Part shown: positions 1 through 64,000 of the stretch, piece by piece | Layout: every line of letters starts with the position of its first letter | Position numbering within the stretch: the first letter of the stretch is position 1 | NCBI RefSeq assembly: GCF_900177375.1 | Contig: NZ_FWZU01000001.1 | Location: 372,001 to 436,000 of the forward strand | Direction: 5' to 3' | Length of the DNA stretch: 64,000 nucleotides | Origin: Desulfovibrio gilichinskyi | GTDB taxonomy: Bacteria; Desulfobacterota; Desulfovibrionia; Desulfovibrionales; Desulfovibrionaceae | Position numbers and translations under genes: made by a program | The notes under the pieces: generated by a model | Seen by the model: the letters and a program-made list of their open reading frames with translations, nothing else | Databases searched by the model: none | What the model was told of the DNA's origin: nothing

Positions 1-1
1 T

Positions 2-1123
2 CTTGGAGTAGAGGTTAAATTCGGTTCTCCATCGTTTATAGATAATCATTCCGTATTGATGGATTGCAAAGCTGTTTCCGCCCGCTCATGGGTGATTGCT
101 ACTGGTTCGTCACCTTCAGTACCACCTATTCCAGGTTTGAAAGATGTCCCTTATCTAACTAATATGGATATTTTTTCATTACAGAATCTTCCTTCTTCTC
201 TTTTAATATTGGGAGGCGGACCCATTGCAATAGAGATGGCGCAAGCCTTTCAAAGGTTAGGATGCGAAGTTACTGTTATTCAGCGCGGTGATCATATTTT
301 GAGCAGGGAAGATCCTGATATGGCTCAATATGTGATGGATGGTATGATTCAGGATGGCGTAAAATTTATATTAGGTGCGAAGGTGGAACAGGTTCGCGAA
401 AGGGCCGGCGGGATCGAAGTAATTTTAGAAAGCGATCAGAAAGGGGCATCCAGTCGAAATATTGTTAGCGGGCAGAAGCTTCTTGTTGCGTTAGGGCGTA
501 AAGCAAATCTTACTACTCTGAATCTTGATAAGATCGGTATAATTCATAACTCTAATGGTATTGATGTTGATTCCAGAATGCGGACCTCGGTTAAAAATAT
601 TTATGCGGCCGGTGATGCTACCGGAAAGTACCGTTTTACACATGCCGCTGGTTACGAGGGCGGGATAATTGTTACCAACGCGGTGCTGCATCTGCCGCGT
701 AAAGCAAATTATAAATGGCTTCCGTGGTGTACTTATTCCGATCCTGAACTTGCGAGTGTTGGGCTTAACGAATCCAGAGCTAAGAGGCTTGGAATTAAAT
801 ACAGCACAGTTGTGGAAGACTTTTCAGGAAACGATAGAGCCTTGGCTGAGGGAGAAGGGCGCGGGCGGATCAAATTACTTCTTGATCACAAAGGTAAGCC
901 GCTTGGTGTTCAAATTGCCGCAGTACATGGAGGAGAACTGCTTGGAGAATGGGTGGCGGCAGTTAATGGCAGTGTCGGACTGGCAACGCTCGCCGGCGCA
1001 ATTCATCCATATCCGACACTGATAGAAATAAATAAGAAAGTTGCTGGTAAACTCCTAGGCGAAAAAATATTTTCCGACAGAGTCAGGAAAATTCTTAAGA
1101 TGTTTTTTTCATATAGGGGGTAA
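2..1123 (+). CDS. FAD-dependent pyridine nucleotide-disulfide oxidoreductase, 5'-truncated by window edge
   Basis: This is a flavoprotein of the mercuric reductase/dihydrolipoamide dehydrogenase family. The frame is open from base 2, so the true start and the N-terminal FAD-binding/redox-disulfide part lie outside the window. Visible are an ATGSSP turn, the NAD(P)-binding glycine motif GGGPIAIEMAQAF, the second FAD motif IYAAGDATG, and a C-terminal dimerisation domain ending in HPYPTLIEINKKVAGKLLG. The first 50 or so visible residues match the middle of the FAD domain. Because the CxxxxC redox motif would be upstream, it cannot be decided whether this is a disulfide reductase such as MerA or a related enzyme. 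It converges on the S9 peptidase gene with a 2-base gap. Confidence 0.85.
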   Translation, partial: LGVEVKFGSPSFIDNHSVLMDCKAVSARSWVIATGSSPSVPPIPGLKDVPYLTNMDIFSLQNLPSSLLILGGGPIAIEMAQAFQRLGCEVTVIQRGDHILSREDPDMAQYVMDGMIQDGVKFILGAKVEQVRERAGGIEVILESDQKGASSRNIVSGQKLLVALGRKANLTTLNLDKIGIIHNSNGIDVDSRMRTSVKNIYAAGDATGKYRFTHAAGYEGGIIVTNAVLHLPRKANYKWLPWCTYSDPELASVGLNESRAKRLGIKYSTVVEDFSGNDRALAEGEGRGRIKLLLDHKGKPLGVQIAAVHGGELLGEWVAAVNGSVGLATLAGAIHPYPTLIEINKKVAGKLLGEKIFSDRVRKILKMFFSYRG

Positions 1124-1125
1124 GT

Positions 1126-3066
1126 TTACTGCAATAAATGTTTATCCAGAAACTTTTCCATTGCTTCATAGAATTCAAATCTGTTTTCCTGATTCATAAA
1201 ACCGTGCCCTTCATTATCTTTTACCATGTATTCCACGGCAACTCCGCGCTTCTTAAGGGCATCAACTATCTGGTCTGATTCAGCTTTTTTTACGCGAGGA
1301 TCATTTGCGCCCTGTGCTACAAAAAGCGGCGCGGTTATTTGGTCAACATGGAAAACAGGAGAAACTTTTGTAAGCAGTTTTTTGTCGCGTATCGGATCAC
1401 CTACCATTGTATAGAAGCGGTCTCTTTCAGCTTCCCAGTATGGTGGCAGTGAGTTCAGTAAAGTAAAAAGATTGGACGGTCCGACATAATCAATGCCGCA
1501 CGAATACAAATCCGGAGTAAAAGTCAGTCCTGCAAGTGTTGCGTATCCTCCGTAAGATGCTCCGTATATGGCTATCTTTTTCGGGTCAGCAATGCCTTGA
1601 TTCACAGCCCATTTTACAGCGTCAGTTAAATCGTCCTGCATTGCAAGTCCCCATTGTTTGAATCCTTTTTCCCAGAATTCTTTTCCGTATCCTGTTGAAC
1701 CGCGATAATTAACTTGCAGAACTGCAATTCCTCTATTGTTTAAAAATTGTGTTTCAGGATTAAATCCCCAATAGTTTCTGGACCACGGACCCCCGTGCGG
1801 ATTAAGTACCAAAGGAAGATTCACAGGAGATATTCCGACAGGCAAACTGAGATATCCGTGAATTGTTAGTCCATCGCGCGCGGTAAATGTAATCGGTTTT
1901 GTTTCGGCCATTTGGGATTCATTAATCCACGGGCTGACATCTGCTACTTTCTCGAGCTTTTTATTGGGAACATCATATATATATCCCGCTCCAAGGCTTC
2001 GGTCAGAATATGTTCTGATGATCATTTTCGTTTCATCTTTACTTATTCCGGTAACCACTACCGAATATCCGGGTAGTTTGGATTCTAGATCGTTTTGAAT
2101 TTCTTCTCTCTGGTCATCAAAAAACACATAATGCGGTTTATCAGAGTAGTATCCTGCGCCTGTGATAATTTTGCGTTTTTTGGATCTGATAAGAGTTTCG
2201 GCGTCCACATCCGGGTGTTCGAAAACTAGTTGTTCAAGGTTGTCGCTTTCAGGATTGTAAAGATAAACTGCGGCCTTGTCGCGGCCGATATTTGTGGTGA
2301 CATAAATTTTATTATTATCGAAATCAAAAAAAAGTGGAGAAAAAGTTGTGCGGAAGTCTAGAGTCTTGAGCGGGGTAAATTTATCTTGAATATTTTTCCG
2401 GTAGAGAATTATGTTTTTACCGCTTTGGCTAGCTATGGCGATCCTTAGATTTCCTGCGTTATCTGTCATCCAGCCTGTAATATTCCCGGGGTTTTCAGCT
2501 ACAAGTTCAAGTTCTCCGGTAATGACGTTAAGTTTGAATACATCAAAAAAACGAGGGTCCCGTTTGTTCATGGTAATCAAAACATGTTCGTTATCATTTT
2601 CAAGATCGTCAATCAGATCTGTTCTGGTGTTTTCAAAAGGAGTTAAATCGACAGAACCGCTTCCATCCACAGGAGCTGAATAGGTGTGAAAATTTTCATC
2701 TCCTCCGAGGTCCTGACCATATATGATGTGTTCATTTCCAATCCAGTAATATCCGGATATATCGCGAGCAGTGCTCGCGGTTATGCGGGTTTCTTTGCCT
2801 GACGACAGGTCCTTGACGAAAATATTCATGCGCTCTTTCCATGGAGATTTCCACGCAACTTTACTTCCGTCCGGCGAAATGCTGAACGCACTGGCAGCAG
2901 GATTTTTAAAGAAATCTCGCAGTGGAATAAGTTCTGTTTTATCGACTCGTCCACCGCTGACTTCACCTTTAGAGCGGACTTCAACTTGTGTTTTAGCACA
3001 TGCTGCTAAAGATATAAGCAGGGTCGTGACAACAATGAAAGTGTATAATGATTTGTATTTGGTCAT
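1126..3066 (-). CDS. S9-family serine peptidase (prolyl oligopeptidase/acylaminoacyl peptidase type), lipoprotein
   Basis: This is a predicted exported peptidase of 646 residues. The N-terminus is a lipoprotein signal: a basic start, a hydrophobic run and the lipobox LAAC, placing the protein on the outer face of a membrane. The middle is a beta-propeller-like region (about residues 50-370). The C-terminal alpha/beta hydrolase carries the catalytic Ser in GASYGG (about residue 504), Asp in GANDPRV (about 589) and His in NEGHGF (about 621), so the triad is complete. I chose the ATG at 3066; a TTG at 3114 in the same frame would add 16 residues, overlap the upstream GGDEF gene and push the signal peptide inside the protein. 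The exact substrate is unknown; the family cuts short peptides. Confidence 0.87.
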   Translation of the reverse strand: MTKYKSLYTFIVVTTLLISLAACAKTQVEVRSKGEVSGGRVDKTELIPLRDFFKNPAASAFSISPDGSKVAWKSPWKERMNIFVKDLSSGKETRITASTARDISGYYWIGNEHIIYGQDLGGDENFHTYSAPVDGSGSVDLTPFENTRTDLIDDLENDNEHVLITMNKRDPRFFDVFKLNVITGELELVAENPGNITGWMTDNAGNLRIAIASQSGKNIILYRKNIQDKFTPLKTLDFRTTFSPLFFDFDNNKIYVTTNIGRDKAAVYLYNPESDNLEQLVFEHPDVDAETLIRSKKRKIITGAGYYSDKPHYVFFDDQREEIQNDLESKLPGYSVVVTGISKDETKMIIRTYSDRSLGAGYIYDVPNKKLEKVADVSPWINESQMAETKPITFTARDGLTIHGYLSLPVGISPVNLPLVLNPHGGPWSRNYWGFNPETQFLNNRGIAVLQVNYRGSTGYGKEFWEKGFKQWGLAMQDDLTDAVKWAVNQGIADPKKIAIYGASYGGYATLAGLTFTPDLYSCGIDYVGPSNLFTLLNSLPPYWEAERDRFYTMVGDPIRDKKLLTKVSPVFHVDQITAPLFVAQGANDPRVKKAESDQIVDALKKRGVAVEYMVKDNEGHGFMNQENRFEFYEAMEKFLDKHLLQ

Positions 3067-3085
3067 GAAAAAATATCTCGAAGGG

Positions 3086-4168
3086 TTAGTCCGCTGAATT
3101 TTTGTAAACAGCAACCTCTCCGGCTCCTTGTTTTTTAGACAAATTTAAAGCAGTTGCTACCTTTTTCATCAGTATTTCAGATGAATCACCTTTGACGCAT
3201 GTTGCAATTCCTGTATTTATTTTAAGCGGAATAGTGCTGGTTGTCTTATCATTTTTAACCAGTTGGTTAATTTTTGAAGCAAGGTTTTCAGCGTTTTCTA
3301 CCGTAGTGTGGGGCGCAAGTATTACAAATTTATCGCCGCCTACGCGGAAAAAACTGTCAGGTCTTCTTAAATTTTTGCGTACCATTCTCGAAAATCTGGC
3401 TAGAATTTTATCACCTGTTTGTTGCCCGAACTTTTGATTGATTCCTTTGAAGTCGTGAATATCCATTTTGATGAGTGTTAGTTCGGAACTGTATCTGGTT
3501 GCTGTTGCAATTTCTCTGTCAGCTTCCTCGTAGAATTTTTTTCTGCCCGGCAGATTGGTAAGCGTATCTCTTTCAGATAACTTCTTGATGATGTTTTTGG
3601 ATTCTTGATGTTCCAATTCCTGCCGTATTAATCTTTTTCTCATATAAGAATCAGCCATGAAATATTGAAGAATAATAAGAACGTAGACTAGAACTGTCAG
3701 GCAGTATTCAATCTTTATTTTATTGCGAAGAGATGAATTGAATGTTTTATCAATTGTAATCAGTGTGCTGCTTACAGTTTCATCTAAAGCGTTAACTATT
3801 TCAGAAATATCTTGTGTTGTATCAGTATCCTGCGACTCTGAGGTTTGCAGTAATTTTTCGGCTAAGCTGGTAAGGTTTGCATCATTGCCATTAATAACTT
3901 GGTAAAATGAATTGTCTTTTTTTATGTTTTTAAGTTTTGTAATAAGGTTTGATAAGCGTTGTGTTTCGTAAGAAGTTTGTTTTGAACTTTGTTTGCTTAC
4001 TATTCTAAGCGCGTCCGCACGGATGTCTTCCAAGCATTGATTAATGTCGCTTAAACGTTGCTTCTCGATTACAATAGTATGAAACATAAATACCGCAGAA
4101 ACCGCAAGTATAAAAAGAATGGGGAGAATTATGAGCCGGTGTAAACCTATATTGAGGTTGTTTTTCAT
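3086..4168 (-). CDS. Membrane protein with GGDEF domain (signature GGDKF)
   Basis: This 360-residue protein has two membrane segments (about 12-34 and 155-175) flanking a periplasmic, mostly helical sensor region of about 120 residues, then a cytoplasmic GGDEF domain (about 195-355). The domain keeps the DTLTNLPGRKKF start and the metal/nucleotide loop MDIHDFKGIN. It also keeps an inhibitory-site RxxD (Arg268, Asp271) five residues before the signature. The signature itself is GGDKF (277-281): the normally acidic fourth residue is lysine. In the family that residue coordinates metal and is needed for cyclic di-GMP synthesis, so loss of cyclase activity with retained c-di-GMP binding is likely (inference). 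The peptidase lipoprotein gene follows 19 bases downstream and may be co-transcribed. Confidence 0.88.
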   Translation of the reverse strand: MKNNLNIGLHRLIILPILFILAVSAVFMFHTIVIEKQRLSDINQCLEDIRADALRIVSKQSSKQTSYETQRLSNLITKLKNIKKDNSFYQVINGNDANLTSLAEKLLQTSESQDTDTTQDISEIVNALDETVSSTLITIDKTFNSSLRNKIKIEYCLTVLVYVLIILQYFMADSYMRKRLIRQELEHQESKNIIKKLSERDTLTNLPGRKKFYEEADREIATATRYSSELTLIKMDIHDFKGINQKFGQQTGDKILARFSRMVRKNLRRPDSFFRVGGDKFVILAPHTTVENAENLASKINQLVKNDKTTSTIPLKINTGIATCVKGDSSEILMKKVATALNLSKKQGAGEVAVYKNSAD

Positions 4169-4465
4169 TTTTTAGTATTACCTTGTTGTAGCTTTTCAGG
4201 ATGATCTATTTAACAGTCATCGTCTCTTTTAACCTTGCATCGGTATTATGTAAAATTAAAATGATTTTTTTTGGCCCGATAGCAGTTTTTAAATTATAGT
4301 AGATTAGTTGCAGGATTTATATAATAAATTAAAACGTATTTTTTTATGTTGCCCTGAGTCATTCCATGAGCTAGGAAAGCCGCGAGGCAGATGTAAAAGC
4401 TATTGAGCCTACTGAAAGGTATTAATTCAAGTATTTATTTATCGTAAATTAAAGGGTGAACTGCC
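4169..4465. other. AT-rich divergent intergenic region
   Basis: About 300 bases lie between the divergently transcribed GGDEF gene and gpt. The stretch is rich in A/T and must hold both promoters, but I see no clear -35/-10 pair, no known riboswitch core and no strong hairpin. Confidence 0.5.
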
Positions 4466-4951
4466 ATGGCAGACAATTATAAAAAAACATTTCTGATTTC
4501 ATGGGACAAGTTGCAAAGAGATTCCAGAGAATTGTCGAGACGGCTCCTTAAGCTTGGACCATTCAAAGGTATTTTAGCTATTACTCGTGGCGGACTTGTT
4601 CCGGCTGCAATTTTAGCCCGCGAAATGGATATAAGACATATCGACACGATCTGTATTTCCACTTATGATTGGAAAATTCAGGAAAAGAAAACCACTATTC
4701 TTAAAAGTTTTGAAGGGGACGGCGAAGGCTGGCTTCTGGTCGATGACCTTGTCGATACCGGAAAGACGGCTAAAATTGTTCGGGAAATGGTGCCTAAAGC
4801 TCATTTTGCCACTCTTTATGCAAAACCTGAAGGACGCTCTCTTGTTGATACATTCATAACTGAAGTCAGTCAGGATACATGGATCTTGTTTCCCTGGGAT
4901 AGTGAAACTCAGTTTGTTCCGCCTATTGTTAAGAGTGAAAAGGGCGAATAA
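4466..4951 (+). CDS. gpt: Xanthine(-guanine) phosphoribosyltransferase
   Basis: The enzyme transfers the phosphoribosyl group of PRPP to xanthine and guanine for purine salvage in the cytoplasm. The 161-residue protein follows E. coli Gpt over nearly its whole length. It shares the N-terminal SWDKLQRDSRELSRRL, the ITRGGLVPAAILARE loop and the PRPP-binding motif LLVDDLVDTGKT. It also shares KAHFATLYAKP and the C-terminal QDTWILFPWD, which positions the purine. The start ATG at 4466 follows AAAGGGTGA. The purine/nucleoside importer operon lies 255 bases downstream on the same strand, which fits a salvage theme, although the gap suggests separate transcription. Confidence 0.93.
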   Translation: MADNYKKTFLISWDKLQRDSRELSRRLLKLGPFKGILAITRGGLVPAAILAREMDIRHIDTICISTYDWKIQEKKTTILKSFEGDGEGWLLVDDLVDTGKTAKIVREMVPKAHFATLYAKPEGRSLVDTFITEVSQDTWILFPWDSETQFVPPIVKSEKGE

Positions 4952-5206
4952 TTTTATTAAGATTTGTTTTTAATAAGTCTTAATTATATTTAAAGGTCGT
5001 AACAAGCCTATTAAATAATACTTATCAGCTTCCGGGCATGAAATGCTTAGAAGTCGTTATGTATTTCTTTTTTGTTTGTTTTGGCTTTTTGTTTTTATTG
5101 TGTGTCACTATGGTGCATAAATGTTTTTTTGTTGTTGGAGGGATGGAGCCGTTAAAAACTGGCTTTCAGGATCAAAAATGGTATTGTCTTTTTTAAGGAG
5201 TAGAGA

Positions 5207-6280
5207 ATGCGTAAATTAATGATCATGGTCATTGTTGCAGCAATGTCTGTAATGATGGCAACTGTTGCTTTTGCTGATGCCAAGAAAAAAGTTAAAGTCG
5301 GTTTTGTTTACATTTCACCTGTTGCTGATGCTGGCTATTCATACGCTCAGGATCAGGGACGTCTTGCTATTGATAAACTTCCTTATGTTGAAACATCCTT
5401 TGTTGAGTCCGTACCTGAAGGAACAGACTCTGAACGTGTAGTTCTTAACTTTGCCCGTAAAGGTTATGATGTTATTTTCGGAACAAGTTTCGGTTACATG
5501 GACCCTATGGTCAAAGTTTCCAAAAAGTTCCCTAAAGTAGCATTTATGCATTGTTCAGGATTCAAGACTACTCCGAATATGAGTAACTACTTCGGCCGCA
5601 TGTATCAGGCTCGTTATCTGACAGGTATTGTTGCCGCTATGATGACCAAAAGCAACATCATCGGTTACGTTGCAGCTTTCCCGATTCCAGAAGTTATCCG
5701 CGGAATTAACGCATTCACTCTCGGTGCGCGGTCTGTGAATCCTGAAGCTACTGTTCGTGTCGTCTGGACTAAAACATGGTATGATCCTGCTCTTGAAAAA
5801 GATGCGGCTATCAGTCTTCTTGATATGGGAGCTGATATTATTACTCAGCATCAGGATTCCCCCGGACCTCAGGAAGCTGCACAGGAACGCGGAAAATACT
5901 CCATCGGTTACAACTCCGATATGAGTAAGCTTGCTCCTAAATCTCACCTTACTGCCGCAATCTGGAACTGGACACCACTCTTCACACAGGTTGTTGAACA
6001 GGTCCGTGACGGAAAGTGGAAAGGTGGTGAATCGATGTGGTGGGGCATGGATAAAGGCGTAGTAGACATCGCTCCTTTTTCTTCTCTTGTTCCGAAAAAT
6101 GTTCAGGACAAAGTTAACGCTGTTAAAGCTGAGATTGTTGCCGATAAACTAATTGTTTTTGCAGGTCCTATTAAAGATCAGTCCGGTAAAGTGGTTGTTC
6201 CTGCAGGCCAGACCATTGACGATTCTAAGCTTCTCGGCATGACCTGGTTTGTCGAAGGCGTAGTCGGAAACACAGAGTAA
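5207..6280 (+). CDS. BMP-family ABC transporter substrate-binding protein
   Basis: This is the periplasmic binding protein of a PnrA/BMP-type importer (357 residues). It has a clear signal peptide ending near FADA (about residue 25) and no lipobox, then a two-lobed BMP fold starting KVKVGFVYISPVADAGYSYAQDQG and including the family segments FARKGYDVIFG and MGADIITQHQD. Family members bind purine nucleosides or related ligands; the exact ligand cannot be read here. The start is preceded by AAGGAG at good spacing. It is the first gene of an operon with two permeases and one double ATPase (6289-9863); the order binding protein-permease-permease-ATPase differs from the common binding protein-ATPase-permease-permease order. 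Confidence 0.9.
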   Translation: MRKLMIMVIVAAMSVMMATVAFADAKKKVKVGFVYISPVADAGYSYAQDQGRLAIDKLPYVETSFVESVPEGTDSERVVLNFARKGYDVIFGTSFGYMDPMVKVSKKFPKVAFMHCSGFKTTPNMSNYFGRMYQARYLTGIVAAMMTKSNIIGYVAAFPIPEVIRGINAFTLGARSVNPEATVRVVWTKTWYDPALEKDAAISLLDMGADIITQHQDSPGPQEAAQERGKYSIGYNSDMSKLAPKSHLTAAIWNWTPLFTQVVEQVRDGKWKGGESMWWGMDKGVVDIAPFSSLVPKNVQDKVNAVKAEIVADKLIVFAGPIKDQSGKVVVPAGQTIDDSKLLGMTWFVEGVVGNTE

Positions 6281-6288
6281 TATAATTT

Positions 6289-7347
6289 ATGTTGGGTTAT
6301 CGGTTACAAAAGCGCGATGAACCCTGGAACTGGGGCGCCCCGTTTATTGTCGTGGGCGCTCTGGTTCTTTCTCTCGGGGTAAGTGCACTCCTGCTGGAAT
6401 TGCAGGGTAAATCAGCTGTGGAAGGACTTCTAGTGCTCTGGCAGGGGTCTTTTGGTGCGTCTTGGGCTTTGGAAGATGCCCTTTTAAAATCTATTCCGAT
6501 TTTTCTTTGCGCACTTGGCGTTGCCACTGCGTTCAGAATGCAGGTCTGGAATATCGGAGCAGAAGGTCAATTCGCTTTGGGGGCCATCGGTGCAACATGG
6601 GCGGCCCTGACTTTTCCTGATCTCCCCGGTTACCTGCTCATGCCTTTAATGTTCATCATGGCTGCCGTTTGCGGTGGCTTATGGGCCTTTATCCCAGCGA
6701 TTTTGCGCCTCAGATTAAAGGTTAATGAAATTATTTCAACACTGATGCTTAACTATATCGCCATACTTCTTTTGGAATATCTTGTCTTCGGAGTATGGAA
6801 AGATCCTAAAAGTTTCGGTTTTCCTATTACCCCTGAATTTACTTCAAACGCTGTTATCGGACAGATCGGAGACACCCGCCTGCATTGGGGATTCGTCGTG
6901 TGTGTTGTTTCCGGTATCGGTATGTGGGCTTTCATGCGTTTTACCCGCTTAGGCTTTGAAATAAAGATCGCAGGGGAAGGTGAGCGTGTTTCAATGTATT
7001 CACGTCTTCCGTACGGTAAACTTACCATTCTTGCTATGGCTGTTTCCGGCGGACTTGCCGGATGGGCCGGATGTATTGAAACCTCCGCTGTAGTCAACAG
7101 GCTTCAGCCAAGTATCATGGTCGGGTACGGTTATACTGCAATTGTTGTTGCGTGGCTTGCCAGACTGGAGCCTCTCTATATTGCTGTTTCTGCATATCTT
7201 CTTGCTGCGCTAAGAGTCGGAGTAGAAAATTTGCAGCTTGAACTTCAGGTTCCTGCCGCGTTCGGTTCGATTATGGAAGGACTCATTCTCATGTCTGTGC
7301 TCGCAGGGCAAATGCTGGTTACATATAAGATAACACGCAAGAAATAG
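6289..7347 (+). CDS. ABC transporter permease (BPD_transp_2, nucleoside/BMP type)
   Basis: This 352-residue inner-membrane protein has about nine to ten hydrophobic segments. The family core NIGAEGQFALGAIGATWAAL (start of the conserved permease region) and the cytoplasmic loop GEGERVSMYSRLPYGKL, near the usual ATPase-contact region, are visible. It begins 8 bases after the binding-protein stop, with no strong ribosome site, so translational coupling is likely. It is the larger of the two permeases, as in other BMP systems where the first permease has extra N-terminal segments. Confidence 0.9.
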   Translation: MLGYRLQKRDEPWNWGAPFIVVGALVLSLGVSALLLELQGKSAVEGLLVLWQGSFGASWALEDALLKSIPIFLCALGVATAFRMQVWNIGAEGQFALGAIGATWAALTFPDLPGYLLMPLMFIMAAVCGGLWAFIPAILRLRLKVNEIISTLMLNYIAILLLEYLVFGVWKDPKSFGFPITPEFTSNAVIGQIGDTRLHWGFVVCVVSGIGMWAFMRFTRLGFEIKIAGEGERVSMYSRLPYGKLTILAMAVSGGLAGWAGCIETSAVVNRLQPSIMVGYGYTAIVVAWLARLEPLYIAVSAYLLAALRVGVENLQLELQVPAAFGSIMEGLILMSVLAGQMLVTYKITRKK

Positions 7348-7392
7348 ATGGCTGAGCATTAACTCAGTTTGAAATCTAATCAGGTGATATAA

Positions 7393-8313
7393 ATGCTGGA
7401 AAGTTTTATTGTTCCGCTGCTGGCTGCGACTGTTCAGTCCGGTACTCCTATTTTGTACGCAACTCTGGGTGAGATTCTTACCGAGAAAGGCGGCGTGCTT
7501 AATCTCGGGGTTGAAGGGATGATGAGTATGGCTGCGTTTGTTGCATTTGTTGCCAGCTATGCAACCGGAAATCCGTGGATTGGATTTATATGCGGCGGGC
7601 TTGCCGGAACCATAATGGCTATGCTGCATGGTTTTGTTTGTATCACCTGTCTTGGTAATCAAGTTGTATCCGGTCTTGCTTTAACCATACTCGGCACAGG
7701 ACTATGCCATTTTCTCGGAACACCTTATATAGGGATGTCCGGAGCAGGGTTCGATAAATTTACTATTCCGCTTCTTTCTTCGATTCCGTATATCGGTGAT
7801 ATATTTTTTAAGCAGGATGCTCTGGTATATGTCTCTTATTTAATTCCATTTTTATTTATGTTTTTCATTAATAGAACAAGTCTTGGACTGGCTATAACCG
7901 CTGTCGGAGAAAACCCTGCTGCGGCGGCTGCGGCCGGACTTAAGGCCCTGAAACTGCGCTGGACCGCACTTCTCGGCGGTGGCTTCTTAATAGGTCTAGG
8001 CGGGGCGTATCTTTCACTCGCATACACGCATCTCTGGGCCAACGGTCTTTCCGGTGGTCGCGGCTGGATTGCTGTTGCATTGGTTATTTTTGCATTCTGG
8101 AGACCCGGCAGAGCCGTTTTCGGAGCATATCTTTTCGGCGGCGTTATGGCTTTTCAGCTTAGACTCCAAGCCGTCGGTACAAATATTCCTTCTTCCCTCC
8201 TGTTGATGCTTCCGTACGCGCTGACCATTTTAGTGTTGATTTTTTCCGCTCTCCGAGGACACGGAGGGAATGCTCCGGCCCATCTCGGAGTCAATATTGA
8301 ACCTGAAGGATAG
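7393..8313 (+). CDS. ABC transporter permease (BPD_transp_2), second subunit
   Basis: This 306-residue polytopic membrane protein starts with LAATVQSGTPILYATLGEIL, typical of the second permease of nucleoside/BMP importers. The motif NLGVEGMMSMAAFVAF corresponds to the NIGAEGQ motif of its partner, and VGENPAAAAAAGLKALKLR is the ATPase-contact loop. The ribosome site CAGGTGA precedes the ATG. It should form a heterodimeric channel with the product of 6289-7347. Confidence 0.9.
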   Translation: MLESFIVPLLAATVQSGTPILYATLGEILTEKGGVLNLGVEGMMSMAAFVAFVASYATGNPWIGFICGGLAGTIMAMLHGFVCITCLGNQVVSGLALTILGTGLCHFLGTPYIGMSGAGFDKFTIPLLSSIPYIGDIFFKQDALVYVSYLIPFLFMFFINRTSLGLAITAVGENPAAAAAAGLKALKLRWTALLGGGFLIGLGGAYLSLAYTHLWANGLSGGRGWIAVALVIFAFWRPGRAVFGAYLFGGVMAFQLRLQAVGTNIPSSLLLMLPYALTILVLIFSALRGHGGNAPAHLGVNIEPEG

Positions 8314-8324
8314 GTATAATCGAC

Positions 8325-9863
8325 ATGAACGGACAAGATTTAACCCGTCCTGAATCGCAGAAAGCAACAGGTTTTGCCGGAGCTCCTCCGTTAATCTCTT
8401 TGAAAGGGATAACTAAGCGATTCGGCAAAGTTGTAGCAAATAATAATATTTCTCTTGATCTGTATCCGGGTCGTATCAAGGCTTTGCTTGGTGAAAACGG
8501 AGCCGGAAAAAGTACTTTGATGAGCATGCTTGCCGGACGCTTTAAGCCTGACGAAGGGTATATTGAAGTGGACGGCGTACGAGCTGATTTTAACTCATCC
8601 AAAGATGCGATTAAAGCCGGAATAGGTATGGTTTATCAGCATTTTATGCTGGTAGAGACCATGACTGTTGCGGAAAATGTTCTGCTTGGTCAGGAAGGTT
8701 CTTTTTTTATTAATCGCCGTGAAATGAATGAGAGGGTTCGTAAACTGGCTTCAGATTATGAACTTGAAATTGATCCTGCTGCACGGATTTCTGATCTTTC
8801 TATGGGGGAGAAGCAGCGTGTTGAAATTTTAAAGCTGCTTTATCGTGAAAGTCGCGTTCTTATTTTTGATGAACCGACTGCGGTACTTACTCCTCGTGAA
8901 GCATTTCGTCTTTTTGAAGCCTTATGGGCTATGACCAGACTTGGTAAGTCCGTTGTCTTTATCAGTCACAAGCTTGAAGAAGTTCTGGCAATTGCTGATG
9001 AAGTAGCTATTTTACGCCGCGGTAAAATAGACGCGGAAGTTCCCAGAGATAAAATTTTATCTAAAGCTGATCTTGCCTGCCGGATGGTAGGTAAAGAAGT
9101 TTTGCTTGAAGTCGACAAAGAAGAAGTAGAGATCGGTGAAAGGGTTCTTGAAGTTAAGAACATGACCGGTATGGGACTTCGGGGCATTAATCTTGATGTA
9201 CATAAGGGTGAGATTGTCGCTATCGTAGGTGTTGCGGGTAACGGCCAGCAGGAGCTTGTAGAAGGGGTCAGCGGACTTCGCAAGCCTCCAGAAGATACAA
9301 TTTTTATAATGAATAAGCCGTGGCGTAAATTTTTTGCTGAAATGACTTGGAATCATTCCATGTCTTATATTCCTGAAGACAGGCTTGACCTGGCAACAGC
9401 CAGAAATCTTGATCTGGTTGATAATTTACTTCTTACAACTCGTCAGGGGTTCACTACAGGTTCTATTCTTAAGCGCGATAAAGCAGCCTCAATCGCAGCT
9501 GAACTGGTAAAAGAATATGATGTGCGGCCCGGAAGACTTCAGGCTCTGGCTTGGCAGCTTTCCGGCGGTAATTTGCAAAAAATGGTCTTGGCCCGTGAGC
9601 TTTACAGGCAGCCTCATCTTATTGTCGCAGAACAGCCTACTCAGGGGCTTGATATTTCTGCTACCGAGGAAGTTTGGAATAAACTTTTGGAAGCGCGTAA
9701 GATGGCTGGAATACTGCTTGTAACAGGAGATCTCGGCGAAGCTGTTCAGTTGGCGGATCGTATCGTCGTAATGTATTGCGGGCAGATTATGGATGAATTT
9801 CATGTATCTGATACGGATAAGCTTGATAACATCGGCTTGTTGATGGCGGGTGTCAGAGAATAA
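8325..9863 (+). CDS. ABC transporter ATP-binding protein with two nucleotide-binding domains
   Basis: This 512-residue protein has tandem ABC ATPase domains of the sugar/nucleoside importer class. Domain 1 has Walker A GENGAGKST, the signature LSMGEKQRVEI and Walker B VLIFDEPT. Domain 2 has the degenerate Walker A GVAGNGQQEL, the signature LSGGNLQKMVLARE and Walker B LIVAEQPTQGLD. The degenerate second P-loop is usual for this class, in which the two domains are not equivalent. It is the last gene of the importer operon and is followed by a strong terminator at 9886. Confidence 0.92.
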   Translation: MNGQDLTRPESQKATGFAGAPPLISLKGITKRFGKVVANNNISLDLYPGRIKALLGENGAGKSTLMSMLAGRFKPDEGYIEVDGVRADFNSSKDAIKAGIGMVYQHFMLVETMTVAENVLLGQEGSFFINRREMNERVRKLASDYELEIDPAARISDLSMGEKQRVEILKLLYRESRVLIFDEPTAVLTPREAFRLFEALWAMTRLGKSVVFISHKLEEVLAIADEVAILRRGKIDAEVPRDKILSKADLACRMVGKEVLLEVDKEEVEIGERVLEVKNMTGMGLRGINLDVHKGEIVAIVGVAGNGQQELVEGVSGLRKPPEDTIFIMNKPWRKFFAEMTWNHSMSYIPEDRLDLATARNLDLVDNLLLTTRQGFTTGSILKRDKAASIAAELVKEYDVRPGRLQALAWQLSGGNLQKMVLARELYRQPHLIVAEQPTQGLDISATEEVWNKLLEARKMAGILLVTGDLGEAVQLADRIVVMYCGQIMDEFHVSDTDKLDNIGLLMAGVRE

Positions 9864-9885
9864 AATTGTAACACGAATGATATCC

Positions 9886-9920
9886 AAGCCTCTTTTTACA
9901 ATGTAAAAAGAGGCTTTTTG
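9886..9920 (+). terminator. Rho-independent terminator of the BMP importer operon
   Basis: A 15-bp perfect stem (9886-9900 with 9902-9916) and a T-rich end lie 22 bases after the ATPase stop codon. Confidence 0.9.
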
Positions 9921-10356
9921 TTTTGTATTAACTACAAATATGTATTTATATTCTTTAAAATAGTTTTGTGTTGGATAATTTCACTGATTTATTTTTTAAA
10001 AAATATTTTAGCAAAAAAAATATTAACAAAAAACATTAAAAAAATATAATTAAATGTTATTAACTAATTATTATACATAACATTTAATGTATAATTCAAA
10101 ATTATGCGACGTTACTATATAACATTTTAGTACTGATAACATAATTATTATGTTTTTTTTATTCACGATGTTTGTTTTGCTTTTAAACTTGTTCATTCAT
10201 TGCCTCTTAAAATATGTGAATTTTTTCTCAAATGTTTTTGTGCAGTCAGTATTCTTGTCGTGTTGCGGCGTTGCATAAGGACTTAATTTTCTTATTCTAA
10301 TTGAAATAATAATTCATTTTGAGTAGAAAGTTACGACTTTCTTGAGGAGGAATAGT
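9921..10356. other. Very AT-rich intergenic region with an inverted repeat
   Basis: These 436 bases hold no gene. From about 9995 to 10180 the sequence is almost entirely A/T. It includes a 12-bp perfect inverted repeat (10049-10060 and 10077-10088, 16-base spacer) and further copies of the ATAACAT core near 10118 and 10136. It must contain the promoter of the tetraheme cytochrome gene; no clear sigma-70 or sigma-54 match is evident. Binding by a regulator or a nucleoid protein is possible but unproven. Confidence 0.5.
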
Positions 10357-10857
10357 ATGAAGAGTAATTTTTTTTATGTGGGAGTGGCAGCTGTTTTTGC
10401 CATTCTGGTTGTTATTTATGCTACAACTACAAGCCATCTTAGTGAGGAGATCGCCAGCATTTCTACCGATAAAGTTGTTGTCACTAACCCTACATTGACT
10501 GTCAGCTTTCCGATTAATTTTCAGTTCAAACGTCCTGCAGAATTGAACAAGACCCGTTTTTCACAGGTTAAATTTTCTCACTTTGCACATCAGGATGTTG
10601 CCTGCGTAAAGTGCCATCACACTTGGGACGGCAGAAGTCCTATACAGAGCTGTGCAACTGAAGGTTGCCATAGTGAGCTGAGAGCCAAAGGTGAAACAGA
10701 ATCTTATTTCAGAGCGTTCCATACTTTGCATAGCGATCGCAGTTGCCGTGGTTGCCATTCAACTATGAATAAGGCCGGTAAAAAAGAATTGAAACTTGCT
10801 CCATGTGCTAACAACGCCTGCCACGTAGTTGAGCCAAGGACTAAAGCTAAAAAGTAA
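10357..10857 (+). CDS. Tetraheme class III (c3-type) cytochrome, membrane-anchored or exported
   Basis: This 166-residue electron carrier has four haem-binding motifs in the order typical of cytochrome c3: CVKCH (Cys83), CATEGCH (Cys99, CX4CH), CRGCH (Cys130) and CANNACH (Cys150, CX4CH). Upstream and intervening histidines (75, 78, 88, 122, 125) can give bis-His ligation. The N-terminus is one hydrophobic segment (residues 6-21) acting as signal or anchor, followed by a linker longer than in soluble c3 (the first haem is at residue 83). The start ATG follows GAGGAGG at ideal spacing; an in-frame TTG at 10342 overlaps that site and is unlikely. It stands alone between terminators. A role in periplasmic electron transfer is likely; partner unknown. 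Confidence 0.92.
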   Translation: MKSNFFYVGVAAVFAILVVIYATTTSHLSEEIASISTDKVVVTNPTLTVSFPINFQFKRPAELNKTRFSQVKFSHFAHQDVACVKCHHTWDGRSPIQSCATEGCHSELRAKGETESYFRAFHTLHSDRSCRGCHSTMNKAGKKELKLAPCANNACHVVEPRTKAKK

Positions 10858-10896
10858 GTTCCGGTAGATTTGGTTTTGTGAATGTGATTTTGAAAA

Positions 10897-10934
10897 GAAA
10901 ATGCCTGTCGGTTATTCCGGCAGGCATTTTCTTT
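10897..10934 (+). terminator. Rho-independent terminator after the cytochrome gene
   Basis: A GC-rich stem around ATGCCTG/CAGGCAT with an ATTTTCTTT end lies about 40 bases after the stop codon. Confidence 0.85.
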
Positions 10935-10957
10935 ATTAGTGGTAAGCTATTTTAAGT

Positions 10958-11002
10958 TTGACTTTATTTATATATTTACAATACCATACCGTATGGTACT
11001 GT
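10958..11002 (+). promoter_or_regulatory. Promoter with palindromic TetR-type operator
   Basis: A -35-like TTGACT (10958-10963) lies 18 bases before a -10-like TACCAT. The -10 is embedded in a perfect 7-3-7 palindrome, TACCATA-CCG-TATGGTA (10982-10998). This extends to an imperfect 25-bp dyad by ACA/TGT arms (10978-11002). Placement directly before the TetR gene indicates autorepression (inference). Confidence 0.75.
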
Positions 11003-11020
11003 AAAGCAAGAGGTGCAAAA

Positions 11021-11608
11021 TTGATCTTATCAGAAGTTGAAGGGAAGAAAAAAGTGCGGCGTAGCGCAGTTGATTTGCTTGATGCAGGGCTCCATTTACT
11101 AGCAAAACATAGCATTCAGCAACTTACTATTGATGCCTTATGCAAGCAATTGTGCGTAACGAAGGGATCGTTTTATCATCATTTTAATGGTCGCGAAGAT
11201 TATCTTGAACGCATGCTTGAACATTGGGTGACCAAATGGACAATCAAAAGCATGAATTCTGCTTCTTTAGCTGGGAAAAGTGCTGCGCAGCGTTTTGATG
11301 TAATTGTAGAGAAGTCGAATGATCTGCCTCATGGTCCTGAAACAAGTATTCGGGCGTGGGCACTGACCGATCCATTGGCGCAGCTTTACCTTGAAAAAGT
11401 TGACTCGATTCGAATGAAATATTTGTTTGAAATATTTAATGAGTTGTCTGGTGACCCCGATCGCGCATTGCTTTTGTCACGAATCAGCTATTCACTTTTT
11501 GTAGGGACGAGAATGGTTGCTCCGGCAATTACAGGTGATGAACGTGATGCAGTAATTGAATTAATGAAAAACGAGGTGTACGGCATTGGTAACGTTAAAA
11601 ATGATTAA
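11021..11608 (+). CDS. TetR/AcrR-family transcriptional regulator
   Basis: This is a 195-residue repressor. The N-terminal helix-turn-helix (about 10-60) includes LTIDALCKQLCVTKGSFYHHF, with the KGSFYHHF recognition-helix end typical of TetR proteins; the C-terminal ligand-binding half is not specific to any ligand. I chose the TTG at 11021, which has AAGAGGTG 5 bases upstream; the frame remains open back to 10958, but that segment covers the promoter and operator. It forms an operon with the flavin split-barrel/DUF2867 gene 11 bases downstream, its probable target. Confidence 0.88.
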   Translation: MILSEVEGKKKVRRSAVDLLDAGLHLLAKHSIQQLTIDALCKQLCVTKGSFYHHFNGREDYLERMLEHWVTKWTIKSMNSASLAGKSAAQRFDVIVEKSNDLPHGPETSIRAWALTDPLAQLYLEKVDSIRMKYLFEIFNELSGDPDRALLLSRISYSLFVGTRMVAPAITGDERDAVIELMKNEVYGIGNVKND

Positions 11609-11619
11609 ACGAGGATATT

Positions 11620-12591
11620 ATGAAATCTGAAATATCTTGGCCTGAAGTAATCGCTCTATTCAATAAGGTTCAATATGCTTCAGTTGCGACGGTTGATGCT
11701 GACGGTTATCCAAGAATTACTCCTATCGGATCAATCCTTTTCAGCGGAGAAGGACGTGGATATTACTTTGAAAAATTTCCTAAAAGTATGCGGTCAAATT
11801 TGGATCGTGATCCGCGGATGACTATTATGGCAGTGGCTCCCCGTTTTGGTTTCTGGTTTGGTGCTTTGTGGCATGGAAAATTTCAAAGTCAGCCTGCTAT
11901 TCGCCTTGTGTGTGAGGCCGGGGGTAGGCGTAAGGCTACATTTGAAGAGGTGGAAGCTTGGCTGTCCAAAGTTAGCATGTTCCGCCATTTAAAAGGACAT
12001 AGTCTGCTGTGGAAAGATATGAGCATGGTGCGTGAATTCAAAGTGATTCGTGTTGAACCTGTTGAGTTAGGAAAGATGAACGCAAATCGCAGTCCTATGG
12101 ATAATTTGTACGCTGTAGCTGTCTTGCATGAACTTATTAATGGTGCTGACTATGTTGATTCAAAGTCATTTGTCAGTAAATGCACCATGAATGAATTCTT
12201 GGTGCGAATGTTAACATACCAACCTGCATGGTTAGGTGTGCTTTATAAGGTAAGGGGAGTGTTCGCAAAAATAATGGGGCTTCAGCATGACGTAACTAGC
12301 AATAAAAATGTTAAAATAGAGAATTTTGATTTTGAGGCCGGAGGCAAAGTCGATTTCTTTACCTCCGTAGATTATAAATCGGAGCAATATTGGATAGGTA
12401 CGGCAAGTGATAAGCATTTAAGCGGGTATATTGGCGTTGTTTCAGAGCCTCTTGAGTCTGGTGAAACTAGGTACCATATGTTTACAATTGTTAATTTCTG
12501 CAACTGGATGGGGCCGTTGTATTTCAATCTAATTCGTCCATTCCATCATCTTATTATGCATTGCATGGGCAAATATGCAGCAAAAACTTGA
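11620..12591 (+). CDS. PNPOx-like flavin split-barrel protein fused to a DUF2867-like domain
   Basis: This is a 323-residue protein. Residues 1-155 look like the pyridoxamine 5'-phosphate oxidase-like FMN-binding barrel: YASVATVDADGYPRITPIGS, then a KSMRSNLDRDPRMTIMAV strand pair. Residues 165-320 resemble DUF2867, a domain of unknown function often found at the end of SDR-type proteins: ADYVDSKSF, AWLGVLYKVRGVFAKIMGLQ, and the closing NWMGPLYFNLIRPFHHLIM. No signal peptide is seen. Flavin-dependent reduction of a small molecule sensed by the adjacent TetR repressor is a reasonable guess. The barrel assignment is firm; the DUF2867 assignment is by pattern recall and less so. Confidence 0.75.
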   Translation: MKSEISWPEVIALFNKVQYASVATVDADGYPRITPIGSILFSGEGRGYYFEKFPKSMRSNLDRDPRMTIMAVAPRFGFWFGALWHGKFQSQPAIRLVCEAGGRRKATFEEVEAWLSKVSMFRHLKGHSLLWKDMSMVREFKVIRVEPVELGKMNANRSPMDNLYAVAVLHELINGADYVDSKSFVSKCTMNEFLVRMLTYQPAWLGVLYKVRGVFAKIMGLQHDVTSNKNVKIENFDFEAGGKVDFFTSVDYKSEQYWIGTASDKHLSGYIGVVSEPLESGETRYHMFTIVNFCNWMGPLYFNLIRPFHHLIMHCMGKYAAKT

Positions 12592-12614
12592 GAGTGTGTT
12601 CAACACTTTTCCTA

Positions 12615-13400
12615 TCAGTTTAACAAATTATCAGCCGAGCTTAAGTGAACTTCAAGCTCACTGTCTGTCAGTTTAAGTTTGCGCTGAAGTTCTTTTATGG
12701 ATTCACCCGGGTCATAAAGCGGGTAGTCGCTACCGAAAAGTATTTTTTCGCGCGGGTGTTTCTTCATAATTTCATCAAGCAGGTTTCTGTCCATGAACGG
12801 GAGTGCGCTTGAGGTGTCCATGTATACGTTGCTTCCTGCTAAGTATTCCACCACCCATTTCCAATGATATAATCCACCCATGTGGGCTGCTATGGCAGTG
12901 AGTTTAGGGAAATTCTGCAGAATTTTCTTAAGTTTAATCGGGCATGACGGATTTTGCTCCGGTGGAAGTTTATCGCCGATGTGGAACATCGCAATAAATC
13001 TGCCTTCGAACATTTCAAGTATTTCATAGAATTTGGGGTCATCCATAAAAAAAGATTGAAAATCAGGATGGAATTTCAGTCCTTTTATGCCGTTCCGTTC
13101 AAGACGTGCAAATTCTTTTTCAGGGTCTTCATAGCCGGGGTGCATAGTGCCGAATGCAATAATGCGCGGATCGCTGTTTTGCAGACTGATTGACCAATTG
13201 TTGGCCGGAATAACCTGCGCAGGGTCTGTTGCAGCGGTATGAACTATAACTTTATCCAGTCCTGCTTTATCGGCCCGTGCGAGCAGATCTTCAATTAGAC
13301 CTGTGCCTGTAGGCTTTATTCCATAATGGCTGTTTAGTTGTGATAGAACTTTTTCAGATATTTTAGGATGAAAAGCATGAGTGTGAACATCGTAATACAT
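12615..13400 (-). CDS. Amidohydrolase-family (Amidohydro_2-like) metal-dependent hydrolase
   Basis: This 261-residue TIM-barrel hydrolase has the metal-binding start DVHTHAFHP, then KFHPDFQ, FHIGDK, AAHMGG and the late aspartate in FGSDYPLYDP. These are the expected metal ligands of the ACMSD/COG2159 branch, which includes decarboxylases and lactone or amide hydrolases. The substrate cannot be told. It is convergent with the DUF2867 fusion gene and is separated from the upstream thioesterase by a terminator, so it is probably transcribed alone. Confidence 0.85.
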   Translation of the reverse strand: MYYDVHTHAFHPKISEKVLSQLNSHYGIKPTGTGLIEDLLARADKAGLDKVIVHTAATDPAQVIPANNWSISLQNSDPRIIAFGTMHPGYEDPEKEFARLERNGIKGLKFHPDFQSFFMDDPKFYEILEMFEGRFIAMFHIGDKLPPEQNPSCPIKLKKILQNFPKLTAIAAHMGGLYHWKWVVEYLAGSNVYMDTSSALPFMDRNLLDEIMKKHPREKILFGSDYPLYDPGESIKELQRKLKLTDSELEVHLSSADNLLN

Positions 13401-13451
13401 TTCTAGAATCTTCTTATTGTTATATCTATAACAGTATTATTTAAGTTTTTT

Positions 13452-13496
13452 TGAAAAATTATTCATAGCATGTTTAAGAATCTTACCATGCTGAAT
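13452..13496 (-). terminator. Terminator of the hom-apgM-thioesterase group
   Basis: Inverted repeat with arms 13461-13472 and 13487-13496 (one bulged base), followed on the minus strand by a T-rich run. It lies just after the thioesterase stop codon. Confidence 0.65.
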
Positions 13497-13534
13497 AAGT
13501 GCTTTCGTCAAAGACTTTATTATTTTTGATTTTT

Positions 13535-13951
13535 TTAGAAAATCTCTCTAAGCCATTCCGGAATTTTAACTGGGCGGCCTTCAGTATTTACACAGGCATG
13601 AACAGTGAACCCGCTGGCAATATGAACGGTACGATCTGCTTTGTAAATATCATAAATGAACTTGATAGAGGCTTTTTTCCATTCGCTGATCCCGACGTGA
13701 ATATTGAGCATGTCGTCATAACGGGCAGGGGCGCGATATCTGCACGAGGCTTCACGTACAGGCAGGAAAATTCCTTTTTCTTCAACTACCGAATAACTCA
13801 TTCCCCGTTCACGAATATAATGGCTTCGTGATCTTTCGAAAAAGTGGAGATATTCAGCGTAATAAACGACTCCCATTGCATCTGTTTCGCCGTAAGAAAC
13901 ACTGTGATTAAGCCATGCGTCAGGAGTTGGAAAATCTTTATTTATGATCAT
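13535..13951 (-). CDS. Acyl-CoA thioesterase (YbgC/4-hydroxybenzoyl-CoA thioesterase family)
   Basis: This is a 138-residue hot-dog-fold enzyme. The active-site segment YGETDAMGVVYYAEYLHFFERSR carries the catalytic Asp and the long helix typical of YbgC-like thioesterases. Short-chain acyl-CoA or acyl-carrier thioesters are the usual substrates. The gene starts 8 bases downstream of the apgM stop on the same strand, so the two are probably co-transcribed; no functional link to glycolysis or threonine synthesis is obvious. Confidence 0.88.
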   Translation of the reverse strand: MIINKDFPTPDAWLNHSVSYGETDAMGVVYYAEYLHFFERSRSHYIRERGMSYSVVEEKGIFLPVREASCRYRAPARYDDMLNIHVGISEWKKASIKFIYDIYKADRTVHIASGFTVHACVNTEGRPVKIPEWLREIF

Positions 13952-13959
13952 TGTAATAA

Positions 13960-15141
13960 TTAATTGGTAAGGTTAAGTACCCATTGCATCAGTTCATGTC
14001 CTTTATCCAGCATCAAACCTGTCGCTTTAGCATTCTTTTCAGAAAATAATTTTACGCCTGATGCTTCGCATTTGTCACTTACTAAAATGAATGGAACCGG
14101 CTCAGCGTCATGAGTCTTTATTTCAATTGGCGTAAAATGGTCGCATGTTACTAAGTAGGATGCAGTGCCTATAGGATATTTCTTAAGTATCGGTCCGACA
14201 ATTTGAGCATCAAACCTTTCTATTGAAGTAATTTTGTCTTTGATGGATCCCATATGTCCAGACTCATCAGCTCCTTCCAGATGGACAAATACGAAATCGC
14301 CATGCTCCAGAAACTTCAGTGCCGCTTCAACTTTTCCGGCGTAATTTGTGTCTACAAGTCCCGTAGCTCCTGCAACATCAATTACTTCCAGTCCGGAGGC
14401 TCTGCCCAGCCCTTTGATCAGGTCAACCGCAGAAACAACTGCTCCTTTCATAGAATACTTTTCGTGGAAGTCAGGCAGGAGAAGGGGATTACCTTGCCCC
14501 CACGGCCATATGCTGACAGCTTTAGTCCCGTTGTCTTTAAGTACTTCGGCTGCTCTGCGCAAAAGTTTGTTCATCAAAGGGCTTTTGCCGAATTCTTCAA
14601 TGTCCAGGGCAATTGATTGATCCGTTATGTCATGCGGCGGTCTTATTGAAAGCTTGTTTTCTAATTTTTTGCCGCCGCCTTTGTGTACAAGCAGATGTCT
14701 GTACTGAATACCGGGGTAGAAAGTAAATTCATCATCTCCAAGTTCTTTCTGAAGCAATTCAACCAAAGGTACGGATTTATCAGTAGAAATATGTCCTGAT
14801 GAATAATCATACATGATTCCGTCACTTGATAACTCAGAAAGATTAACCAGATTCATGCGCCATACTAAATCATCCGGGTCAAGTTTCAGCCCTTGAGCCG
14901 CCGCTTCAATCGGGCCTCTTCCGGTATGATATTTGGATGGATCAAACCCCAGCAGAGACATGTTTGCAACATCTGATCCCGGAGGCATACTTGGTGGAAC
15001 AGTCCTGCAACATCCTACAATTCCTTTGTTTGCAAGCATATCCATATTCGGAGTATGTGCAGCTTCCAGAGTTGTTTTGTTACCGAGTTCTTTGAGAGGC
15101 CATCCGCCCATGCCGTCAGCAATCAGAAAAACAAGTTTCAT
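13960..15141 (-). CDS. apgM: Cofactor-independent phosphoglycerate mutase, ApgM type
   Basis: The enzyme interconverts 3- and 2-phosphoglycerate. The protein (393 residues) begins MKLVFLIADGMGGWP with the metal-binding Asp of the alkaline-phosphatase fold. It continues with TPNMDMLANKGIVG, the nucleophile region PPGSDVANMSLLG, GRGPIEAAAQGL and the C-terminal metal site VTCDHFTP...KTHDAEPVPF. This is the archaeal/deltaproteobacterial ApgM branch. I prefer the ATG at 15141, which has GGTGG just upstream; an ATG at 15153 adds four residues. It lies 17 bases after hom. Some homologues were once annotated as homoserine kinase-like (ThrH-like) because of this neighbourhood; that alternative cannot be excluded from sequence alone. 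Confidence 0.87.
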   Translation of the reverse strand: MKLVFLIADGMGGWPLKELGNKTTLEAAHTPNMDMLANKGIVGCCRTVPPSMPPGSDVANMSLLGFDPSKYHTGRGPIEAAAQGLKLDPDDLVWRMNLVNLSELSSDGIMYDYSSGHISTDKSVPLVELLQKELGDDEFTFYPGIQYRHLLVHKGGGKKLENKLSIRPPHDITDQSIALDIEEFGKSPLMNKLLRRAAEVLKDNGTKAVSIWPWGQGNPLLLPDFHEKYSMKGAVVSAVDLIKGLGRASGLEVIDVAGATGLVDTNYAGKVEAALKFLEHGDFVFVHLEGADESGHMGSIKDKITSIERFDAQIVGPILKKYPIGTASYLVTCDHFTPIEIKTHDAEPVPFILVSDKCEASGVKLFSEKNAKATGLMLDKGHELMQWVLNLTN

Positions 15142-15158
15142 TTTATCCACCATTAACT

Positions 15159-16442
15159 TTAAAGAATTCTCATACTTACTGTTTCTCTGGTAATGAAAGA
15201 CATGCTATCAATTTCTCTCAACGCTGCATTTACGTCTTTTGTGCTGGCTTTGTGAGTAGTGAAAACTATTGGGACATTCGTTTCAGAAGCTGCGCCTTTC
15301 TGCACTGCCTGAGCAATTGAAATATTATGTTCAGCTAGAATCTTAGAGAGTGAAGCCATTACTCCGGCTTTGTCCGCAACAGTGAATCTGAAATAGTATT
15401 CAGATGTTGCCAGTTCAGGGTCCAGAATATCTGCTTTCGTAATCGGAGTGTTATTAAATCCGGTATTGTCAGGAGTTCTGGAACCGGCCAGAGCCATAAT
15501 GTCCGCCATGACAGCACTTCCGGTTGGAAGAGAGCCAGCTCCCTGTCCGTGAAAAAATGATGGTCCTACTGCGTTACCTTCAACTCTTACAGCGTTATAG
15601 TTTCCGCCGACCCGTGCAAGCAGCAGAGTATATTTTACCAGTGCGGGGAATACTCCGGCTTCAAGTTTACCGCCCACATCGCGAACCTGTCCGATTAATT
15701 TGATTCGATAACCTAAGTCTCTGGCAAAAAGAATGTCCTGCCCTTCGACGCGGCTGATTCCTTCTACCGGAAGCTTTGAAAGAGGGTAGTCTTTCCCATA
15801 CGCAAGGCGGATGAGTACGACCATTTTGTGAGCCGTGTCTATACCTTCAATGTCAAAAGTAGGATCAGCTTCAGCGTATCCCAGTTCTTTCGCCTGTGAT
15901 AAGGCTGTTTCGAATTCAAGGCCGTTGGTGCTCATTTCTGAAAGAATGTAGTTTGCAGTTCCGTTCAGAATTCCGACTATTGATTTTATGCGGTTGGCGG
16001 CAAGGCTTTCTTTTATAGCCTGAACAATTGGAATTCCTCCGGCAACACTTGCTTCATAATAGAGTCCGACACCGTTTTCTTTTGCAATCTCAAATAATTC
16101 GATTCCGCGTTCAGCTAAGAGGTGTTTGTTTGCAGTTACAACATGCTTGCCTGATTCAAGTGCTTTTTTGACAATGTCAAAAGCCGCAGTCGTTCCGCCC
16201 ATCAGCTCTACAACTATGTCTACATCAGGGCATGAAGTGAATTCTTCAATATTATCTGTAAGTGTTACTCCGGGTCCGGGGAGATAGTCTCTGCGTTTTT
16301 TAATATCGCGAACTAAAACGGATACTATTTGAAACTTTTTTCCACAGCGCGCGAGAATAACATCACCGTTTTCTTCGATAATACGGGCAAGACCTGTTCC
16401 GACGGTGCCGAAACCGGCGATGGCTAATTTGACTGTTTGCAT
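15159..16442 (-). CDS. hom: Homoserine dehydrogenase
   Basis: The enzyme reduces aspartate semialdehyde to homoserine, the branch point to threonine and methionine. The 427-residue protein has the NAD(P)-binding start KLAIAGFGTVGTGLARII, the HVVTANKHLLAERG segment, the catalytic-domain motif GILNGTANYILSEM and AEADPTFDIEGIDTAHKM. It ends with an ACT domain (about 350-427; YYFRFTVADKAGVMASLSKIL) that normally mediates threonine feedback. It is the first gene of a probable hom-apgM-thioesterase transcription unit, separated from alaC by a terminator. Confidence 0.95.
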   Translation of the reverse strand: MQTVKLAIAGFGTVGTGLARIIEENGDVILARCGKKFQIVSVLVRDIKKRRDYLPGPGVTLTDNIEEFTSCPDVDIVVELMGGTTAAFDIVKKALESGKHVVTANKHLLAERGIELFEIAKENGVGLYYEASVAGGIPIVQAIKESLAANRIKSIVGILNGTANYILSEMSTNGLEFETALSQAKELGYAEADPTFDIEGIDTAHKMVVLIRLAYGKDYPLSKLPVEGISRVEGQDILFARDLGYRIKLIGQVRDVGGKLEAGVFPALVKYTLLLARVGGNYNAVRVEGNAVGPSFFHGQGAGSLPTGSAVMADIMALAGSRTPDNTGFNNTPITKADILDPELATSEYYFRFTVADKAGVMASLSKILAEHNISIAQAVQKGAASETNVPIVFTTHKASTKDVNAALREIDSMSFITRETVSMRIL

Positions 16443-16476
16443 TACTACCCCTTCAAAAGTTCACTGGAATTAAAAC

Positions 16477-16514
16477 AATATTTCCGGCTATTCATTAAAA
16501 TAACCGGAAATATT
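16477..16514 (-). terminator. Terminator between alaC and hom
   Basis: An 11-bp perfect inverted repeat (16477-16487 with 16504-16514, core ATTTCCGG) lies just after the alaC stop on the minus strand, followed by a GTTTTAATT stretch. Confidence 0.7.
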
Positions 16515-16530
16515 TTGAATAATTATTTAG

Positions 16531-17709
16531 TTAGGAAGAACAGCCGAACAAATCTTTCATGCCGCGAATAGCCTGATTAATTCTCTGTCTGTTTTCTACT
16601 AAGGCCATACGCACATGATCATCACCATAACTTCCGAAACCAAGGCCGGGAGCCACAGCAACTTTACATTCACGCAGAAGTAGTTTTGAAAATTCAACTG
16701 AGCCTAAATGTCTGAACTGTTCAGGAATTTTAGCCCAAATGAACTGTGTAGCTTTCGGGGGAGTCACGTCCCAGCCGATGCGCTGCATACCTTCACAAAG
16801 AGCATCGCGGCGATCTTGATAGATATCCATCATTTCACGAACGCATTCCTGCGGTCCGCTGAGCGCGGCGCATGCTGCAATTTGAATAGGCTGGAAAAGA
16901 CCGTAATCCAGATAACTTTTTATGCGTGTTAAAGCCTGTACCATTTCTCTGTTACCGCAGCAGAATCCTACGCGCCAACCTGGCATTGAGTAGCTTTTAG
17001 ATAATGAGAAAAATTCAACGCCGATATCTTTTGCTCCGCGTGCCTGTAGAAAGCTTGGAGCTTTATATCCGTCAAAAGTAAAGTCCGCATATGCCAAGTC
17101 ATGTATAACCAGCAGATCATTTTCTTTTGCAAAATCAACGATCTTTTCAAAGAAAGGAATTTCTGCCGTTATACCTGTAGGGTTGTGCGGGAAATTGATG
17201 ATCAATACTTTAGGTTTAGGCCAAGTCTGACGCATTGCCAGTTCAAGGTCTTCAAAGAAGTCCCTGTCATGAGCCATAGGCACTGTTCTTACATCCGCAC
17301 CTGCAATAATACTGGCGTAAGGATGAATCGGGTATGACGGGTCCGGGGCGAAAACGACATCACCAGGGGAAAGCATGACCAGTGCTAAATGCGCCAGCCC
17401 TTCTTTGGCGCCCATGGTAACTACGATTTCCTGATCGACATCAAGATCAACATCGTATCTTCTTTTGTACCACTTGCCCATTTCATTGCGAAGACCCTTA
17501 ATTCCCTTTGACGCGCTATATCTATGGTTGACAGGCTTCTGCGCCGCCTCAACCAATTTGTCGACAATATGCTGGGGAGTAGGAAGGTCCGGGTTACCCA
17601 TACCCAGATCAATAATATCTTCGCCTTGGTGGCGGAGTTGCATCTTCAGTTCGTTCACTTTGGCAAATACGTAAGGGGGCAGCCTGTGAACTCTTGGAAA
17701 TTTATCCAT
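16531..17709 (-). CDS. alaC: PLP-dependent aminotransferase, AlaC-like (glutamate-pyruvate aminotransferase)
   Basis: This fold-type I aminotransferase of 392 residues probably makes alanine from pyruvate and glutamate. It aligns closely with E. coli AlaC by eye: [51 protein letters not shown] and [19 protein letters not shown]. The PLP-lysine segment [18 protein letters not shown] is also present. The start ATG at 17709 is 8 bases after AGGAG; the frame runs back to 17766 but the extra codons overlap this ribosome site. Its position ahead of hom suggests an amino-acid biosynthesis neighbourhood; some Desulfovibrio homologues are annotated as aspartate aminotransferases. Confidence 0.88.
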
Positions 17710-18075
17710 GGTCATTACTCCTAAAAATGATATATAAAACCCGAAAAGTATTTGTAACCGTGCCACTTACTGCTGTCAAAGCTAATATGTGCCGGTTTTT
17801 ATTGGAATGATAACATACTAAATGTTGATTTTATCAAAAAATCAAGAGCATATTTTTCGTAAAAAGTAAAAGTGGACGAATATTTGTGTGTTAATCTCTA
17901 TTATTGCTGAACTTTTGACTGTTGGAAAATGTGATATTTACATGAATTTTATTTTATGAGTGTTGACATAGAAAAAAAATCAGGATTAATTAAACTATAA
18001 TTATTATTAAGTTTAAAAATGATTTTTAACACTATTAACTTTAACTGGCGTCTGGGTAAATCCAGGGAGGTTTCT
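17710..18075. other. AT-rich divergent intergenic region with a candidate promoter
   Basis: This 366-base spacer lies between alaC (minus) and the CBM48 protein (plus). A TTGACA (17963-17968) followed after 17 bases by TTAATT (17986-17991) is a plausible plus-strand promoter about 85 bases before the GTG start. Nothing else recognisable. Confidence 0.45.
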
Positions 18076-18384
18076 GTGGCTATCTCAAAAAAGTTCTTGA
18101 AAAGTAAGCCTGTATGCAAGGTCCGCTTTGAAGTTCCTAAAACTCAGATTGAAAACGGTGAGACTATATATCTGGTCGGTGATTTCAACGATTGGGATAT
18201 AAGCTCAATACCGATGAAGAAACTTAAGAGCGGGAATTATGCTGTTACCGTCGATTTGGAAGTAGGGCGTGATTATAAATTCCGTTACTTAGCGGGAGAG
18301 AACATCTGGTTTAATGATTCAGAAGCAGATGGTTTTGAATCCACCCCTTACGGTGATGGTGAAAATTCAATACTAAGTGTTTAA
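18076..18384 (+). CDS. Single-domain glycogen-binding (CBM48/isoamylase N-terminal-like) protein
   Basis: This is a 102-residue protein made almost entirely of one early-set carbohydrate-binding module: CKVRFEVPKTQ, then ETIYLVGDFNDWD, SIPMKKLKSGNYAVTVDLE, YKFRYLAGENIWFNDSEAD. The FNDWD and YLAGENIWFND aromatics match the alpha-glucan-contact positions of CBM48/AMPK-beta modules. There is no catalytic domain and no signal peptide. The start is GTG at 18076 with GGGAGG 5 bases upstream; an ATG at 18019 in frame lacks such a site. It may target or scaffold glycogen metabolism, but no glycogen enzymes are nearby. Confidence 0.78.
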   Translation: MAISKKFLKSKPVCKVRFEVPKTQIENGETIYLVGDFNDWDISSIPMKKLKSGNYAVTVDLEVGRDYKFRYLAGENIWFNDSEADGFESTPYGDGENSILSV

Positions 18385-18477
18385 ACTTTATTTCCAGATT
18401 TTCTTTTAAGGGGGGAAATGCAATTAAGTTATATGTTCGCATAATCAACTAATTGATTTATCCTCCTTGACCTTGGA

Positions 18478-18586
18478 CCCTCTTTTTTTTAGCTTCATTC
18501 TTCCCGCTACTCCTAAAGTGATTAATTATTTCTTCCAGGGAGTTAAGGTTTATAGTCGGGAAGCATAATGAAGAAAAAAAAGAGGG
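18478..18586 (+). promoter_or_regulatory. Long leader hairpin covering the ilvE ribosome site
   Basis: A 13-bp perfect outer stem (CCCTC plus eight T at 18478-18490, with eight A plus GAGGG at 18574-18586) continues inward with two 7-bp stems (18493-18499 with 18567-18573; 18500-18506 with 18557-18563). It closes a loop of about 50 bases. The 3' arm contains most of the ilvE ribosome site GAGGGGG (18582-18588), so the folded form should block translation. Confidence 0.6.
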
Positions 18587-18592
18587 GGATAT

Positions 18593-19516
18593 ATGGTACA
18601 GAAAGCTGAGAAAATCTGGTTTGATGGTAAACTTGTCAACTGGGATGATGCCCAGGTACATGTGCTGACTCATACTTTGCATTACGGTGCAGGCGTTTTT
18701 GAAGGCATCAGGGCATATTGTTGCGTTGATGGAAAATCCGCAGTATTCAGATTAAAAGATCATGTCGTAAGACTTTTTGACTCTGCTAAAATTATCGGTA
18801 TTAAAATCCCTTTTACCATAGATGAAATTGTTGACGCCATTATTGAGACTTTGAAAGTAAACGGCCTTAAGGAAGGATACATCCGTCCTTTGGTCTTTAT
18901 CGGAGATGGCGTCATGGGAGTACATCCCGGTTCGAATCCTATTAGAGTTGCTATTGCAACTTGGCCGTGGGGTGCTTATCTAGGGGAAGAAGCTCTTGAA
19001 AAGGGAATCAGGGTAAAAACATCTTCATTTAATAGACACCATGTAAATGCAATGATGACCAAGGCGAAAGCCTGCGGTAACTACGTGAATTCTATTTTAG
19101 CCAAGGTAGAAGCTGTCACTGACGGGTATGATGAAGCTCTTATGCTTGATACTCAGGGCTTTGTTTCCGAAGCTACAGGTGAAAATATTTTTATTGTTAA
19201 AGATAATATTATTAAAACAACACCGCTCACATCTGTTCTCCCCGGCATAACCCGTGCAAGTCTGATGAAGGTTGCCCGCGATCTCGGTTATGAGGTAGTT
19301 GAACAGCTATTCACACGTGACGAGTTATATATTGCAGATGAAGCTTTCTTCTGCGGCACAGCTGCGGAAGTGACACCTATTCGTGAAGTGGATAATAGAA
19401 TAATAGGCGAAGGCAAATGCGGCCTCGTGACTAAAAAGCTTCAAAAAGATTATTTTAATGTAGTCAAAGGTGGAAACGAAAAGTATTCCGGCTGGCTTGA
19501 TTACTACGAGATTTAG
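18593..19516 (+). CDS. ilvE: Branched-chain amino acid aminotransferase
   Basis: This fold-type IV PLP aminotransferase (307 residues) performs the last step of valine, leucine and isoleucine synthesis. Family marks: [34 protein letters not shown], the PLP-lysine region [37 protein letters not shown], and [13 protein letters not shown] near the phosphate site. The ATG at 18593 is 4 bases after the GGGGG of the ribosome site. It is separated from ilvBNC by 40 kb and preceded by a structured leader, so its own control is likely. Confidence 0.95.
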
Positions 19517-19525
19517 GGTCTTTTT

Positions 19526-19561
19526 GATGTCCGGAGCTGTCGGTTCCAAGCTCCGGACATC
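19526..19561. terminator. Perfect hairpin between ilvE and dnaX
   Basis: A 13-bp perfect GC-rich stem (19526-19538 with 19549-19561) starts 9 bases after the ilvE stop. There is no T-run after it, so it may be a weak terminator or an RNA-stabilising 3' hairpin. Confidence 0.5.
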
Positions 19562-19600
19562 TGATAATATATGGGGACCACATACGGACTTGCCTGCATA

Positions 19601-21583
19601 ATGAGTACATCTAATCTGACAGCAAAATATCGCCCTCAAACCTTTGCGGAGGTTGCAGGGCAGCACGCAGTCAAAACTATTCTTTCCCGCGCTGCCGCGC
19701 AGGATAAGATTGCCCCTGCCTATCTTTTCAGCGGAACGCGCGGGGTCGGCAAGACTACTATTGCCAGAATTTTCGCCAAGGCACTTAACTGTGTCAACGG
19801 ACCGACAGCAGAGCCTTGCAACGTATGCGAAAACTGCCGTCAGATCACCGCCGGCATAGGTGTTGATGTTGTTGAAATCGATGCTGCCTCCCATGGTAAA
19901 GTAGATGATGCCAGACGTCTTAAAGAAGATATCGGTTATGCTCCGATTGAGTTCCGGTATAAAGTTTTCATCATAGATGAAGCGCATATGCTGACAACTC
20001 AGGCATTCAATGCGCTTCTTAAAACTTTGGAAGAGCCTCCGGCTCACGCGACGTTTATCATGGCAACAACGGAGACTCATAAGTTTCCAGCAACCATCAT
20101 AAGCCGCTGTCAGCATTATGCTTTTAAGATGCTTTCAAGCTCTGAGCTTACAGCGCATCTAGCAAAGATTTTACAGCAGGAAAAGATTGAATTTGAAAGC
20201 GGAGCGGTTGACCTCATAGCCAAAAGAGGGGCCGGCAGTGTCCGTGATTCCATGTCCCTGCTTGGGCAGGTACTAGCTCTCGGCAGTGAAAAACTGCTGG
20301 AATCGGATGTCCGTTCAATCCTTGGACTTGCCGGACGCGATGTCTTTTTCTCGCTTATGCAGGCTATTCATTCACATGACCTTGTTTCAGTCGGCGAAGT
20401 TGTTAAGCAGGTGCTTGATCGTGGACTGGATTTAGGCTTTTTCATCCGTGAGCTGGGTTCTTGCTGGCGAAATATGTTTTTGCTCGGGCAGTCCGGTGAA
20501 AGAGCTATTCCGCTGCTTGATCTTTCTTCTGAGGAAGCAAAAGAATTTATGTATTGGGCAACGACATTTGATCGTTCTTTTGTACATGCCTGCTGGCAGA
20601 TGACCGTTGACGGTCAGCGTAAGGTTATGAACAGTTTAGAACCTGCAATGGCTCTTGAACTTTTATTGCTCAACATGGCGAGTTTGTCTGATCTTATTTC
20701 TGTTGAACGAGCTGGGGCTTTGTTTTCGGCAGCTCCAGTATCAAATCAACCTTCAAATCCGATACAAAGTCAGGCACCACAAGTTCCCAGTTCGGCTTCA
20801 ACACCAGCAGCAGACACGGCTGTGCGCACCGGGTCCGGCTCGGGTGAAACACCTCCGTGGGAAAACTCTCCGCAGAATTCTTCGCAACAGCAGACGAAAT
20901 CAGTTCCGCCCAGACAATCTCAGGGGTCTTTACAGGGTGGCCCGTCTGTCCATAATAATAATGGCATGCAGGGAAGAGCCGCGTCGCAAAGTAGCAATAT
21001 TCCTGCTTCTGGTCGTCCTATGGGCCGCAGCGAGTCTGGAAGCCCTGCAGGACATAGCAGCTCAAGCGAAGCGGGATCGGAAGATTCATCTGTTCCTGAC
21101 GATGTTCATCTCCAAAATACTAAGACTGATACTAACGATTTTTATGAATCCGAATATGAAGCTCAGCCAGAAGCAGTCTATGATCCTCATCTTGAGACAG
21201 AATCTGCATCTTTTTCTGCTGTAAACGGTCCGCGTGACTTTGAAGGATTTCTAAAGTACGTGAGCGAAAGCGGTGTAAACGGAACCGTTGCGGGGCTTTC
21301 TAATTGTAAAGGGAAGGTTGCTGACGGCAAGCTTGTGCTCACCTGTGCGAATCCGTTTCATCAGAGTCAAGTGGGCTCCCGTGAATGTAAGGCTGTTGTC
21401 GGTAAGCTGGCTGCTGAATATTATGGAGAGATTACGGAAGTTGAAATTGTAGTTAGCAGCAAGGGCGTTCGTAAAAGCAGACAGCAACTCCGCGCTGAAG
21501 TTGAAGAACATCCGGATGTTATACGTGTGGTGGATGCGTTTAGCGCATCAATTATTTCAGTTGAACCACGCAGGGATGTCTAA
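19601..21583 (+). CDS. dnaX: DNA polymerase III subunit tau/gamma
   Basis: This is the clamp-loader ATPase of the replisome. The 660-residue protein has the DnaX start KYRPQTFAEVAGQHAVK, Walker A GTRGVGKTT and the zinc-binding cysteines in CVNGP..CNVCENC. The Walker B region is KVFIIDEAHML, and the sensor/arginine region is ATTETHKFPATIISRCQHY. After about residue 370 comes a long Pro/Ser/Gln-rich linker (about 380-540), then a C-terminal domain as in tau. I chose the ATG at 19601 because the family starts just before KYRPQTF; an in-frame ATG at 19571 adds ten residues. I saw no A-AAA-AAG slippery site, so there is no evidence for a programmed short gamma form. ybaB and recR follow. Confidence 0.94.
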   Translation: MSTSNLTAKYRPQTFAEVAGQHAVKTILSRAAAQDKIAPAYLFSGTRGVGKTTIARIFAKALNCVNGPTAEPCNVCENCRQITAGIGVDVVEIDAASHGKVDDARRLKEDIGYAPIEFRYKVFIIDEAHMLTTQAFNALLKTLEEPPAHATFIMATTETHKFPATIISRCQHYAFKMLSSSELTAHLAKILQQEKIEFESGAVDLIAKRGAGSVRDSMSLLGQVLALGSEKLLESDVRSILGLAGRDVFFSLMQAIHSHDLVSVGEVVKQVLDRGLDLGFFIRELGSCWRNMFLLGQSGERAIPLLDLSSEEAKEFMYWATTFDRSFVHACWQMTVDGQRKVMNSLEPAMALELLLLNMASLSDLISVERAGALFSAAPVSNQPSNPIQSQAPQVPSSASTPAADTAVRTGSGSGETPPWENSPQNSSQQQTKSVPPRQSQGSLQGGPSVHNNNGMQGRAASQSSNIPASGRPMGRSESGSPAGHSSSSEAGSEDSSVPDDVHLQNTKTDTNDFYESEYEAQPEAVYDPHLETESASFSAVNGPRDFEGFLKYVSESGVNGTVAGLSNCKGKVADGKLVLTCANPFHQSQVGSRECKAVVGKLAAEYYGEITEVEIVVSSKGVRKSRQQLRAEVEEHPDVIRVVDAFSASIISVEPRRDV

Positions 21584-21633
21584 ATCTCTGCGCAGTGTTT
21601 TAAATTAAATCTCATTTCATAAGGAGAAATATA

Positions 21634-21945
21634 ATGAAAGGTATGAATGACTTAATGCGTCAGGCTCAGATAATGCAGCGTAAAATGACTCAGCTTCAGG
21701 AAGAACTTAAAGACCGCGAAGTTGAAAGTTCTGCCGGCGGCGGAATGGTAACCGTTAAAGTTAACGGTTCTTCTGAAGTTCTGGCTATTACCATCGATCC
21801 TGCTGTTGTTGAATCAGGTGATGTAGAAATGATTCAGGATCTTGTTTTATCCGCAGTCAACGATGCTAATAAAAAAGCTAAAGCCATGATGGAAACAGAA
21901 ATGTCGAAGATCACCGGCGGCATGAATATTCCGGGTATGTTTTAA
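21634..21945 (+). CDS. ybaB: YbaB/EbfC-family nucleoid-associated protein
   Basis: This is a 103-residue DNA-binding protein, dimeric in the family. It starts MKGMNDLMRQAQIMQRKMTQLQEELKDREVE and has the glycine-rich strand turn SAGGGMVTVKVNG, then TIDPAVVESGDVEMIQDLVLSAVNDANKKA. The gene sits between dnaX and recR, the classic order in many bacteria, with AAGGAG before the ATG. A terminator follows. Confidence 0.94.
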   Translation: MKGMNDLMRQAQIMQRKMTQLQEELKDREVESSAGGGMVTVKVNGSSEVLAITIDPAVVESGDVEMIQDLVLSAVNDANKKAKAMMETEMSKITGGMNIPGMF

Positions 21946-21965
21946 TAAAATTTGATTTCTTTTTC

Positions 21966-22005
21966 GGTCAGAGAGAAATTTTTAAAAGTTTCTCTCTGGC
22001 CTTTT
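21966..22005 (+). terminator. Terminator after ybaB
   Basis: A 13-bp stem (GGTCAGAGAGAAA, 21966-21978, with 21989-22001; one G-T pair) followed by CTTTTC. Confidence 0.75.
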
Positions 22006-22053
22006 CAAAAAGTTTTTAATGCCACTGATGTATAACGATATATAGAGGTTCCT

Positions 22054-22659
22054 GTGGATAATTTGCCGGCCCCTTTGCGGGTTGTGGCTCAAGAGTTGGC
22101 CAAACTTCCTGGTCTCGGTCCAAAATCAGCATTGCGTATTGCCCTTACTATGCTCAAAATGCCTAAGGAAAAGGTTTCCGCAATCGGGCAGAGTATAATT
22201 GAGCTACGCGATAAGCTTTGCATATGCGAACAATGTGCAAGTATTACTGAAACATGTCCCTGTCACATTTGTTCTGATCCAGGTAGGGAAAGTGATAAGC
22301 TTTGCTTAGTTTCCGAATGGGATTCACTGCTGTCGATTGAAGAAATGGGACTCTACCGGGGGTACTATTTAGTTCTCGGCGGACTATTGTCACCACTTGA
22401 TGGTATTTCTCCCCAGCATTTAGAGTTTAATAAGCTTGAAGCACGCCTTGCTAAAGGCGAAGTAAAAGAGCTTATTCTAGCCCTCGGTGCGACGGTGGAA
22501 GCTGAAGGAACGGCTTCATACATTAAAAATATGGTTCAAAATCGTTTTCCTCAGGTAGAACTGAGCCGTCTTGCTCAGGGAATTCCTATTGGTACCGAAG
22601 TGAAACACACAGATAAAGAGACTCTTCGGCAGTCTCTTGAATATCGTCAGAAATTATAG
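22054..22659 (+). CDS. recR: Recombination mediator protein RecR
   Basis: This protein, with RecO, loads RecA at gaps. The 201-residue protein has the helix-hairpin-helix LAKLPGLGPKSALRIAL, the C4 zinc finger CEQCASITETCPCHIC, and a Toprim domain with the conserved end LGGLLSPLDGISP. It closes with ALGATVEAEGTASYIKNM and LAQGIPIGTE. The start is GTG at 22054 preceded by GAGG. A terminator lies between it and ybaB, so it probably relies on partial read-through or its own promoter. Confidence 0.95.
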   Translation: MDNLPAPLRVVAQELAKLPGLGPKSALRIALTMLKMPKEKVSAIGQSIIELRDKLCICEQCASITETCPCHICSDPGRESDKLCLVSEWDSLLSIEEMGLYRGYYLVLGGLLSPLDGISPQHLEFNKLEARLAKGEVKELILALGATVEAEGTASYIKNMVQNRFPQVELSRLAQGIPIGTEVKHTDKETLRQSLEYRQKL

Positions 22660-22782
22660 ATAGTTAATTTTCTTGACTGCTGAATTAACAGTTTCGATAC
22701 TCTTCATCCTGAGAATATCAGGTGACCTGCATCAATTTAATATGAAAATTTTTTATAAGAATAACTTTGATAAGGAAATCTG

Positions 22783-24975
22783 ATGTCGGACACTCTGATT
22801 GGTGAAGTGCGAACAGTTGTCTATCACAATGAAGAGAACGGTTATGTTGTAGCACGTATTTCTTCAAAAGATGAGCCTTCACAGATTACTGTTGTTGGCT
22901 GTTTAGGACAACTTACGCCCGGAGATTCCGCAGAATTTCAGGGGCATTGGAAACAGCATGCTAAATTCGGACGTCAGTTTGAAGCGGACATTTATGAACG
23001 CATTCGTCCGGCGACTGAAGCCGGTGTGATCAGATTCCTTAAGTCTTCATCCCTTAAAGGTATAGGGGAAGCCATTGCAACTGAAATGGTAAGCGAATTC
23101 GGAGTTGGAGTTCTTGATATTCTTGATGAAGAACCTGAAAAACTTTTGAAGATAAAAGGCATTTCCCAAAAGAAACTTGATGGGATTGTCGAGTCATGGC
23201 AATCGCAGCGCGAAATAAAAAATCTGATTATTTTTCTTCATACACATGAAGTTCCTCCGACATATGCCACGCGGATATTTAATCTTTACGGCGCACAATC
23301 AGTCAAACGAATCAGCGAAAATCCGTACGAACTGGCTTACGATATTCGCGGTATTGGTTTTAAAACTGCCGATACCATGGCCCTTAAACTCGGCTTTGCA
23401 GAAGATTCTCCGCAGCGAATCGAAGCTGCAATCATTTATTCCCTTTTTTCCGTCAGTGAACGGGGCGGTCATATGTTCAGTCCGCGTGAGAAGCTGGAGG
23501 AAGATGTTTCCAAAATGCTAGGCGGAGTAGATCCGTCTCTGATTGCGTACGGAATCAGTGCTCTTGAAGATAGGAAACGGATCAGAGTAGAAAACCTTCC
23601 TGAGCAGGATATTGATCAGGCTGTTTTTCTGATGCACTTTTACAGATTTGAAAGCGAAATATGTAAACGGTTGCACGGGCTTGTCAGCCATCCGTCACCT
23701 GTCAGCAAAGAAAAAGTTGAAAAAGCTTTGCCGGAAGTTGAAAAGGAACTGGGGTTCACTCTTTCCGCAGAACAACGGGAAGCTGTCTTTGATGCCTGCG
23801 TGAACAAATTTTTTATTATTACCGGCGGACCGGGGACAGGTAAGACTACAATAACCCGCGCTGTTGTACTGACTCTTAGTGAACTGGGTCTTAAAGTTAA
23901 GCTTGCAGCACCCACCGGTCGAGCCGCAAAGAGACTTTCGGAAGCGACAGGACGTTCTGCATCCACTATTCACAGAATGTTGCAATATACCCCGGATAAC
24001 GGCGGTTTTTATTACAATGAAGATCAGAAGCTGAAGGCTGATGTTTTAGTTGTTGATGAAGCTTCTATGCTGGATTCACAGCTGTGTCTTTCAGTACTTA
24101 GGGCTGTTCCCTTGACATGCAGGGTTATCTTTGTAGGTGACGTTAATCAGCTCCCTTCAGTTGGGCCCGGTAATGTCCTCTCCGATTTACTGCAAAGCGG
24201 AGAAGTTCCGAGCGCAGTTCTAAGTCATATTTTCAGGCAGGCGCAAGAAAGCTATATTGTTGTAAATGCGCATAGAATAAATGATGGATTATTTCCTCTG
24301 GACCATCCGGCAGATGCGCCAGAAGCTGATTTTTTCTGGATTCCGCAGGAGTCTCCGCTGAAAGTGCAGGAAATGATAGCGCAGACAGTTTGCGAAAGGA
24401 TTCCGGAGAGATATGATCTTGACCCGATGACAGATATTCAGGTGCTTACACCTATGCATAAAGGGGATGTCGGCACTCAGAAACTCAATGCGTTGCTGCA
24501 GGAACGACTTAATCCTTCAAAAGGCAAATCTCTTAAAAGGGGATTTGTTGAATACAGAGTCGGCGATCGAATTCTGCAACTGCGAAATAATTATGAAAAA
24601 GAGGTTTTTAACGGTGATCTAGGGCGGGTAATGTATATTGATACCGATGCAAACGAGCTTACAGCTGAATTTGACGGAAACATCGTTCATTATGAGATGT
24701 CAGATCTTGATGAGCTGTCTCTTGCGTACGCTGTAAGTGTGCATAAATCTCAGGGCAGTGAATATCCTGCCATAGTTATGCCGATTGTTTCACAGCATTA
24801 CCTTTTGTTGCAACGCAATCTTCTTTATACAGCACTTACGCGAGCACGGACTTTAGCAGTGCTGGTCGGTAGTAAAAGAGCTTTTCACATCGGTTTAAAT
24901 AATATTACCGCAGGGAAAAGATTCACCAATCTGCGTTACCGGATCAAGCAGATCTTTGATGAAAATTTATTGTAG
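22783..24975 (+). CDS. recD2: RecD2-type superfamily 1 DNA helicase
   Basis: This 730-residue 5'-3' DNA helicase is of the RecBC-independent RecD2 type. The N-terminal region starts with an OB-like domain (TLIGEVRTVVYHNEENGYVVARI), followed by tandem helix-hairpin-helix motifs (LKGIGEAIA, IKGISQKKL, IRGIGFKTAD). The helicase core has Walker A GGPGTGKTT (about 347), APTGRAAKRL, Walker B VVDEASMLD, the GDVNQLPSVGPGNVL motif, SVHKSQGSEYP and LLYTALTRAR. The length and N-terminal extension separate it from RecD of RecBCD. No recB or recC is nearby. Confidence 0.93.
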   Translation: MSDTLIGEVRTVVYHNEENGYVVARISSKDEPSQITVVGCLGQLTPGDSAEFQGHWKQHAKFGRQFEADIYERIRPATEAGVIRFLKSSSLKGIGEAIATEMVSEFGVGVLDILDEEPEKLLKIKGISQKKLDGIVESWQSQREIKNLIIFLHTHEVPPTYATRIFNLYGAQSVKRISENPYELAYDIRGIGFKTADTMALKLGFAEDSPQRIEAAIIYSLFSVSERGGHMFSPREKLEEDVSKMLGGVDPSLIAYGISALEDRKRIRVENLPEQDIDQAVFLMHFYRFESEICKRLHGLVSHPSPVSKEKVEKALPEVEKELGFTLSAEQREAVFDACVNKFFIITGGPGTGKTTITRAVVLTLSELGLKVKLAAPTGRAAKRLSEATGRSASTIHRMLQYTPDNGGFYYNEDQKLKADVLVVDEASMLDSQLCLSVLRAVPLTCRVIFVGDVNQLPSVGPGNVLSDLLQSGEVPSAVLSHIFRQAQESYIVVNAHRINDGLFPLDHPADAPEADFFWIPQESPLKVQEMIAQTVCERIPERYDLDPMTDIQVLTPMHKGDVGTQKLNALLQERLNPSKGKSLKRGFVEYRVGDRILQLRNNYEKEVFNGDLGRVMYIDTDANELTAEFDGNIVHYEMSDLDELSLAYAVSVHKSQGSEYPAIVMPIVSQHYLLLQRNLLYTALTRARTLAVLVGSKRAFHIGLNNITAGKRFTNLRYRIKQIFDENLL

Positions 24976-25003
24976 CAGCTGAAGTTCAGGGATTTATTCA
25001 CTC

Positions 25004-27274
25004 TTATATTTTGCGTCTTTCGCGCACCCAGCAATTTCCTTCGATGGATTTTGCCCATTTTTTGAGTGATGCGGCTTGTTCGCCTATTTCAAAAAGTGAT
25101 TGTTCGGGAGTGCAGTCTAGAATCGCCAGCGAAACAGAGACCAGAGGGAATGTTGAAACGGTTCCGTCGCGTCCTTTTCCTTCCATCCAGCCGTTGGTTC
25201 TGTCTTTTGCATTGTAGCTGGTCTTAACTAATCTTTTGAAGCAGCGGGTAATAGCAAGACAGATTCTTTCAGCTTTTTCCGGTGAGATTATCTGAACAAA
25301 GTCGTCACCGCCGATATGACCGATAAAATCCGTATCTGATCCATGTTTTGCTGTAGCCCAGGTAATTACACGGCTGATGAGTAGAATTATTTTGTCACCG
25401 CTTTTAAAACCGTATGTATCATTATAAACTTTGAAATTGTCTAGGTCCGCATAAATTATACTGTATTGTTTGCCTTCTTTCATGCGGCGTTCAATTTCTC
25501 TTTCAATTCCGAGATTACCGGGCAAACCTGTCAGCGGATTAGTTCCTTTTGCCATTTCAACCTGAGCATGAGCAAGGTTATCCAAGAGTCTCTGGACGGA
25601 AACAATCCCGTATAATTTATCATTTTTCGTTACGATGATATCATCATATGCCTTCTTTCTTTCTCTCGCCATTGCCAGCTTTGAAACGTTTTCTACGGGG
25701 GTCTCTAAATCAACTGAAAGCGGAGAATCATCCATGACCGAGGTAATCGGTTTGTTGCAATAAAGTGCAACTCCGAATTTCCCGGAAAGGTGTTTGTTCA
25801 GATTATATTCCATGATCAATCCGCATGGGATACTGTTTTTTACAACAATAACGCTGCTGATTGATCTGCCTTGCTCAAAAAAGCCTTGAACGACCGGTAC
25901 AGGAGTATCGAGTTCAACGGAATCAACAGGTATGGCCAGATTTTTTACAGGTGTTCCGCAGATATTATGGTCAATTTTTAAGTCTGGAGATTTTTTGATG
26001 TTAAGAGCTTCAATCGTTAATTCCGGTTTTATTTTTGCCGGTTTCGCAAAGAAGTACCCCTGCCCCATGTGAACGCCCATGTCTATCATCGCTACTGCCT
26101 GAGATTGTGTTTCGATCCCTTCAACAATTAACTTGCCGCCGATTTTCTCAGCAAAATCTGTAAAAGTTTCTACAATAGCGCGATTTACCATGCTTGTTTC
26201 AATGTTATTAACAAATGACTGATCCAGTTTGATATAATCAGGCTTGATCTCCGCAATGGAGGAAAGGCCGGAATATCCTGTTCCCGCATCGTCAATTGCG
26301 ACCATGTAACCTTGGTTTCTGTAGTGCTCAAGCGTTTTACGAAATGTTTTAAAATCTTTGACACTATGTCGTTCTGTTATTTCAAAAACTATATTTTCAG
26401 GCTTGAGATTCCAGCGATCAAGCAGAATTCTGGTTTCACCGGATGAAAAATTCGGGTCGACAATTGTACGGGGATGAATGTTCAGGAATAGTTTTTGTTG
26501 AGGATTTATTGTACCGAAAGAGCTTATTGCGGCTTCTCGACATATTTTTTCCAACTGGAAGAGTTTGCCGAGTTTTTCAGCCATATCAAACAAGGTCAAA
26601 GGAGAGCGGAAGGGCGAGTTTAAAGGTCCTCTTGCAAGGGCTTCCCACGCATGAATTTTTTTGTCAGCCAAGTTTATTATCGGTTGATAATGGCTGCTAA
26701 CTTTGCCTAGAGAAATAATTTCACAAAATTCTTTACTTAATTCCATATTTGAAATGTCTGTACAGTTTTGTGCCTCAAGTCTGGCTTCACCTATTGCCGA
26801 TAGAAAATCGGACCATGATTTATTATCAGTATGGGCTGCATGAAAAAAAGAATGTCCACTGTTTATGGTGATAGTATTCCCTGTCCGCCCGATCTGTTCA
26901 CTTTTTACTTTGTTTTCGATGTTTACCTTGAATTGATAAGCTAATTCTTCAAGGGACAGCTCTGCTTTGCATTCAGTTGGATCAAGTAAAAAGAATTCTC
27001 CGGAGTTGAACGAAAAAATATGAAACTCATCATGTTGTAAATGGTTATAGCCTTCGTTTTCAATTTCAGTCCGGATTTGGATTTCAAGATTCTCAGCCCA
27101 TTCCGTTCCATACATTTCAGTTAAGATAGGAAAGTCTTGAATTGCGAAGTATAAAATATTAAGCCTGCATACATTTTGAATTAAACTTCCAATTCCCGGG
27201 CCATCAATGAAGCTCGTTTTTTTGGTTGATGGAAAGTTTGTCGAGTTAGATTTTTTTTTGATAAGCTGTAACAT
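25004..27274 (-). CDS. Multidomain EAL-CBS-GGDEF cyclic di-GMP signalling protein
   Basis: This 756-residue cytoplasmic protein has four parts. Residues 25-165 look like a worn GGDEF-like fold. Residues 175-420 form an EAL phosphodiesterase domain with EAL (211-213), FLNIHP, VFEITE, AIDDAGTGYSG, YIKLD, IVEGIE and GQGYFFAKP, so the metal and catalytic residues are present. Residues 440-565 hold a CBS pair. Residues 575-740 form a GGDEF domain with the signature GGDDF (655-659) and an intact ADLDNFKVYND loop; the inhibitory-site Arg is missing. Both activities are possible. CBS domains usually bind adenine nucleotides, which would tie c-di-GMP turnover to energy state (inference). It lies next to the polysaccharide locus, a typical c-di-GMP target. 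Confidence 0.9.
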   Translation of the reverse strand: MLQLIKKKSNSTNFPSTKKTSFIDGPGIGSLIQNVCRLNILYFAIQDFPILTEMYGTEWAENLEIQIRTEIENEGYNHLQHDEFHIFSFNSGEFFLLDPTECKAELSLEELAYQFKVNIENKVKSEQIGRTGNTITINSGHSFFHAAHTDNKSWSDFLSAIGEARLEAQNCTDISNMELSKEFCEIISLGKVSSHYQPIINLADKKIHAWEALARGPLNSPFRSPLTLFDMAEKLGKLFQLEKICREAAISSFGTINPQQKLFLNIHPRTIVDPNFSSGETRILLDRWNLKPENIVFEITERHSVKDFKTFRKTLEHYRNQGYMVAIDDAGTGYSGLSSIAEIKPDYIKLDQSFVNNIETSMVNRAIVETFTDFAEKIGGKLIVEGIETQSQAVAMIDMGVHMGQGYFFAKPAKIKPELTIEALNIKKSPDLKIDHNICGTPVKNLAIPVDSVELDTPVPVVQGFFEQGRSISSVIVVKNSIPCGLIMEYNLNKHLSGKFGVALYCNKPITSVMDDSPLSVDLETPVENVSKLAMARERKKAYDDIIVTKNDKLYGIVSVQRLLDNLAHAQVEMAKGTNPLTGLPGNLGIEREIERRMKEGKQYSIIYADLDNFKVYNDTYGFKSGDKIILLISRVITWATAKHGSDTDFIGHIGGDDFVQIISPEKAERICLAITRCFKRLVKTSYNAKDRTNGWMEGKGRDGTVSTFPLVSVSLAILDCTPEQSLFEIGEQAASLKKWAKSIEGNCWVRERRKI

Positions 27275-27580
27275 GGTAACATAAGCTCCATTATATATAT
27301 CAATGTCTCAAATATAAACTTTAAGTACCTTTGCAATCTTATCCCTCGCGCGGGATGAGAGGACATTACATCTATAATATATTATTTTGTTACCGACGGG
27401 TTACAATTGGTTTAAGAAATGCTGCTGTTTAGATAGAATAAGCCGCTGGAGTGTTAATGCCTTTTAATGTAGGTGTATGGAGTAAACAGCTTCTGCTGAA
27501 GTCCGTGCACTGTTTCTGTTAGATCCGGTAGACGATATCTTTGCTCTTACAGTAATTTTGATAAAGCTTGGCAGGAATTT
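27275..27580. other. Intergenic region upstream of the exopolysaccharide locus
   Basis: These 306 bases separate the divergent c-di-GMP gene and the first gene of the polysaccharide locus. They contain AT-rich stretches and short imperfect inverted repeats, but no promoter I can assign. A possible 21-codon frame (27457-27522) with a weak ribosome site has no support. Confidence 0.4.
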
Positions 27581-28834
27581 ATGACTTTTTTATTGTCACT
27601 CTTCTTCTTTTTCCGCCCCATAATGTTTATCGATGTCGGTTGGCTGATTTTCGGTTTGAATATAACCGAATTTTTTGCCGTTTTTGCGACATTTATTCTC
27701 ATAGGAGCTTTCATCCTTCGTGTTGTTGTTTCAAAAAAATTAAATATCTCTGTAGTTGATCTTTTTATTATGTTTTTTATTATATGGTGTTTTTTTATAT
27801 ACGTGCTGTATATTGATAAATCGAACATAAAAGATACAGCCAAATTTACTCTTCCTTTTTTTACATACATAGTAATGAAAAACGTTATTACTGAGCGAAG
27901 GCAATATACTCGTCTAATACTGTTAATGATATATGGTTTTTTTATTCCGGTTTCTTTGAGTGCATTTCTTGTTTTACAAGGTAAAGGTGTTGATAGAGTT
28001 TTATACTGGAATGGTCTGCGTCGTTTTCTAGGCGTGTATGTCAACTCTCACAATTTCGGTCACTGTATGGCTTTTGTCATTATGCTTATGATCATATACA
28101 CCGTGGTTTGCTCTAAAGACCCTGACATAAAGCCTTTACGTCAAAGAAAAATGTTGTTTTTGTTTTTTCTGGTGCTGGGAACGCTTGCTACATATTGTTT
28201 ATATAAGAGTTATGTGCGTACGGCCCTTATAGGATTGATGATTTTTGTTTATTATTATCTTTTTAAGAAAAATAAAAAATTATTACTTGTTCTTACAGGT
28301 ATATTGGCAATTTTAGGGGTTATATTCGCAACGATTCTGTACACGATTTTCTTTGATATGGTTGATTCTGCAAGCGGGCGATCCAAAGCTGAATCGTTTG
28401 GTTCCGGTCGGCCTCGCATATGGATGCATAACCTGGAAGAATTTTCCAACCTGTCACTGGACCGCCAATTAGCAGGAGTAGGAGAAGGGAACAGAAAAGG
28501 GATCGGTGTTAGTTCTTCCAGTGAAGATATTTGGAACAGTCATAATGACTTTCTTGAAGTTATGATGCAGACGGGTATAGTAGGGCTGTTGATTTACTTA
28601 GGGATGCAGTTATGTATTCTCAAGAAAATCAGGCAACTTAAGGATAAAGAACGATACGTTTTTCTGGCTCTTTTTATCGCGGTTAATTTTATGAATTTTG
28701 CGAGTAACAGTTATATTACAAGATTTGGTCTAGGGCAGCTTTTTTATGCGGTCCTTTCGTATATTGAATTGCCGATTTATGATTACAGTAAGGATATTGT
28801 CGAGAAAGAGACGGAAAAAAAGATTCGTTATTAA
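27581..28834 (+). CDS. O-antigen ligase/Wzy-type polymerase family membrane protein
   Basis: This 417-residue inner-membrane protein has about ten to twelve hydrophobic segments. It carries the Wzy_C/WaaL hallmark: a large periplasmic loop PRIWMHNLEEFSNL.....VGEGNRKGIG, with SHNDFLEVMMQTGIVGLLIYL after it. In this context it most likely polymerises polysaccharide repeat units on the periplasmic side. AGGAA precedes the ATG. It is the first gene of a four-gene plus-strand block ending at the terminator at 34930. Confidence 0.82.
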   Translation: MTFLLSLFFFFRPIMFIDVGWLIFGLNITEFFAVFATFILIGAFILRVVVSKKLNISVVDLFIMFFIIWCFFIYVLYIDKSNIKDTAKFTLPFFTYIVMKNVITERRQYTRLILLMIYGFFIPVSLSAFLVLQGKGVDRVLYWNGLRRFLGVYVNSHNFGHCMAFVIMLMIIYTVVCSKDPDIKPLRQRKMLFLFFLVLGTLATYCLYKSYVRTALIGLMIFVYYYLFKKNKKLLLVLTGILAILGVIFATILYTIFFDMVDSASGRSKAESFGSGRPRIWMHNLEEFSNLSLDRQLAGVGEGNRKGIGVSSSSEDIWNSHNDFLEVMMQTGIVGLLIYLGMQLCILKKIRQLKDKERYVFLALFIAVNFMNFASNSYITRFGLGQLFYAVLSYIELPIYDYSKDIVEKETEKKIRY

Positions 28835-28860
28835 CGCTTACTATTTTACAACAGGTACAG

Positions 28861-30834
28861 ATGAAATTTGATAAGTTTGTCTGGTTTGTAAACAGGCTTA
28901 AGGCTATGGGGCCTATGGAAATTTTATATCGCTTACGCAATGAAGGCAGAGCGTACTTAGAATCTGTAGGCTTCTTGACGGCTTCTAAAATTCCTTACAC
29001 TGATTTGAATAGTGATGGTAAAATCTGGCTTCCGATGAATGGGCTGAAGTCTGTTCAGCAAGTCATTATCTCTTCGGCAGATTTGGTTTTATATGAAGGG
29101 ATGTCTTTTTTTGCTCTTGATGAAAAATTCCCCTGCATTACTCCTGAGTGGAACACTGATCCGCTGACGGGGGTGACTTGTCCACTTATATTTGGCAAGA
29201 AATTAGATTTTAAAAATCAATCACTTTGCGGCGACGTCAAATATCTTTGGGAAATTTCTAGATTCCTTCAAATAGTTCCTTTATCCCGAGCGTGGCATGT
29301 TACGGGTGATGAAAAATACATTAAATCAGTTCATTTGATGGTTGAGTCATGGCTTGACCAGTGCCCGTATATGCTGGGAGTAAATTGGAGCAGTTCGCTG
29401 GAGATAGGAGTCAGGCTCATAAACTGGAGCATTGCATGGCAGTATATCGGAGGGATTAATTCTCCTTTGTTTGAAGGCGTTGAGGGGCAGAAATTCCGCA
29501 CGCGATGGCTTGATTCTATTTTTCAGCATATACATTTCATTGACGCATGGTATTCAAAAGGATCGTCAGCCAATAATCACCTGATAGGTGAAGCTGCCGG
29601 AGTTTTTGCAGCATGCACAACTTGGCCGTTTTGGAAGAATTGTAAAAAGTGGAAATCCAGAGCATTAAAAATACTTGAACATGAAGCAGACAATCAGGTC
29701 TTTTCGGATGGAGTTGATAGGGAACAGGCCATTTCATATCAGCAATTTGTTATTGATTTTTTCATGGTTTCCTATCTGGCAGACAAAAAATCATTTTCTG
29801 AGTCTTACATCAATACTATAGAGAAGATGGTCAGTTTCATTGCGTCTATGATGAATGGAACCGGACAGTTGCCGATGATCGGGGATGCTGACGATGGAAA
29901 TGTGACCGGTCTCGGATTATATTCTGAATTTGATACGTATGAATCCATCCTTGCAACTGCTGGGTATTTGTTTTCACGTGATGATTTTTTAAGTCGATCC
30001 GGGAAATATGATCTTAAAACCGTGTGTTTAACAGGGGTGGACAGTAATGCTGTTTTACCTTGTATCTCTGCGGAAAATATTCCTCTTAAGCGTAGTTTTG
30101 AAAATGGCGGTTATTATATTTTAGGTGACAACTTTTCTTCAAAGTCAGAACTTTTTATTGTTGTTTACTCCGGTCCGCTTGGCTATGGAACTCTTGCTGC
30201 GCACGGACATGCAGATGCTTTATCCATATATTTGACCTACAAAAACCGCGAATTTTTAATTGACCCCGGGACATATGTTTATAATGGGAAACCAGCATGG
30301 CGCAAATATTTTCGCGGAACCGCTGCGCATAATACAGTGCGGATAGACAGGTGTGATCAAAGCGAGCAGGGAGGAGATTTTTTATGGAAAACTCATGCCC
30401 GTTCGGAAGGTGAAATCCATTTTGATCAAGGTATTGAGACTTTTCGCGGCAGACATAACGGTTATGAGCGGTTAAAAGATTCTGTGACGCATGAAAGAGT
30501 GGTATCGCTTAATAAAGCTGGTCAGCAAATTGTTGTTCAGGATCATATACATTGTAAAGAAGCTCATTTTGTGGAAACATTTTGGCATTTCAGTGAAAAG
30601 TGTGAAGTTGTATTTGATGGACCGCATAGAATTATTGCTTCAAATAATGGTGTAAAGCTGGAATTGCATTTCGGAGAATCAGCTGCAGTGCGAATAGTCT
30701 GTGGAGATTCTGAAATTCCTTCAGGATGGGTTTCGCGTAGTTTTGGAGTGAAAGTTCCAAGCGTAACAGTTGTTTCAGAAGTGCAAATCGGTGGTGATTC
30801 TTCTTTAATTACAAAAATACTTTATTCAGAATGA
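28861..30834 (+). CDS. Heparinase II/III-family protein (polysaccharide lyase-like), cytoplasmic or unconventional
   Basis: This 657-residue protein has the typical N-terminus of polysaccharide-locus heparinase-like proteins (FVWFVNRLKAMGPMEILYRLRNEGRAY). A toroid of helices (about 150-400) carries SSANNHLIGEAAGVF, and a beta-sandwich carries GTLAAHGHADALSIYL, EFLIDPGTYVYNG and RGTAAHNTVRID. The AHGHAD and AAHNT histidines match family active-site regions. No signal peptide is seen, as in many such loci. A role in trimming or modifying a uronic acid-containing polymer is likely; the true substrate is unknown. Confidence 0.83.
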   Translation: MKFDKFVWFVNRLKAMGPMEILYRLRNEGRAYLESVGFLTASKIPYTDLNSDGKIWLPMNGLKSVQQVIISSADLVLYEGMSFFALDEKFPCITPEWNTDPLTGVTCPLIFGKKLDFKNQSLCGDVKYLWEISRFLQIVPLSRAWHVTGDEKYIKSVHLMVESWLDQCPYMLGVNWSSSLEIGVRLINWSIAWQYIGGINSPLFEGVEGQKFRTRWLDSIFQHIHFIDAWYSKGSSANNHLIGEAAGVFAACTTWPFWKNCKKWKSRALKILEHEADNQVFSDGVDREQAISYQQFVIDFFMVSYLADKKSFSESYINTIEKMVSFIASMMNGTGQLPMIGDADDGNVTGLGLYSEFDTYESILATAGYLFSRDDFLSRSGKYDLKTVCLTGVDSNAVLPCISAENIPLKRSFENGGYYILGDNFSSKSELFIVVYSGPLGYGTLAAHGHADALSIYLTYKNREFLIDPGTYVYNGKPAWRKYFRGTAAHNTVRIDRCDQSEQGGDFLWKTHARSEGEIHFDQGIETFRGRHNGYERLKDSVTHERVVSLNKAGQQIVVQDHIHCKEAHFVETFWHFSEKCEVVFDGPHRIIASNNGVKLELHFGESAAVRIVCGDSEIPSGWVSRSFGVKVPSVTVVSEVQIGGDSSLITKILYSE

Positions 30835-30968
30835 TGGTAAAAATTCTAAGTATTTACTGTTTCTGATTATACTTTTTTTTGTTATACGTTATTCAGGTAT
30901 TTGAAACATCATTTTTTGAACTTTAAAAATTTATATAACAAGGTCCGGAACCGAGGAGTAAAGTATTC

Positions 30969-32477
30969 GTGGCTGCTATTCTCGCTTTTTTAAGTGTCGT
31001 TGCTGCATGGATTGTGCTTTATTTTGACTCATTTCCAGCCCTCATCAGGCGTTGGAACAACGATGATTATTCCTATTGCTGGATTGTTGTTCCGCTGGCT
31101 CTTTATCTCGCGTGGCAGCGAAGAGACATGCTTCCTAGGATTTTAATTCCTTCATTAAAATCAGGCTATGGGGCTTTGCTTGCAGTTGCTTTTTTTTACT
31201 TGATAGGGAAAGCAGCCTCTGTTGATGCGTTAGTCTTCGTTTCAATGTGGCTGTCTATTGTTGCTGTGGTGCTTTTTATTTTCGGCCTAAAATCAATGAA
31301 AGCATTGTTTTTCCCTTTAGTGGTTCTTGCTTTTTTTATCCCGCCACCGCCTTTTATCAACAGAATGCTTACTTTTAAATTGCGGCTCATTTCTTCTGAC
31401 CTGTCAGTAAGAATCATGCAGTTTATTGATATTCCGGTATACAGGGAAGGCAACGTAATAGATTTAGGTATGATAAAGCTCCACGTAGTAGACGCCTGCA
31501 GTGGACTTCGCTATGTTTTCCCGACTATTTTGTTGGGTATTCTTATGGGTTATTGGTTTAACAAGAAACCTTGGCAACGATTTGTTGTTTTTGCTGCGAC
31601 GGTTCCGACTGCTATTGCCACTAATGCTTTACGCATTGCGATAGTCGGATACATAGCGCGCAATATATCAGTTGAGACTGCGGATAACTTTTTTCACGAA
31701 GCTTCCGGAATAATAATTTATCTTCTTTCAATTTCCTTTTTAGTAATGCTCAGTTTAGTTTTGAATCTCTTCGGCTCGGATGAGCCTGTAAAACGGGTTC
31801 AAGCTTCTTCCTTGTACCGCAAAGATAGACCGAACTCGACAATACATGTTACGGTTACGGCTCTTTTTTTAGCTGGAATTTTTATGTTCAATGGAACGCT
31901 GCTATCTGCAAGAGTTATCCCTGAGCGCATGTCGTTCGATAATTTTCCAATGAATATCGGGAAATACACAGGTGAAAGACAGTATTTCAGCGATGAAATA
32001 CTTGAGTCATTAGGGGCAGATGACTATTTCACAGGGGTTTACCAAAATAAAATCACAGGTAGAAATATTCTTGTTCTGGCCTCTTATTACAATTTCCAAG
32101 AACCTCAGCGGGCTGCACATAATCCTGTCAGTTGTCTCTTAGGCGGAGGCGGTTGGGGGTTGTCATCTTCAAAAGATCTTCCACCTGACCCGGAAGACGG
32201 AAGGCCGTTCCGCGTCAGGAGTTTATTGCTTGAAAAGCCGGGGTCAAGGCTGCTAGCCTTGTATTGGTTTCAGCAGCGAGGTAGAATTATTACAAATGAA
32301 TATTTGAACAAAGCATATCTTGCGCTTGATTCTATTCAAAAACATCGCACAGACGGAGCTTTGATCCGTATAGAACTGCTTTTAAAAGATGGAGAAACTG
32401 TCCAGCACGGGCAGCAGGTGCTTAATTCATTTATTGGTAACTTCTCGGTAATATTAGACAAATATATCCCAAAATAA
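30969..32477 (+). CDS. xrtD: Exosortase fused to an EpsI domain (XrtD-type)
   Basis: This 502-residue protein is a multi-spanning transpeptidase that should cut C-terminal sorting signals of exported proteins. Residues 1-270 carry about eight membrane helices and the complete exosortase triad: Cys177 in VVDACSGLRYVFP, Arg222 in ATNALRIAIVGY and His243 in FFHEASGI. Residues 315-500 form an EpsI/DUF3485 domain (MSFDNFPMNIGKYTGE, NPVSCLLGGGGW, LLALYWFQQRGRII). This fusion is the arrangement I recall for the VPLPA-CTERM-type exosortase XrtD. The start is GTG with GAGGAG 10 bases upstream. No protein with a recognisable sorting tail is encoded in the window. Confidence 0.87.
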   Translation: MAAILAFLSVVAAWIVLYFDSFPALIRRWNNDDYSYCWIVVPLALYLAWQRRDMLPRILIPSLKSGYGALLAVAFFYLIGKAASVDALVFVSMWLSIVAVVLFIFGLKSMKALFFPLVVLAFFIPPPPFINRMLTFKLRLISSDLSVRIMQFIDIPVYREGNVIDLGMIKLHVVDACSGLRYVFPTILLGILMGYWFNKKPWQRFVVFAATVPTAIATNALRIAIVGYIARNISVETADNFFHEASGIIIYLLSISFLVMLSLVLNLFGSDEPVKRVQASSLYRKDRPNSTIHVTVTALFLAGIFMFNGTLLSARVIPERMSFDNFPMNIGKYTGERQYFSDEILESLGADDYFTGVYQNKITGRNILVLASYYNFQEPQRAAHNPVSCLLGGGGWGLSSSKDLPPDPEDGRPFRVRSLLLEKPGSRLLALYWFQQRGRIITNEYLNKAYLALDSIQKHRTDGALIRIELLLKDGETVQHGQQVLNSFIGNFSVILDKYIPK

Positions 32478-32529
32478 ATTGAGTTATTTATACTTAATTC
32501 TTAACGAAAAATTAAATCAGAAGGCTAAA

Positions 32530-34905
32530 ATGCGTAAACACTTAATTCTATGGATTTTAATGGTTGTAATTTTATCTCTTTTTGCCGGGTGCGAGAAGCG
32601 ACGTGAAGAATTTTATAATAAAGCCGTAGAATATTACCAACAAAAAAAGTTTACCGAAGCCCGGTTGGAATTAAAAAATGCATTAGCTATTGATCCGGAG
32701 TGCGGTGAGTGCCGGCTGCTTTTTGGCAAGCTTGCTTTGGAAGACGGTGATTTTCAAAGTGCCTTTATTAATTTCAAATATGCAACGGAGTTTGATCCCA
32801 ACTTGATTGAAGCGAAAGTTGAGCTCAGCAGTCTTTATCTGCTGGCGAAAGATTATGATAATGCCGAAGATATGGCCCGTAAGGTTCTGAATGTTGACTC
32901 GTCTAATGTTAAAGCACGTTTAGTTTTATCTTCTGTTCTTGCAGAGTATAAAAAGTATGATGAAGCTGAGAAAATGTTGACTGTTGTTTTAAATGAAGAT
33001 CCTGGAAATGCTGATATCTATCTTGCGCTCAGTAAACTTTATTACCAGCAGAATAATTTTGATAAGGCTGAAGCCGTTTTAATTAAAGGCGTTTCTACAA
33101 TTCCTTCCAGCACTGCATTGCTTATGAATATTTCTGCTTTTTACAGAGATATTAAAGAACCGCAGAAATCTGAAAAATTTGTGGAACAAATGCTTAAAGC
33201 TGGGAACGAAGAACCGCGCTTGGTTCTTTTCGCATCCGAGTATTATTCGTCGATAGGTATGACAAAACACGCTGAAGAGTTGATGGCAGGTCTTGTCGGT
33301 AAATATCCCGAAAAAGATGATTATAGAGTCTTATATGCACGACTGCTGTCTGCAGGTAAAAAGTATGATTTGGCTATAGCAACTATTAAAGACGGTTTGA
33401 GCCTGAATAATGCCTCTTTAAAGCTTCGTTCTGCTTTATCCAATGTTTATTTGAATCAGGGAAATCAGACTGAAGCTGTAGCCGTACTTGAATCTGGAGC
33501 AGTAATTGATCCGGAAAGTGCGGATAATGTTGTTTATCGCAAAAAACTTGCGACTTTATATCTTGATATGAATGAAGCAGGAAAGTCTTTGGAACAGCTG
33601 AACCTTGTTGTTGAACGCAATCCTAAAGATGGTGAAGCTCATTACTTAAGAGGCCAGATCTATCTTCTTGAGGGGAAAGGGCAGGAGGCTGTTTCAGAAT
33701 TCAGGCAGGTGTTGAGGGATAATCCTCAAAGTGCTCCGGCCTTTGTTCTGCTTGCAAAAGCACATCTTGCAAATGATGACGTAGGAATAGCAATTGAAAA
33801 TTTAAAGGATGCTATCTCGCTTGATCCTGGATACGCTCCGGCCCGTGAAGCGTTGATAAATGCGTATCTTGATCGCAAGGACTGGCAGCAGGCTATCTTG
33901 GAACTTCAACGCTTAAAAGAAAAACGTCCTGATGATATTAATATTCTCGCTGCTATAGGAGATGTGTACACAATAAAAGGAGATTACAATCTTGCTCATA
34001 GGTCATTTACTGACATTGTAACCCGTTTCCCAAAGTCATCAGTTGGTTCGTTGAAGTTAGCCGAACTTGCACAAAAAGAAGGGAAAAAATCCTTAGCTGA
34101 ACAATACTACAACGATGCTCTTAATATCGCTCCTGATTCACTGGCTGCAATCCAAGGCAAGATTGATATTTTACTTGATCAGAATAAATATACTGCTGCT
34201 ATTCAGTTTTGTGACAAAATGCTGAAGCAGTATCCAGATAACGCAAGATTATATGAGATGCTTGGAAAAGTGCAGAGCCGCAGAGGCAACTTTGATGAGG
34301 CTGAGGAAAGTTATTCTAAAGCTGTTGAATTTGCTCCGAACTGGTTAGTTCCCTACATGAGAATCGGCGACCTTTATGTCGCACAGCATGAAATCAAGAA
34401 GGGACTTGCAAAGTTTGAGGATGTTGTAAAAACAGATGAAACAAATCCGGCTCCATTGTTTATTCTCGGTTTACTTTATGAGCAGGAAGATAATTATAAA
34501 AAAGCGAAAGAGACTTATTCGCGCTTATTAGTTAAATTCCCTGGATTCAAACTTGCTGCCAATAATCTTGCTTATCTGTTGGCCGCGCATTTCTCAGATA
34601 ATGGTGCAGATATGGCGCAGGCATTAAAATTTGCTAAAATAGCAGCAAGCAGCCAAAATCCTGAATCTCTCGATACTTTAGGATATGTGCTGTACTTAAA
34701 AGGGGAATATGAAGAATCTCTCCATGTATTAAATACTGCTTTGCAAATTGCTCCTGAGTTTTCTGCAGCCTTGTATCATAAGGCTTTGGTCTTTTCTCGG
34801 AATGGTAAAAAAGATGAAGCTAAGAAAATATTAACGAACTTGCTTAAAACTCAGGATGATTTTCCTGAAAAGGAAGAAGTTAAGAGCCTTCTTGCAAGAT
34901 TATAG
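32530..34905 (+). CDS. TPR-repeat lipoprotein, PrsT-like (exosortase-associated)
   Basis: This is a 791-residue exported lipoprotein. Its signal peptide runs MRKHLILWILMVVILSLFAGC with lipobox LFAGC. Nearly the entire rest is a solenoid of about twenty tetratricopeptide repeats (recurring A..L..AL...P). The length and position after an exosortase match the PEP-CTERM-associated TPR lipoprotein family. It probably scaffolds assembly or export at the membrane. I chose the ATG at 32530 (AGAAGG upstream); the frame is open from 32479 but the longer form would bury the signal peptide. The terminator at 34930 closes the block. Confidence 0.88.
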   Translation: MRKHLILWILMVVILSLFAGCEKRREEFYNKAVEYYQQKKFTEARLELKNALAIDPECGECRLLFGKLALEDGDFQSAFINFKYATEFDPNLIEAKVELSSLYLLAKDYDNAEDMARKVLNVDSSNVKARLVLSSVLAEYKKYDEAEKMLTVVLNEDPGNADIYLALSKLYYQQNNFDKAEAVLIKGVSTIPSSTALLMNISAFYRDIKEPQKSEKFVEQMLKAGNEEPRLVLFASEYYSSIGMTKHAEELMAGLVGKYPEKDDYRVLYARLLSAGKKYDLAIATIKDGLSLNNASLKLRSALSNVYLNQGNQTEAVAVLESGAVIDPESADNVVYRKKLATLYLDMNEAGKSLEQLNLVVERNPKDGEAHYLRGQIYLLEGKGQEAVSEFRQVLRDNPQSAPAFVLLAKAHLANDDVGIAIENLKDAISLDPGYAPAREALINAYLDRKDWQQAILELQRLKEKRPDDINILAAIGDVYTIKGDYNLAHRSFTDIVTRFPKSSVGSLKLAELAQKEGKKSLAEQYYNDALNIAPDSLAAIQGKIDILLDQNKYTAAIQFCDKMLKQYPDNARLYEMLGKVQSRRGNFDEAEESYSKAVEFAPNWLVPYMRIGDLYVAQHEIKKGLAKFEDVVKTDETNPAPLFILGLLYEQEDNYKKAKETYSRLLVKFPGFKLAANNLAYLLAAHFSDNGADMAQALKFAKIAASSQNPESLDTLGYVLYLKGEYEESLHVLNTALQIAPEFSAALYHKALVFSRNGKKDEAKKILTNLLKTQDDFPEKEEVKSLLARL

Positions 34906-34929
34906 GCGTTTATTTTATTGTGTTATGTC

Positions 34930-34965
34930 AAGGGAAGGTCGTTATAAACGATCTTCCCTTTTTTT
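34930..34965 (+). terminator. Terminator dividing the polysaccharide locus into two blocks
   Basis: A 14-bp stem (34930-34943 with 34947-34960, one G-T pair) followed by a run of T. It lies 24 bases after the TPR lipoprotein stop. Confidence 0.92.
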
Positions 34966-35064
34966 GTTAAAAATAATATGATTTTCATAAGAATACAGTA
35001 AGTTCGGCTCAAATAATTCGATTGCAACCTTTAACGAGTGAATTTTTTGTATTCAGGAGGAAAT

Positions 35065-36456
35065 GTGAATAGAAAATTCAGAGTTCCTGCTGGGATGTTG
35101 AAACCTGTTCATAGAATTTTGGATGCCGCTTTTGGTGTCGGTGTTCTGCTTGTTTTATATTTTTATTTCTGGCCTCAGCCGTTTGCCGGTAAATCTCCTC
35201 AGATTGCTTTGCTTATTGTTACGACGACTGTTCTGATATTATCAAATTTTCAGATGGTTGGGGTCTATAAAGACTGGGCCAGTTCAGATATTGTTTCTGA
35301 ATGCAACCGGATAATCCTTGGTGTCTTCTTTGTTTTTGCAACCATGCTTATGCTTGGTTACTTCTTTAAAGTTTCCAGCCTGTATTCACGACGTGTCATA
35401 CTGCTCTGGCTGTTCATTTGGCCGGCAGTAATATGTTCAGAACGGTTTTTAGTTAAGAAAATTTTCTTTAAATGGCTTTTGGATAATGGCGGCAGTACGA
35501 GTGTTGTTATTGCCGGAACAGGTAAAATAGGCGCGTCTTTGGCAGATTGGATTTCAGATAATCCTTGGGCTGGAATGCGTGTTGAAGGTTTTTTCGATCC
35601 AGAAGACAGTCATTGCGGAGGATCTTCTTTTTGCCTTGGAAGTATAGATGAACTGCCGAAATATGTTAAAAACAATAATATTCAACTTGTGTATCTGGCT
35701 TTACCAATGAGGGAAGAACCTCTTTTAAATAAGCTTCTGCATGGTCTTGAAGATTCTACCGCACAAGTCTTTTTTTTCCCGGATATGTCTCTGTTTAAGC
35801 ATCTTATGGGTGGTGATGTTGCCCGCGTTGCCGGTCAAACAGCCATTGTCTTGAGATCTTCCCCTTTTGCAGGAGTCAGTGGGGTTCTTAAGCGGAGTGA
35901 AGATTTGATATTGGGTTTTTTAATTCTGCTCGCAATCTTTCCGGTTATGCTGCTGATTGCGCTTGGTTTGAAACTTACTTCAAAGGGGCCTGTTTTTTTC
36001 AAGCAATGGCGTTACGGCCTTGAAGGGGAGCCTTTTCAAATTTTTAAATTCAGAACGATGAAAGTTCTGGAAGATGGCTATGATTTTGTTCCGGCAACTG
36101 AAAATGACGCGCGTATTACACGTTTCGGCTCATTTCTGCGTAAAAACAGCCTTGATGAATTGCCACAGTTTTTGAATGTGTTGAAAGGGAATATGTCGGT
36201 AGTAGGGCCTCGTCCTCATGCTGTAAAAATGAATGAGGAATACAGAAGACTTGTTTCCGGATATATGCTCCGGCATATTTCAAAGCCAGGGATTACAGGT
36301 CTTGCTCAGATAAACGGATACAAAGGTGAAGTTCATAATGATGAAGATATGAAGAAAAGAATTTCATATGATATTGAATACTTGCAAAACTGGTCTGTAT
36401 TTTTAGATTTGGAAATTATTGTTAAAACAATTTTTAAGTTTGCGTGGCGGCAATAG
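35065..36456 (+). CDS. Polyprenyl glycosylphosphotransferase (exopolysaccharide initiating sugar transferase)
   Basis: This 463-residue membrane enzyme places the first sugar-1-phosphate on undecaprenyl phosphate. It has four to five N-terminal membrane helices and a Rossmann-like CoA-binding domain ([18 protein letters not shown]). One further helix leads into the bacterial sugar transferase domain: [54 protein letters not shown]. This is the architecture of PEP-CTERM-locus EpsB-like transferases. The start is GTG at 35065 with AGGAGG 4 bases upstream; an in-frame GTG at 35038 has no ribosome site. It opens the second block of the locus. Confidence 0.9.
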
Positions 36457-36470
36457 CCGGTGAGGTTCAA

Positions 36471-36989
36471 ATGAGTTTTACTTTATGGTTTACAGGTCTT
36501 TCAGGAGCTGGGAAATCATCGATTTCGGCACGCGTGTACGAAGAAATGATAAAGTGTAATTTTGCAGTGGAATTACTTGATGGTGATATAATCAGGACTA
36601 ATTTTGCTCAGGATCTTACCTTTTCAAAAGAACACCGGGATATTAATGTAAAAAGGATCGGTTTTATTTCAAAGCTGCTCAATAAACACGGTGTTATTTC
36701 AATTGTTGCCATGATTTCACCTTATGCTGAGGTCAGAGAGCAAAATCGCCAGACAATAGGAAACTATATAGAAGTTTTTGTTGAGTGCCCTTTGGATGTG
36801 TTGAAAAAAAGAGATACAAAGGGTTTATATGGAAAAGCTGAAAAAGGACTTATTAAGAATTTCACCGGAATATCAGACCCATATGAACTCCCTACACAGC
36901 CGGAAGTTGTTGTTCGTACCGATCATGAAAGTCTCGAAGAATCGGTAGCAATCGTTATGGATTATCTTAAAGAAAATAATTATATTTAA
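36471..36989 (+). CDS. cysC: Adenylylsulfate (APS) kinase
   Basis: The enzyme phosphorylates APS to PAPS, the sulfate donor for sulfotransferases. The 172-residue protein has P-loop GLSGAGKSS, LLDGDIIRTNF, the FSKEHRDINVKRIGF segment, the ISPYAEVREQNR loop and the lid KGLYGKAEKGLIKNFTGISDPYE. All family marks are intact. The ATG at 36471 is 14 bases after the sugar transferase stop; the frame extends to 36444 inside that gene. In a sulfate reducer dissimilation uses APS directly, so its place in a polysaccharide operon suggests PAPS for sulfating the polymer (inference). No sulfotransferase gene is seen in the window. Confidence 0.93.
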   Translation: MSFTLWFTGLSGAGKSSISARVYEEMIKCNFAVELLDGDIIRTNFAQDLTFSKEHRDINVKRIGFISKLLNKHGVISIVAMISPYAEVREQNRQTIGNYIEVFVECPLDVLKKRDTKGLYGKAEKGLIKNFTGISDPYELPTQPEVVVRTDHESLEESVAIVMDYLKENNYI

Positions 36990-37025
36990 CGGTTAAGATT
37001 AATTTAAATTGTCATAGGAGGATAT

Positions 37026-37604
37026 GTGAAAAACGTAAAAAATTTATTACTCATTTTACTGGTCGTGTTTTTTGTCCTGATAAGTAGTCATGATTCTTTT
37101 GCCCAAACTTATGCTAAAGACGGCTATCGGTTAGGGCCGGAGGATGTCATAGAAATTTCTGTATGGGGCGATAAAGAGCTTGTTCGTGAAGTTGTTGTCC
37201 GCCCTGATGGAGGAGTGTCGTTTCCTCTGACCGGCGACCTTAAAGCCGGCGGGTTGACAGTTGATGAACTTCGTAAGGAGGTTCAAAAGCGTATTATTGC
37301 GTTTGTTCCGGATGCTCCGGTAACAGTTATTCTTCGTAAAGTTGAAAGCCCTAAAGTTTATGTTATGGGCAAAGTTAACAACCCAAAAGTTTTGATTTTA
37401 GGACAGGATATTTCAGTTGTTCAGGCTTTAGCCATGTCCGGCGGCTTGAGTCCGTTTGCAGCTTCCGGAAGTATTAAAGTTATCAGCAGATTTCCTGATG
37501 GAACTCAAAAGGTTGTTAATTTTGATTATGATCAATTTGCAGATGGTGCGAATCTTGCACAGAATGTGCTGTTAAAACCCGGTGATACAGTAGTAGTGCC
37601 GTAG
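37026..37604 (+). CDS. Polysaccharide export protein (Wza/EpsE-like, Poly_export-SLBB)
   Basis: This 192-residue protein is exported by a signal peptide (about residues 1-26, ending SFAQT) and has no lipobox Cys. The Poly_export domain (YRLGPEDVIEISVWGDKELVREVVVRPDGGVSFPLTGDLKAGGLTV) is followed by one SLBB-type segment (PKVYVMGKVNNPKVLIL...ALAMSGGLSPFA). It is shorter than Wza (about 380 residues), as usual for exosortase-associated exporters. The start is GTG with AGGAGG upstream. It should form the periplasmic or outer-membrane export channel with the Wzz-like protein. Confidence 0.9.
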   Translation: MKNVKNLLLILLVVFFVLISSHDSFAQTYAKDGYRLGPEDVIEISVWGDKELVREVVVRPDGGVSFPLTGDLKAGGLTVDELRKEVQKRIIAFVPDAPVTVILRKVESPKVYVMGKVNNPKVLILGQDISVVQALAMSGGLSPFAASGSIKVISRFPDGTQKVVNFDYDQFADGANLAQNVLLKPGDTVVVP

Positions 37605-37670
37605 TCAGGAGTGTTATGACCATATCTGATGCGATGAATTTTGTTTTTTTAACTTTTTATAGGGGTGGAG

Positions 37671-39317
37671 ATGATCAATTTTGTTCGGCAAGTAATACGC
37701 GTATTGGGCATCAGCATTTTGCTGATTCCGGTATGTTGTGTGCTTGCTGATCAGTATGGATCTTCTTGGCGAGTCAGGATGCCTGTAATTCAGCCCCTAG
37801 AAGTTGTTGCTAAATCTTCTGATTATAAACATATTTCTGATTTTAAACGACCTGTTTCACATGCTGTGCTACGCACTGAATCTTTAGATTATGTTGTAGA
37901 CGATGGCCCTCTCTACAGAGTTGCTTTCTATAAAGAAAAAGTCAAAAAAGATTCAACCGGAAGTGCAAATGGATATTCTCAAGTCGCTCAGGCAGATGCT
38001 GCTGTTGAAGGTAAAAAAGAATCAACTTATAATGCTGAGAATGACACTTCAGCTGAGAATAAAGCTGCATTTTCCACTGGTATTTCTGAAAATCCGCTTG
38101 TTGCTCCATCAGTATCTATTTTGCCGAATGGAAATGCCGCAGTAAAACAGCAGCGAATTGCTCAGGATGTCAGTTTTTATACAACACCGAAAAGAGCTCT
38201 TGGGTTGTCAGGGACGGTCATAAAAGTAAAACCGTCTGTGACTGTTGTTGAGACTTATGACAGTAATGTCGATTATGCAAAAATAAGCGATTTTGTAACG
38301 AGAATTAAGCCTGCGTTAACATTGGATATTATTGGTCAGGATTCCCTTGTTAAGTTTCGTGGAGATTTTATTTACCGTACTTATTTAGAACATGACGAAT
38401 TAAACAGGTATGACTACAATCTTAATCTTTCCGGAAAATACAGATTCAGCCCTAAATTAGATGCTTCACTTGATTTGATGCATAACCGCCGCCACAATCT
38501 TGACCAGAATACTTATGATTCAGGCGGTGTAGAATTAGATCCGTCAATTATCCTCACAACCACAGCTACCCCGCAATTAAACTGGAGAGTAAGTGAAAAA
38601 GACAATCTCAATGTAGTCTTTAATATTGATAAGACCGATTACGAACGAAAAGCTGATTCAGATTATTTAAGCAATGTTCTTAATCTGGTATGGGGACATG
38701 CTTTAGACGATGAACTGACTACATTCTTTCTCGGAGCTATGACAACGTATACACATTATAGTCGGGAAATTGACAACCTGGATGGTGATCAAGTTACTTT
38801 TCAGAATGTTATAGGTGTAGACCATCAATTTACACCGGCACTTAAACTTTCTTTGAAAGGTGGACCGGGTGTTACTATATCTAACTATTCCAATGATGCT
38901 GGACATGATGACGGGACTGCCATTATGTATCAGTTCAGAGCGGAGTTAGGGTACCGCGAACCTACGTTTTCGATTGTTCCGGCTTTGGAGCGTGTTGTCA
39001 GGCCTGGGCGTTATGGAGAGAACGAAATATTAGATCAGTTTGAACTTTACTATCGGTATCTTTTTTCTGAAACTTTGAACTACAACATAGTTAACACCTT
39101 ATGGCAGATAGACGCGGATGGGGTGCAGGGTGGACGTAAACACAAGTCGACCGGTTTTTTTACACAATCAGTTTTTACCTGGGAGTTTAAAGAAGATTGG
39201 AAAGCAACTTGCGGGCTCAGTTATAACTTCGGTCAAAACGAAATTTCGCACAAGACAAATGATAGATTCAAGTCCTGGATTGGATTTACATATTCTTTTC
39301 CTACAGAGATAAATTAA
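37671..39317 (+). CDS. Outer-membrane beta-barrel protein, exosortase-locus type
   Basis: This is a 548-residue protein with a signal peptide (hydrophobic stretch about residues 8-24). A low-complexity region spans about residues 90-150. The rest is long and rich in alternating amphipathic strands (LNLSGKYRFSPKLDASLDLMHNR, TPQLNWRVSEKDNLNVVFN), ending in aromatic strand SWIGFTYSF, as in outer-membrane barrels. Its position between the exporter and Wzz-like genes matches the uncharacterised PEP-CTERM-locus barrel family (EpsL-like). It may be the outer-membrane pore or an anchor for the polymer. I chose the ATG at 37671, after AGGGGTGGAG; a GTG two codons earlier is possible. Confidence 0.78.
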   Translation: MINFVRQVIRVLGISILLIPVCCVLADQYGSSWRVRMPVIQPLEVVAKSSDYKHISDFKRPVSHAVLRTESLDYVVDDGPLYRVAFYKEKVKKDSTGSANGYSQVAQADAAVEGKKESTYNAENDTSAENKAAFSTGISENPLVAPSVSILPNGNAAVKQQRIAQDVSFYTTPKRALGLSGTVIKVKPSVTVVETYDSNVDYAKISDFVTRIKPALTLDIIGQDSLVKFRGDFIYRTYLEHDELNRYDYNLNLSGKYRFSPKLDASLDLMHNRRHNLDQNTYDSGGVELDPSIILTTTATPQLNWRVSEKDNLNVVFNIDKTDYERKADSDYLSNVLNLVWGHALDDELTTFFLGAMTTYTHYSREIDNLDGDQVTFQNVIGVDHQFTPALKLSLKGGPGVTISNYSNDAGHDDGTAIMYQFRAELGYREPTFSIVPALERVVRPGRYGENEILDQFELYYRYLFSETLNYNIVNTLWQIDADGVQGGRKHKSTGFFTQSVFTWEFKEDWKATCGLSYNFGQNEISHKTNDRFKSWIGFTYSFPTEIN

Positions 39318-39332
39318 GGGGTTATAGTCAGA

Positions 39333-41084
39333 ATGCAACAAAGTTCAGATATTGCATATTATTTAGACGTAGTGAAACGTAGGAAATTACAGTTTCTTGT
39401 TCCTGCAGCGATTGTTTTTTCTCTGGTTGTTCTTTTAGCTTTTATTTTGGCACCCGTTTATAAATCAACGGCTACAATTCTTATTGAGGATCAGGAAATT
39501 CCACAAGACTTGGTACAGACAACAGTTACCGGTTTTGTAGAAGAACGGTTGCAGTCAATTTCTCAGGTTGTTTTGAGCCATGGTAATCTGCTTAATATTA
39601 TTAAAGAATTTGATCTATATTCTGATTTAGTAGGTAAATATACTACTGAAGAGATTATTTTTAAAATGCGTGATGATATTAAGCTTGAACCGATTACTGC
39701 TGAAGTTACAAATCAGTATTCCGGTCGTCCTTCAAGTGCCACTGTCGCTTTTACTTTATCGTATGAAGGGCGGCATCCTCAGAAAGTTGCACAGGTTGCA
39801 AATATTCTTACTTCACTTTTTTTAAAAGAAAATCTCAAAGAGCGTGAAAAGAAAGCAAAGTCGACTTTTGATTTTCTTGAGCTTCAGCTTGCAGAGCTGC
39901 GCTCTGAAATTCTTGAATTAGAATCTAAGATTGCTAAATTCAAAGAAAGTCACGTTAATGAATTGCCAGAGTTGCTTGTTCACAATATGAACAGCATGGA
40001 GCGGTTGCAGCGTGATATGGATAAAGTTCAGGAGCAGGTTGCATCTCTTAAAAACCGCAAAGTTTATCTTCAGGGGCAGTTAGCCAGTATTGATCCGAAC
40101 TTAAGAATTATATCCAATGAAGGTAAACGGTTTGCAACATCTAAAGAAGAATTAGAGAGACTTCGCAGGGAATATATTACTCTTACCTCTAAGTATTCTG
40201 AACTTTATCCAGATGTTGTTGCTCTCAAACGTCAAATTACCTCACTTGAGAAAAAAGTGGATACCGTTGGAAATCTTGATGGTATTCAGCGTCAGATAAA
40301 AGATAAAGAACAAGATCTTAGTGTGTTGAGTAAGAAATATTCCGATAAGCATCCAGAAATTATTATACTAAGAAAACAGATTGATGCACTTAATGAACGG
40401 CTTGAAGATGAATCTATGCAGGACCATCTTTTTGAATCAGCAGGGTCTGTACCGGATAACCCCGGGTATATTCAGATTCAAACTCAGATAGCTTCAACTG
40501 AACTTGAGATTGCGGAAGCTGAAAGAGTTTATGCCGGTTTAGCTCATGACTATTCAGGTTATCAGAAGCGGGTTGTGGATACTCCTCAGGTTGAGCAGGG
40601 GTACAAAATCCTTTTACGTGATTATGATAATGCTCAGAGAAAGTATCAGGAAACCAATTCAAGGTTGATGTCCGCCCGTGAAGCAAAAGGGCTTGAACAA
40701 AGTCAGCTTGCGGAAAGGTTCACTTTAATTGATCCACCTATTGTTCCTGAAAAACCGATTCGTCCTAATCGAATTGCGCTGGTTCTGGTGGGTTTTGTTC
40801 TTGCTCTCGGGATCGGGGTCGGCGTTGGAACTTTTCTTGAGTTTATGGATCGTTCCATCAGACGTTCTGAAGAGCTGTCAGATATTGTTAAATTACCAAT
40901 TCTTGCAATTATTCCATATTGGGAGAGTTATACCGAAGCCAAGGCAATTACCAACCGAAAATGGTTAATAATATTGTCTGTTTTTTCTGCAATTGTACTT
41001 GTTCTTGTGGGTATTCATCTTTTTTATATGCCACTTGATATTATTGCAGTTAAGGTAATTCGCAAGGTTGTTTTGAATTTTTAA
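39333..41084 (+). CDS. Wzz-like polysaccharide chain-length determinant (GNVR domain)
   Basis: This 583-residue inner-membrane protein has an N-terminal helix (about 18-38) and a periplasmic Wzz region (YKSTATILIEDQEIP). Long coiled coils (about 165-345) lead to the GNVR-like segment and a second membrane helix near 477-497 (ALVLVGFVLALGIGVGVGTF). A proline-rich PPIVPEKPIRPNR segment precedes this helix, as in Wzz proteins. An additional hydrophobic segment follows at about 542-563. No cytoplasmic kinase domain is fused; the kinase-like partner is the next gene. Confidence 0.88.
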   Translation: MQQSSDIAYYLDVVKRRKLQFLVPAAIVFSLVVLLAFILAPVYKSTATILIEDQEIPQDLVQTTVTGFVEERLQSISQVVLSHGNLLNIIKEFDLYSDLVGKYTTEEIIFKMRDDIKLEPITAEVTNQYSGRPSSATVAFTLSYEGRHPQKVAQVANILTSLFLKENLKEREKKAKSTFDFLELQLAELRSEILELESKIAKFKESHVNELPELLVHNMNSMERLQRDMDKVQEQVASLKNRKVYLQGQLASIDPNLRIISNEGKRFATSKEELERLRREYITLTSKYSELYPDVVALKRQITSLEKKVDTVGNLDGIQRQIKDKEQDLSVLSKKYSDKHPEIIILRKQIDALNERLEDESMQDHLFESAGSVPDNPGYIQIQTQIASTELEIAEAERVYAGLAHDYSGYQKRVVDTPQVEQGYKILLRDYDNAQRKYQETNSRLMSAREAKGLEQSQLAERFTLIDPPIVPEKPIRPNRIALVLVGFVLALGIGVGVGTFLEFMDRSIRRSEELSDIVKLPILAIIPYWESYTEAKAITNRKWLIILSVFSAIVLVLVGIHLFYMPLDIIAVKVIRKVVLNF

Positions 41085-41102
41085 TAGTAATATGGAGTCG
41101 CC

Positions 41103-42035
41103 ATGAGCAAGTTGCTCAAAGCTGTTGAGAAAGCCAAACGGAATAAAAGAATTGAAGAAAATGAGAGTTGGATTGCAAAGGGAGATTCTCATGTAGAGCC
41201 TCTTGAAGTGGAAGATTCAATCATAGAGGCAATTCCGGTTAGCAAGCAAATGCCTAAGGCTAATGCTAAAACTTGCGTTGCTGGGCCATATTGTAATGTT
41301 ACTAAAGATAACGAAAAAGATGGAACCTCGTGCATGGTTCCAAGTTCTTTTTTTAAAGACGACCTTGTTCTTGATGAACTTAATCTTGCTAAAAATAGAA
41401 TTTTAACAAGAAACAGCAGTCCTATGTTTACGGATATTTACAACCTTCTCAGGACTCAGATTTTACATAGGACGAAGAAGAAAGGGCATAATGTTCTTAT
41501 GGTTACCAGTGCTATGCCCGGCGAAGGTAAAACTATCACTTCCATTAATCTTGCCATCAGTTTAGCGCGTGAAGTTGATCAGTTCGCTCTTCTGGTCGAT
41601 ACTGATATGCGAGATCCTTCAATTCACAAATATCTTGGTATTGAAGTTGAGCGTGGACTGACAGATCATCTTTTACACGATATTCCAGTCCCTGATCTCT
41701 TGATAAAGCCGGGGATTAATAAATTATCATTTCTTCCTGCCGGAGATCCTATCAGAGGTTCAACTGAAATTCTCGGTTCGCCTAAGCTGCAGGATTTAAT
41801 TATTGAAATGAAAGAAAGGTATCCTGACCGATATGTAATTTTTGATTGTCCTGATCTATTGCATGCACCGGATGCCCTTGTCTTTTCAAGTTATGTTGAC
41901 GGGATTATTTTTGTTGTAGAAGCTGGTAAAACTTCACGAGAGAATGTTCAAAAGGCCATGAATCTTTTAGAAGGTCGTAATGTAGTCGGTGTTGTCCTGA
42001 ATAAAACAGACAAAGAAAGTCTTGATGTTAAGTAG
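41103..42035 (+). CDS. CpsD/CapB-like tyrosine-kinase-family ATPase
   Basis: This 310-residue cytoplasmic P-loop protein is the usual partner of Wzz-type proteins. It starts MSKLLKAVEKAKRNK, as do exosortase-locus autokinases, and has Walker A SAMPGEGKTI, Walker A' LLVDTDMRDPS and Walker B YVIFDCPDLL. The BY-kinase fold is complete, but the C-terminus (NKTDKESLDVK) has no tyrosine cluster, the usual autophosphorylation tail. It may therefore act as an ATP-dependent regulator without tail phosphorylation or phosphorylate elsewhere. Confidence 0.87.
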   Translation: MSKLLKAVEKAKRNKRIEENESWIAKGDSHVEPLEVEDSIIEAIPVSKQMPKANAKTCVAGPYCNVTKDNEKDGTSCMVPSSFFKDDLVLDELNLAKNRILTRNSSPMFTDIYNLLRTQILHRTKKKGHNVLMVTSAMPGEGKTITSINLAISLAREVDQFALLVDTDMRDPSIHKYLGIEVERGLTDHLLHDIPVPDLLIKPGINKLSFLPAGDPIRGSTEILGSPKLQDLIIEMKERYPDRYVIFDCPDLLHAPDALVFSSYVDGIIFVVEAGKTSRENVQKAMNLLEGRNVVGVVLNKTDKESLDVK

Positions 42036-42046
42036 GTGTAGTCTAT

Positions 42047-43030
42047 ATGTATCGTAAATTTTACGGCTTGAAAGAAAAGCCCTTTAATATTCTTCCAGAC
42101 CCGGATTTCTTTTATTTAAGCCCGTGGCATCAGCAGGCTATTACTCATATTGAGTATGGTTTGATGAACGGTGACAGTCTTATTTTGCTTACAGGTGATG
42201 CCGGTACCGGTAAAACCTCTATTATTTACAAGCTTATTGTAGATATGAGCGAGGATACTATTGTCGGTGTTGTTTTCAACACTGCTGTCGCCGGTGATGC
42301 TATTGTTGAAATGATTTTAAGAGAACTTCAAGGTCCTATTCCTGAAAATCCAACTCCTGCATCATGCATGGCTGCATTGCAGAAGTTTTTATTGGGTATT
42401 TATGCGGCGGAAGAAAAGAAAGTTCTGCTGGTGCTTGATGAAGCTCAGACTCTTAGTGATGAAGCTTTAGAACAAGTTCGTATGATTTCAAATCTTCAGG
42501 CCGGTAAGGAAAATCTGATTTCCATTTTGATGGTCGGACAATCCGGTTTTCGTTCTAGACTCAGGCGTGCCCGCTATAGTCAAATCGTACAGAGAATCGT
42601 AGTCAGTGCTCACTTGGGACGACTTAGAGAACAGGAAGTAAACGAATATATTTATTACCGGCTGCGTCAAGGCGGAGTTGATGATCCCTCTACAATTTTT
42701 ACAGATGAAGCCGTAAAGAAAGTTTACGAATATTCTCATGGCGTACCAAGAAATATTAATGTTATATGTGAAGGGGCTCTGATTTACGGTTTTGCGGATG
42801 ATATTAAGCCTATTACAGCCGAAGTCGTTGAAAATTTTTCAAAGGAACGGATTGAGGAGGGACTTCTTATTCTGCCCTCAACCGTGGATACATATGACAG
42901 TGATATTACGGCTGAGTACATTGAAGATATTCAGCGACGCGTTGCAAGCCTTGAAAAATCTCAGGATATAGTGAAACGTACTTTAATCAGGATCATTAAG
43001 ACTATAAAGCGGTTCACCCTGTCGAAATAA
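42047..43030 (+). CDS. ExeA/GspA-like AAA ATPase of the polysaccharide/exosortase locus
   Basis: This is a 327-residue ATPase. It has the family start YGLKEKPFNILPDPDFFYLSP, Walker A GDAGTGKTS, Walker B VLLVLDEAQTLS, and sensor segments ILMVGQ and RIVVSAHLGRL. The arginine-rich region HGVPRNINVICEGALI is also present. The last 40 residues are basic and may form a short coiled coil. Members of this family are regular partners of exosortase-linked exopolysaccharide genes. It starts 11 bases after the kinase-like gene. Confidence 0.88.
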   Translation: MYRKFYGLKEKPFNILPDPDFFYLSPWHQQAITHIEYGLMNGDSLILLTGDAGTGKTSIIYKLIVDMSEDTIVGVVFNTAVAGDAIVEMILRELQGPIPENPTPASCMAALQKFLLGIYAAEEKKVLLVLDEAQTLSDEALEQVRMISNLQAGKENLISILMVGQSGFRSRLRRARYSQIVQRIVVSAHLGRLREQEVNEYIYYRLRQGGVDDPSTIFTDEAVKKVYEYSHGVPRNINVICEGALIYGFADDIKPITAEVVENFSKERIEEGLLILPSTVDTYDSDITAEYIEDIQRRVASLEKSQDIVKRTLIRIIKTIKRFTLSK

Positions 43031-43044
43031 AATGAGGAGGGGGT

Positions 43045-44976
43045 ATGCGGTCTAAGTCTCTGATTGTCGCTGCTTATTGTTTTATTGCCTTACTGTTGTT
43101 TCCTGTTGTTTCGAGTGCGGCAGACTACACTGTTTTTAAGGGACACCCTCGTCTTTATTTCAACAAGTCCAAGTTGGCATCACTTCGAGCTTTAAAAAAC
43201 GACCCTCTTTATTCAACAATTTTAAATAATGTCAGAATCAGATCAAAAGCGTTAGTCGGAGCCCGTGTTCCAAACAATTTGATACGCTTTGACATGAACT
43301 CGCTTAGACGGCCAGCCGACGGGCTAACGAATTTAGCCTTCTATTGTACCGTTTCTGAAGATAAAATAAGTTTAAGCACAGCCTTTGATTTGATTAGGAC
43401 TTTTTGTTCTGATTCAAATTGGGCAGGTAATAATGACCTTGGAGCGGCGCATACTTTGTTTGCACTCTCCGTTGCGTATGACTGGTTGTATGATGATCTT
43501 TCTTCTGCATTACGCTTGATGGCCAAAGATTCCATAGCAGAACATGCCGAGATTCTTTATAAATGCCTTAACACTAGAGATATCTGGTGGGCACAGCCTC
43601 GAGGGTTTATGCAGAATCATAATTATGTGAACTCTGCCGCTCTCGCCATTGCCGGTATTGCGCTGTACGGCCAAGATCCAAGAGCTGAAAAGTGGCTTAA
43701 GACTGCCGAAAAGAATTTTGATACTGTTAGTTCGTTGTTGTCTCCTGATGGAGCGTCTCATGAAGGCGTAGGGTATTGGAGCTATGGAACGTTGTGGTTG
43801 CTGAATTATTATATGGCATTAGAGCCGGCTCAAGGTCTTGAGAAAGTTAAATTAAATCCATTTTTTAAAAATACTGCAAAGTTCAGGCTTTACGCATCCT
43901 TGCCAGGTTTTCATTACAATATTGATTACGCAGATTCTCCATTGGTAGACTATAAAGGTCCTGGGGCTATTCTGCGTTGCCTTGCGTCTATTTTTAACGA
44001 CGGGCATGCTCAGTGGCTTGCACAGAGAGTGGAGGAAGAGAAGCGAGGGAGGTCTATACTTTGGCAGGATTACCTTTGGAATAATCCTGATATAACCCCT
44101 ATATCTCCTGATACTCTCCCCACTTTTGAGTGGTTTGATAATCTGGGAATTTTACTTTCGCGTTCTTCATGGAAAGATGATGCTTCTCTTGCTTTTTTTA
44201 AAGCCGGTCCCCCGCAAGGATTACTTGCACATTCAAAGGGTTTTTACTCAGGCTCTCACATTCATCCAGATGAAGGGCATTTTGGTTTTTGGTCCGGAAG
44301 AAATCCTTTAGCCATGGATGATGGTTATGTTTTAAAAAAGTTGTCAACGAGTCATAATATTTTAACTTTTGATAAATTGGGGCAGCTTGGTGAGGGTGGA
44401 ACTTGGTTTCAACTTGCCGATTATAAAAAGGGCAATGTAAATGTCAGTAAACCGAACGTAAATTTCGGTAAGAATTTTCAAGCTGTTGAAGTAGAATTAT
44501 CCGGTTATTACCCTGTAAGTATCCGGCCGAAGTCATGGAAAAGATGTATTATTGTTTTAAACGGTACAGATATGATTATTCGCGACAAGGTTATCCCATC
44601 AGGTAAAACCGAGGTTTATTATCCACTGCATTTAACCCGCAAAGCAAGGCAGATGGGCGGTGGTATTTGCCTTGATTACGGGCAGGGTTTTGCACTTAAT
44701 TTTGATGGAGCCGATAGCGAATTGTCTTTGAGAAGGTATTCCATACTGACAAGGCCTATGGGCAAAAGTATTCCCCGGGGCGGGATGCTCTATTCTTCTA
44801 CACGAACTACTTCAAATCTGTTTTCTATGCTTACTATTCTAGGCAAACCGACTGGAAACTGCGCGGAGAATAAAATGATAGAATCTTTTAATAGAGCAAA
44901 AGACAGTGCTGTGATTGTTTGTAAGTCAGGTAAGTATAGGATTAATTTTTCTACTTTGAGTGTTGAGAAAATTTAA
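43045..44976 (+). CDS. Secreted heparinase II/III-like / DUF4962-type polysaccharide lyase
   Basis: This 643-residue protein has a clear signal peptide (about 1-25, ending SSAAD). The mature part begins FKGHPRLYFNKSKLASLRALKNDP, a DUF4962-type start. A helical toroid follows (QPRGFMQNHNYVNSAALAIAGIAL), then a beta-sandwich with SGSHIHPDEGHFGFW and STSHNILTFD. The conserved Asn/His/Tyr-rich segments suggest a lyase active site. It probably acts in the periplasm on the polymer made by this locus; substrate unknown. The ribosome site GAGGAGGGGG is very strong. Confidence 0.8.
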   Translation: MRSKSLIVAAYCFIALLLFPVVSSAADYTVFKGHPRLYFNKSKLASLRALKNDPLYSTILNNVRIRSKALVGARVPNNLIRFDMNSLRRPADGLTNLAFYCTVSEDKISLSTAFDLIRTFCSDSNWAGNNDLGAAHTLFALSVAYDWLYDDLSSALRLMAKDSIAEHAEILYKCLNTRDIWWAQPRGFMQNHNYVNSAALAIAGIALYGQDPRAEKWLKTAEKNFDTVSSLLSPDGASHEGVGYWSYGTLWLLNYYMALEPAQGLEKVKLNPFFKNTAKFRLYASLPGFHYNIDYADSPLVDYKGPGAILRCLASIFNDGHAQWLAQRVEEEKRGRSILWQDYLWNNPDITPISPDTLPTFEWFDNLGILLSRSSWKDDASLAFFKAGPPQGLLAHSKGFYSGSHIHPDEGHFGFWSGRNPLAMDDGYVLKKLSTSHNILTFDKLGQLGEGGTWFQLADYKKGNVNVSKPNVNFGKNFQAVEVELSGYYPVSIRPKSWKRCIIVLNGTDMIIRDKVIPSGKTEVYYPLHLTRKARQMGGGICLDYGQGFALNFDGADSELSLRRYSILTRPMGKSIPRGGMLYSSTRTTSNLFSMLTILGKPTGNCAENKMIESFNRAKDSAVIVCKSGKYRINFSTLSVEKI

Positions 44977-45030
44977 TGTGTAACTATTATGACGGTTGCG
45001 ACATGAGCAAATCGGCAGGAGTAGTGAAGG

Positions 45031-46278
45031 ATGGCTGGAGTGAACTGTAAACAAGTTTCTTCAGCCATAAAAGGATGTACTGTTCTTGCAGCTGTGGCAA
45101 TGCCGGGAGTTTATCGTCTTATTCTCTTTGTCGTTGTTGAAAATTTGTTTGGAATGGCAGAACTTGGCAGATTTGCAAATGACGTTTCAATAGTTTCTTT
45201 GATTGGTTTTTTTACAGCTGTCGGATGGGCTGGCATGGTCATGATCAGAGTTCCGCAAAATTCAGGAATTGCAAAGCTGAGAATACTTTTTTCAATAGGC
45301 CGCTTTAGTTTTCTGTGGCTTCTTCCTTCAATTCCTCTCATTTTCCTGCTTGATAAATTGGATATTATTTATAATCCGCTTTTATCCTCAGTTCTGCTTG
45401 TTGGATGGACCTTTTTTATGCTTTTCAGAAAATTTTTTATTGCAATTAAGAAATACGATTTTTTACTTCTTGCTGAAATTATTCTCCTGACTTGCACGGT
45501 AGTTACTTTAATTGTTTTTAAAAATATTCCAGAAATTGTTCCGTATCTTGCTTTTGCTATTCCTTGTCTTGTAATGTCGTTTTTGGGTGGAATTGTTGCT
45601 TTTGTAATTGTTCGTAAAGGTGGAAAAGTGTTTTCTAATCACGTGCAAGGTATAGCTCGGACAGGTTTTGAATTTGGTTTAAACAACTTTGTAGGTGGTG
45701 GTAAAACTCTTGCTCTAACACCTTTAGTGGTCCATCTCGCAGGAGAAAATTACGGCGGTTTGTTAGGATTGCTCAGCAGTTTACTCGGGATTATGGTTCT
45801 TTTCCCTCGAACGCTTTCACAGTATCATTTTCCAGACTTAGCTCGTTTTATTCAGAACGCGGATTATGCCTCTTTTAGAGCTCATCTTTCGTTATTTAGG
45901 AAGCAGATATATTTTTCTATTAGCGGAATATGTCTTCTCTCTATCATAGCCTGGGCGGTTCTAGGGTACACACCTTATGCGGCAAGAGTCGATATGCCGG
46001 GAGCGTCTATTGTTTTTTACGTAATGCTTTTAGCTTTGGCTGTTGATCAGGTTGTCATTCCCGAGGCTAACTCATTAATGGTCAGGGAGCTTAGTACAAT
46101 AATGCTTACGGTAAATATCGGAGCGTCCATTTTGTTTGCCGTCTTATTGGTAGGTCCGTTTTTCTTTAAATGTGGTCCGTTGGTTTCACTTTATATGATT
46201 CTCGGAGCTTATTTCGTATCAAATGTGGTGCGTTCAACTTGGTTGGCAAAGCTGTCCGGAGATAATTTACCTAAATGA
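45031..46278 (+). CDS. Wzx-like polysaccharide flippase / oligosaccharide-unit transporter
   Basis: This is a 415-residue polytopic membrane protein with about twelve helices and no large soluble domain. Segments such as VAMPGVYRLILFVVVENLFGMAELGRFAN and the central FEFGLNNFVGGGKTLALTPLVVHLAGENYGGLLG fit the MATE-like/Wzx superfamily. In this locus it should flip lipid-linked repeat units before polymerisation by the Wzy-like protein at 27581. Sequence conservation in the family is low, so the call rests partly on context. It is the last plus-strand gene of the locus. Confidence 0.72.
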   Translation: MAGVNCKQVSSAIKGCTVLAAVAMPGVYRLILFVVVENLFGMAELGRFANDVSIVSLIGFFTAVGWAGMVMIRVPQNSGIAKLRILFSIGRFSFLWLLPSIPLIFLLDKLDIIYNPLLSSVLLVGWTFFMLFRKFFIAIKKYDFLLLAEIILLTCTVVTLIVFKNIPEIVPYLAFAIPCLVMSFLGGIVAFVIVRKGGKVFSNHVQGIARTGFEFGLNNFVGGGKTLALTPLVVHLAGENYGGLLGLLSSLLGIMVLFPRTLSQYHFPDLARFIQNADYASFRAHLSLFRKQIYFSISGICLLSIIAWAVLGYTPYAARVDMPGASIVFYVMLLALAVDQVVIPEANSLMVRELSTIMLTVNIGASILFAVLLVGPFFFKCGPLVSLYMILGAYFVSNVVRSTWLAKLSGDNLPK

Positions 46279-46289
46279 TTACATTATTT

Positions 46290-47261
46290 TTAATTGATTT
46301 CTTGAAGATCTTTTAGAAATGATTCTGTTTTAATTTTTGAAAAGTTAAACTGAGCTGGTACCGCCACAAAATTATATCCTTTGCATTTAATGGATTTTAT
46401 AGCCTGTGCATCTGATATAGAATGAATTTCCGGAAATCCGGATGTCAATGAAAATATTTTGTGATGACCTTGGGCTAATAGAAAAGATGTTGATATACAT
46501 TCTTGATCTGATCCATGGCATTCATAAATTATAATTATATTTTTTTTAGCAAATGTTTTAGCCGCTCCATTTATTGCAGCATATTCTGCGCCTTCAATGT
46601 CAAGTTTCAGGACAATGGGTCCGTTATAATTATTTAAAGGGGTTTCGCGGATTAACTTATCTATTGTTATAGACTTTGTTTCTACTATCCGTCCTTGAGC
46701 TTCTTTTTCTGATTTGATTATACGCGCTGCGGCATGCCTACGCCTGAGGTCAAATAATAGAATTTTTTCATCAGTGTCTGAGATTGCATTGTGAAAAATT
46801 TGAAAGCGTGAACCGTTCAGTTCCCAATTGCGCTTGAGTTTTTTGAATGAATCTGGTGATGCTTCAACTGCAAACACGCGGTCAGGTGGCAACATTGATG
46901 AAATAATCACGCTCCAATAGCCCATGTTGGCCCCACAATCGATCCACGCAAAATCTTTAGGTAAGACACTTTTGACAAATGATAAAATCTCAGGCTCGTA
47001 CTTAAAATCTTTAAAAATCATTCTAGACCAGTAGTAGTCTCGCAGATCAATCTCAAAAACGAGTTTTGCAGATAAGACTATCTTAACTATTAACGGTGGG
47101 AATATTTTTTCAAAGATCAGACATATCCTGCCGATTCCTCTGTATCCATATCTTTGAGTGAGTATCCCTGCTAACTTTAGAATTGGAAGTAATAATTTTG
47201 CCAATGCGGATATAGGTAATATTTGGGGGTATTTGCATTTTTGGGGATTTAGATTCTGCAT
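46290..47261 (-). CDS. FkbM-family methyltransferase
   Basis: This 323-residue SAM-dependent methyltransferase has the FkbM core: FAWIDCGANMGYWSVIIS (motif I), FAVEASPDSFKKLKRNW, IFHNAISDTDEK, and VLKLDIEGAEYAAINGA. Such enzymes often O-methylate sugars of surface polysaccharides, which fits the neighbouring locus. The frame is open to 47432, but I chose the ATG at 47261 with GGGAAGG upstream, because the codons before it belong to the decayed IS3 transposase read in the wrong frame. It is convergent with the flippase gene. Confidence 0.83.
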   Translation of the reverse strand: MQNLNPQKCKYPQILPISALAKLLLPILKLAGILTQRYGYRGIGRICLIFEKIFPPLIVKIVLSAKLVFEIDLRDYYWSRMIFKDFKYEPEILSFVKSVLPKDFAWIDCGANMGYWSVIISSMLPPDRVFAVEASPDSFKKLKRNWELNGSRFQIFHNAISDTDEKILLFDLRRRHAAARIIKSEKEAQGRIVETKSITIDKLIRETPLNNYNGPIVLKLDIEGAEYAAINGAAKTFAKKNIIIIYECHGSDQECISTSFLLAQGHHKIFSLTSGFPEIHSISDAQAIKSIKCKGYNFVAVPAQFNFSKIKTESFLKDLQEIN

Positions 47262-47326
47262 ATTGAGGCCTTCCCTTATTCTGTACCGGTCAAATCTAGA
47301 TAAATTTGGCCTTCTGACTTTTAGAG

Positions 47327-47720
47327 TTAGGCAAGAACGAAATCGTTTGGCATCTGATCTCCCAGAGAGGAGTGCGGACGAACTCGTTATATTCCTTGCG
47401 CCTGTAACAAATAAAAACCAGTTCGTATTCAAACATTCATCCCAAAAAAATCCGTTAAAGGACTCGATGAATGGATTATCCGTCGGTTTTACGGTCTTGA
47501 AAAAAACAGAGTTATTTCATTTTCATACGTTCATTTATCAAGAGTTTAGGAATAAATTCACTGTCGTTAGCCACTTGGATTCGCATCTCTTTTAGGCTTT
47601 AAAGAATAGGAAGCCATTTTAAGTCTGTCAACAACCTGATTTTTTAATTGACGGTTCTCTATTTCAAGCGGTTTTAACCGGAGCAGGTCTCTTACTCCAC
47701 ACTCTATTTTTAAATAGTTT
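47327..47720 (-). pseudogene. Decayed IS3-family transposase remnant (OrfA end plus OrfB pieces)
   Basis: Reading the minus strand in shifting frames gives three pieces in correct IS3 order. The first resembles the OrfA tail (RDLLRLKPLEIENRQLK, about 47640-47710). The second is IQVANDSEFIPKLL (about 47550), matching OrfB IQVDNGSEF. The third is KPTDNPFIESFNGFFWDECLN (about 47430-47490), followed after a frameshift by RVRPHSSLGDQMPNDFVLA and a stop at 47327. Most of OrfB is deleted and at least two frameshifts are present, so it is inactive. No terminal inverted repeats were recognised. Confidence 0.82.
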
Positions 47721-47796
47721 AGATTAGTGGGAAGAAGTAAGTATATTATTGTTTTAGAATTTAGCCGTATAATATTTAATGAAGGTCTTTGAGGAA

Positions 47797-47823
47797 TAAA
47801 AAAAAGCAGCAGATAACTGCTGC
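47797..47823 (-). terminator. Terminator of the small RHH-like gene
   Basis: On the minus strand a 7-bp stem GCAGCAG/CTGCTGC with a 4-base loop (47806-47823) is followed by eight or more T. Confidence 0.9.
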
Positions 47824-47865
47824 ATCAAAGTAAGCGAAGAATTCTAATTTTTAATTAAGGATTAT

Positions 47866-48093
47866 CTATTGAGTGATTCTATCAGCTTTCTTTGACACTT
47901 TATTTATCGGCTGGTTTAAATCTGTTAAGTTGACCCTGTTATAGAATAAGTCTTCAGGGGTTGCCTTTGCAAAGAGTTCTTTTAGAAGAACATTAAAGAA
48001 TAAGCTTTTGCTGACATCCAGTTTTGCACATGCTGTTTCTACTTTTTCTATGATATCCGGATGTAAGTAAACTTCTGAAAGTGTTTTGTGCAT
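47866..48093 (-). CDS. Small ribbon-helix-helix-like protein, unknown function
   Basis: This 75-residue protein begins MHKTLSEVYLHPDIIEKVETACAKLDVSKSLFFNVLLKELF. The short strand followed by two helices resembles a ribbon-helix-helix DNA-binding fold, but no specific family is recognised. The ATG at 48093 follows AGGAG at ideal spacing; the frame stays open to 48216 but that part is not needed. It is a single-gene unit with its own terminator, and its upstream region is shared with the sigma-54 promoter firing the other way. A regulatory role is possible, not shown. Confidence 0.6.
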   Translation of the reverse strand: MHKTLSEVYLHPDIIEKVETACAKLDVSKSLFFNVLLKELFAKATPEDLFYNRVNLTDLNQPINKVSKKADRITQ

Positions 48094-48274
48094 TTTGCTC
48101 CTAATCAGTTTTGATTTGTTTAAATTTTTTATGATACTGAATAACTGTTCAACTACGCAAATATTCCATATGGCTTTTATATAGTCCTTATATGGAAAAA
48201 ATCTAGTAGATATCACGATCTTAACTCATATGTTGCATAGTTGAAGCTTATATTTGAAAGAAGGTTGAACGCTT

Positions 48275-48337
48275 GTGCAGCTTTGGATGAAATCTTTTGC
48301 ACAAAAGTGCAATTATTGTGTGCAAAAAATGTGCACA
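48275..48337 (+). promoter_or_regulatory. Candidate enhancer-binding-protein sites upstream of the sigma-54 promoter
   Basis: GTGCA occurs at 48275, 48307, 48320 and 48331. The dyad TTGCAC-AAAA-GTGCAA spans 48297-48312, and a second GTGCAC palindrome is at 48331-48336. These lie about 75 to 135 bases before the expected start site, the usual range for activators of sigma-54 polymerase. Confidence 0.5.
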
Positions 48338-48382
48338 TAAAACTGCATTTATGTAATATACTTAATTTAAAGGATAATTTTT

Positions 48383-48399
48383 TTGGCACGCTTGATGCT
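48383..48399 (+). promoter_or_regulatory. Sigma-54 (RpoN) promoter
   Basis: TTGGCACGCTTGATGCT matches the consensus TTGGCACG-N4-TTGCW except one base of the -12 box. The GG and GC dinucleotides are exactly 10 bases apart. The expected start site is near 48410. No plus-strand gene follows before 50322. Confidence 0.8.
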
Positions 48400-48409
48400 A
48401 TATGCTTAG

Positions 48410-48556
48410 TAACCTGAGTGAGACAAACTTCACCCCCCAAGTTGGTTGTCTAAAGCTCAGTTAAACATACAGTCTTCATTCCTTATCATCACTCCTTAAG
48501 CACGTAAGGTCGGGACCCCTCCATCCCGGCCTTTCGTGCGTTTAGAGCTTTTTACA
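48410..48556 (+). ncRNA. Candidate sigma-54-dependent small RNA
   Basis: The segment after the sigma-54 promoter has no credible open frame. It starts with a layered hairpin: CTGAG/CTCAG (48414-48418, 48456-48460), AGACAA/TTGTCT (48421-48426, 48446-48451) and ACTT/AAGT (48427-48430, 48439-48442). The hairpin presents an exposed loop CACCCCCC. A single-stranded, pyrimidine-rich stretch follows, then a two-part GC-rich stem (48500-48539) and a T-rich end. The C-rich loop could pair with G-rich ribosome sites of mRNAs. Function and targets are unknown; the call rests on promoter, fold and terminator together. Confidence 0.6.
48500..48556 (+). terminator. Terminator of the candidate small RNA
   Basis: Stem GCACG/CGTGC (48500-48504, 48535-48539) stacked on an 8-bp inner stem around CGGGA/TCCCG (48508-48515, 48524-48531), then GTTT and a later CTTTTT. 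The opposite strand has no T-run after the stem, so it serves the plus strand. Confidence 0.7.
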
Positions 48557-48594
48557 CTTTATTTTAAAAAAATGAAGAACACGGCGTGTGATGA

Positions 48595-49494
48595 TTATTT
48601 CCTGCCTGTCTGCTGAATGATATTCCCGCCGACTATGAAAAGAAGCCCTATTAAAGTGGATGGCAAAATTTCTTCCCCTAAAATAAAGTGAATAAGTACG
48701 AGAGACAGGAACGGTGAAAGGAATATCAGATTACTGATTCTGGCTGTTTTTTCGGTGAGCTTTAGAGCTTTAAGCCATAGCGCAAAAGTAATTCCCATTT
48801 CAAAGAGCCCTACATAAGCAGCCGAAAGTACGGCAGGCAGTTCAATAGGCGGCGGGCCGGTAAAAATAAGCATTGCAATCGTGACTAGAGGTAATCCCAG
48901 ACAGAAGTGTAGGAAAAGCTCAATTAATGGGTCACTTTTACTTTTGGTATTGTAAATCCAGTATAAGGCCCAAAGTACGGTGCTGAGGAGAGCAAGAAAT
49001 ACCCCGAATCCGTTGCTGAACTGGATATTTAACAGATTCCCATGTGTGGATATCACTACTACGCCGAGATAGCTTGTGAATATGGCTGCAAGTTCGCGCG
49101 TGCTTAGTTTTTGTCCTAATAATGGGATAGAAAGTAGCGACAGAGTTATCGCCCATGTGTAGTTGAGCGGTTGCGCCTCTTGCGCAGGCAGCAGGGAGTA
49201 AGCTTTGAAGAGTACTATATAGTATAGAAAAGGATTTAATATTCCGGGCAGGGCACATTTGAGTATGTTTGATATACTCATTTGTGCAATCTGCCCGATT
49301 TTTTTTTGAACAATAAGAATAATCAGCAGGGTCAATGTAGAAAAGGCCACTGCATAAAAAAGCAGTTGCAGCGGTTCCATATATGAAAGTGCAATTTTAA
49401 AAGCAGAAGCAACCGTAGACCAGATCAGTACTGCGGCCAGTCCGTACAGATATGCCTTTTTCTGATCTTTTGTTTCCATGATCTGCCAGTTCAC
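48595..49494 (-). CDS. DMT/EamA-family transporter
   Basis: This 299-residue inner-membrane protein has ten hydrophobic helices formed by two EamA repeats. The first has AVLIWSTVASAFKIAL and PLNYTWAITLSLLSIPLLGQKLS; the second has GVFLALLSTVLWALYWIYNTKSK and NLIFLSPFLSLVLIHFILGEEILPSTLIGLLFIVGGNIIQ. Family members export or import amino acids and other metabolites; the substrate is unknown. The start is uncertain between GTG at 49494 and ATG at 49479. It follows the LOG-family gene after 9 bases and may share its transcript. Confidence 0.88.
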   Translation of the reverse strand: MNWQIMETKDQKKAYLYGLAAVLIWSTVASAFKIALSYMEPLQLLFYAVAFSTLTLLIILIVQKKIGQIAQMSISNILKCALPGILNPFLYYIVLFKAYSLLPAQEAQPLNYTWAITLSLLSIPLLGQKLSTRELAAIFTSYLGVVVISTHGNLLNIQFSNGFGVFLALLSTVLWALYWIYNTKSKSDPLIELFLHFCLGLPLVTIAMLIFTGPPPIELPAVLSAAYVGLFEMGITFALWLKALKLTEKTARISNLIFLSPFLSLVLIHFILGEEILPSTLIGLLFIVGGNIIQQTGRK

Positions 49495-49503
49495 TGCGGC
49501 TTG

Positions 49504-50160
49504 CTAAATTATTACATGCTTCTTGATATGTGCAACAGCTTCTTCCGGTGAATCTGTCACCATGAAAAGATCAAGGTTTTCTTCACTGCAGAAGCCGTCA
49601 GCAACTAAACTTGTTTTGAACCAGTCTATAAGTCCGCCCCAGAATTTAGTACCCATAAGGATGATCGGGAAAGGTTTAATCCTTTTTGTCTGAATAAGGA
49701 CCAGAGCTTCACTTAATTCATCAAGTGTTCCGTAACCGCCAGGCATGGCAATGTAGGCTAAGGCATATTTTACAAACATTAATTTACGGATAAAAAAGTA
49801 ATTATAGTCACTTTTTAACGACAGGTAAGGGTTTGACTTCTGTTCAAAAGGAAGGTGAATGTGCAGACCTATTGATTCTCCGCCAGCTTCAAAACAGCCT
49901 TTGTTTCCTGCTTCCATAAGCCCAGGACCACCGCCTGTTATGACTGAATATCCAGATTCAGCAAGGAGTTTTGCCAAGCGTTCTGTTTGCTCGTAGAGTG
50001 GTTGATCCGGTGCTACGCGCGCGGAACCGAATATTGAAACAGCCGGTCCGATGTCACTCATCGTATCGAATCCGTCGACCAGTTCAGCCATTATTTTAAA
50101 AAGTCTCCAAGACTCCTGCATGGAGAGATCGTCGATAACATATTGTCTTGATTTATGCAT
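49504..50160 (-). CDS. LOG-family protein (TIGR00730-type nucleotide phosphoribohydrolase)
   Basis: This is a 218-residue Rossmann-fold enzyme. The diagnostic motifs are VITGGGPGLMEAGNKGCFEAGG and MPGGYGTLDELSEALVLIQ (PGGxGTxxE). Members cleave nucleoside 5'-monophosphates (cytokinin-type or AMP) to base and ribose phosphate. An N-terminal extension of about 40 residues is common in the bacterial group. GAGGT precedes the ATG. It is divergent from the beta-CASP gene. Confidence 0.9.
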   Translation of the reverse strand: MHKSRQYVIDDLSMQESWRLFKIMAELVDGFDTMSDIGPAVSIFGSARVAPDQPLYEQTERLAKLLAESGYSVITGGGPGLMEAGNKGCFEAGGESIGLHIHLPFEQKSNPYLSLKSDYNYFFIRKLMFVKYALAYIAMPGGYGTLDELSEALVLIQTKRIKPFPIILMGTKFWGGLIDWFKTSLVADGFCSEENLDLFMVTDSPEEAVAHIKKHVII

Positions 50161-50321
50161 TTTGACCTCGTAGCTATGTTATAAAATATGATCAGATAGT
50201 TGCTAACTATTGCCTGAAATCCAATATTGGTGCATGTAGCAGTGCATTCGAACTACCAAAAAAAGAATGATAATGATAGTATAAAAGGCGAAATTAACGG
50301 TGTGATCATACTGGAGGATTT

Positions 50322-51926
50322 ATGAAAATTACTTTTATGGGCGCAGCTAGAACTGTAACCGGTTCCTGCTACATTATTGAGACTGAAAATGCCAGATTTG
50401 CAGTTGATTGCGGGTTGCATCAAGGTAATGCGGAAATTGAAAAGCGGAACCGCGGAATAAGTGATTACAGAGTTAAAGATCTGGATTTTATACTTATTAC
50501 TCATGCCCATATTGATCATACCGGACTTTTACCTGCTGCTGTCAGGGCCGGTTTTAATGGTCCTATTTATATGACTCAGCCTACGCGCGACCTTCTGGAT
50601 ATTATGCTCCTCGACAGTGCCCATATTCAGGAAATGGAAGCCGAGTGGGCGAATAGAAAGAGACTTCGCAAGGGGCTTGCACCGATAAGCCCTATTTATG
50701 AGCAGAAAGACGCCATAGCGACAACTCCGCTGATGAGAACCATTCAGTATGGATCTACTTTTGAGCCTGCTGAAGGGCTGACAGTTAATTTCAAAGATGC
50801 CGGACATATCCTAGGTTCTGCCTTTATTGAACTTTGGGCAAAAGAGAATGGTGAAACTATAAAAGTTGTTTTCTCCGGCGACCTTGGACATAAAGATCAG
50901 CTGATTGTCCGCAATCCGTCCATTGTTGAAAAAGCCGATTACCTTTTGATGGAATCTACTTACGGAGATCGTAATCACAAGGATTCCTCAAACAGTTTGG
51001 ATGAACTTGCCGAGGCTATTGCATGGAGTTATTCCAACGGTGAAAAAGTGGTTATCCCTGCTTTTGCGGTTGAGCGTTCTCAGCAGCTTATTTATTCACT
51101 TTTTTTACTGTATAAAGCCGGAAAACTTCCAGATGATATGCCGGTGTACCTTGATAGCCCACTTGCTATCAAAGCAACTGAAATTTTTAGAAATCACCCT
51201 GAATATTTTGACCTTGATACAAAGGAATTGCTGCAAAACGGGGAAAACCCTCTTTCGCTGCCGAATTTGAAATTTACACTTGATACAGAATCTTCACAGG
51301 CTATTAACAATACATCCGGACCTGCTATTGTAATTTCTGCAAGCGGCATGGCAAATGCCGGACGCATTAAGCATCACTTAAGGCATAATATCTGGAAAAA
51401 AGGTGCAAGCATCGTTTTTGTAGGATATCAAGGAGTTGGAACACCGGGGCGTAGAATAGTAAACGGTGCTGAAGACATCACTATTTTCGGCGAAAAACTC
51501 AAAGTTGAAGCTAAAATTTTCACCATTAACGGTTTTTCAGGACATGCCGGTCAGGATGAAATGATTGATTGGCTTAAGCATTTCGATAAACCGTCCATGA
51601 AAATAATTTTGACTCACGGCGAAATAAAAAGTCAGAAGGTTCTGTCAGACAGAATTTCTAAGGAACTTGGTTATGAAGTGCACATTGCGGAGTACCGCGA
51701 AGAATTGATGCTTACTCCGCGCGGTGAAATGGAACCGATTGTTAAGGGACAGGCTATTCAGGAAATTGATTGGGAATTCCTGCTCAAGGATTCAGAGAAA
51801 TTGTTTGGAGAGTTCAGGGGGAGACTTGATAAAGTTAAGTCTCAGACATTTATCGGTCAGACTGAACTTAGGGATAGATTACTTGAAATTAACCGTCAGG
51901 TCATTGAACTGATATCGGAATTATAG
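50322..51926 (+). CDS. MBL-fold/beta-CASP RNA-processing-type exonuclease
   Basis: This is a 534-residue metallo-beta-lactamase-fold hydrolase. It starts MKITFMGAARTVTGSCYIIE and has the metal motif THAHIDHTG. The beta-CASP insert has VYLDSPLAIKATEIFRNHPEYFD, SASGMANAGRIKHHL, and the late histidine in NGFSGHAGQDEM; ILTHGE follows. This is the bacterial YSH1/CPSF-like branch. RNA cleavage is inferred from family. GGAGG lies before the ATG. rsmD follows 4 bases after the stop. Confidence 0.9.
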   Translation: MKITFMGAARTVTGSCYIIETENARFAVDCGLHQGNAEIEKRNRGISDYRVKDLDFILITHAHIDHTGLLPAAVRAGFNGPIYMTQPTRDLLDIMLLDSAHIQEMEAEWANRKRLRKGLAPISPIYEQKDAIATTPLMRTIQYGSTFEPAEGLTVNFKDAGHILGSAFIELWAKENGETIKVVFSGDLGHKDQLIVRNPSIVEKADYLLMESTYGDRNHKDSSNSLDELAEAIAWSYSNGEKVVIPAFAVERSQQLIYSLFLLYKAGKLPDDMPVYLDSPLAIKATEIFRNHPEYFDLDTKELLQNGENPLSLPNLKFTLDTESSQAINNTSGPAIVISASGMANAGRIKHHLRHNIWKKGASIVFVGYQGVGTPGRRIVNGAEDITIFGEKLKVEAKIFTINGFSGHAGQDEMIDWLKHFDKPSMKIILTHGEIKSQKVLSDRISKELGYEVHIAEYREELMLTPRGEMEPIVKGQAIQEIDWEFLLKDSEKLFGEFRGRLDKVKSQTFIGQTELRDRLLEINRQVIELISEL

Positions 51927-51930
51927 GATA

Positions 51931-52491
51931 ATGAGATTAGTAAGCGGTAAATACGGCGGGAGAGTTATCAAAACCGCCAGCGGTCCCGGATATCGTCCGG
52001 CGACATCAAAAGTCAGGCAGGCTGTTTTTTCAATGCTGGAATCTCGCGGCATTGAGTGGGATGGCTTGCGTGCTGCGGATATGTTTGCCGGAAGCGGTAG
52101 TTTGGCTATAGAAGCACTCAGCCGCGGCGGTGAGTTCTCTTTCTTTGTTGAGAAAAACGGAAGGGCTGCGGCTCTGATTAAAACCAATTTAAAAGATCTA
52201 GGCGTACCCGCATCAGAGTATAAAGTTTTAACGGCGGATTTATTTAATGTGCTTTCAAGGCCGCCGGAGAAACCGTTTGATTTGATTTTTATAGATCCTC
52301 CTTATGGTTATGATTTGTTACCTAAAGCTCTTGATTCTGCCTTGGAAAACGGATGGCTGGCTGACGGAGGATTTGTTCTTGCAGAGGTTGAGGCGCAAGT
52401 TGAGCCGCCGCATTCAGTATTAATTGATGAGCTTAGTCTTCTTTCAGACAAGCTCTATGGTCAGACGAGGATATTATTATGGCGGAAGTAA
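51931..52491 (+). CDS. rsmD: 16S rRNA (guanine966-N2)-methyltransferase
   Basis: This is a 186-residue SAM-dependent methyltransferase. It starts MRLVSGKYGGRVIKTASGPGYRPATSKVRQAVFSML, typical of RsmD, with the motif ADMFAGSGSLAIEALSRG and the catalytic DPPY in LIFIDPPYGYDLL. It is translationally coupled to coaD (13-base overlap), the widespread rsmD-coaD pair. Confidence 0.94.
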   Translation: MRLVSGKYGGRVIKTASGPGYRPATSKVRQAVFSMLESRGIEWDGLRAADMFAGSGSLAIEALSRGGEFSFFVEKNGRAAALIKTNLKDLGVPASEYKVLTADLFNVLSRPPEKPFDLIFIDPPYGYDLLPKALDSALENGWLADGGFVLAEVEAQVEPPHSVLIDELSLLSDKLYGQTRILLWRK

Positions 52492-52982
52492 AACAACTTA
52501 CAGCAGTTTTTCCCGGAACATTTGATCCGTTTACCCGCGGGCATTTCAGTCTTGTAACAAGAGGACTTAAAACTTTTCATAAAGTTATTGTCGCAGTTGC
52601 CGGAAGTACTTCCAAAAAATGCTGTTTTTCACTTGATGAACGTGTGGATATGGTTTCGAGAATTTTTGAGGCTGAACCTCGCGTAGAAGTTCAGTCGTTT
52701 GACGGTTTACTTGTGCATTATGTGCAAAAAAGTCCGGCAAATGTTATTATGCGCGGTTTACGCGCTGTTTCTGATTTTGAGTATGAATTCCAGATGGCTC
52801 TGATGAACAGACGCCTTGATAATGATATTCAGACGGTTTTTCTTATGACCGATTATAAATGGATGTATCTCAGTTCTACTATTATAAAAGATGTCGCTGT
52901 AAATGGCGGCGATATCAAGGGATTGATTCCAAAACAAATTTATGAAGAAGTTGTGGAAAGACTTGCGCCGTCCGGTAAATAA
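52479..52982 (+). CDS. coaD: Phosphopantetheine adenylyltransferase
   Basis: The enzyme makes dephospho-CoA from 4'-phosphopantetheine and ATP. The 167-residue protein has the nucleotidyl-transferase motif AVFPGTFDPFTRGHFSLVTRGL (TxGH variant RGH), VIMRGLRAVSDFEYEFQMALMNR and WMYLSSTIIKDVAVNGGDIKGLIP. All match the CoaD family. It begins inside the rsmD end and is followed by miaA after 3 bases. Confidence 0.95.
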   Translation: MAEVKQLTAVFPGTFDPFTRGHFSLVTRGLKTFHKVIVAVAGSTSKKCCFSLDERVDMVSRIFEAEPRVEVQSFDGLLVHYVQKSPANVIMRGLRAVSDFEYEFQMALMNRRLDNDIQTVFLMTDYKWMYLSSTIIKDVAVNGGDIKGLIPKQIYEEVVERLAPSGK

Positions 52983-52985
52983 ATT

Positions 52986-53915
52986 ATGGATAATCGTAAA
53001 TCCGTTGTCTGTATATTAGGACCGACAGGAGCAGGTAAGACCGCAACATCTTTAGGCATGGCAAAACGTTTCCCCGCGCGCATTATTAACTTTGATTCAC
53101 GTCAGGTTTATAGAGATTTTCCGGTAATTACCGCTCAGCCCAGCCCGTGTGAAAGAGCTGTCTGCCCGCATGATCTTTATGGATTCATGCCGACCACAGA
53201 TGTGATTACTGTGGCAGATTTTGTTGAACTTGCTCATGAAAAAATTGAGCAGGCTGCTGGCGATTTGCCTATACTCGTCGGTGGTACAGGTCTTTATTTA
53301 AGAGCACTTACTTCAGGACTTGCTCCTATTCCTGATATCCCGGAAGAAGTACGGACAAGAGTCCGTAAAAGAGTGGAAGAAGAAGGTTCTGCAGCTCTGT
53401 TTGCGGAACTTGAAAAGGTTGATCCGGAATATGCCAAGTGTACGCATCCTAATAATAAACAACGCAATTCCCGCGCAATCGAAGTTTATGAGGGGACCGG
53501 TAAAAAATTTACATGGTGGCACAATCGGGAAGTTCCTCCTTCGCCGTACCGTTTTCTTAAGATCGGGATAAAAGTTGATCTTGATACTTTGACGCCGCTG
53601 CTTAACCGCCGGATTGATCAGATGATTGCAAACGGAGCAGTGGATGAAGCCCGCAGAGCATGGGAAATTTGTCCTGATGAAAATGGACCGGGGTGGACCG
53701 GAATAGGGTGCAGTGAACTGCTTTCCTTTATCAAAGGTGATATTGATCTTGATGAGGCCAGACTATTGTGGGCGAAGAATACCAGAGCTTACGCAAAACG
53801 GCAGTTAACATGGTTTAATCGGGAAAAAGATATTCACTGGTTTTCTCCAGATGATTCCGGCAAGATTGTTGAGTTTGCAGCAGCGTGGCTTGCGGAAAGT
53901 AATGCGGAAGGGTAA
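52986..53915 (+). CDS. miaA: tRNA dimethylallyltransferase
   Basis: The enzyme adds an isopentenyl group to A37 of tRNAs reading U-starting codons. The 309-residue protein has P-loop GPTGAGKTATSL, the DSRQVYRDFPVITAQPS motif, GGTGLYLRALTSGLAPIPDIP and the conserved C-terminal NTRAYAKRQLTWFNREKDIHW. Length and motifs fit the family. It is the last gene of the rsmD-coaD-miaA cluster. Confidence 0.95.
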   Translation: MDNRKSVVCILGPTGAGKTATSLGMAKRFPARIINFDSRQVYRDFPVITAQPSPCERAVCPHDLYGFMPTTDVITVADFVELAHEKIEQAAGDLPILVGGTGLYLRALTSGLAPIPDIPEEVRTRVRKRVEEEGSAALFAELEKVDPEYAKCTHPNNKQRNSRAIEVYEGTGKKFTWWHNREVPPSPYRFLKIGIKVDLDTLTPLLNRRIDQMIANGAVDEARRAWEICPDENGPGWTGIGCSELLSFIKGDIDLDEARLLWAKNTRAYAKRQLTWFNREKDIHWFSPDDSGKIVEFAAAWLAESNAEG

Positions 53916-53969
53916 GTTCCGTATGCACGGCTGAAACGATTGATCCGTAAAATTTAAATTGGAAGAATT

Positions 53970-54998
53970 ATGAGATTATATTCATTTTTAGCTTTTCTTT
54001 TTTTGCTTCTTGCTCCGCATGCTCTTTATGCAGGCGGAATTTCTAATGAGCAGGGTTATGTTGTTGAAACTTCAGGTAGTTCAATTAACTGGGGCAGCGG
54101 GCTTATTTCTGCTTCAGCGGAAATTCTACCTATGCAGGATACTCTTGATTCAATGAGGACAAAAGCTATTGCGGTCAGGGAAAGCGGCGTTAAAGCTCGT
54201 AAAAATTTGCTGGATTCAATCCTTGGACTATCACTGAGCAGTTCAGAAACAGTAGCACAGGCTTTTAATGATGACATTAAAACAGCTACAACGCTTCGCG
54301 GGGTTGTTCAGAATTCACTTTTGCGGACAGAAGATACTCCGGACGGGAAAGTCAAAGTTACAGCATCTTTGAATATTATAGGTGACCTTGCTTCTATAAT
54401 TATTCCTCCTACATTGCCATTTCTTTCCGGCATTGCGCCGACTTTATCCGAGGGCAGAGGCGGGGAAATAGAGCAGGCTGTGACAGGCGAAAGCGGATTG
54501 GATGCTGCTTCATACAGTGGAGTTGTCATCGATGCCAGAGGTCTTAATTTGATTCCTATGTTGTTGCCGGTGATTTATGACGGTAAAGGGGTGGGAATAT
54601 ACGGACCTTTCAAAGTCAGCAGAGACTCTGTTTTAAAAAATGGTCTGGTTTCGTATGTATTTGATTCCTCTTTAGGAAGTTTCAGGGAACGGGTAGGAAA
54701 CTTTCCTCTTATTGTAAAGCCTGTCAGCACTCAAGGAACTGTTCGCGGAAACCTTATCTTGTCACTTGATGATTCAATTAAATTCAGAGCTGCTCTCAAA
54801 AGAAAGTCTGTTATTGATAATTGTGCTGTGGTTATTGTCATGGACAGACCCGAAAGCGGTATTAGAGAACAAAGTGTAGAGAGTGAAGGCGCATATGATG
54901 TCGGTACTGTTTCTGCACAAAAAAAGTCTCCTGTAATCGGTTCTAAATTACAGGAAGCACCGATAGTTGATGAAGGTTCATCCCCTGCTTTGCAGTAA
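53970..54998 (+). CDS. Exported protein of unknown function
   Basis: This 342-residue protein has a signal peptide (about 1-22, ending LYAGG). Residues 30-155 (SGSSINWGSGLISASAEILP then TLDSMRTKAIAVRESGVKARKNLLDSILGLSLSSS) resemble the strand-helix unit of LPP20/FlgT-N-like periplasmic domains. The pattern is of a repeated alanine-rich helix that processes residues AIAVRESGVKARKN. The rest (YSGVVIDARGLNLIPMLLPVIYDGKG) looks like a second alpha/beta domain. I do not recognise the family with certainty. It is followed by another exported protein 24 bases later, so the two are likely a unit. Confidence 0.65.
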   Translation: MRLYSFLAFLFLLLAPHALYAGGISNEQGYVVETSGSSINWGSGLISASAEILPMQDTLDSMRTKAIAVRESGVKARKNLLDSILGLSLSSSETVAQAFNDDIKTATTLRGVVQNSLLRTEDTPDGKVKVTASLNIIGDLASIIIPPTLPFLSGIAPTLSEGRGGEIEQAVTGESGLDAASYSGVVIDARGLNLIPMLLPVIYDGKGVGIYGPFKVSRDSVLKNGLVSYVFDSSLGSFRERVGNFPLIVKPVSTQGTVRGNLILSLDDSIKFRAALKRKSVIDNCAVVIVMDRPESGIREQSVESEGAYDVGTVSAQKKSPVIGSKLQEAPIVDEGSSPALQ

Positions 54999-55022
54999 TA
55001 ATTTATAGATCGGAGTATTCAC

Positions 55023-55976
55023 TTGATCTTTTCAGAATATATTAAAAAAAGTTTTTTTGTCTTGTGTGTGTTGATGATAACAACGGCTTCATCTCTTCCT
55101 GCTTTTGCCGTCAATGTTCAAATTTTTAAGGCTCTGGAAGAAGGAGTTTCCAGCAAAGATCTGCGTGCAGAAGCTGTTTCACAGGCTTTTGCTCAGGCTC
55201 TTATGTCTGAATCAGTGCGTATGATCCCTGCGACCTTGTCTGCTGAACGCAGTAATGCTTTAAAAGATATGTTTACTACGCATTATGAGGAATTTATCAC
55301 AGGATATCGCGACATGGACGTAAAATTTCAATCGGACGGAGTTGCGGTCCGTATTGATGTTAATGTCAACCGGAGCGAGCTGCGGGCTGCATTAAAACGA
55401 ATGGGTCTTTTTTCAGATACTAACAAAAGCGTTAAAGCGGATATCTCCGTTTCAAGCGGTAAAGTTAAGCTTAGTGAATCGGAGCAGGCTGGGCTTGATG
55501 CAGATCTGCAAAAGCTTATGGTTTTATTCGGGATTCAAAAAGTAGTTTCAACAGAACCGTCTATCCCTAAATTAAATCTCACTCAAGTTTCAAAGAACAG
55601 GTGGAACGGTGACCTTGTTTCCGCTCATGGAAAATGGAATGCATCCGGTCGTACCGTTGAAACAGTCTGGAATAGTTTGTGGGCTAAATATTTTAATTCT
55701 GAAAATGTTCAAAGCACTATGAATCCAAAGATTGTTCTGGTTGTTAACGGGTGGTTTAATCCTGACGGCGTTCAGGAATTCGACAGAATGCTGAAGTCAT
55801 GGGATTCAGCCGTGCAGGAAGTAAAACTGCTTGATGTAGAAATGAAGCCGACAGCAGTCTCTGCAAGCTGGTCTCTGGAAGTTTCTGATCAGTGGGTTTT
55901 GAAAAGCTATCTGAATGATTATCTGCCTTCCCGTGGGTTATCCTTTAATCTTGATGGTCTTAGCGGCGATAAATAA
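55023..55976 (+). CDS. Exported DUF2066-like protein
   Basis: This 317-residue protein has a signal peptide (about 1-29, ending AFAVN). The N-terminal segment VSSKDLRAEAVSQAFAQALMSESVRMIPATLS resembles DUF2066, a periplasmic domain of unknown function. The start is TTG with CGGAG upstream. It is encoded just after the exported protein at 53970; a joint role at the cell envelope is possible. A terminator follows. Confidence 0.6.
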   Translation: MIFSEYIKKSFFVLCVLMITTASSLPAFAVNVQIFKALEEGVSSKDLRAEAVSQAFAQALMSESVRMIPATLSAERSNALKDMFTTHYEEFITGYRDMDVKFQSDGVAVRIDVNVNRSELRAALKRMGLFSDTNKSVKADISVSSGKVKLSESEQAGLDADLQKLMVLFGIQKVVSTEPSIPKLNLTQVSKNRWNGDLVSAHGKWNASGRTVETVWNSLWAKYFNSENVQSTMNPKIVLVVNGWFNPDGVQEFDRMLKSWDSAVQEVKLLDVEMKPTAVSASWSLEVSDQWVLKSYLNDYLPSRGLSFNLDGLSGDK

Positions 55977-55995
55977 GATAGGTAAAAAAAGTAAA

Positions 55996-56030
55996 AACCC
56001 CGGATTACACAAGGTAAACCGGGGTTCTTT
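55996..56030. terminator. Bidirectional terminator
   Basis: An 8-bp stem AACCCCGG/CCGGGGTT (55996-56003, 56019-56026) with T-rich ends on both sides separates the DUF2066-like gene from convergent tatA. Confidence 0.8.
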
Positions 56031-56051
56031 CAGGCAGATCAAAGGTTGCTG

Positions 56052-56243
56052 TTAAGCGTCCTTATCCTTGTCTTTGTCTTTTGACGGAGTTACGTCAATT
56101 TCTTCAGACTCACTACTGGCCTTTTTGAAATTTTGAATTGCACGGCCTAGCCCACTTCCCACCTCAGGAAGTTTTTTGGCACCGAATATCAGGATAATAA
56201 TACCCAAAATCAAGAGAATTTCTGTTATTCCTAATCCAAACAT
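56052..56243 (-). CDS. tatA: Twin-arginine translocase subunit TatA/TatE
   Basis: This is the pore-forming component of the Tat export system. The 63-residue protein has one membrane helix ([20 protein letters not shown]), the [10 protein letters not shown] hinge, the amphipathic helix [14 protein letters not shown], and a charged tail of KD repeats. I chose the ATG at 56243 with TTGGAGG upstream; an in-frame start at 56255 overlaps the ribosome site. No tatB or tatC is nearby. Confidence 0.92.
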
Positions 56244-56440
56244 TTTTTCCTCCAATGCTAGACGGTATTGAACTTTTACACTTGCTAAGCAGTAAGGTCA
56301 AGAATGACTTTTATTATTGAAAGCTCTTGTAAAAACAGTCTTTATTAGACTTTACAAAGTTAAAATGGCTAAATAGTACTTTAGTGAAGCATGCGCATTA
56401 TGTTATGCTAAAAATATAATTTTTGTTTAGGAGTCTCTCT

Positions 56441-56821
56441 TTGGCAATTATCTCCAGAATGCCGGGACATATGTGCCGTTTTTATAAAAAAGGCAGATGT
56501 CTTTATGAAGAATTATTGAACCCCGGTTACAATAATAAATGGCGCTGCAAAATGCTTTCCGGTCTTGAGGATGAGTATGATAAACTGTTGCGACAGGCTG
56601 AAGCCTTTAAGTTGAGCGCGGAAGTCGTTTCAGAATTATGGAATGTGCGAATTGCTGAGCACCGAGCTTCTACAGGCGGATGCTATAAGGCTGCCTTTAA
56701 AGGTGTGGATACTTATCCTTTGTGTTCTGACGGTTATGAAGATATCTGTTTGCTGGAACTTCCTTGCTGTGAAGGTGTTTGTCATAATTTTGTGAATTTA
56801 GAAGGGAAAACTTCATCTTAG
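56441..56821 (+). CDS. Cys-rich small protein of unknown function
   Basis: This 126-residue protein has ten cysteines: CRF, GRC, RCKML, GGC, LCSDG, DICLLELPCCEGVC. The C-terminal C-x7-C-x6-C-C-x3-C pattern suggests metal or iron-sulfur binding. No signal peptide is seen. The start is TTG at 56441 with TAGGAG upstream; an ATG 6 codons later is an alternative. The family is not recognised; it appears to be lineage-restricted (inference). Confidence 0.55.
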   Translation: MAIISRMPGHMCRFYKKGRCLYEELLNPGYNNKWRCKMLSGLEDEYDKLLRQAEAFKLSAEVVSELWNVRIAEHRASTGGCYKAAFKGVDTYPLCSDGYEDICLLELPCCEGVCHNFVNLEGKTSS

Positions 56822-56889
56822 GGTTAAATAAAATTTTTACTTTTGTTTTAATTTTTTAAAGTTTCATCTTTAACCTAGGGAGAATTGCC

Positions 56890-57687
56890 ATGTTGATATA
56901 CTTTCCGCAGTTGCACGCAGAGTTGATTGCTAAAAAGGTTGAAGGCGCACTTATTTTTGATCCAGGAGTGGATAGGGTGCAGACAGAGGATATTCTTACA
57001 TTTCGGCCTGAGAATCTTCCGGTTGCAACTGACGTTTGCCGTAAAATGATAGTTGATTTTGTCAGTTACGGTGAGAGCCTCGGCAAAATGTTGAAGATGC
57101 TGTCTACGTCTGTGTCCAATCAAAAGGATCAATTCGGTGAAAGATCTTCCGCTATTGAAAGTGAGCTTAATAATCTTATTCGTGAAACTCCGGCTGAAAA
57201 GGAAACGGATACTCATCTTATTCAGAACCAGTTAATACTGGCTCTGGTGTACGCTTACGAAGAAAAACATCTTGAGCTTGTTAAAATTGAGAGCAACTTG
57301 AATGATAAGTGGGCCGGATTCGGGGAAAGCCTGGGGCTGGATGAAGATGAGAGCACGGATCATCAGATTAGAACTCTTGGAGGCTTGATTTCTAATGCCC
57401 CTGTTCAGAGCGGTACAAGAGTCGTTCTGCCGTGGCAAAAGGTCCTTGAAAGCATGGCTGCGTTTTTACCTGAAAATTCAGCACTGGTCACAAGTGATAT
57501 CGATGCCGTTTCATTCTGGCGTGATTTGGAACTTGATTTTTATGAAAAAGAAGATGTTTTGCCTGAGAAAGCGACAGTTGTAAGAGACAAAGTCTGGAAG
57601 CTTTTAGGACTTTCAGGTGTGCCTGATGAAAAGCCGTGGCTTGATCGGGAACTCCTTGTAGTTCTTGCTGTGCCGGATGCAGAATAA
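56890..57687 (+). CDS. Protein of unknown function
   Basis: This 265-residue cytoplasmic protein has no signal peptide or membrane segment. It is mostly helical with acidic character (KETDTHLIQNQLILALVYAYEEKHLELVKIE) and a proline-poor C-terminus ending LLVVLAVPDAE. AGGGAGA precedes the ATG. It lies between the Cys-rich protein and a HAD hydrolase in the same direction and may belong to that transcript. No function can be given. Confidence 0.65.
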   Translation: MLIYFPQLHAELIAKKVEGALIFDPGVDRVQTEDILTFRPENLPVATDVCRKMIVDFVSYGESLGKMLKMLSTSVSNQKDQFGERSSAIESELNNLIRETPAEKETDTHLIQNQLILALVYAYEEKHLELVKIESNLNDKWAGFGESLGLDEDESTDHQIRTLGGLISNAPVQSGTRVVLPWQKVLESMAAFLPENSALVTSDIDAVSFWRDLELDFYEKEDVLPEKATVVRDKVWKLLGLSGVPDEKPWLDRELLVVLAVPDAE

Positions 57688-57701
57688 ATGAGGTTTTATA
57701 C

Positions 57702-58385
57702 ATGCAGGGAATATTTTTAAGCGACATAACTCCACCAAACGTTATTAAAAAAATTAAGGGAGTTATTTTTGATTGTGACGGTGTTTTGATCAGTTCATTC
57801 GAATCTAATATGTGGTACTATAATTGGTTCAAAACCAGATTCGGGCTTCCTGATATGGATAAGGATGAAGAGCAATATGTTTTCGCACATACTGTTTTTG
57901 AATCGTTGAAGCATATTTTGCCTAATGAAAATTATCAGGAAGCTCTTGAACTTAGAGATTTGCCGGAACTTAATGAAGCTTTGTCTTACATAAAAATACA
58001 AGACGGTCTTCGTGAACTTCTTGTATGGCTCAGAGATAATAATATCCGCATGGCCGTTAATACGAATAGAACTGATTCGTTATCTACAGTTTTGCAAAAT
58101 CTGGATATTGAAGAATTCTTTTCACCTACGGTTACATCTACGCTTTTACCTAATGCAAAGCCGCATCCTGATGGAGTATTTTATATTCTAGGCGAGTGGG
58201 GAATGAAAGCGGAAGATGTTGTTTATATAGGCGATACGTGGGTTGATGAAGTCTGTGCGTCCAGATCTGGCGTCGAATTCTGGTCATTTTGCAGCCCGAA
58301 ACTTAATGCTTCGTTGCATATTCCAGATTACTGGGTTCTTAGAAATTCACTTGAAAAAGTTACGAGGAATGTTTGGTCCAAGTAG
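57702..58385 (+). CDS. HAD-superfamily hydrolase
   Basis: This is a 227-residue phosphatase-like enzyme. Motif I is VIFDCDGVLISSF with the nucleophile and acid aspartates. Motif II is MAVNTNRTDS, the lysine is in NAKPHPDG, and motif IV is VVYIGDTWVDEVCA. A cap of about 90 residues follows motif I, which suggests a Gph/phosphoglycolate phosphatase-like subfamily; the substrate is unknown. It begins 14 bases after the preceding unknown gene. Confidence 0.87.
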   Translation: MQGIFLSDITPPNVIKKIKGVIFDCDGVLISSFESNMWYYNWFKTRFGLPDMDKDEEQYVFAHTVFESLKHILPNENYQEALELRDLPELNEALSYIKIQDGLRELLVWLRDNNIRMAVNTNRTDSLSTVLQNLDIEEFFSPTVTSTLLPNAKPHPDGVFYILGEWGMKAEDVVYIGDTWVDEVCASRSGVEFWSFCSPKLNASLHIPDYWVLRNSLEKVTRNVWSK

Positions 58386-58544
58386 GAATATGTTCACGTT
58401 TGTGAATTCGAATTTAAATAATAAATACATTTTGTTATTAAACCCTAAAAAGTGTTGATTCTTAGGGCTTGCTGTGACAATTTGTAATCAAGAACGGAAC
58501 AATATCTTAACTTTTCCGTTCTATGTCCGTTAGGAGTACAATAA

Positions 58545-58841
58545 ATGGATTACGTGATTCTTGCTGTAGCTAAAGTTCTTTCGATCGTTCTTAATCTTTA
58601 TATGTGGGTGGTTATTATTTCCGCTCTTATCACCTGGGTGAACCCGGATCCTTACAACCCCGTTGTGCGCTTTCTGCGCGGAGTAACTGAGCCTGTTTTT
58701 GCAAAGGTTCGTCAGTATCTCCCATTCCTCAATATCAGCGGTATTGATCTGTCACCTATTGTGGTTATTCTGGTTATTCAGATGCTTGATATTGTCTTGG
58801 TGGGCAATCTTACAAGATTGGCATATGGACTCGGAATGTAG
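58545..58841 (+). CDS. YggT-family membrane protein
   Basis: This 98-residue protein has two hydrophobic segments typical of YggT: VLNLYMWVVIISALITWVNPDPYNPVVRFLRGVTEPVFAKVRQYLPFLNISGIDLSPIVVILVIQML. The W-x-x-P-x-NPVVRFLR signature is visible. Function in the family is unclear, with links to envelope and osmotic or cell-division processes. TTAGGAG precedes the ATG. The DivIVA-like gene follows 16 bases later, the same neighbour pair seen in Gram-positive division clusters. Confidence 0.88.
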   Translation: MDYVILAVAKVLSIVLNLYMWVVIISALITWVNPDPYNPVVRFLRGVTEPVFAKVRQYLPFLNISGIDLSPIVVILVIQMLDIVLVGNLTRLAYGLGM

Positions 58842-58857
58842 TCTCCGGAGGTAACTG

Positions 58858-59361
58858 ATGACCCTTTCAAAGATTGATTTGCTAAATAAGAAGTTTTCTA
58901 AATCTCTTTTCGGGTATTCAAAAAGTGAAGTAGATCAGCTTATGAACGAGCTTGCGGATGTTCTCGGCACAATCGCCGATGACAAGAAACAGCTTATGAA
59001 GAAGATTGAGCGACGTGATACTTCGATCGGGGAATTTCGTCAGCGCGAAGAAACTCTTCGTGATACTTTGATGACAACTCAAAGAATGATTGATGATCTT
59101 AAAGCAACTGCCAGAAAGGAAGCTGAACTTATAATAAACGAAGCCCATTCCAGAGCGGAAGTTATTTTGCAGCAGGCCCATAATCGGTTGGCTCAGATTC
59201 ATGAAGATATCAACGAACTTAAACGACAGAGAACAAGGTTTGAAGTAGAGCTTAAAGCTGTTCTTGAGTCTCATTTAAAGACACTGGAGATCAGTAATCC
59301 TGAACTTGAAAAAGTTGAAGCGATTGAAGCCAAACTTAAGTTTTTCAAAAAAGCAAAATAA
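58858..59361 (+). CDS. DivIVA-domain coiled-coil protein
   Basis: This 167-residue cytoplasmic protein starts KIDLLNKKFSKSLFGYSKSEVDQLMNELADVLG, the DivIVA N-terminal membrane-binding motif. Most of the rest is coiled coil (residues 30-145). DivIVA proteins mark curved or polar membrane in Gram-positives; shorter relatives occur in deltaproteobacteria. GGAGG lies before the ATG. Likely co-transcribed with yggT. Confidence 0.82.
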   Translation: MTLSKIDLLNKKFSKSLFGYSKSEVDQLMNELADVLGTIADDKKQLMKKIERRDTSIGEFRQREETLRDTLMTTQRMIDDLKATARKEAELIINEAHSRAEVILQQAHNRLAQIHEDINELKRQRTRFEVELKAVLESHLKTLEISNPELEKVEAIEAKLKFFKKAK

Positions 59362-59465
59362 AATTTCGAGTGATAGAACTTTGGTATTTGTCCTAAGTTG
59401 TACCGCGTCAGATGGAATTCCCCACTGACGCTTGAAAAATGCAAACCTCTGCAAAGGAGTTTCAA

Positions 59466-59684
59466 ATGGAAGCTAAAGACATCGATTTGATTAAAACCCT
59501 AGTTGGTCAGGATGCGGAAATTAGCGGGCTTTGGGATCAGCATAAAGAGCTAAAAAAAATTATTGATAAATTTGAGAAAAAAGGCTTCCTAAATGAAACT
59601 GAAACTCTTGAATTAAAAGAACTTAAGAAGAAAAAATTGGCCGGTAAAACGAAATTGCATTTGTTACTTGAAAAATACAAATAA
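59466..59684 (+). CDS. YdcH/DUF465-family small protein
   Basis: This is a 72-residue helical-hairpin protein: [37 protein letters not shown], then [27 protein letters not shown], matching the YdcH family (unknown function). The ATG at 59466 has AAGGAG upstream. A hairpin GCGTCAG/CTGACGC (59405-59431) in the preceding spacer separates it from the DivIVA-like gene. ilvB follows after 13 bases, so they may share a transcript. Confidence 0.85.
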
Positions 59685-59697
59685 TAGGGAGAGAGCC

Positions 59698-61389
59698 ATG
59701 GAGCTCACCGGAGCTCAGATATTTCTTGAATGTCTGAGAAAAGAGGGAGTTGAAGTTGTTTTCGGATATCCCGGCGGCGCGATAATCGATATATATGATC
59801 AACTTCCAAATTATCCTTTTAAGCACATATTGGTTAGGCACGAGCAAGGGGCAGTCCATTCTGCTGACGGTTATGCCCGGGCAACAGGTAAAGTAGGCGT
59901 AAGTCTGGTTACCTCAGGCCCAGGAGCAACAAACGCTGTTACCGGTATTGCAACTGCATATATGGATTCAATTCCAGTAGTTATCTTTACAGGACAGGTA
60001 CCGACGCCTTTAATAGGTAATGACGCTTTTCAAGAAGTTGATATCGTCGGAATTACCAGACCGTGTACGAAGCATAACTACCTGGTCAAGGATATTAAAG
60101 CCTTAGCTTTTACAGTAAGGCAGGCTTTTTATCTTGCCCGCTCAGGAAGGCCGGGGCCTGTAGTTGTTGACCTGCCTAAAGATATTATGCAGGCCAAAAC
60201 TGAATTCATCTGGCCTGAAGATGTGTCCCTGCGAAGCTATCAACCTAATCTGTCGCCTCATATCCGTCAGATTAAAAAAGTTGCCAAGCTTATTGCCAAT
60301 GCCGAAAGGCCTGTCATTTATGCTGGCGGCGGGGTTGTTAGTGCCGGTGCTGAGGAAGAACTTACTTGGCTTGCCAAGAACCTGAATATTCCGGTGACAG
60401 CCACTCTCATGGGGCTAGGAGCCTTTCCCGGCAATGATCCCTTATGGCTTGGGATGCTTGGAATGCATGGCACCTATGCCGCAAACATGGCCATAAACAA
60501 TGCGGACCTCGTTCTGGCAATCGGAGCGAGGTTCGATGACCGTGTGACTGGAAAAGTAGACACATTTGCCGCTAAAGCCACTCTCGTCCATATCGATATA
60601 GACCCAACTTCAATCCAAAAGAATGTAGCTGTCCACGTGCCCCTTGTTGCCGATTGCAAAAGTGCATTGTCAGCCCTGAAAGATGTTATTGAACCTACCC
60701 TCGAACAAACTTATTCCGAAGATTCTCACGCTGTATGGGTACAGCAGGTTCAACAATGGTCCGAGGTTCATCCTTTGCGCTATAATAAAGGCGGAAAGTT
60801 TATTAAGCCTCAATATGTTGTTGAAAAAGTCTACGAAATCAGCAAAGGGGACGCGATTATAGCTACTGAGGTCGGTCAGAATCAGATGTGGGCCGCTCAG
60901 TTTTATAAATTTAAAAAGTCAAAATCTTTTCTGTCATCAGGCGGTTTGGGTACGATGGGGTATGGACTTCCTGCTGCCATCGGCGCACAAATGGCTTTTC
61001 CGGACAGACTTGTTGTGGATATTGCCGGTGACGGTTCTATTCAGATGAATATTCAGGAATTGATGACGGCTGTCTGCAATAACCTTCCGGTCAAGATTGT
61101 TATTTTAAATAACGGCTATCTCGGTATGGTTCGTCAGTGGCAGGAACTTTTTTATAACCGTAATTATTGTGAAACCTGTATGGATGCTCAGCCTGATTTT
61201 GTAAAATTAGCTGAAGCATACGGTGCTGTCGGGTTCAGAGTAACCGAAGAGAAAGATGTCGTACCGGTACTTACGGAAGCTTTTGCTCTCCCTAAGGTTT
61301 GTATTATCGATGTTCGGGTTGATCCAGAGGAGAATGTTTATCCTATGGTTCCTGCCGGAGCGTCTTTATCCGACATGTTGCTCGTTTAG
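59698..61389 (+). CDS. ilvB: Acetolactate synthase, large catalytic subunit
   Basis: The enzyme condenses two pyruvate (or pyruvate and 2-oxobutyrate) with ThDP as cofactor, the first common step of branched-chain amino-acid synthesis. The 563-residue protein has the catalytic Glu in [22 protein letters not shown], the FAD-region [14 protein letters not shown], and the ThDP/Mg motif [12 protein letters not shown]...[13 protein letters not shown]. Start ATG at 59698 with GGGAGAGAG upstream. ilvN and ilvC follow. Confidence 0.95.
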
Positions 61390-61401
61390 GAGGATGGAAT
61401 A

Positions 61402-61884
61402 ATGAGACATACTCTATCCGTCATGGTTGAAAATGAGCCCGGAGTTCTTTCCAGAGTTGTAGGTTTGTTCAGCGGACGCGGATTTAATATTGAATCCCTT
61501 AATGTTGCTCCTACTTTGGAAGAAGGCGTATCGCTGATGACCATAACGACTATAGGTGATGAACAGATAATTGAGCAGATTGTTAAGCAACTGCGAAAAT
61601 TGGTTACGGTCATTAAAGTTGTTGATCTCACGGCACTTAAAGCTGTTGAGAGAGAGATGGTCATTCTTAAGGTTAATGCTGAAGATGCTAAGCGTGCTGA
61701 AATTTTACGTATTGTAGATATTTTCAGATGTAAAGTTATTGATGTCAGTGTAGACGAGCTGACCCTTGAAGTTACCGGTGACCATGGTAAAATAGAGGCT
61801 TTGATCAATCTGCTGGCCAGATTCGGTATTAAGGAGATTGCCCGCACAGGTACTGTAGCCATGAAACGGGCATTGCAAAACTAA
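61402..61884 (+). CDS. ilvN: Acetolactate synthase, small regulatory subunit
   Basis: This is a 160-residue subunit with an N-terminal ACT domain (TLSVMVENEPGVLSRVVGLFSGRGFNIESLNVAPT) that binds valine for feedback inhibition. A C-terminal ALS_ss domain follows (REMVILKVNAEDAKRAEILRIVDIFRCKVIDV). AGGAGG is before the ATG, 12 bases after ilvB. Confidence 0.95.
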   Translation: MRHTLSVMVENEPGVLSRVVGLFSGRGFNIESLNVAPTLEEGVSLMTITTIGDEQIIEQIVKQLRKLVTVIKVVDLTALKAVEREMVILKVNAEDAKRAEILRIVDIFRCKVIDVSVDELTLEVTGDHGKIEALINLLARFGIKEIARTGTVAMKRALQN

Positions 61885-62003
61885 TCAAATTTCAATCAAA
61901 TTTTCGGCATAGAAAGCCTCCCGACAAGTTTTAACACGTATTTAATCTGTCGGAAAAATATAATGTTTTCGTGTCCGATGAAAGTGAAAATCAGGAGAAA
62001 ATA

Positions 62004-62999
62004 ATGAAAGTTTATTATGAAAAAGATGCAGATTTGGGACTTTTGAAAGACAAAACCGTAGCCATCATCGGTTATGGTAGCCAGGGCCATGCTCATGCTC
62101 AGAATCTACGTGATTCCGGTGTTAAGGTTGTTGTTGGACAGCGTCCCGGAGGCCGTAACTACGACCTCGCTAAAGAACACGGCTTTGAGCCTGTAAGCGC
62201 AGCAGAAGCTGCAGCCGCTGCAGACATAATCATGATTCTTCTACCTGATCAGGTTCAGGCAGCAGTTTACAAAAGTGATATCCTTCCGAACCTTAAGCCC
62301 GGAAATATTCTTGCTTTCGGTCATGGTTTCAATATCCATTTCGACCAGATTGTTCCTAATGCTGATAATGATGTCATCATGATCGCTCCAAAAGGACCGG
62401 GTCACCTCGTTCGTCGTACTTTTACTGAAGGCGGAGCTGTTCCATCTTTGGTTGCAGTTCATCAGAATGTTTCCGGTAAAGCTCTTGATCTCGCTCTTGC
62501 TTATGCAAAAGGTATCGGAGCAACACGTTCAGGTGTTATCGAAACAAACTTCCGTGAAGAAACAGAAACTGACCTTTTCGGTGAGCAGGCTGTGCTTTGC
62601 GGTGGTGTAAGTGAACTTATCAAAGCCGGTTTTGAAACACTGGTTGAAGCTGGATATCAGCCTGAAATGGCATATTTTGAATGTCTGCATGAACTTAAAT
62701 TGACCGTTGACCTCATTTATGAAGGTGGTCTTTCCAACATGCGTTATTCAATCAGTGATACCGCTGAATATGGTGATCTCACTCGCGGACCTAGAGTTAT
62801 CAACGCTGAAAGCCGTAAAGAAATGAAGAAAATCCTTTCTGAAATTCAGCAGGGTGAATTCGCTAAAGAATTTATCGTTGAAAATATGTCTGGGAAAGCT
62901 CATTTCAATGCAATGCGTCGTCTAAACGCAGAGCATCAGGTCGAAACAGTCGGTGCAGATCTTCGTAAGATGATGAGCTGGCTCAAGAAAATAGCTTAG
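62004..62999 (+). CDS. ilvC: Ketol-acid reductoisomerase, class I
   Basis: This enzyme does alkyl migration and reduction of acetolactate to dihydroxyisovalerate. The 331-residue length is typical of class I. It has the nucleotide motif [13 protein letters not shown] and a cofactor loop [27 protein letters not shown] and the Mg-binding segments [12 protein letters not shown] and YECLHELKL-like [21 protein letters not shown] are present. The ATG at 62004 has AGGAG upstream; the frame is open to 61971 without support. A 6-bp hairpin (61921-61953) sits in the spacer after ilvN. The loop suggests a possible change in NADPH/NADH choice. Confidence 0.95.
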
Positions 63000-63021
63000 T
63001 TCTTTTTAGATTATTATATAT

Positions 63022-63080
63022 ATAGCCCGCATGAAAAGGATGACTTGTTCGTCTTTTTTATGCGGGCTATTGCTTTTTTT
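63022..63080 (+). terminator. Terminator of the ilvBNC operon
   Basis: A long stem ATAGCCCGCAT/ATGCGGGCTAT (63022-63032, 63060-63070) with inner A/T pairing and a following T-run to 63080. Confidence 0.9.
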
Positions 63081-63283
63081 GTTATAAGGGTATAAAGGGG
63101 CTAATGAGGATGCCAGATTTCAGCATAATATCATAGATTGTTTTTATAGGTATTTAGTTGAATTGATTTAAGGTCTTGGGATGTTCCAAAGGCTGTAATC
63201 AGTGGGTCGGATCGAGCAAACTGAATCGGGAAGGCTGTCTGGTCTAGTGTTTAAAGATGCAACGTTTTATGGAGTTTTGAGAG

Positions 63284-63550
63284 ATGTCTAAAAACATTTA
63301 CGTGGGTAATCTTCCTTGGAATTCTTCCGAAGAAGATGTCAAAGTTGCTTTTGAAGAGTTTGGTGAAGTTATTTCTGTTAAGTTGATTACTGATCGTGAA
63401 ACAGGCCGGCCTCGTGGATTCGGTTTTGTTGAAATGGAAGATCAGGGCGCACTGAAAGCGATTGAATCTCTTGATGGAGCCGATTTTGGTGGACGTAATC
63501 TTAAAGTAAATGAGGCCCGCCCACGGGAAGAGCGTCCAAAACGCTGGTAA
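63284..63550 (+). CDS. RRM-domain RNA-binding protein
   Basis: This 88-residue protein is a single RNA recognition motif, with RNP2 IYVGNL (residues 5-10) and RNP1 RGFGFVEM (about 45-52). It ends in a short basic tail RPREERPKRW. Such small RRM proteins occur in many bacteria, often stress- or cold-related. The ATG follows GGAGTTTTGAGAG. About 280 bases of leader upstream hold no gene; a long 5' UTR is possible. Confidence 0.92.
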   Translation: MSKNIYVGNLPWNSSEEDVKVAFEEFGEVISVKLITDRETGRPRGFGFVEMEDQGALKAIESLDGADFGGRNLKVNEARPREERPKRW

Positions 63551-63666
63551 TTCGTTCCGATTTGGTATAGAGCCCCTTTGGGCTGATGAGATTTTAGAGT
63601 TTCATCAATTCAAATTATACCTAAAGACAGTCTTGTTATAAATTTCCGATATCGGGAATATCAAAT

Positions 63667-63702
63667 AAAGCCTGCTGTCGCTTAAGCGTTAGCGGGCTTT
63701 TC
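63667..63702 (+). terminator. Terminator between the RRM gene and infA
   Basis: Stem AAAGCCTGCT.../...AGCGGGCTTT (63667-63700) followed by TCT. It lies upstream of infA and could also act as an infA leader structure. Confidence 0.75.
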
Positions 63703-63733
63703 TAATTCAATTTTTAAAAATCGAGAGATTATT

Positions 63734-63952
63734 TTGGCAAAAGAAGAAGGAATTGCAGTTAATGGAACCGTTGAGGAAGCTCTCCCTAATGCTATGTTTA
63801 AAGTCGAGCTTGAAAATGGTCATGTCGTTCTGGCACATATTTCTGGGAAAATGCGCAAATTCCGTATCAGAGTTATGCCCGGCGATAAAGTCACAGTTGA
63901 ACTTTCTCCATATGACTTGACTCGCGGCAGAATTACTTATCGTCCCCGCTAA
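63734..63952 (+). CDS. infA: Translation initiation factor IF-1
   Basis: This 72-residue OB-fold protein blocks the ribosomal A site during initiation. It shows the family sequence [42 protein letters not shown] and closes [30 protein letters not shown]. The start codon is TTG, unusual for a housekeeping translation factor; the AT-rich leader has GAGAG upstream. Confidence 0.95.
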
Positions 63953-64000
63953 ATTCCAGTCGGCAGGTTTTAGCTGTTAATATCTCGCTAAAATCTTTCC

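Follow-up and report, generated by a model that had tools for sequence, protein, structure and literature searches.

Positions 48410-48556 of the DNA analyzed here hold what is, on comparative sequence evidence, a small RNA gene conserved throughout the genus. The predicted RNA is very probably sigma-54-dependent, and the binding sites that it has in common with a zraP-like operon indicate that it is probably part of a ZraSR-like regulon. We propose that this RNA probably turns other genes down under cell-surface stress, most likely as an antisense RNA that lowers translation. Positions refer to the window, which is the whole stretch of 64 kb (372001-436000 on contig C1 of the 3.96 Mb source genome, designated G000), unless a locus (L) or genome (G) label is given. 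The features of the region are as follows.

47866-48093, minus strand: divergently oriented gene for a small protein (75 residues here), present beside the RNA in all 17 genus loci
48274-48337, plus strand: upstream activating sequences, with TGTGCA at 48274, 48319 and 48330 and, on the reverse strand, at 48298 and 48332
48297-48312, plus strand: 16-base dyad TTGCACAAAAGTGCAA, of the form TTGCAC-N4-GTGCAA
48384-48399, plus strand: sigma-54 promoter (-24/-12) TGGCACGCTTGATGCT, with GG-N10-GC spacing
48410-48556, plus strand: predicted small RNA, with both ends predicted from conservation and fold
48414-48460, plus strand: 5' hairpin with loop CACCCCCC at 48431-48438 (from fold and compensatory changes)
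48466-48499, plus strand: nearly invariant single strand, the presumed pairing region, with its seed at 48482-48497 (from alignment and accessibility)
48500-48539, plus strand: 3' hairpin, the presumed terminator, with an invariant CCTCC in its loop at 48518-48522
48549-48553, plus strand: T-run 3' of the hairpin, the presumed transcript end (from sequence)
48595-49494 and 49504-50160, minus strand: genes downstream of the RNA
50322, plus strand: start of the next plus-strand gene

The initial annotation of this region described a near-consensus sigma-54 promoter with exact GG-N10-GC spacing, a set of upstream GTGCA elements that includes a 16-base dyad, and a distance of 1.9 kb to the next plus-strand gene with only opposing genes between, and the features listed above bear out this description. 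Specifically, the promoter is the sole exact match to TGGCAC-N6-TGCW in the window, where 0.18 matches are expected. The hexamer TGTGCA occurs 29 times on both strands of the window (30 expected), and five of these copies are clustered in the single 64-base stretch from 48274 to 48337. A scan for sigma-70 promoters returns one weak match, which lies inside the RNA, and shuffled sequences give more.

In all 17 genomes of the genus, the promoter, the GTGCA sites and the protein-free folded segment occur together as a single unit, and it is mainly this conservation that places the whole unit beyond chance. Upstream of the RNA segment, each of the 17 loci carries a match to TGGCAC[AG]N5TGCT, such that the -24/-12 promoter and its GG-N10-GC spacing are always kept together with the RNA, and each has 4 to 8 copies of TGTGCA or TGCACA no more than 140 nt from the promoter. 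A blastn search of 148 genomes finds the segment in all 16 other members of the genus (E 1.2e-7 or better). The best blastn match elsewhere (E 0.002) covers the promoter only, and no homologue of the RNA is found outside the genus. Similarly, with a covariance model every one of the 17 genus genomes yields a full-length copy (E 1.2e-22 or better), and under stricter filters its best match outside the genus (E 6.5e-4) is not credible. Rfam yields no match in the window at the gathering score and holds no family for this RNA; at E values up to 10 there are six weak hits, and Qrr is not among them.

The transcript had been proposed to fold at once into a layered hairpin with a particular loop sequence, and this is upheld by a fold energy of -43.1 kcal/mol, compared with a mean of -26.7 for 200 shuffled sequences (z -4.9), none of which folds equally well, and by the presence of CACCCCCC in the first loop. 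Three blocks recur among the relatives: a 5' hairpin with a C-rich loop, a single strand, and a 3' hairpin with a CCTCC loop. The first of these loops reads CACCCCCC in the source genome and mostly UCCCCU in the ten sequences of clade B. The intervening strand is nearly free of G (2 in 35 nt) and is among the most conserved parts of the alignment. Averaged unpaired probabilities range from 0.85 to 1.0 in CCTCC, and within the strand they are 0.50 to 0.97 at the middle and 0.16 to 0.99 at the end.

Compensatory base changes, the absence of which in relatives was to count against the RNA, are present in both hairpins. In the clade-B alignment, 9 of 31 pairs have changed on both sides, compared with 3.6 in shuffled alignments, and none of 500 shuffles reaches this number. 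When all 17 sequences are aligned, 36 cells carry changes on both sides (12.6 in shuffles; 0 of 500 as high). The count of such pairs is 7, however, which 28 of 500 shuffles also reach, and in neither alignment do further pair types rise above the shuffles. The 11 stem pairs of the 3' hairpin are paired in 100% of cells across the 17 sequences, and four of them have changed on both sides. Sliding the partner strands as a control lowers pairing from 90-98% to 29-59%, where the higher values are flattered by structures that were derived from the same sequences. Nor is a conserved reading frame, whose presence had been set as a second possible refutation, found across the RNA sequences of the genus. 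Together with the conservation and covariation, this lends support to the central claim of the initial annotation, that of a structured, protein-free small RNA driven by sigma-54.

The proposed two-part terminator fares less uniformly. The hairpin stands, and in several relatives a T-run can be seen by eye directly 3' of its stem. In the source genome the T-run begins about 9 nt past the stem, which is a less canonical arrangement, and a terminator consensus scan, whose loop limit is 8 nt, makes no plus-strand call in the source genome or in the two relatives scanned (L009 and L013).

The sites upstream of the promoter point to a likely activator. Within the genus, 16 of the 17 genomes contain the exact dyad TTGCAC-N4-GTGCAA, at 19 sites in all, and the same pattern read backward occurs at none. 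By coordinates, 15 of these sites are at the RNA promoter and the other four (in G002, G003, G011 and G016) are at a locus for a zraP-like protein, a histidine kinase and an NtrC-type regulator, where the match to the kinase lies 2 to 6 kb away. G013 is without any exact dyad, and G002 is without one at the small RNA promoter. In G002 the dyad lies upstream of a sigma-54 promoter that is followed by a zraP-like gene, a DUF4405-like gene, a histidine kinase gene and the gene for an NtrC-type response regulator. In G003, G011 and G016 it precedes an FtrD-like gene and an FtsX-type permease gene in a zra-like neighborhood, with domains run for G003. Because the dyads are confined to the RNA or the zra-like locus, the activator is likely to be a ZraSR-like system for envelope or metal stress. 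The suggestion to search for GTGCA sites at other sigma-54 promoters has thus answered the question of the activator in outline, as the sites are common to the RNA and this operon.

The zra-like operon of the source genome lies on a different contig (G000:C2) and encodes Metal_resist and DUF4405 proteins, a histidine kinase, and a response regulator with Sigma54_activat and Fis-type helix-turn-helix domains, and half-sites are present at its sigma-54 promoter. In the eight genus genomes examined, zraP-like promoters carry sites of the TGTGCA/TTGCAC type at about -65 to -105 of the sigma-54 element, and such sites are also present at zraP-like promoters of other genera (G018, G034 and G096). 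On the contig of the RNA, no strong sigma-54 regulator gene is closer than about 190 kb, so it is only the shared sites that tie the RNA to its proposed activator. The proteins are named "like" because all three score under the NCBIfam equivalog cut-offs for Zra proteins (398.5 bits versus 760 for ZraR, 236.7 versus 479 for ZraS, and 39.2 versus 200 for ZraP). All 17 genus genomes, and 95 of the 148 genomes overall, contain a match to the sensor part of the kinase, and thus the stress system is far more widespread than the RNA. In Desulfovibrio alaskensis, zraP is reported to drop sharply under copper (PMC8836040), and the signal therefore need not be copper.

From these features we infer that the RNA is transcribed, that this regulator is its activator, what kind of signal is sensed, and that the RNA acts by pairing with particular targets. 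In the scheme that we regard as likely, a ZraSR-like two-component system would sense envelope or metal stress, and its NtrC-type regulator would bind the TGTGCA/TTGCAC sites and drive sigma-54 RNA polymerase at 48384-48399. The regulator would at the same time switch on the zraP-like operon to which its own gene belongs, at another place in the genome. The product would be a small RNA of about 140 nt, acting in trans and independently of Hfq, whose nearly G-free strand (about 34 nt) and two C-rich loops would pair with ribosome-binding sites and start codons, such that translation of the target mRNAs is lowered. The best present lead for such a target is fdhA, which encodes a selenoprotein formate dehydrogenase. 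A search for Hfq (PF17209) finds it in none of six genomes searched, whereas 5 of 14 controls are positive.

On visual inspection, the RNA has four stretches with complementarity to ribosome-binding sites, and the pairing of C-rich loops with such sites is what we infer from this complementarity. When the 16-mer seed is searched with at most two mismatches in 8 of the 17 genomes, 44 matches are obtained, 7 of which are the RNA itself, and the backward control gives 9. The start of fdhA, which reads AAGGAGCGATGATGAG or TAGGAGCGATGATGAG, is matched by the seed in six of these eight genomes, and in G000, G005, G009 and G013 it is the only non-self match with no more than one mismatch. Both by duplex energy and by z-score, it ranks second among 434 start regions, which represent about one-eighth of the source genome and into which the fdhA stretch was put on purpose. 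In the 16 of 17 genomes where an fdhA orthologue is found, its start pairs better than 300 shuffled regions do (z -1.9 to -5.0). Against this stands the fact that common descent alone keeps the fdhA start conserved. In the same sample of 434 regions, a reversed-strand control reaches -25.7 kcal/mol, beyond the -25.0 kcal/mol of fdhA, and thus energy alone is not significant. Extrapolated genome-wide, about eight other genes should pair as well as fdhA, and the case for this target is suggestive only.

Several other candidate targets were rejected. The start of rpoD contains a match to the 16-mer in seven of eight genomes (the gene was read in five, and the G000 copy is a sigma-70 factor by Pfam), yet it stands no higher than rank 15 of 434. 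By duplex energy, the neighboring genes rank 343 (EamA), 243 (LOG-like) and 336 (small divergent gene), and zraP ranks 171, among the same 434 regions. A role as a CsrA sponge was also discarded, as in the two sequences checked GGA does not occur outside the terminator stem.

If the activator were another of the roughly 26 sigma-54 regulators of this organism, for example a LuxO-like protein with a similar TGCA dyad, then the same small RNA would be made, and the zra-like operon would be co-regulated or its sites coincidental. We judge this unlikely, even though the genome offers 26 strong Sigma54_activat matches, plus four weak ones, from which to choose. The zra-like regulator, whose best NCBIfam models are, in order, AtoC, NtrC and ZraR, also scores 387.7 bits with the LuxO model, close to its ZraR value, and the LuxO site TTGCAWWWTGCAA (PMC10162802) resembles the dyad. 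The position of every exact genus dyad at either the RNA or the zra-like locus argues against such an activator, and the sites at zraP-like promoters in other genera fit autoregulation by the operon's own regulator. Slightly less probable still is an RNA that binds a protein rather than mRNAs, possibly the adjoining small protein whose conserved gene is divergent from the RNA in all 17 loci. A protein site would equally need a long invariant single strand. Nevertheless, the complementarity of strand and loops to ribosome-binding sites favors mRNA partners, CsrA-type GGA motifs are restricted to the terminator stem as noted above, Hfq was not found in the six genomes, and the best PDB profile match of the small protein is to the DNA-binding protein CopG, at a non-significant E of 0.5.

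The remaining two explanations concern the nature of the segment itself. That the element is cis-acting or structural, serving as a terminator or 3' end for the opposing gene with no independent RNA, is very improbable, although the 3' hairpin does lie immediately past the end of the EamA reading frame (stop codon at 48595), and the scans of L009 and L013 both call a terminator-like site at the hairpin on the minus strand, with none on the plus strand. The sigma-54 promoter and its sites are nonetheless kept in 17 of 17 loci, five of which have no EamA homologue within about 1.5 kb, and the strand between the hairpins is among the best-conserved parts. Least probable of all, to the point of being nearly negligible, is a small protein gene inside the segment. 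Nine of ten clade-B sequences have a co-located frame that starts with UUG, AUG or GUG and encodes LFPC or similar (7 to 45 residues), but its length and end vary, a motif resembling a ribosome-binding site precedes it in only two of the nine, and the other clade lacks it entirely.

Outside the genus, 14 of 131 genomes contain the dyad, at 17 sites in all, compared with five control sites, which implies that part of the 17 are due to chance. When one locus per genome was examined, 6 of the 14 had a fitting sigma-54 promoter and the other eight were unconvincing. Three of these dyads precede zraP-like genes, of which two (L124 and L130) match Metal_resist and one (L131) matches nothing and was named by eye. 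The others with a promoter precede a protein-free segment (L135), a short frame (L136) and an HlyD-type adaptor gene (L125). In G018, G060 and G096, the dyad is less than 2 kb from a kinase match.

The protein-free segment (L135 1500-1800) is in G068, a member of another genus, where the dyad and sigma-54 promoter are followed by a 5' hairpin, the strand ACTCCCTCC and a strong hairpin. A genome of that same genus, G028 (L205), contains a match of 96% identity that begins at about the predicted start, and its upstream region, which does not align with that of G068, yet holds a sigma-54 promoter and TGTGCA sites. The covariance model of the present RNA family does not detect the G068/G028 segment, which we regard as a candidate counterpart of the RNA, either diverged or convergent. 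Two of the other loci carry features of separate interest. At L136 1213-1413 (minus strand, G020), the dyad and sigma-54 promoter precede a 67-residue frame that has a hydrophobic start and no Pfam match. At L125 2032-3015 (plus strand, G120), the dyad and a sigma-54-like promoter lie upstream of the HlyD-type adaptor, which is a possible regulon member.

The statement in the initial annotation that no RNA of this kind has been described was too strong. The sigma-54 regulome of D. vulgaris Hildenborough lists 36 regulons and four non-coding RNAs under such control (PMC4641369), and thus the kind of RNA is already known from a related bacterium. One lies upstream of DVU3282 under the response regulator DVU1419, which is classed under envelope stress, and others are under DVU0653 and DVU2359 (PMC4641369); Dv_sRNA2, under DVU0679, was seen in tiling data (PMC3333781). 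By description, these resemble the present RNA as non-coding RNAs driven by an NtrC-type regulator and sigma-54. In these accounts, the RNAs under DVU0653 and DVU0679 adjoin their own regulator genes, which the present RNA does not. In the open-licence papers searched, neither the present RNA nor its tie to a zraP-like operon was found.

Other known systems share some of these features. The Vibrio Qrr RNAs, controlled by LuxO and sigma-54, likewise combine a response-regulator enhancer-binding protein, sigma-54 and a TGCA dyad (the LuxO upstream activating sequence given above; PMC10162802). The present RNA differs from them in having no Rfam match, a different dyad spacing, no Hfq found, and a zraP-like partner operon. 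Like it, Qrr RNAs take a multi-hairpin form. The E. coli ZraPSR system has in common with the present one a zraP-like protein, a histidine kinase, an NtrC-type response regulator and a sigma-54 promoter, which here carries the sites also found at the RNA, whereas the proteins here fall below the equivalog cut-offs and a DUF4405 gene is part of the operon. We know of no small RNA in the E. coli ZraPSR regulon. Enterobacterial CpxQ, MicA and RybB are also repressor RNAs made under an envelope-stress regulator, and the Cpx one is produced together with a periplasmic chaperone. Set side by side from description, they resemble the RNA proposed here in this respect and differ in that they are Hfq-dependent and under sigma-E or Cpx rather than sigma-54.

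To our knowledge, antisense regulation in sulfate reducers where Hfq is not found has been little explored. The present RNA would give the Zra-type envelope stress system a post-transcriptional arm. Its activator, signal and targets can each be tested directly, since a likely activator has been named, the binding site is nearly private, and the structure, the short presumed pairing strand and the small neighbor protein are all conserved. More speculatively, and we hold this to be rather doubtful, the RNA could be the founding member of an Hfq-independent family of envelope-stress RNAs in Desulfovibrionaceae that is made beside a periplasmic chaperone. Such an RNA would carry several elements that block ribosome-binding sites and would shut down translation of exported metalloenzymes, first among them the selenoprotein formate dehydrogenase, thereby linking periplasmic stress and energy metabolism. 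The divergent neighbor gene would encode a small protein that is dedicated to it and previously unclassified, and the G068/G028 segment would be a diverged or convergent counterpart.

This small protein has 72-75 residues across the loci, and its gene occupies the corresponding place in L003-L018. Between its start and the sigma-54 promoter there are 273-313 nt, and in G005 the frame is interrupted by a stop after 18 codons. Sixteen sequences share 25 invariant columns, the longest block of which is KA-x-PEDLFYNRV. There is no NCBIfam match, the Pfam and PHROGs hits are below cut-off or non-significant, as is the PDB profile match to the repressor CopG, and no copy is found in viral contigs. 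A single-sequence structure model (pLDDT 74.8) has no Foldseek match below E 3. Perhaps the N-terminal half resembles a ribbon-helix-helix domain, and the protein may regulate the RNA, share its regulation, or simply lie next to it.

On the other side of the RNA, an EamA homologue is present in 12 of the 17 loci, and none is found within about 1.5 kb in L004, L009, L013, L015 and L018. A comparison of related loci anchored on the LOG-like neighbor added little. In G003, genes for an FtrD-like protein, a MacB/FtsX permease and an ABC ATPase (L087 8056-10323) adjoin zraP-like genes, downstream of the dyad and a promoter-like site, TTGCAC-N5-TTGCAT, and FtrD-like starts resembling that of G003 are seen in G008, G011 and G016. 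In the other clade, a gene for a solute-binding protein (SBP_bac_11, by eye of the molybdate/tungstate type) lies beyond the small divergent gene at L010 2511-3092 (plus strand), and by eye the same is true of L013, L015 and L017.
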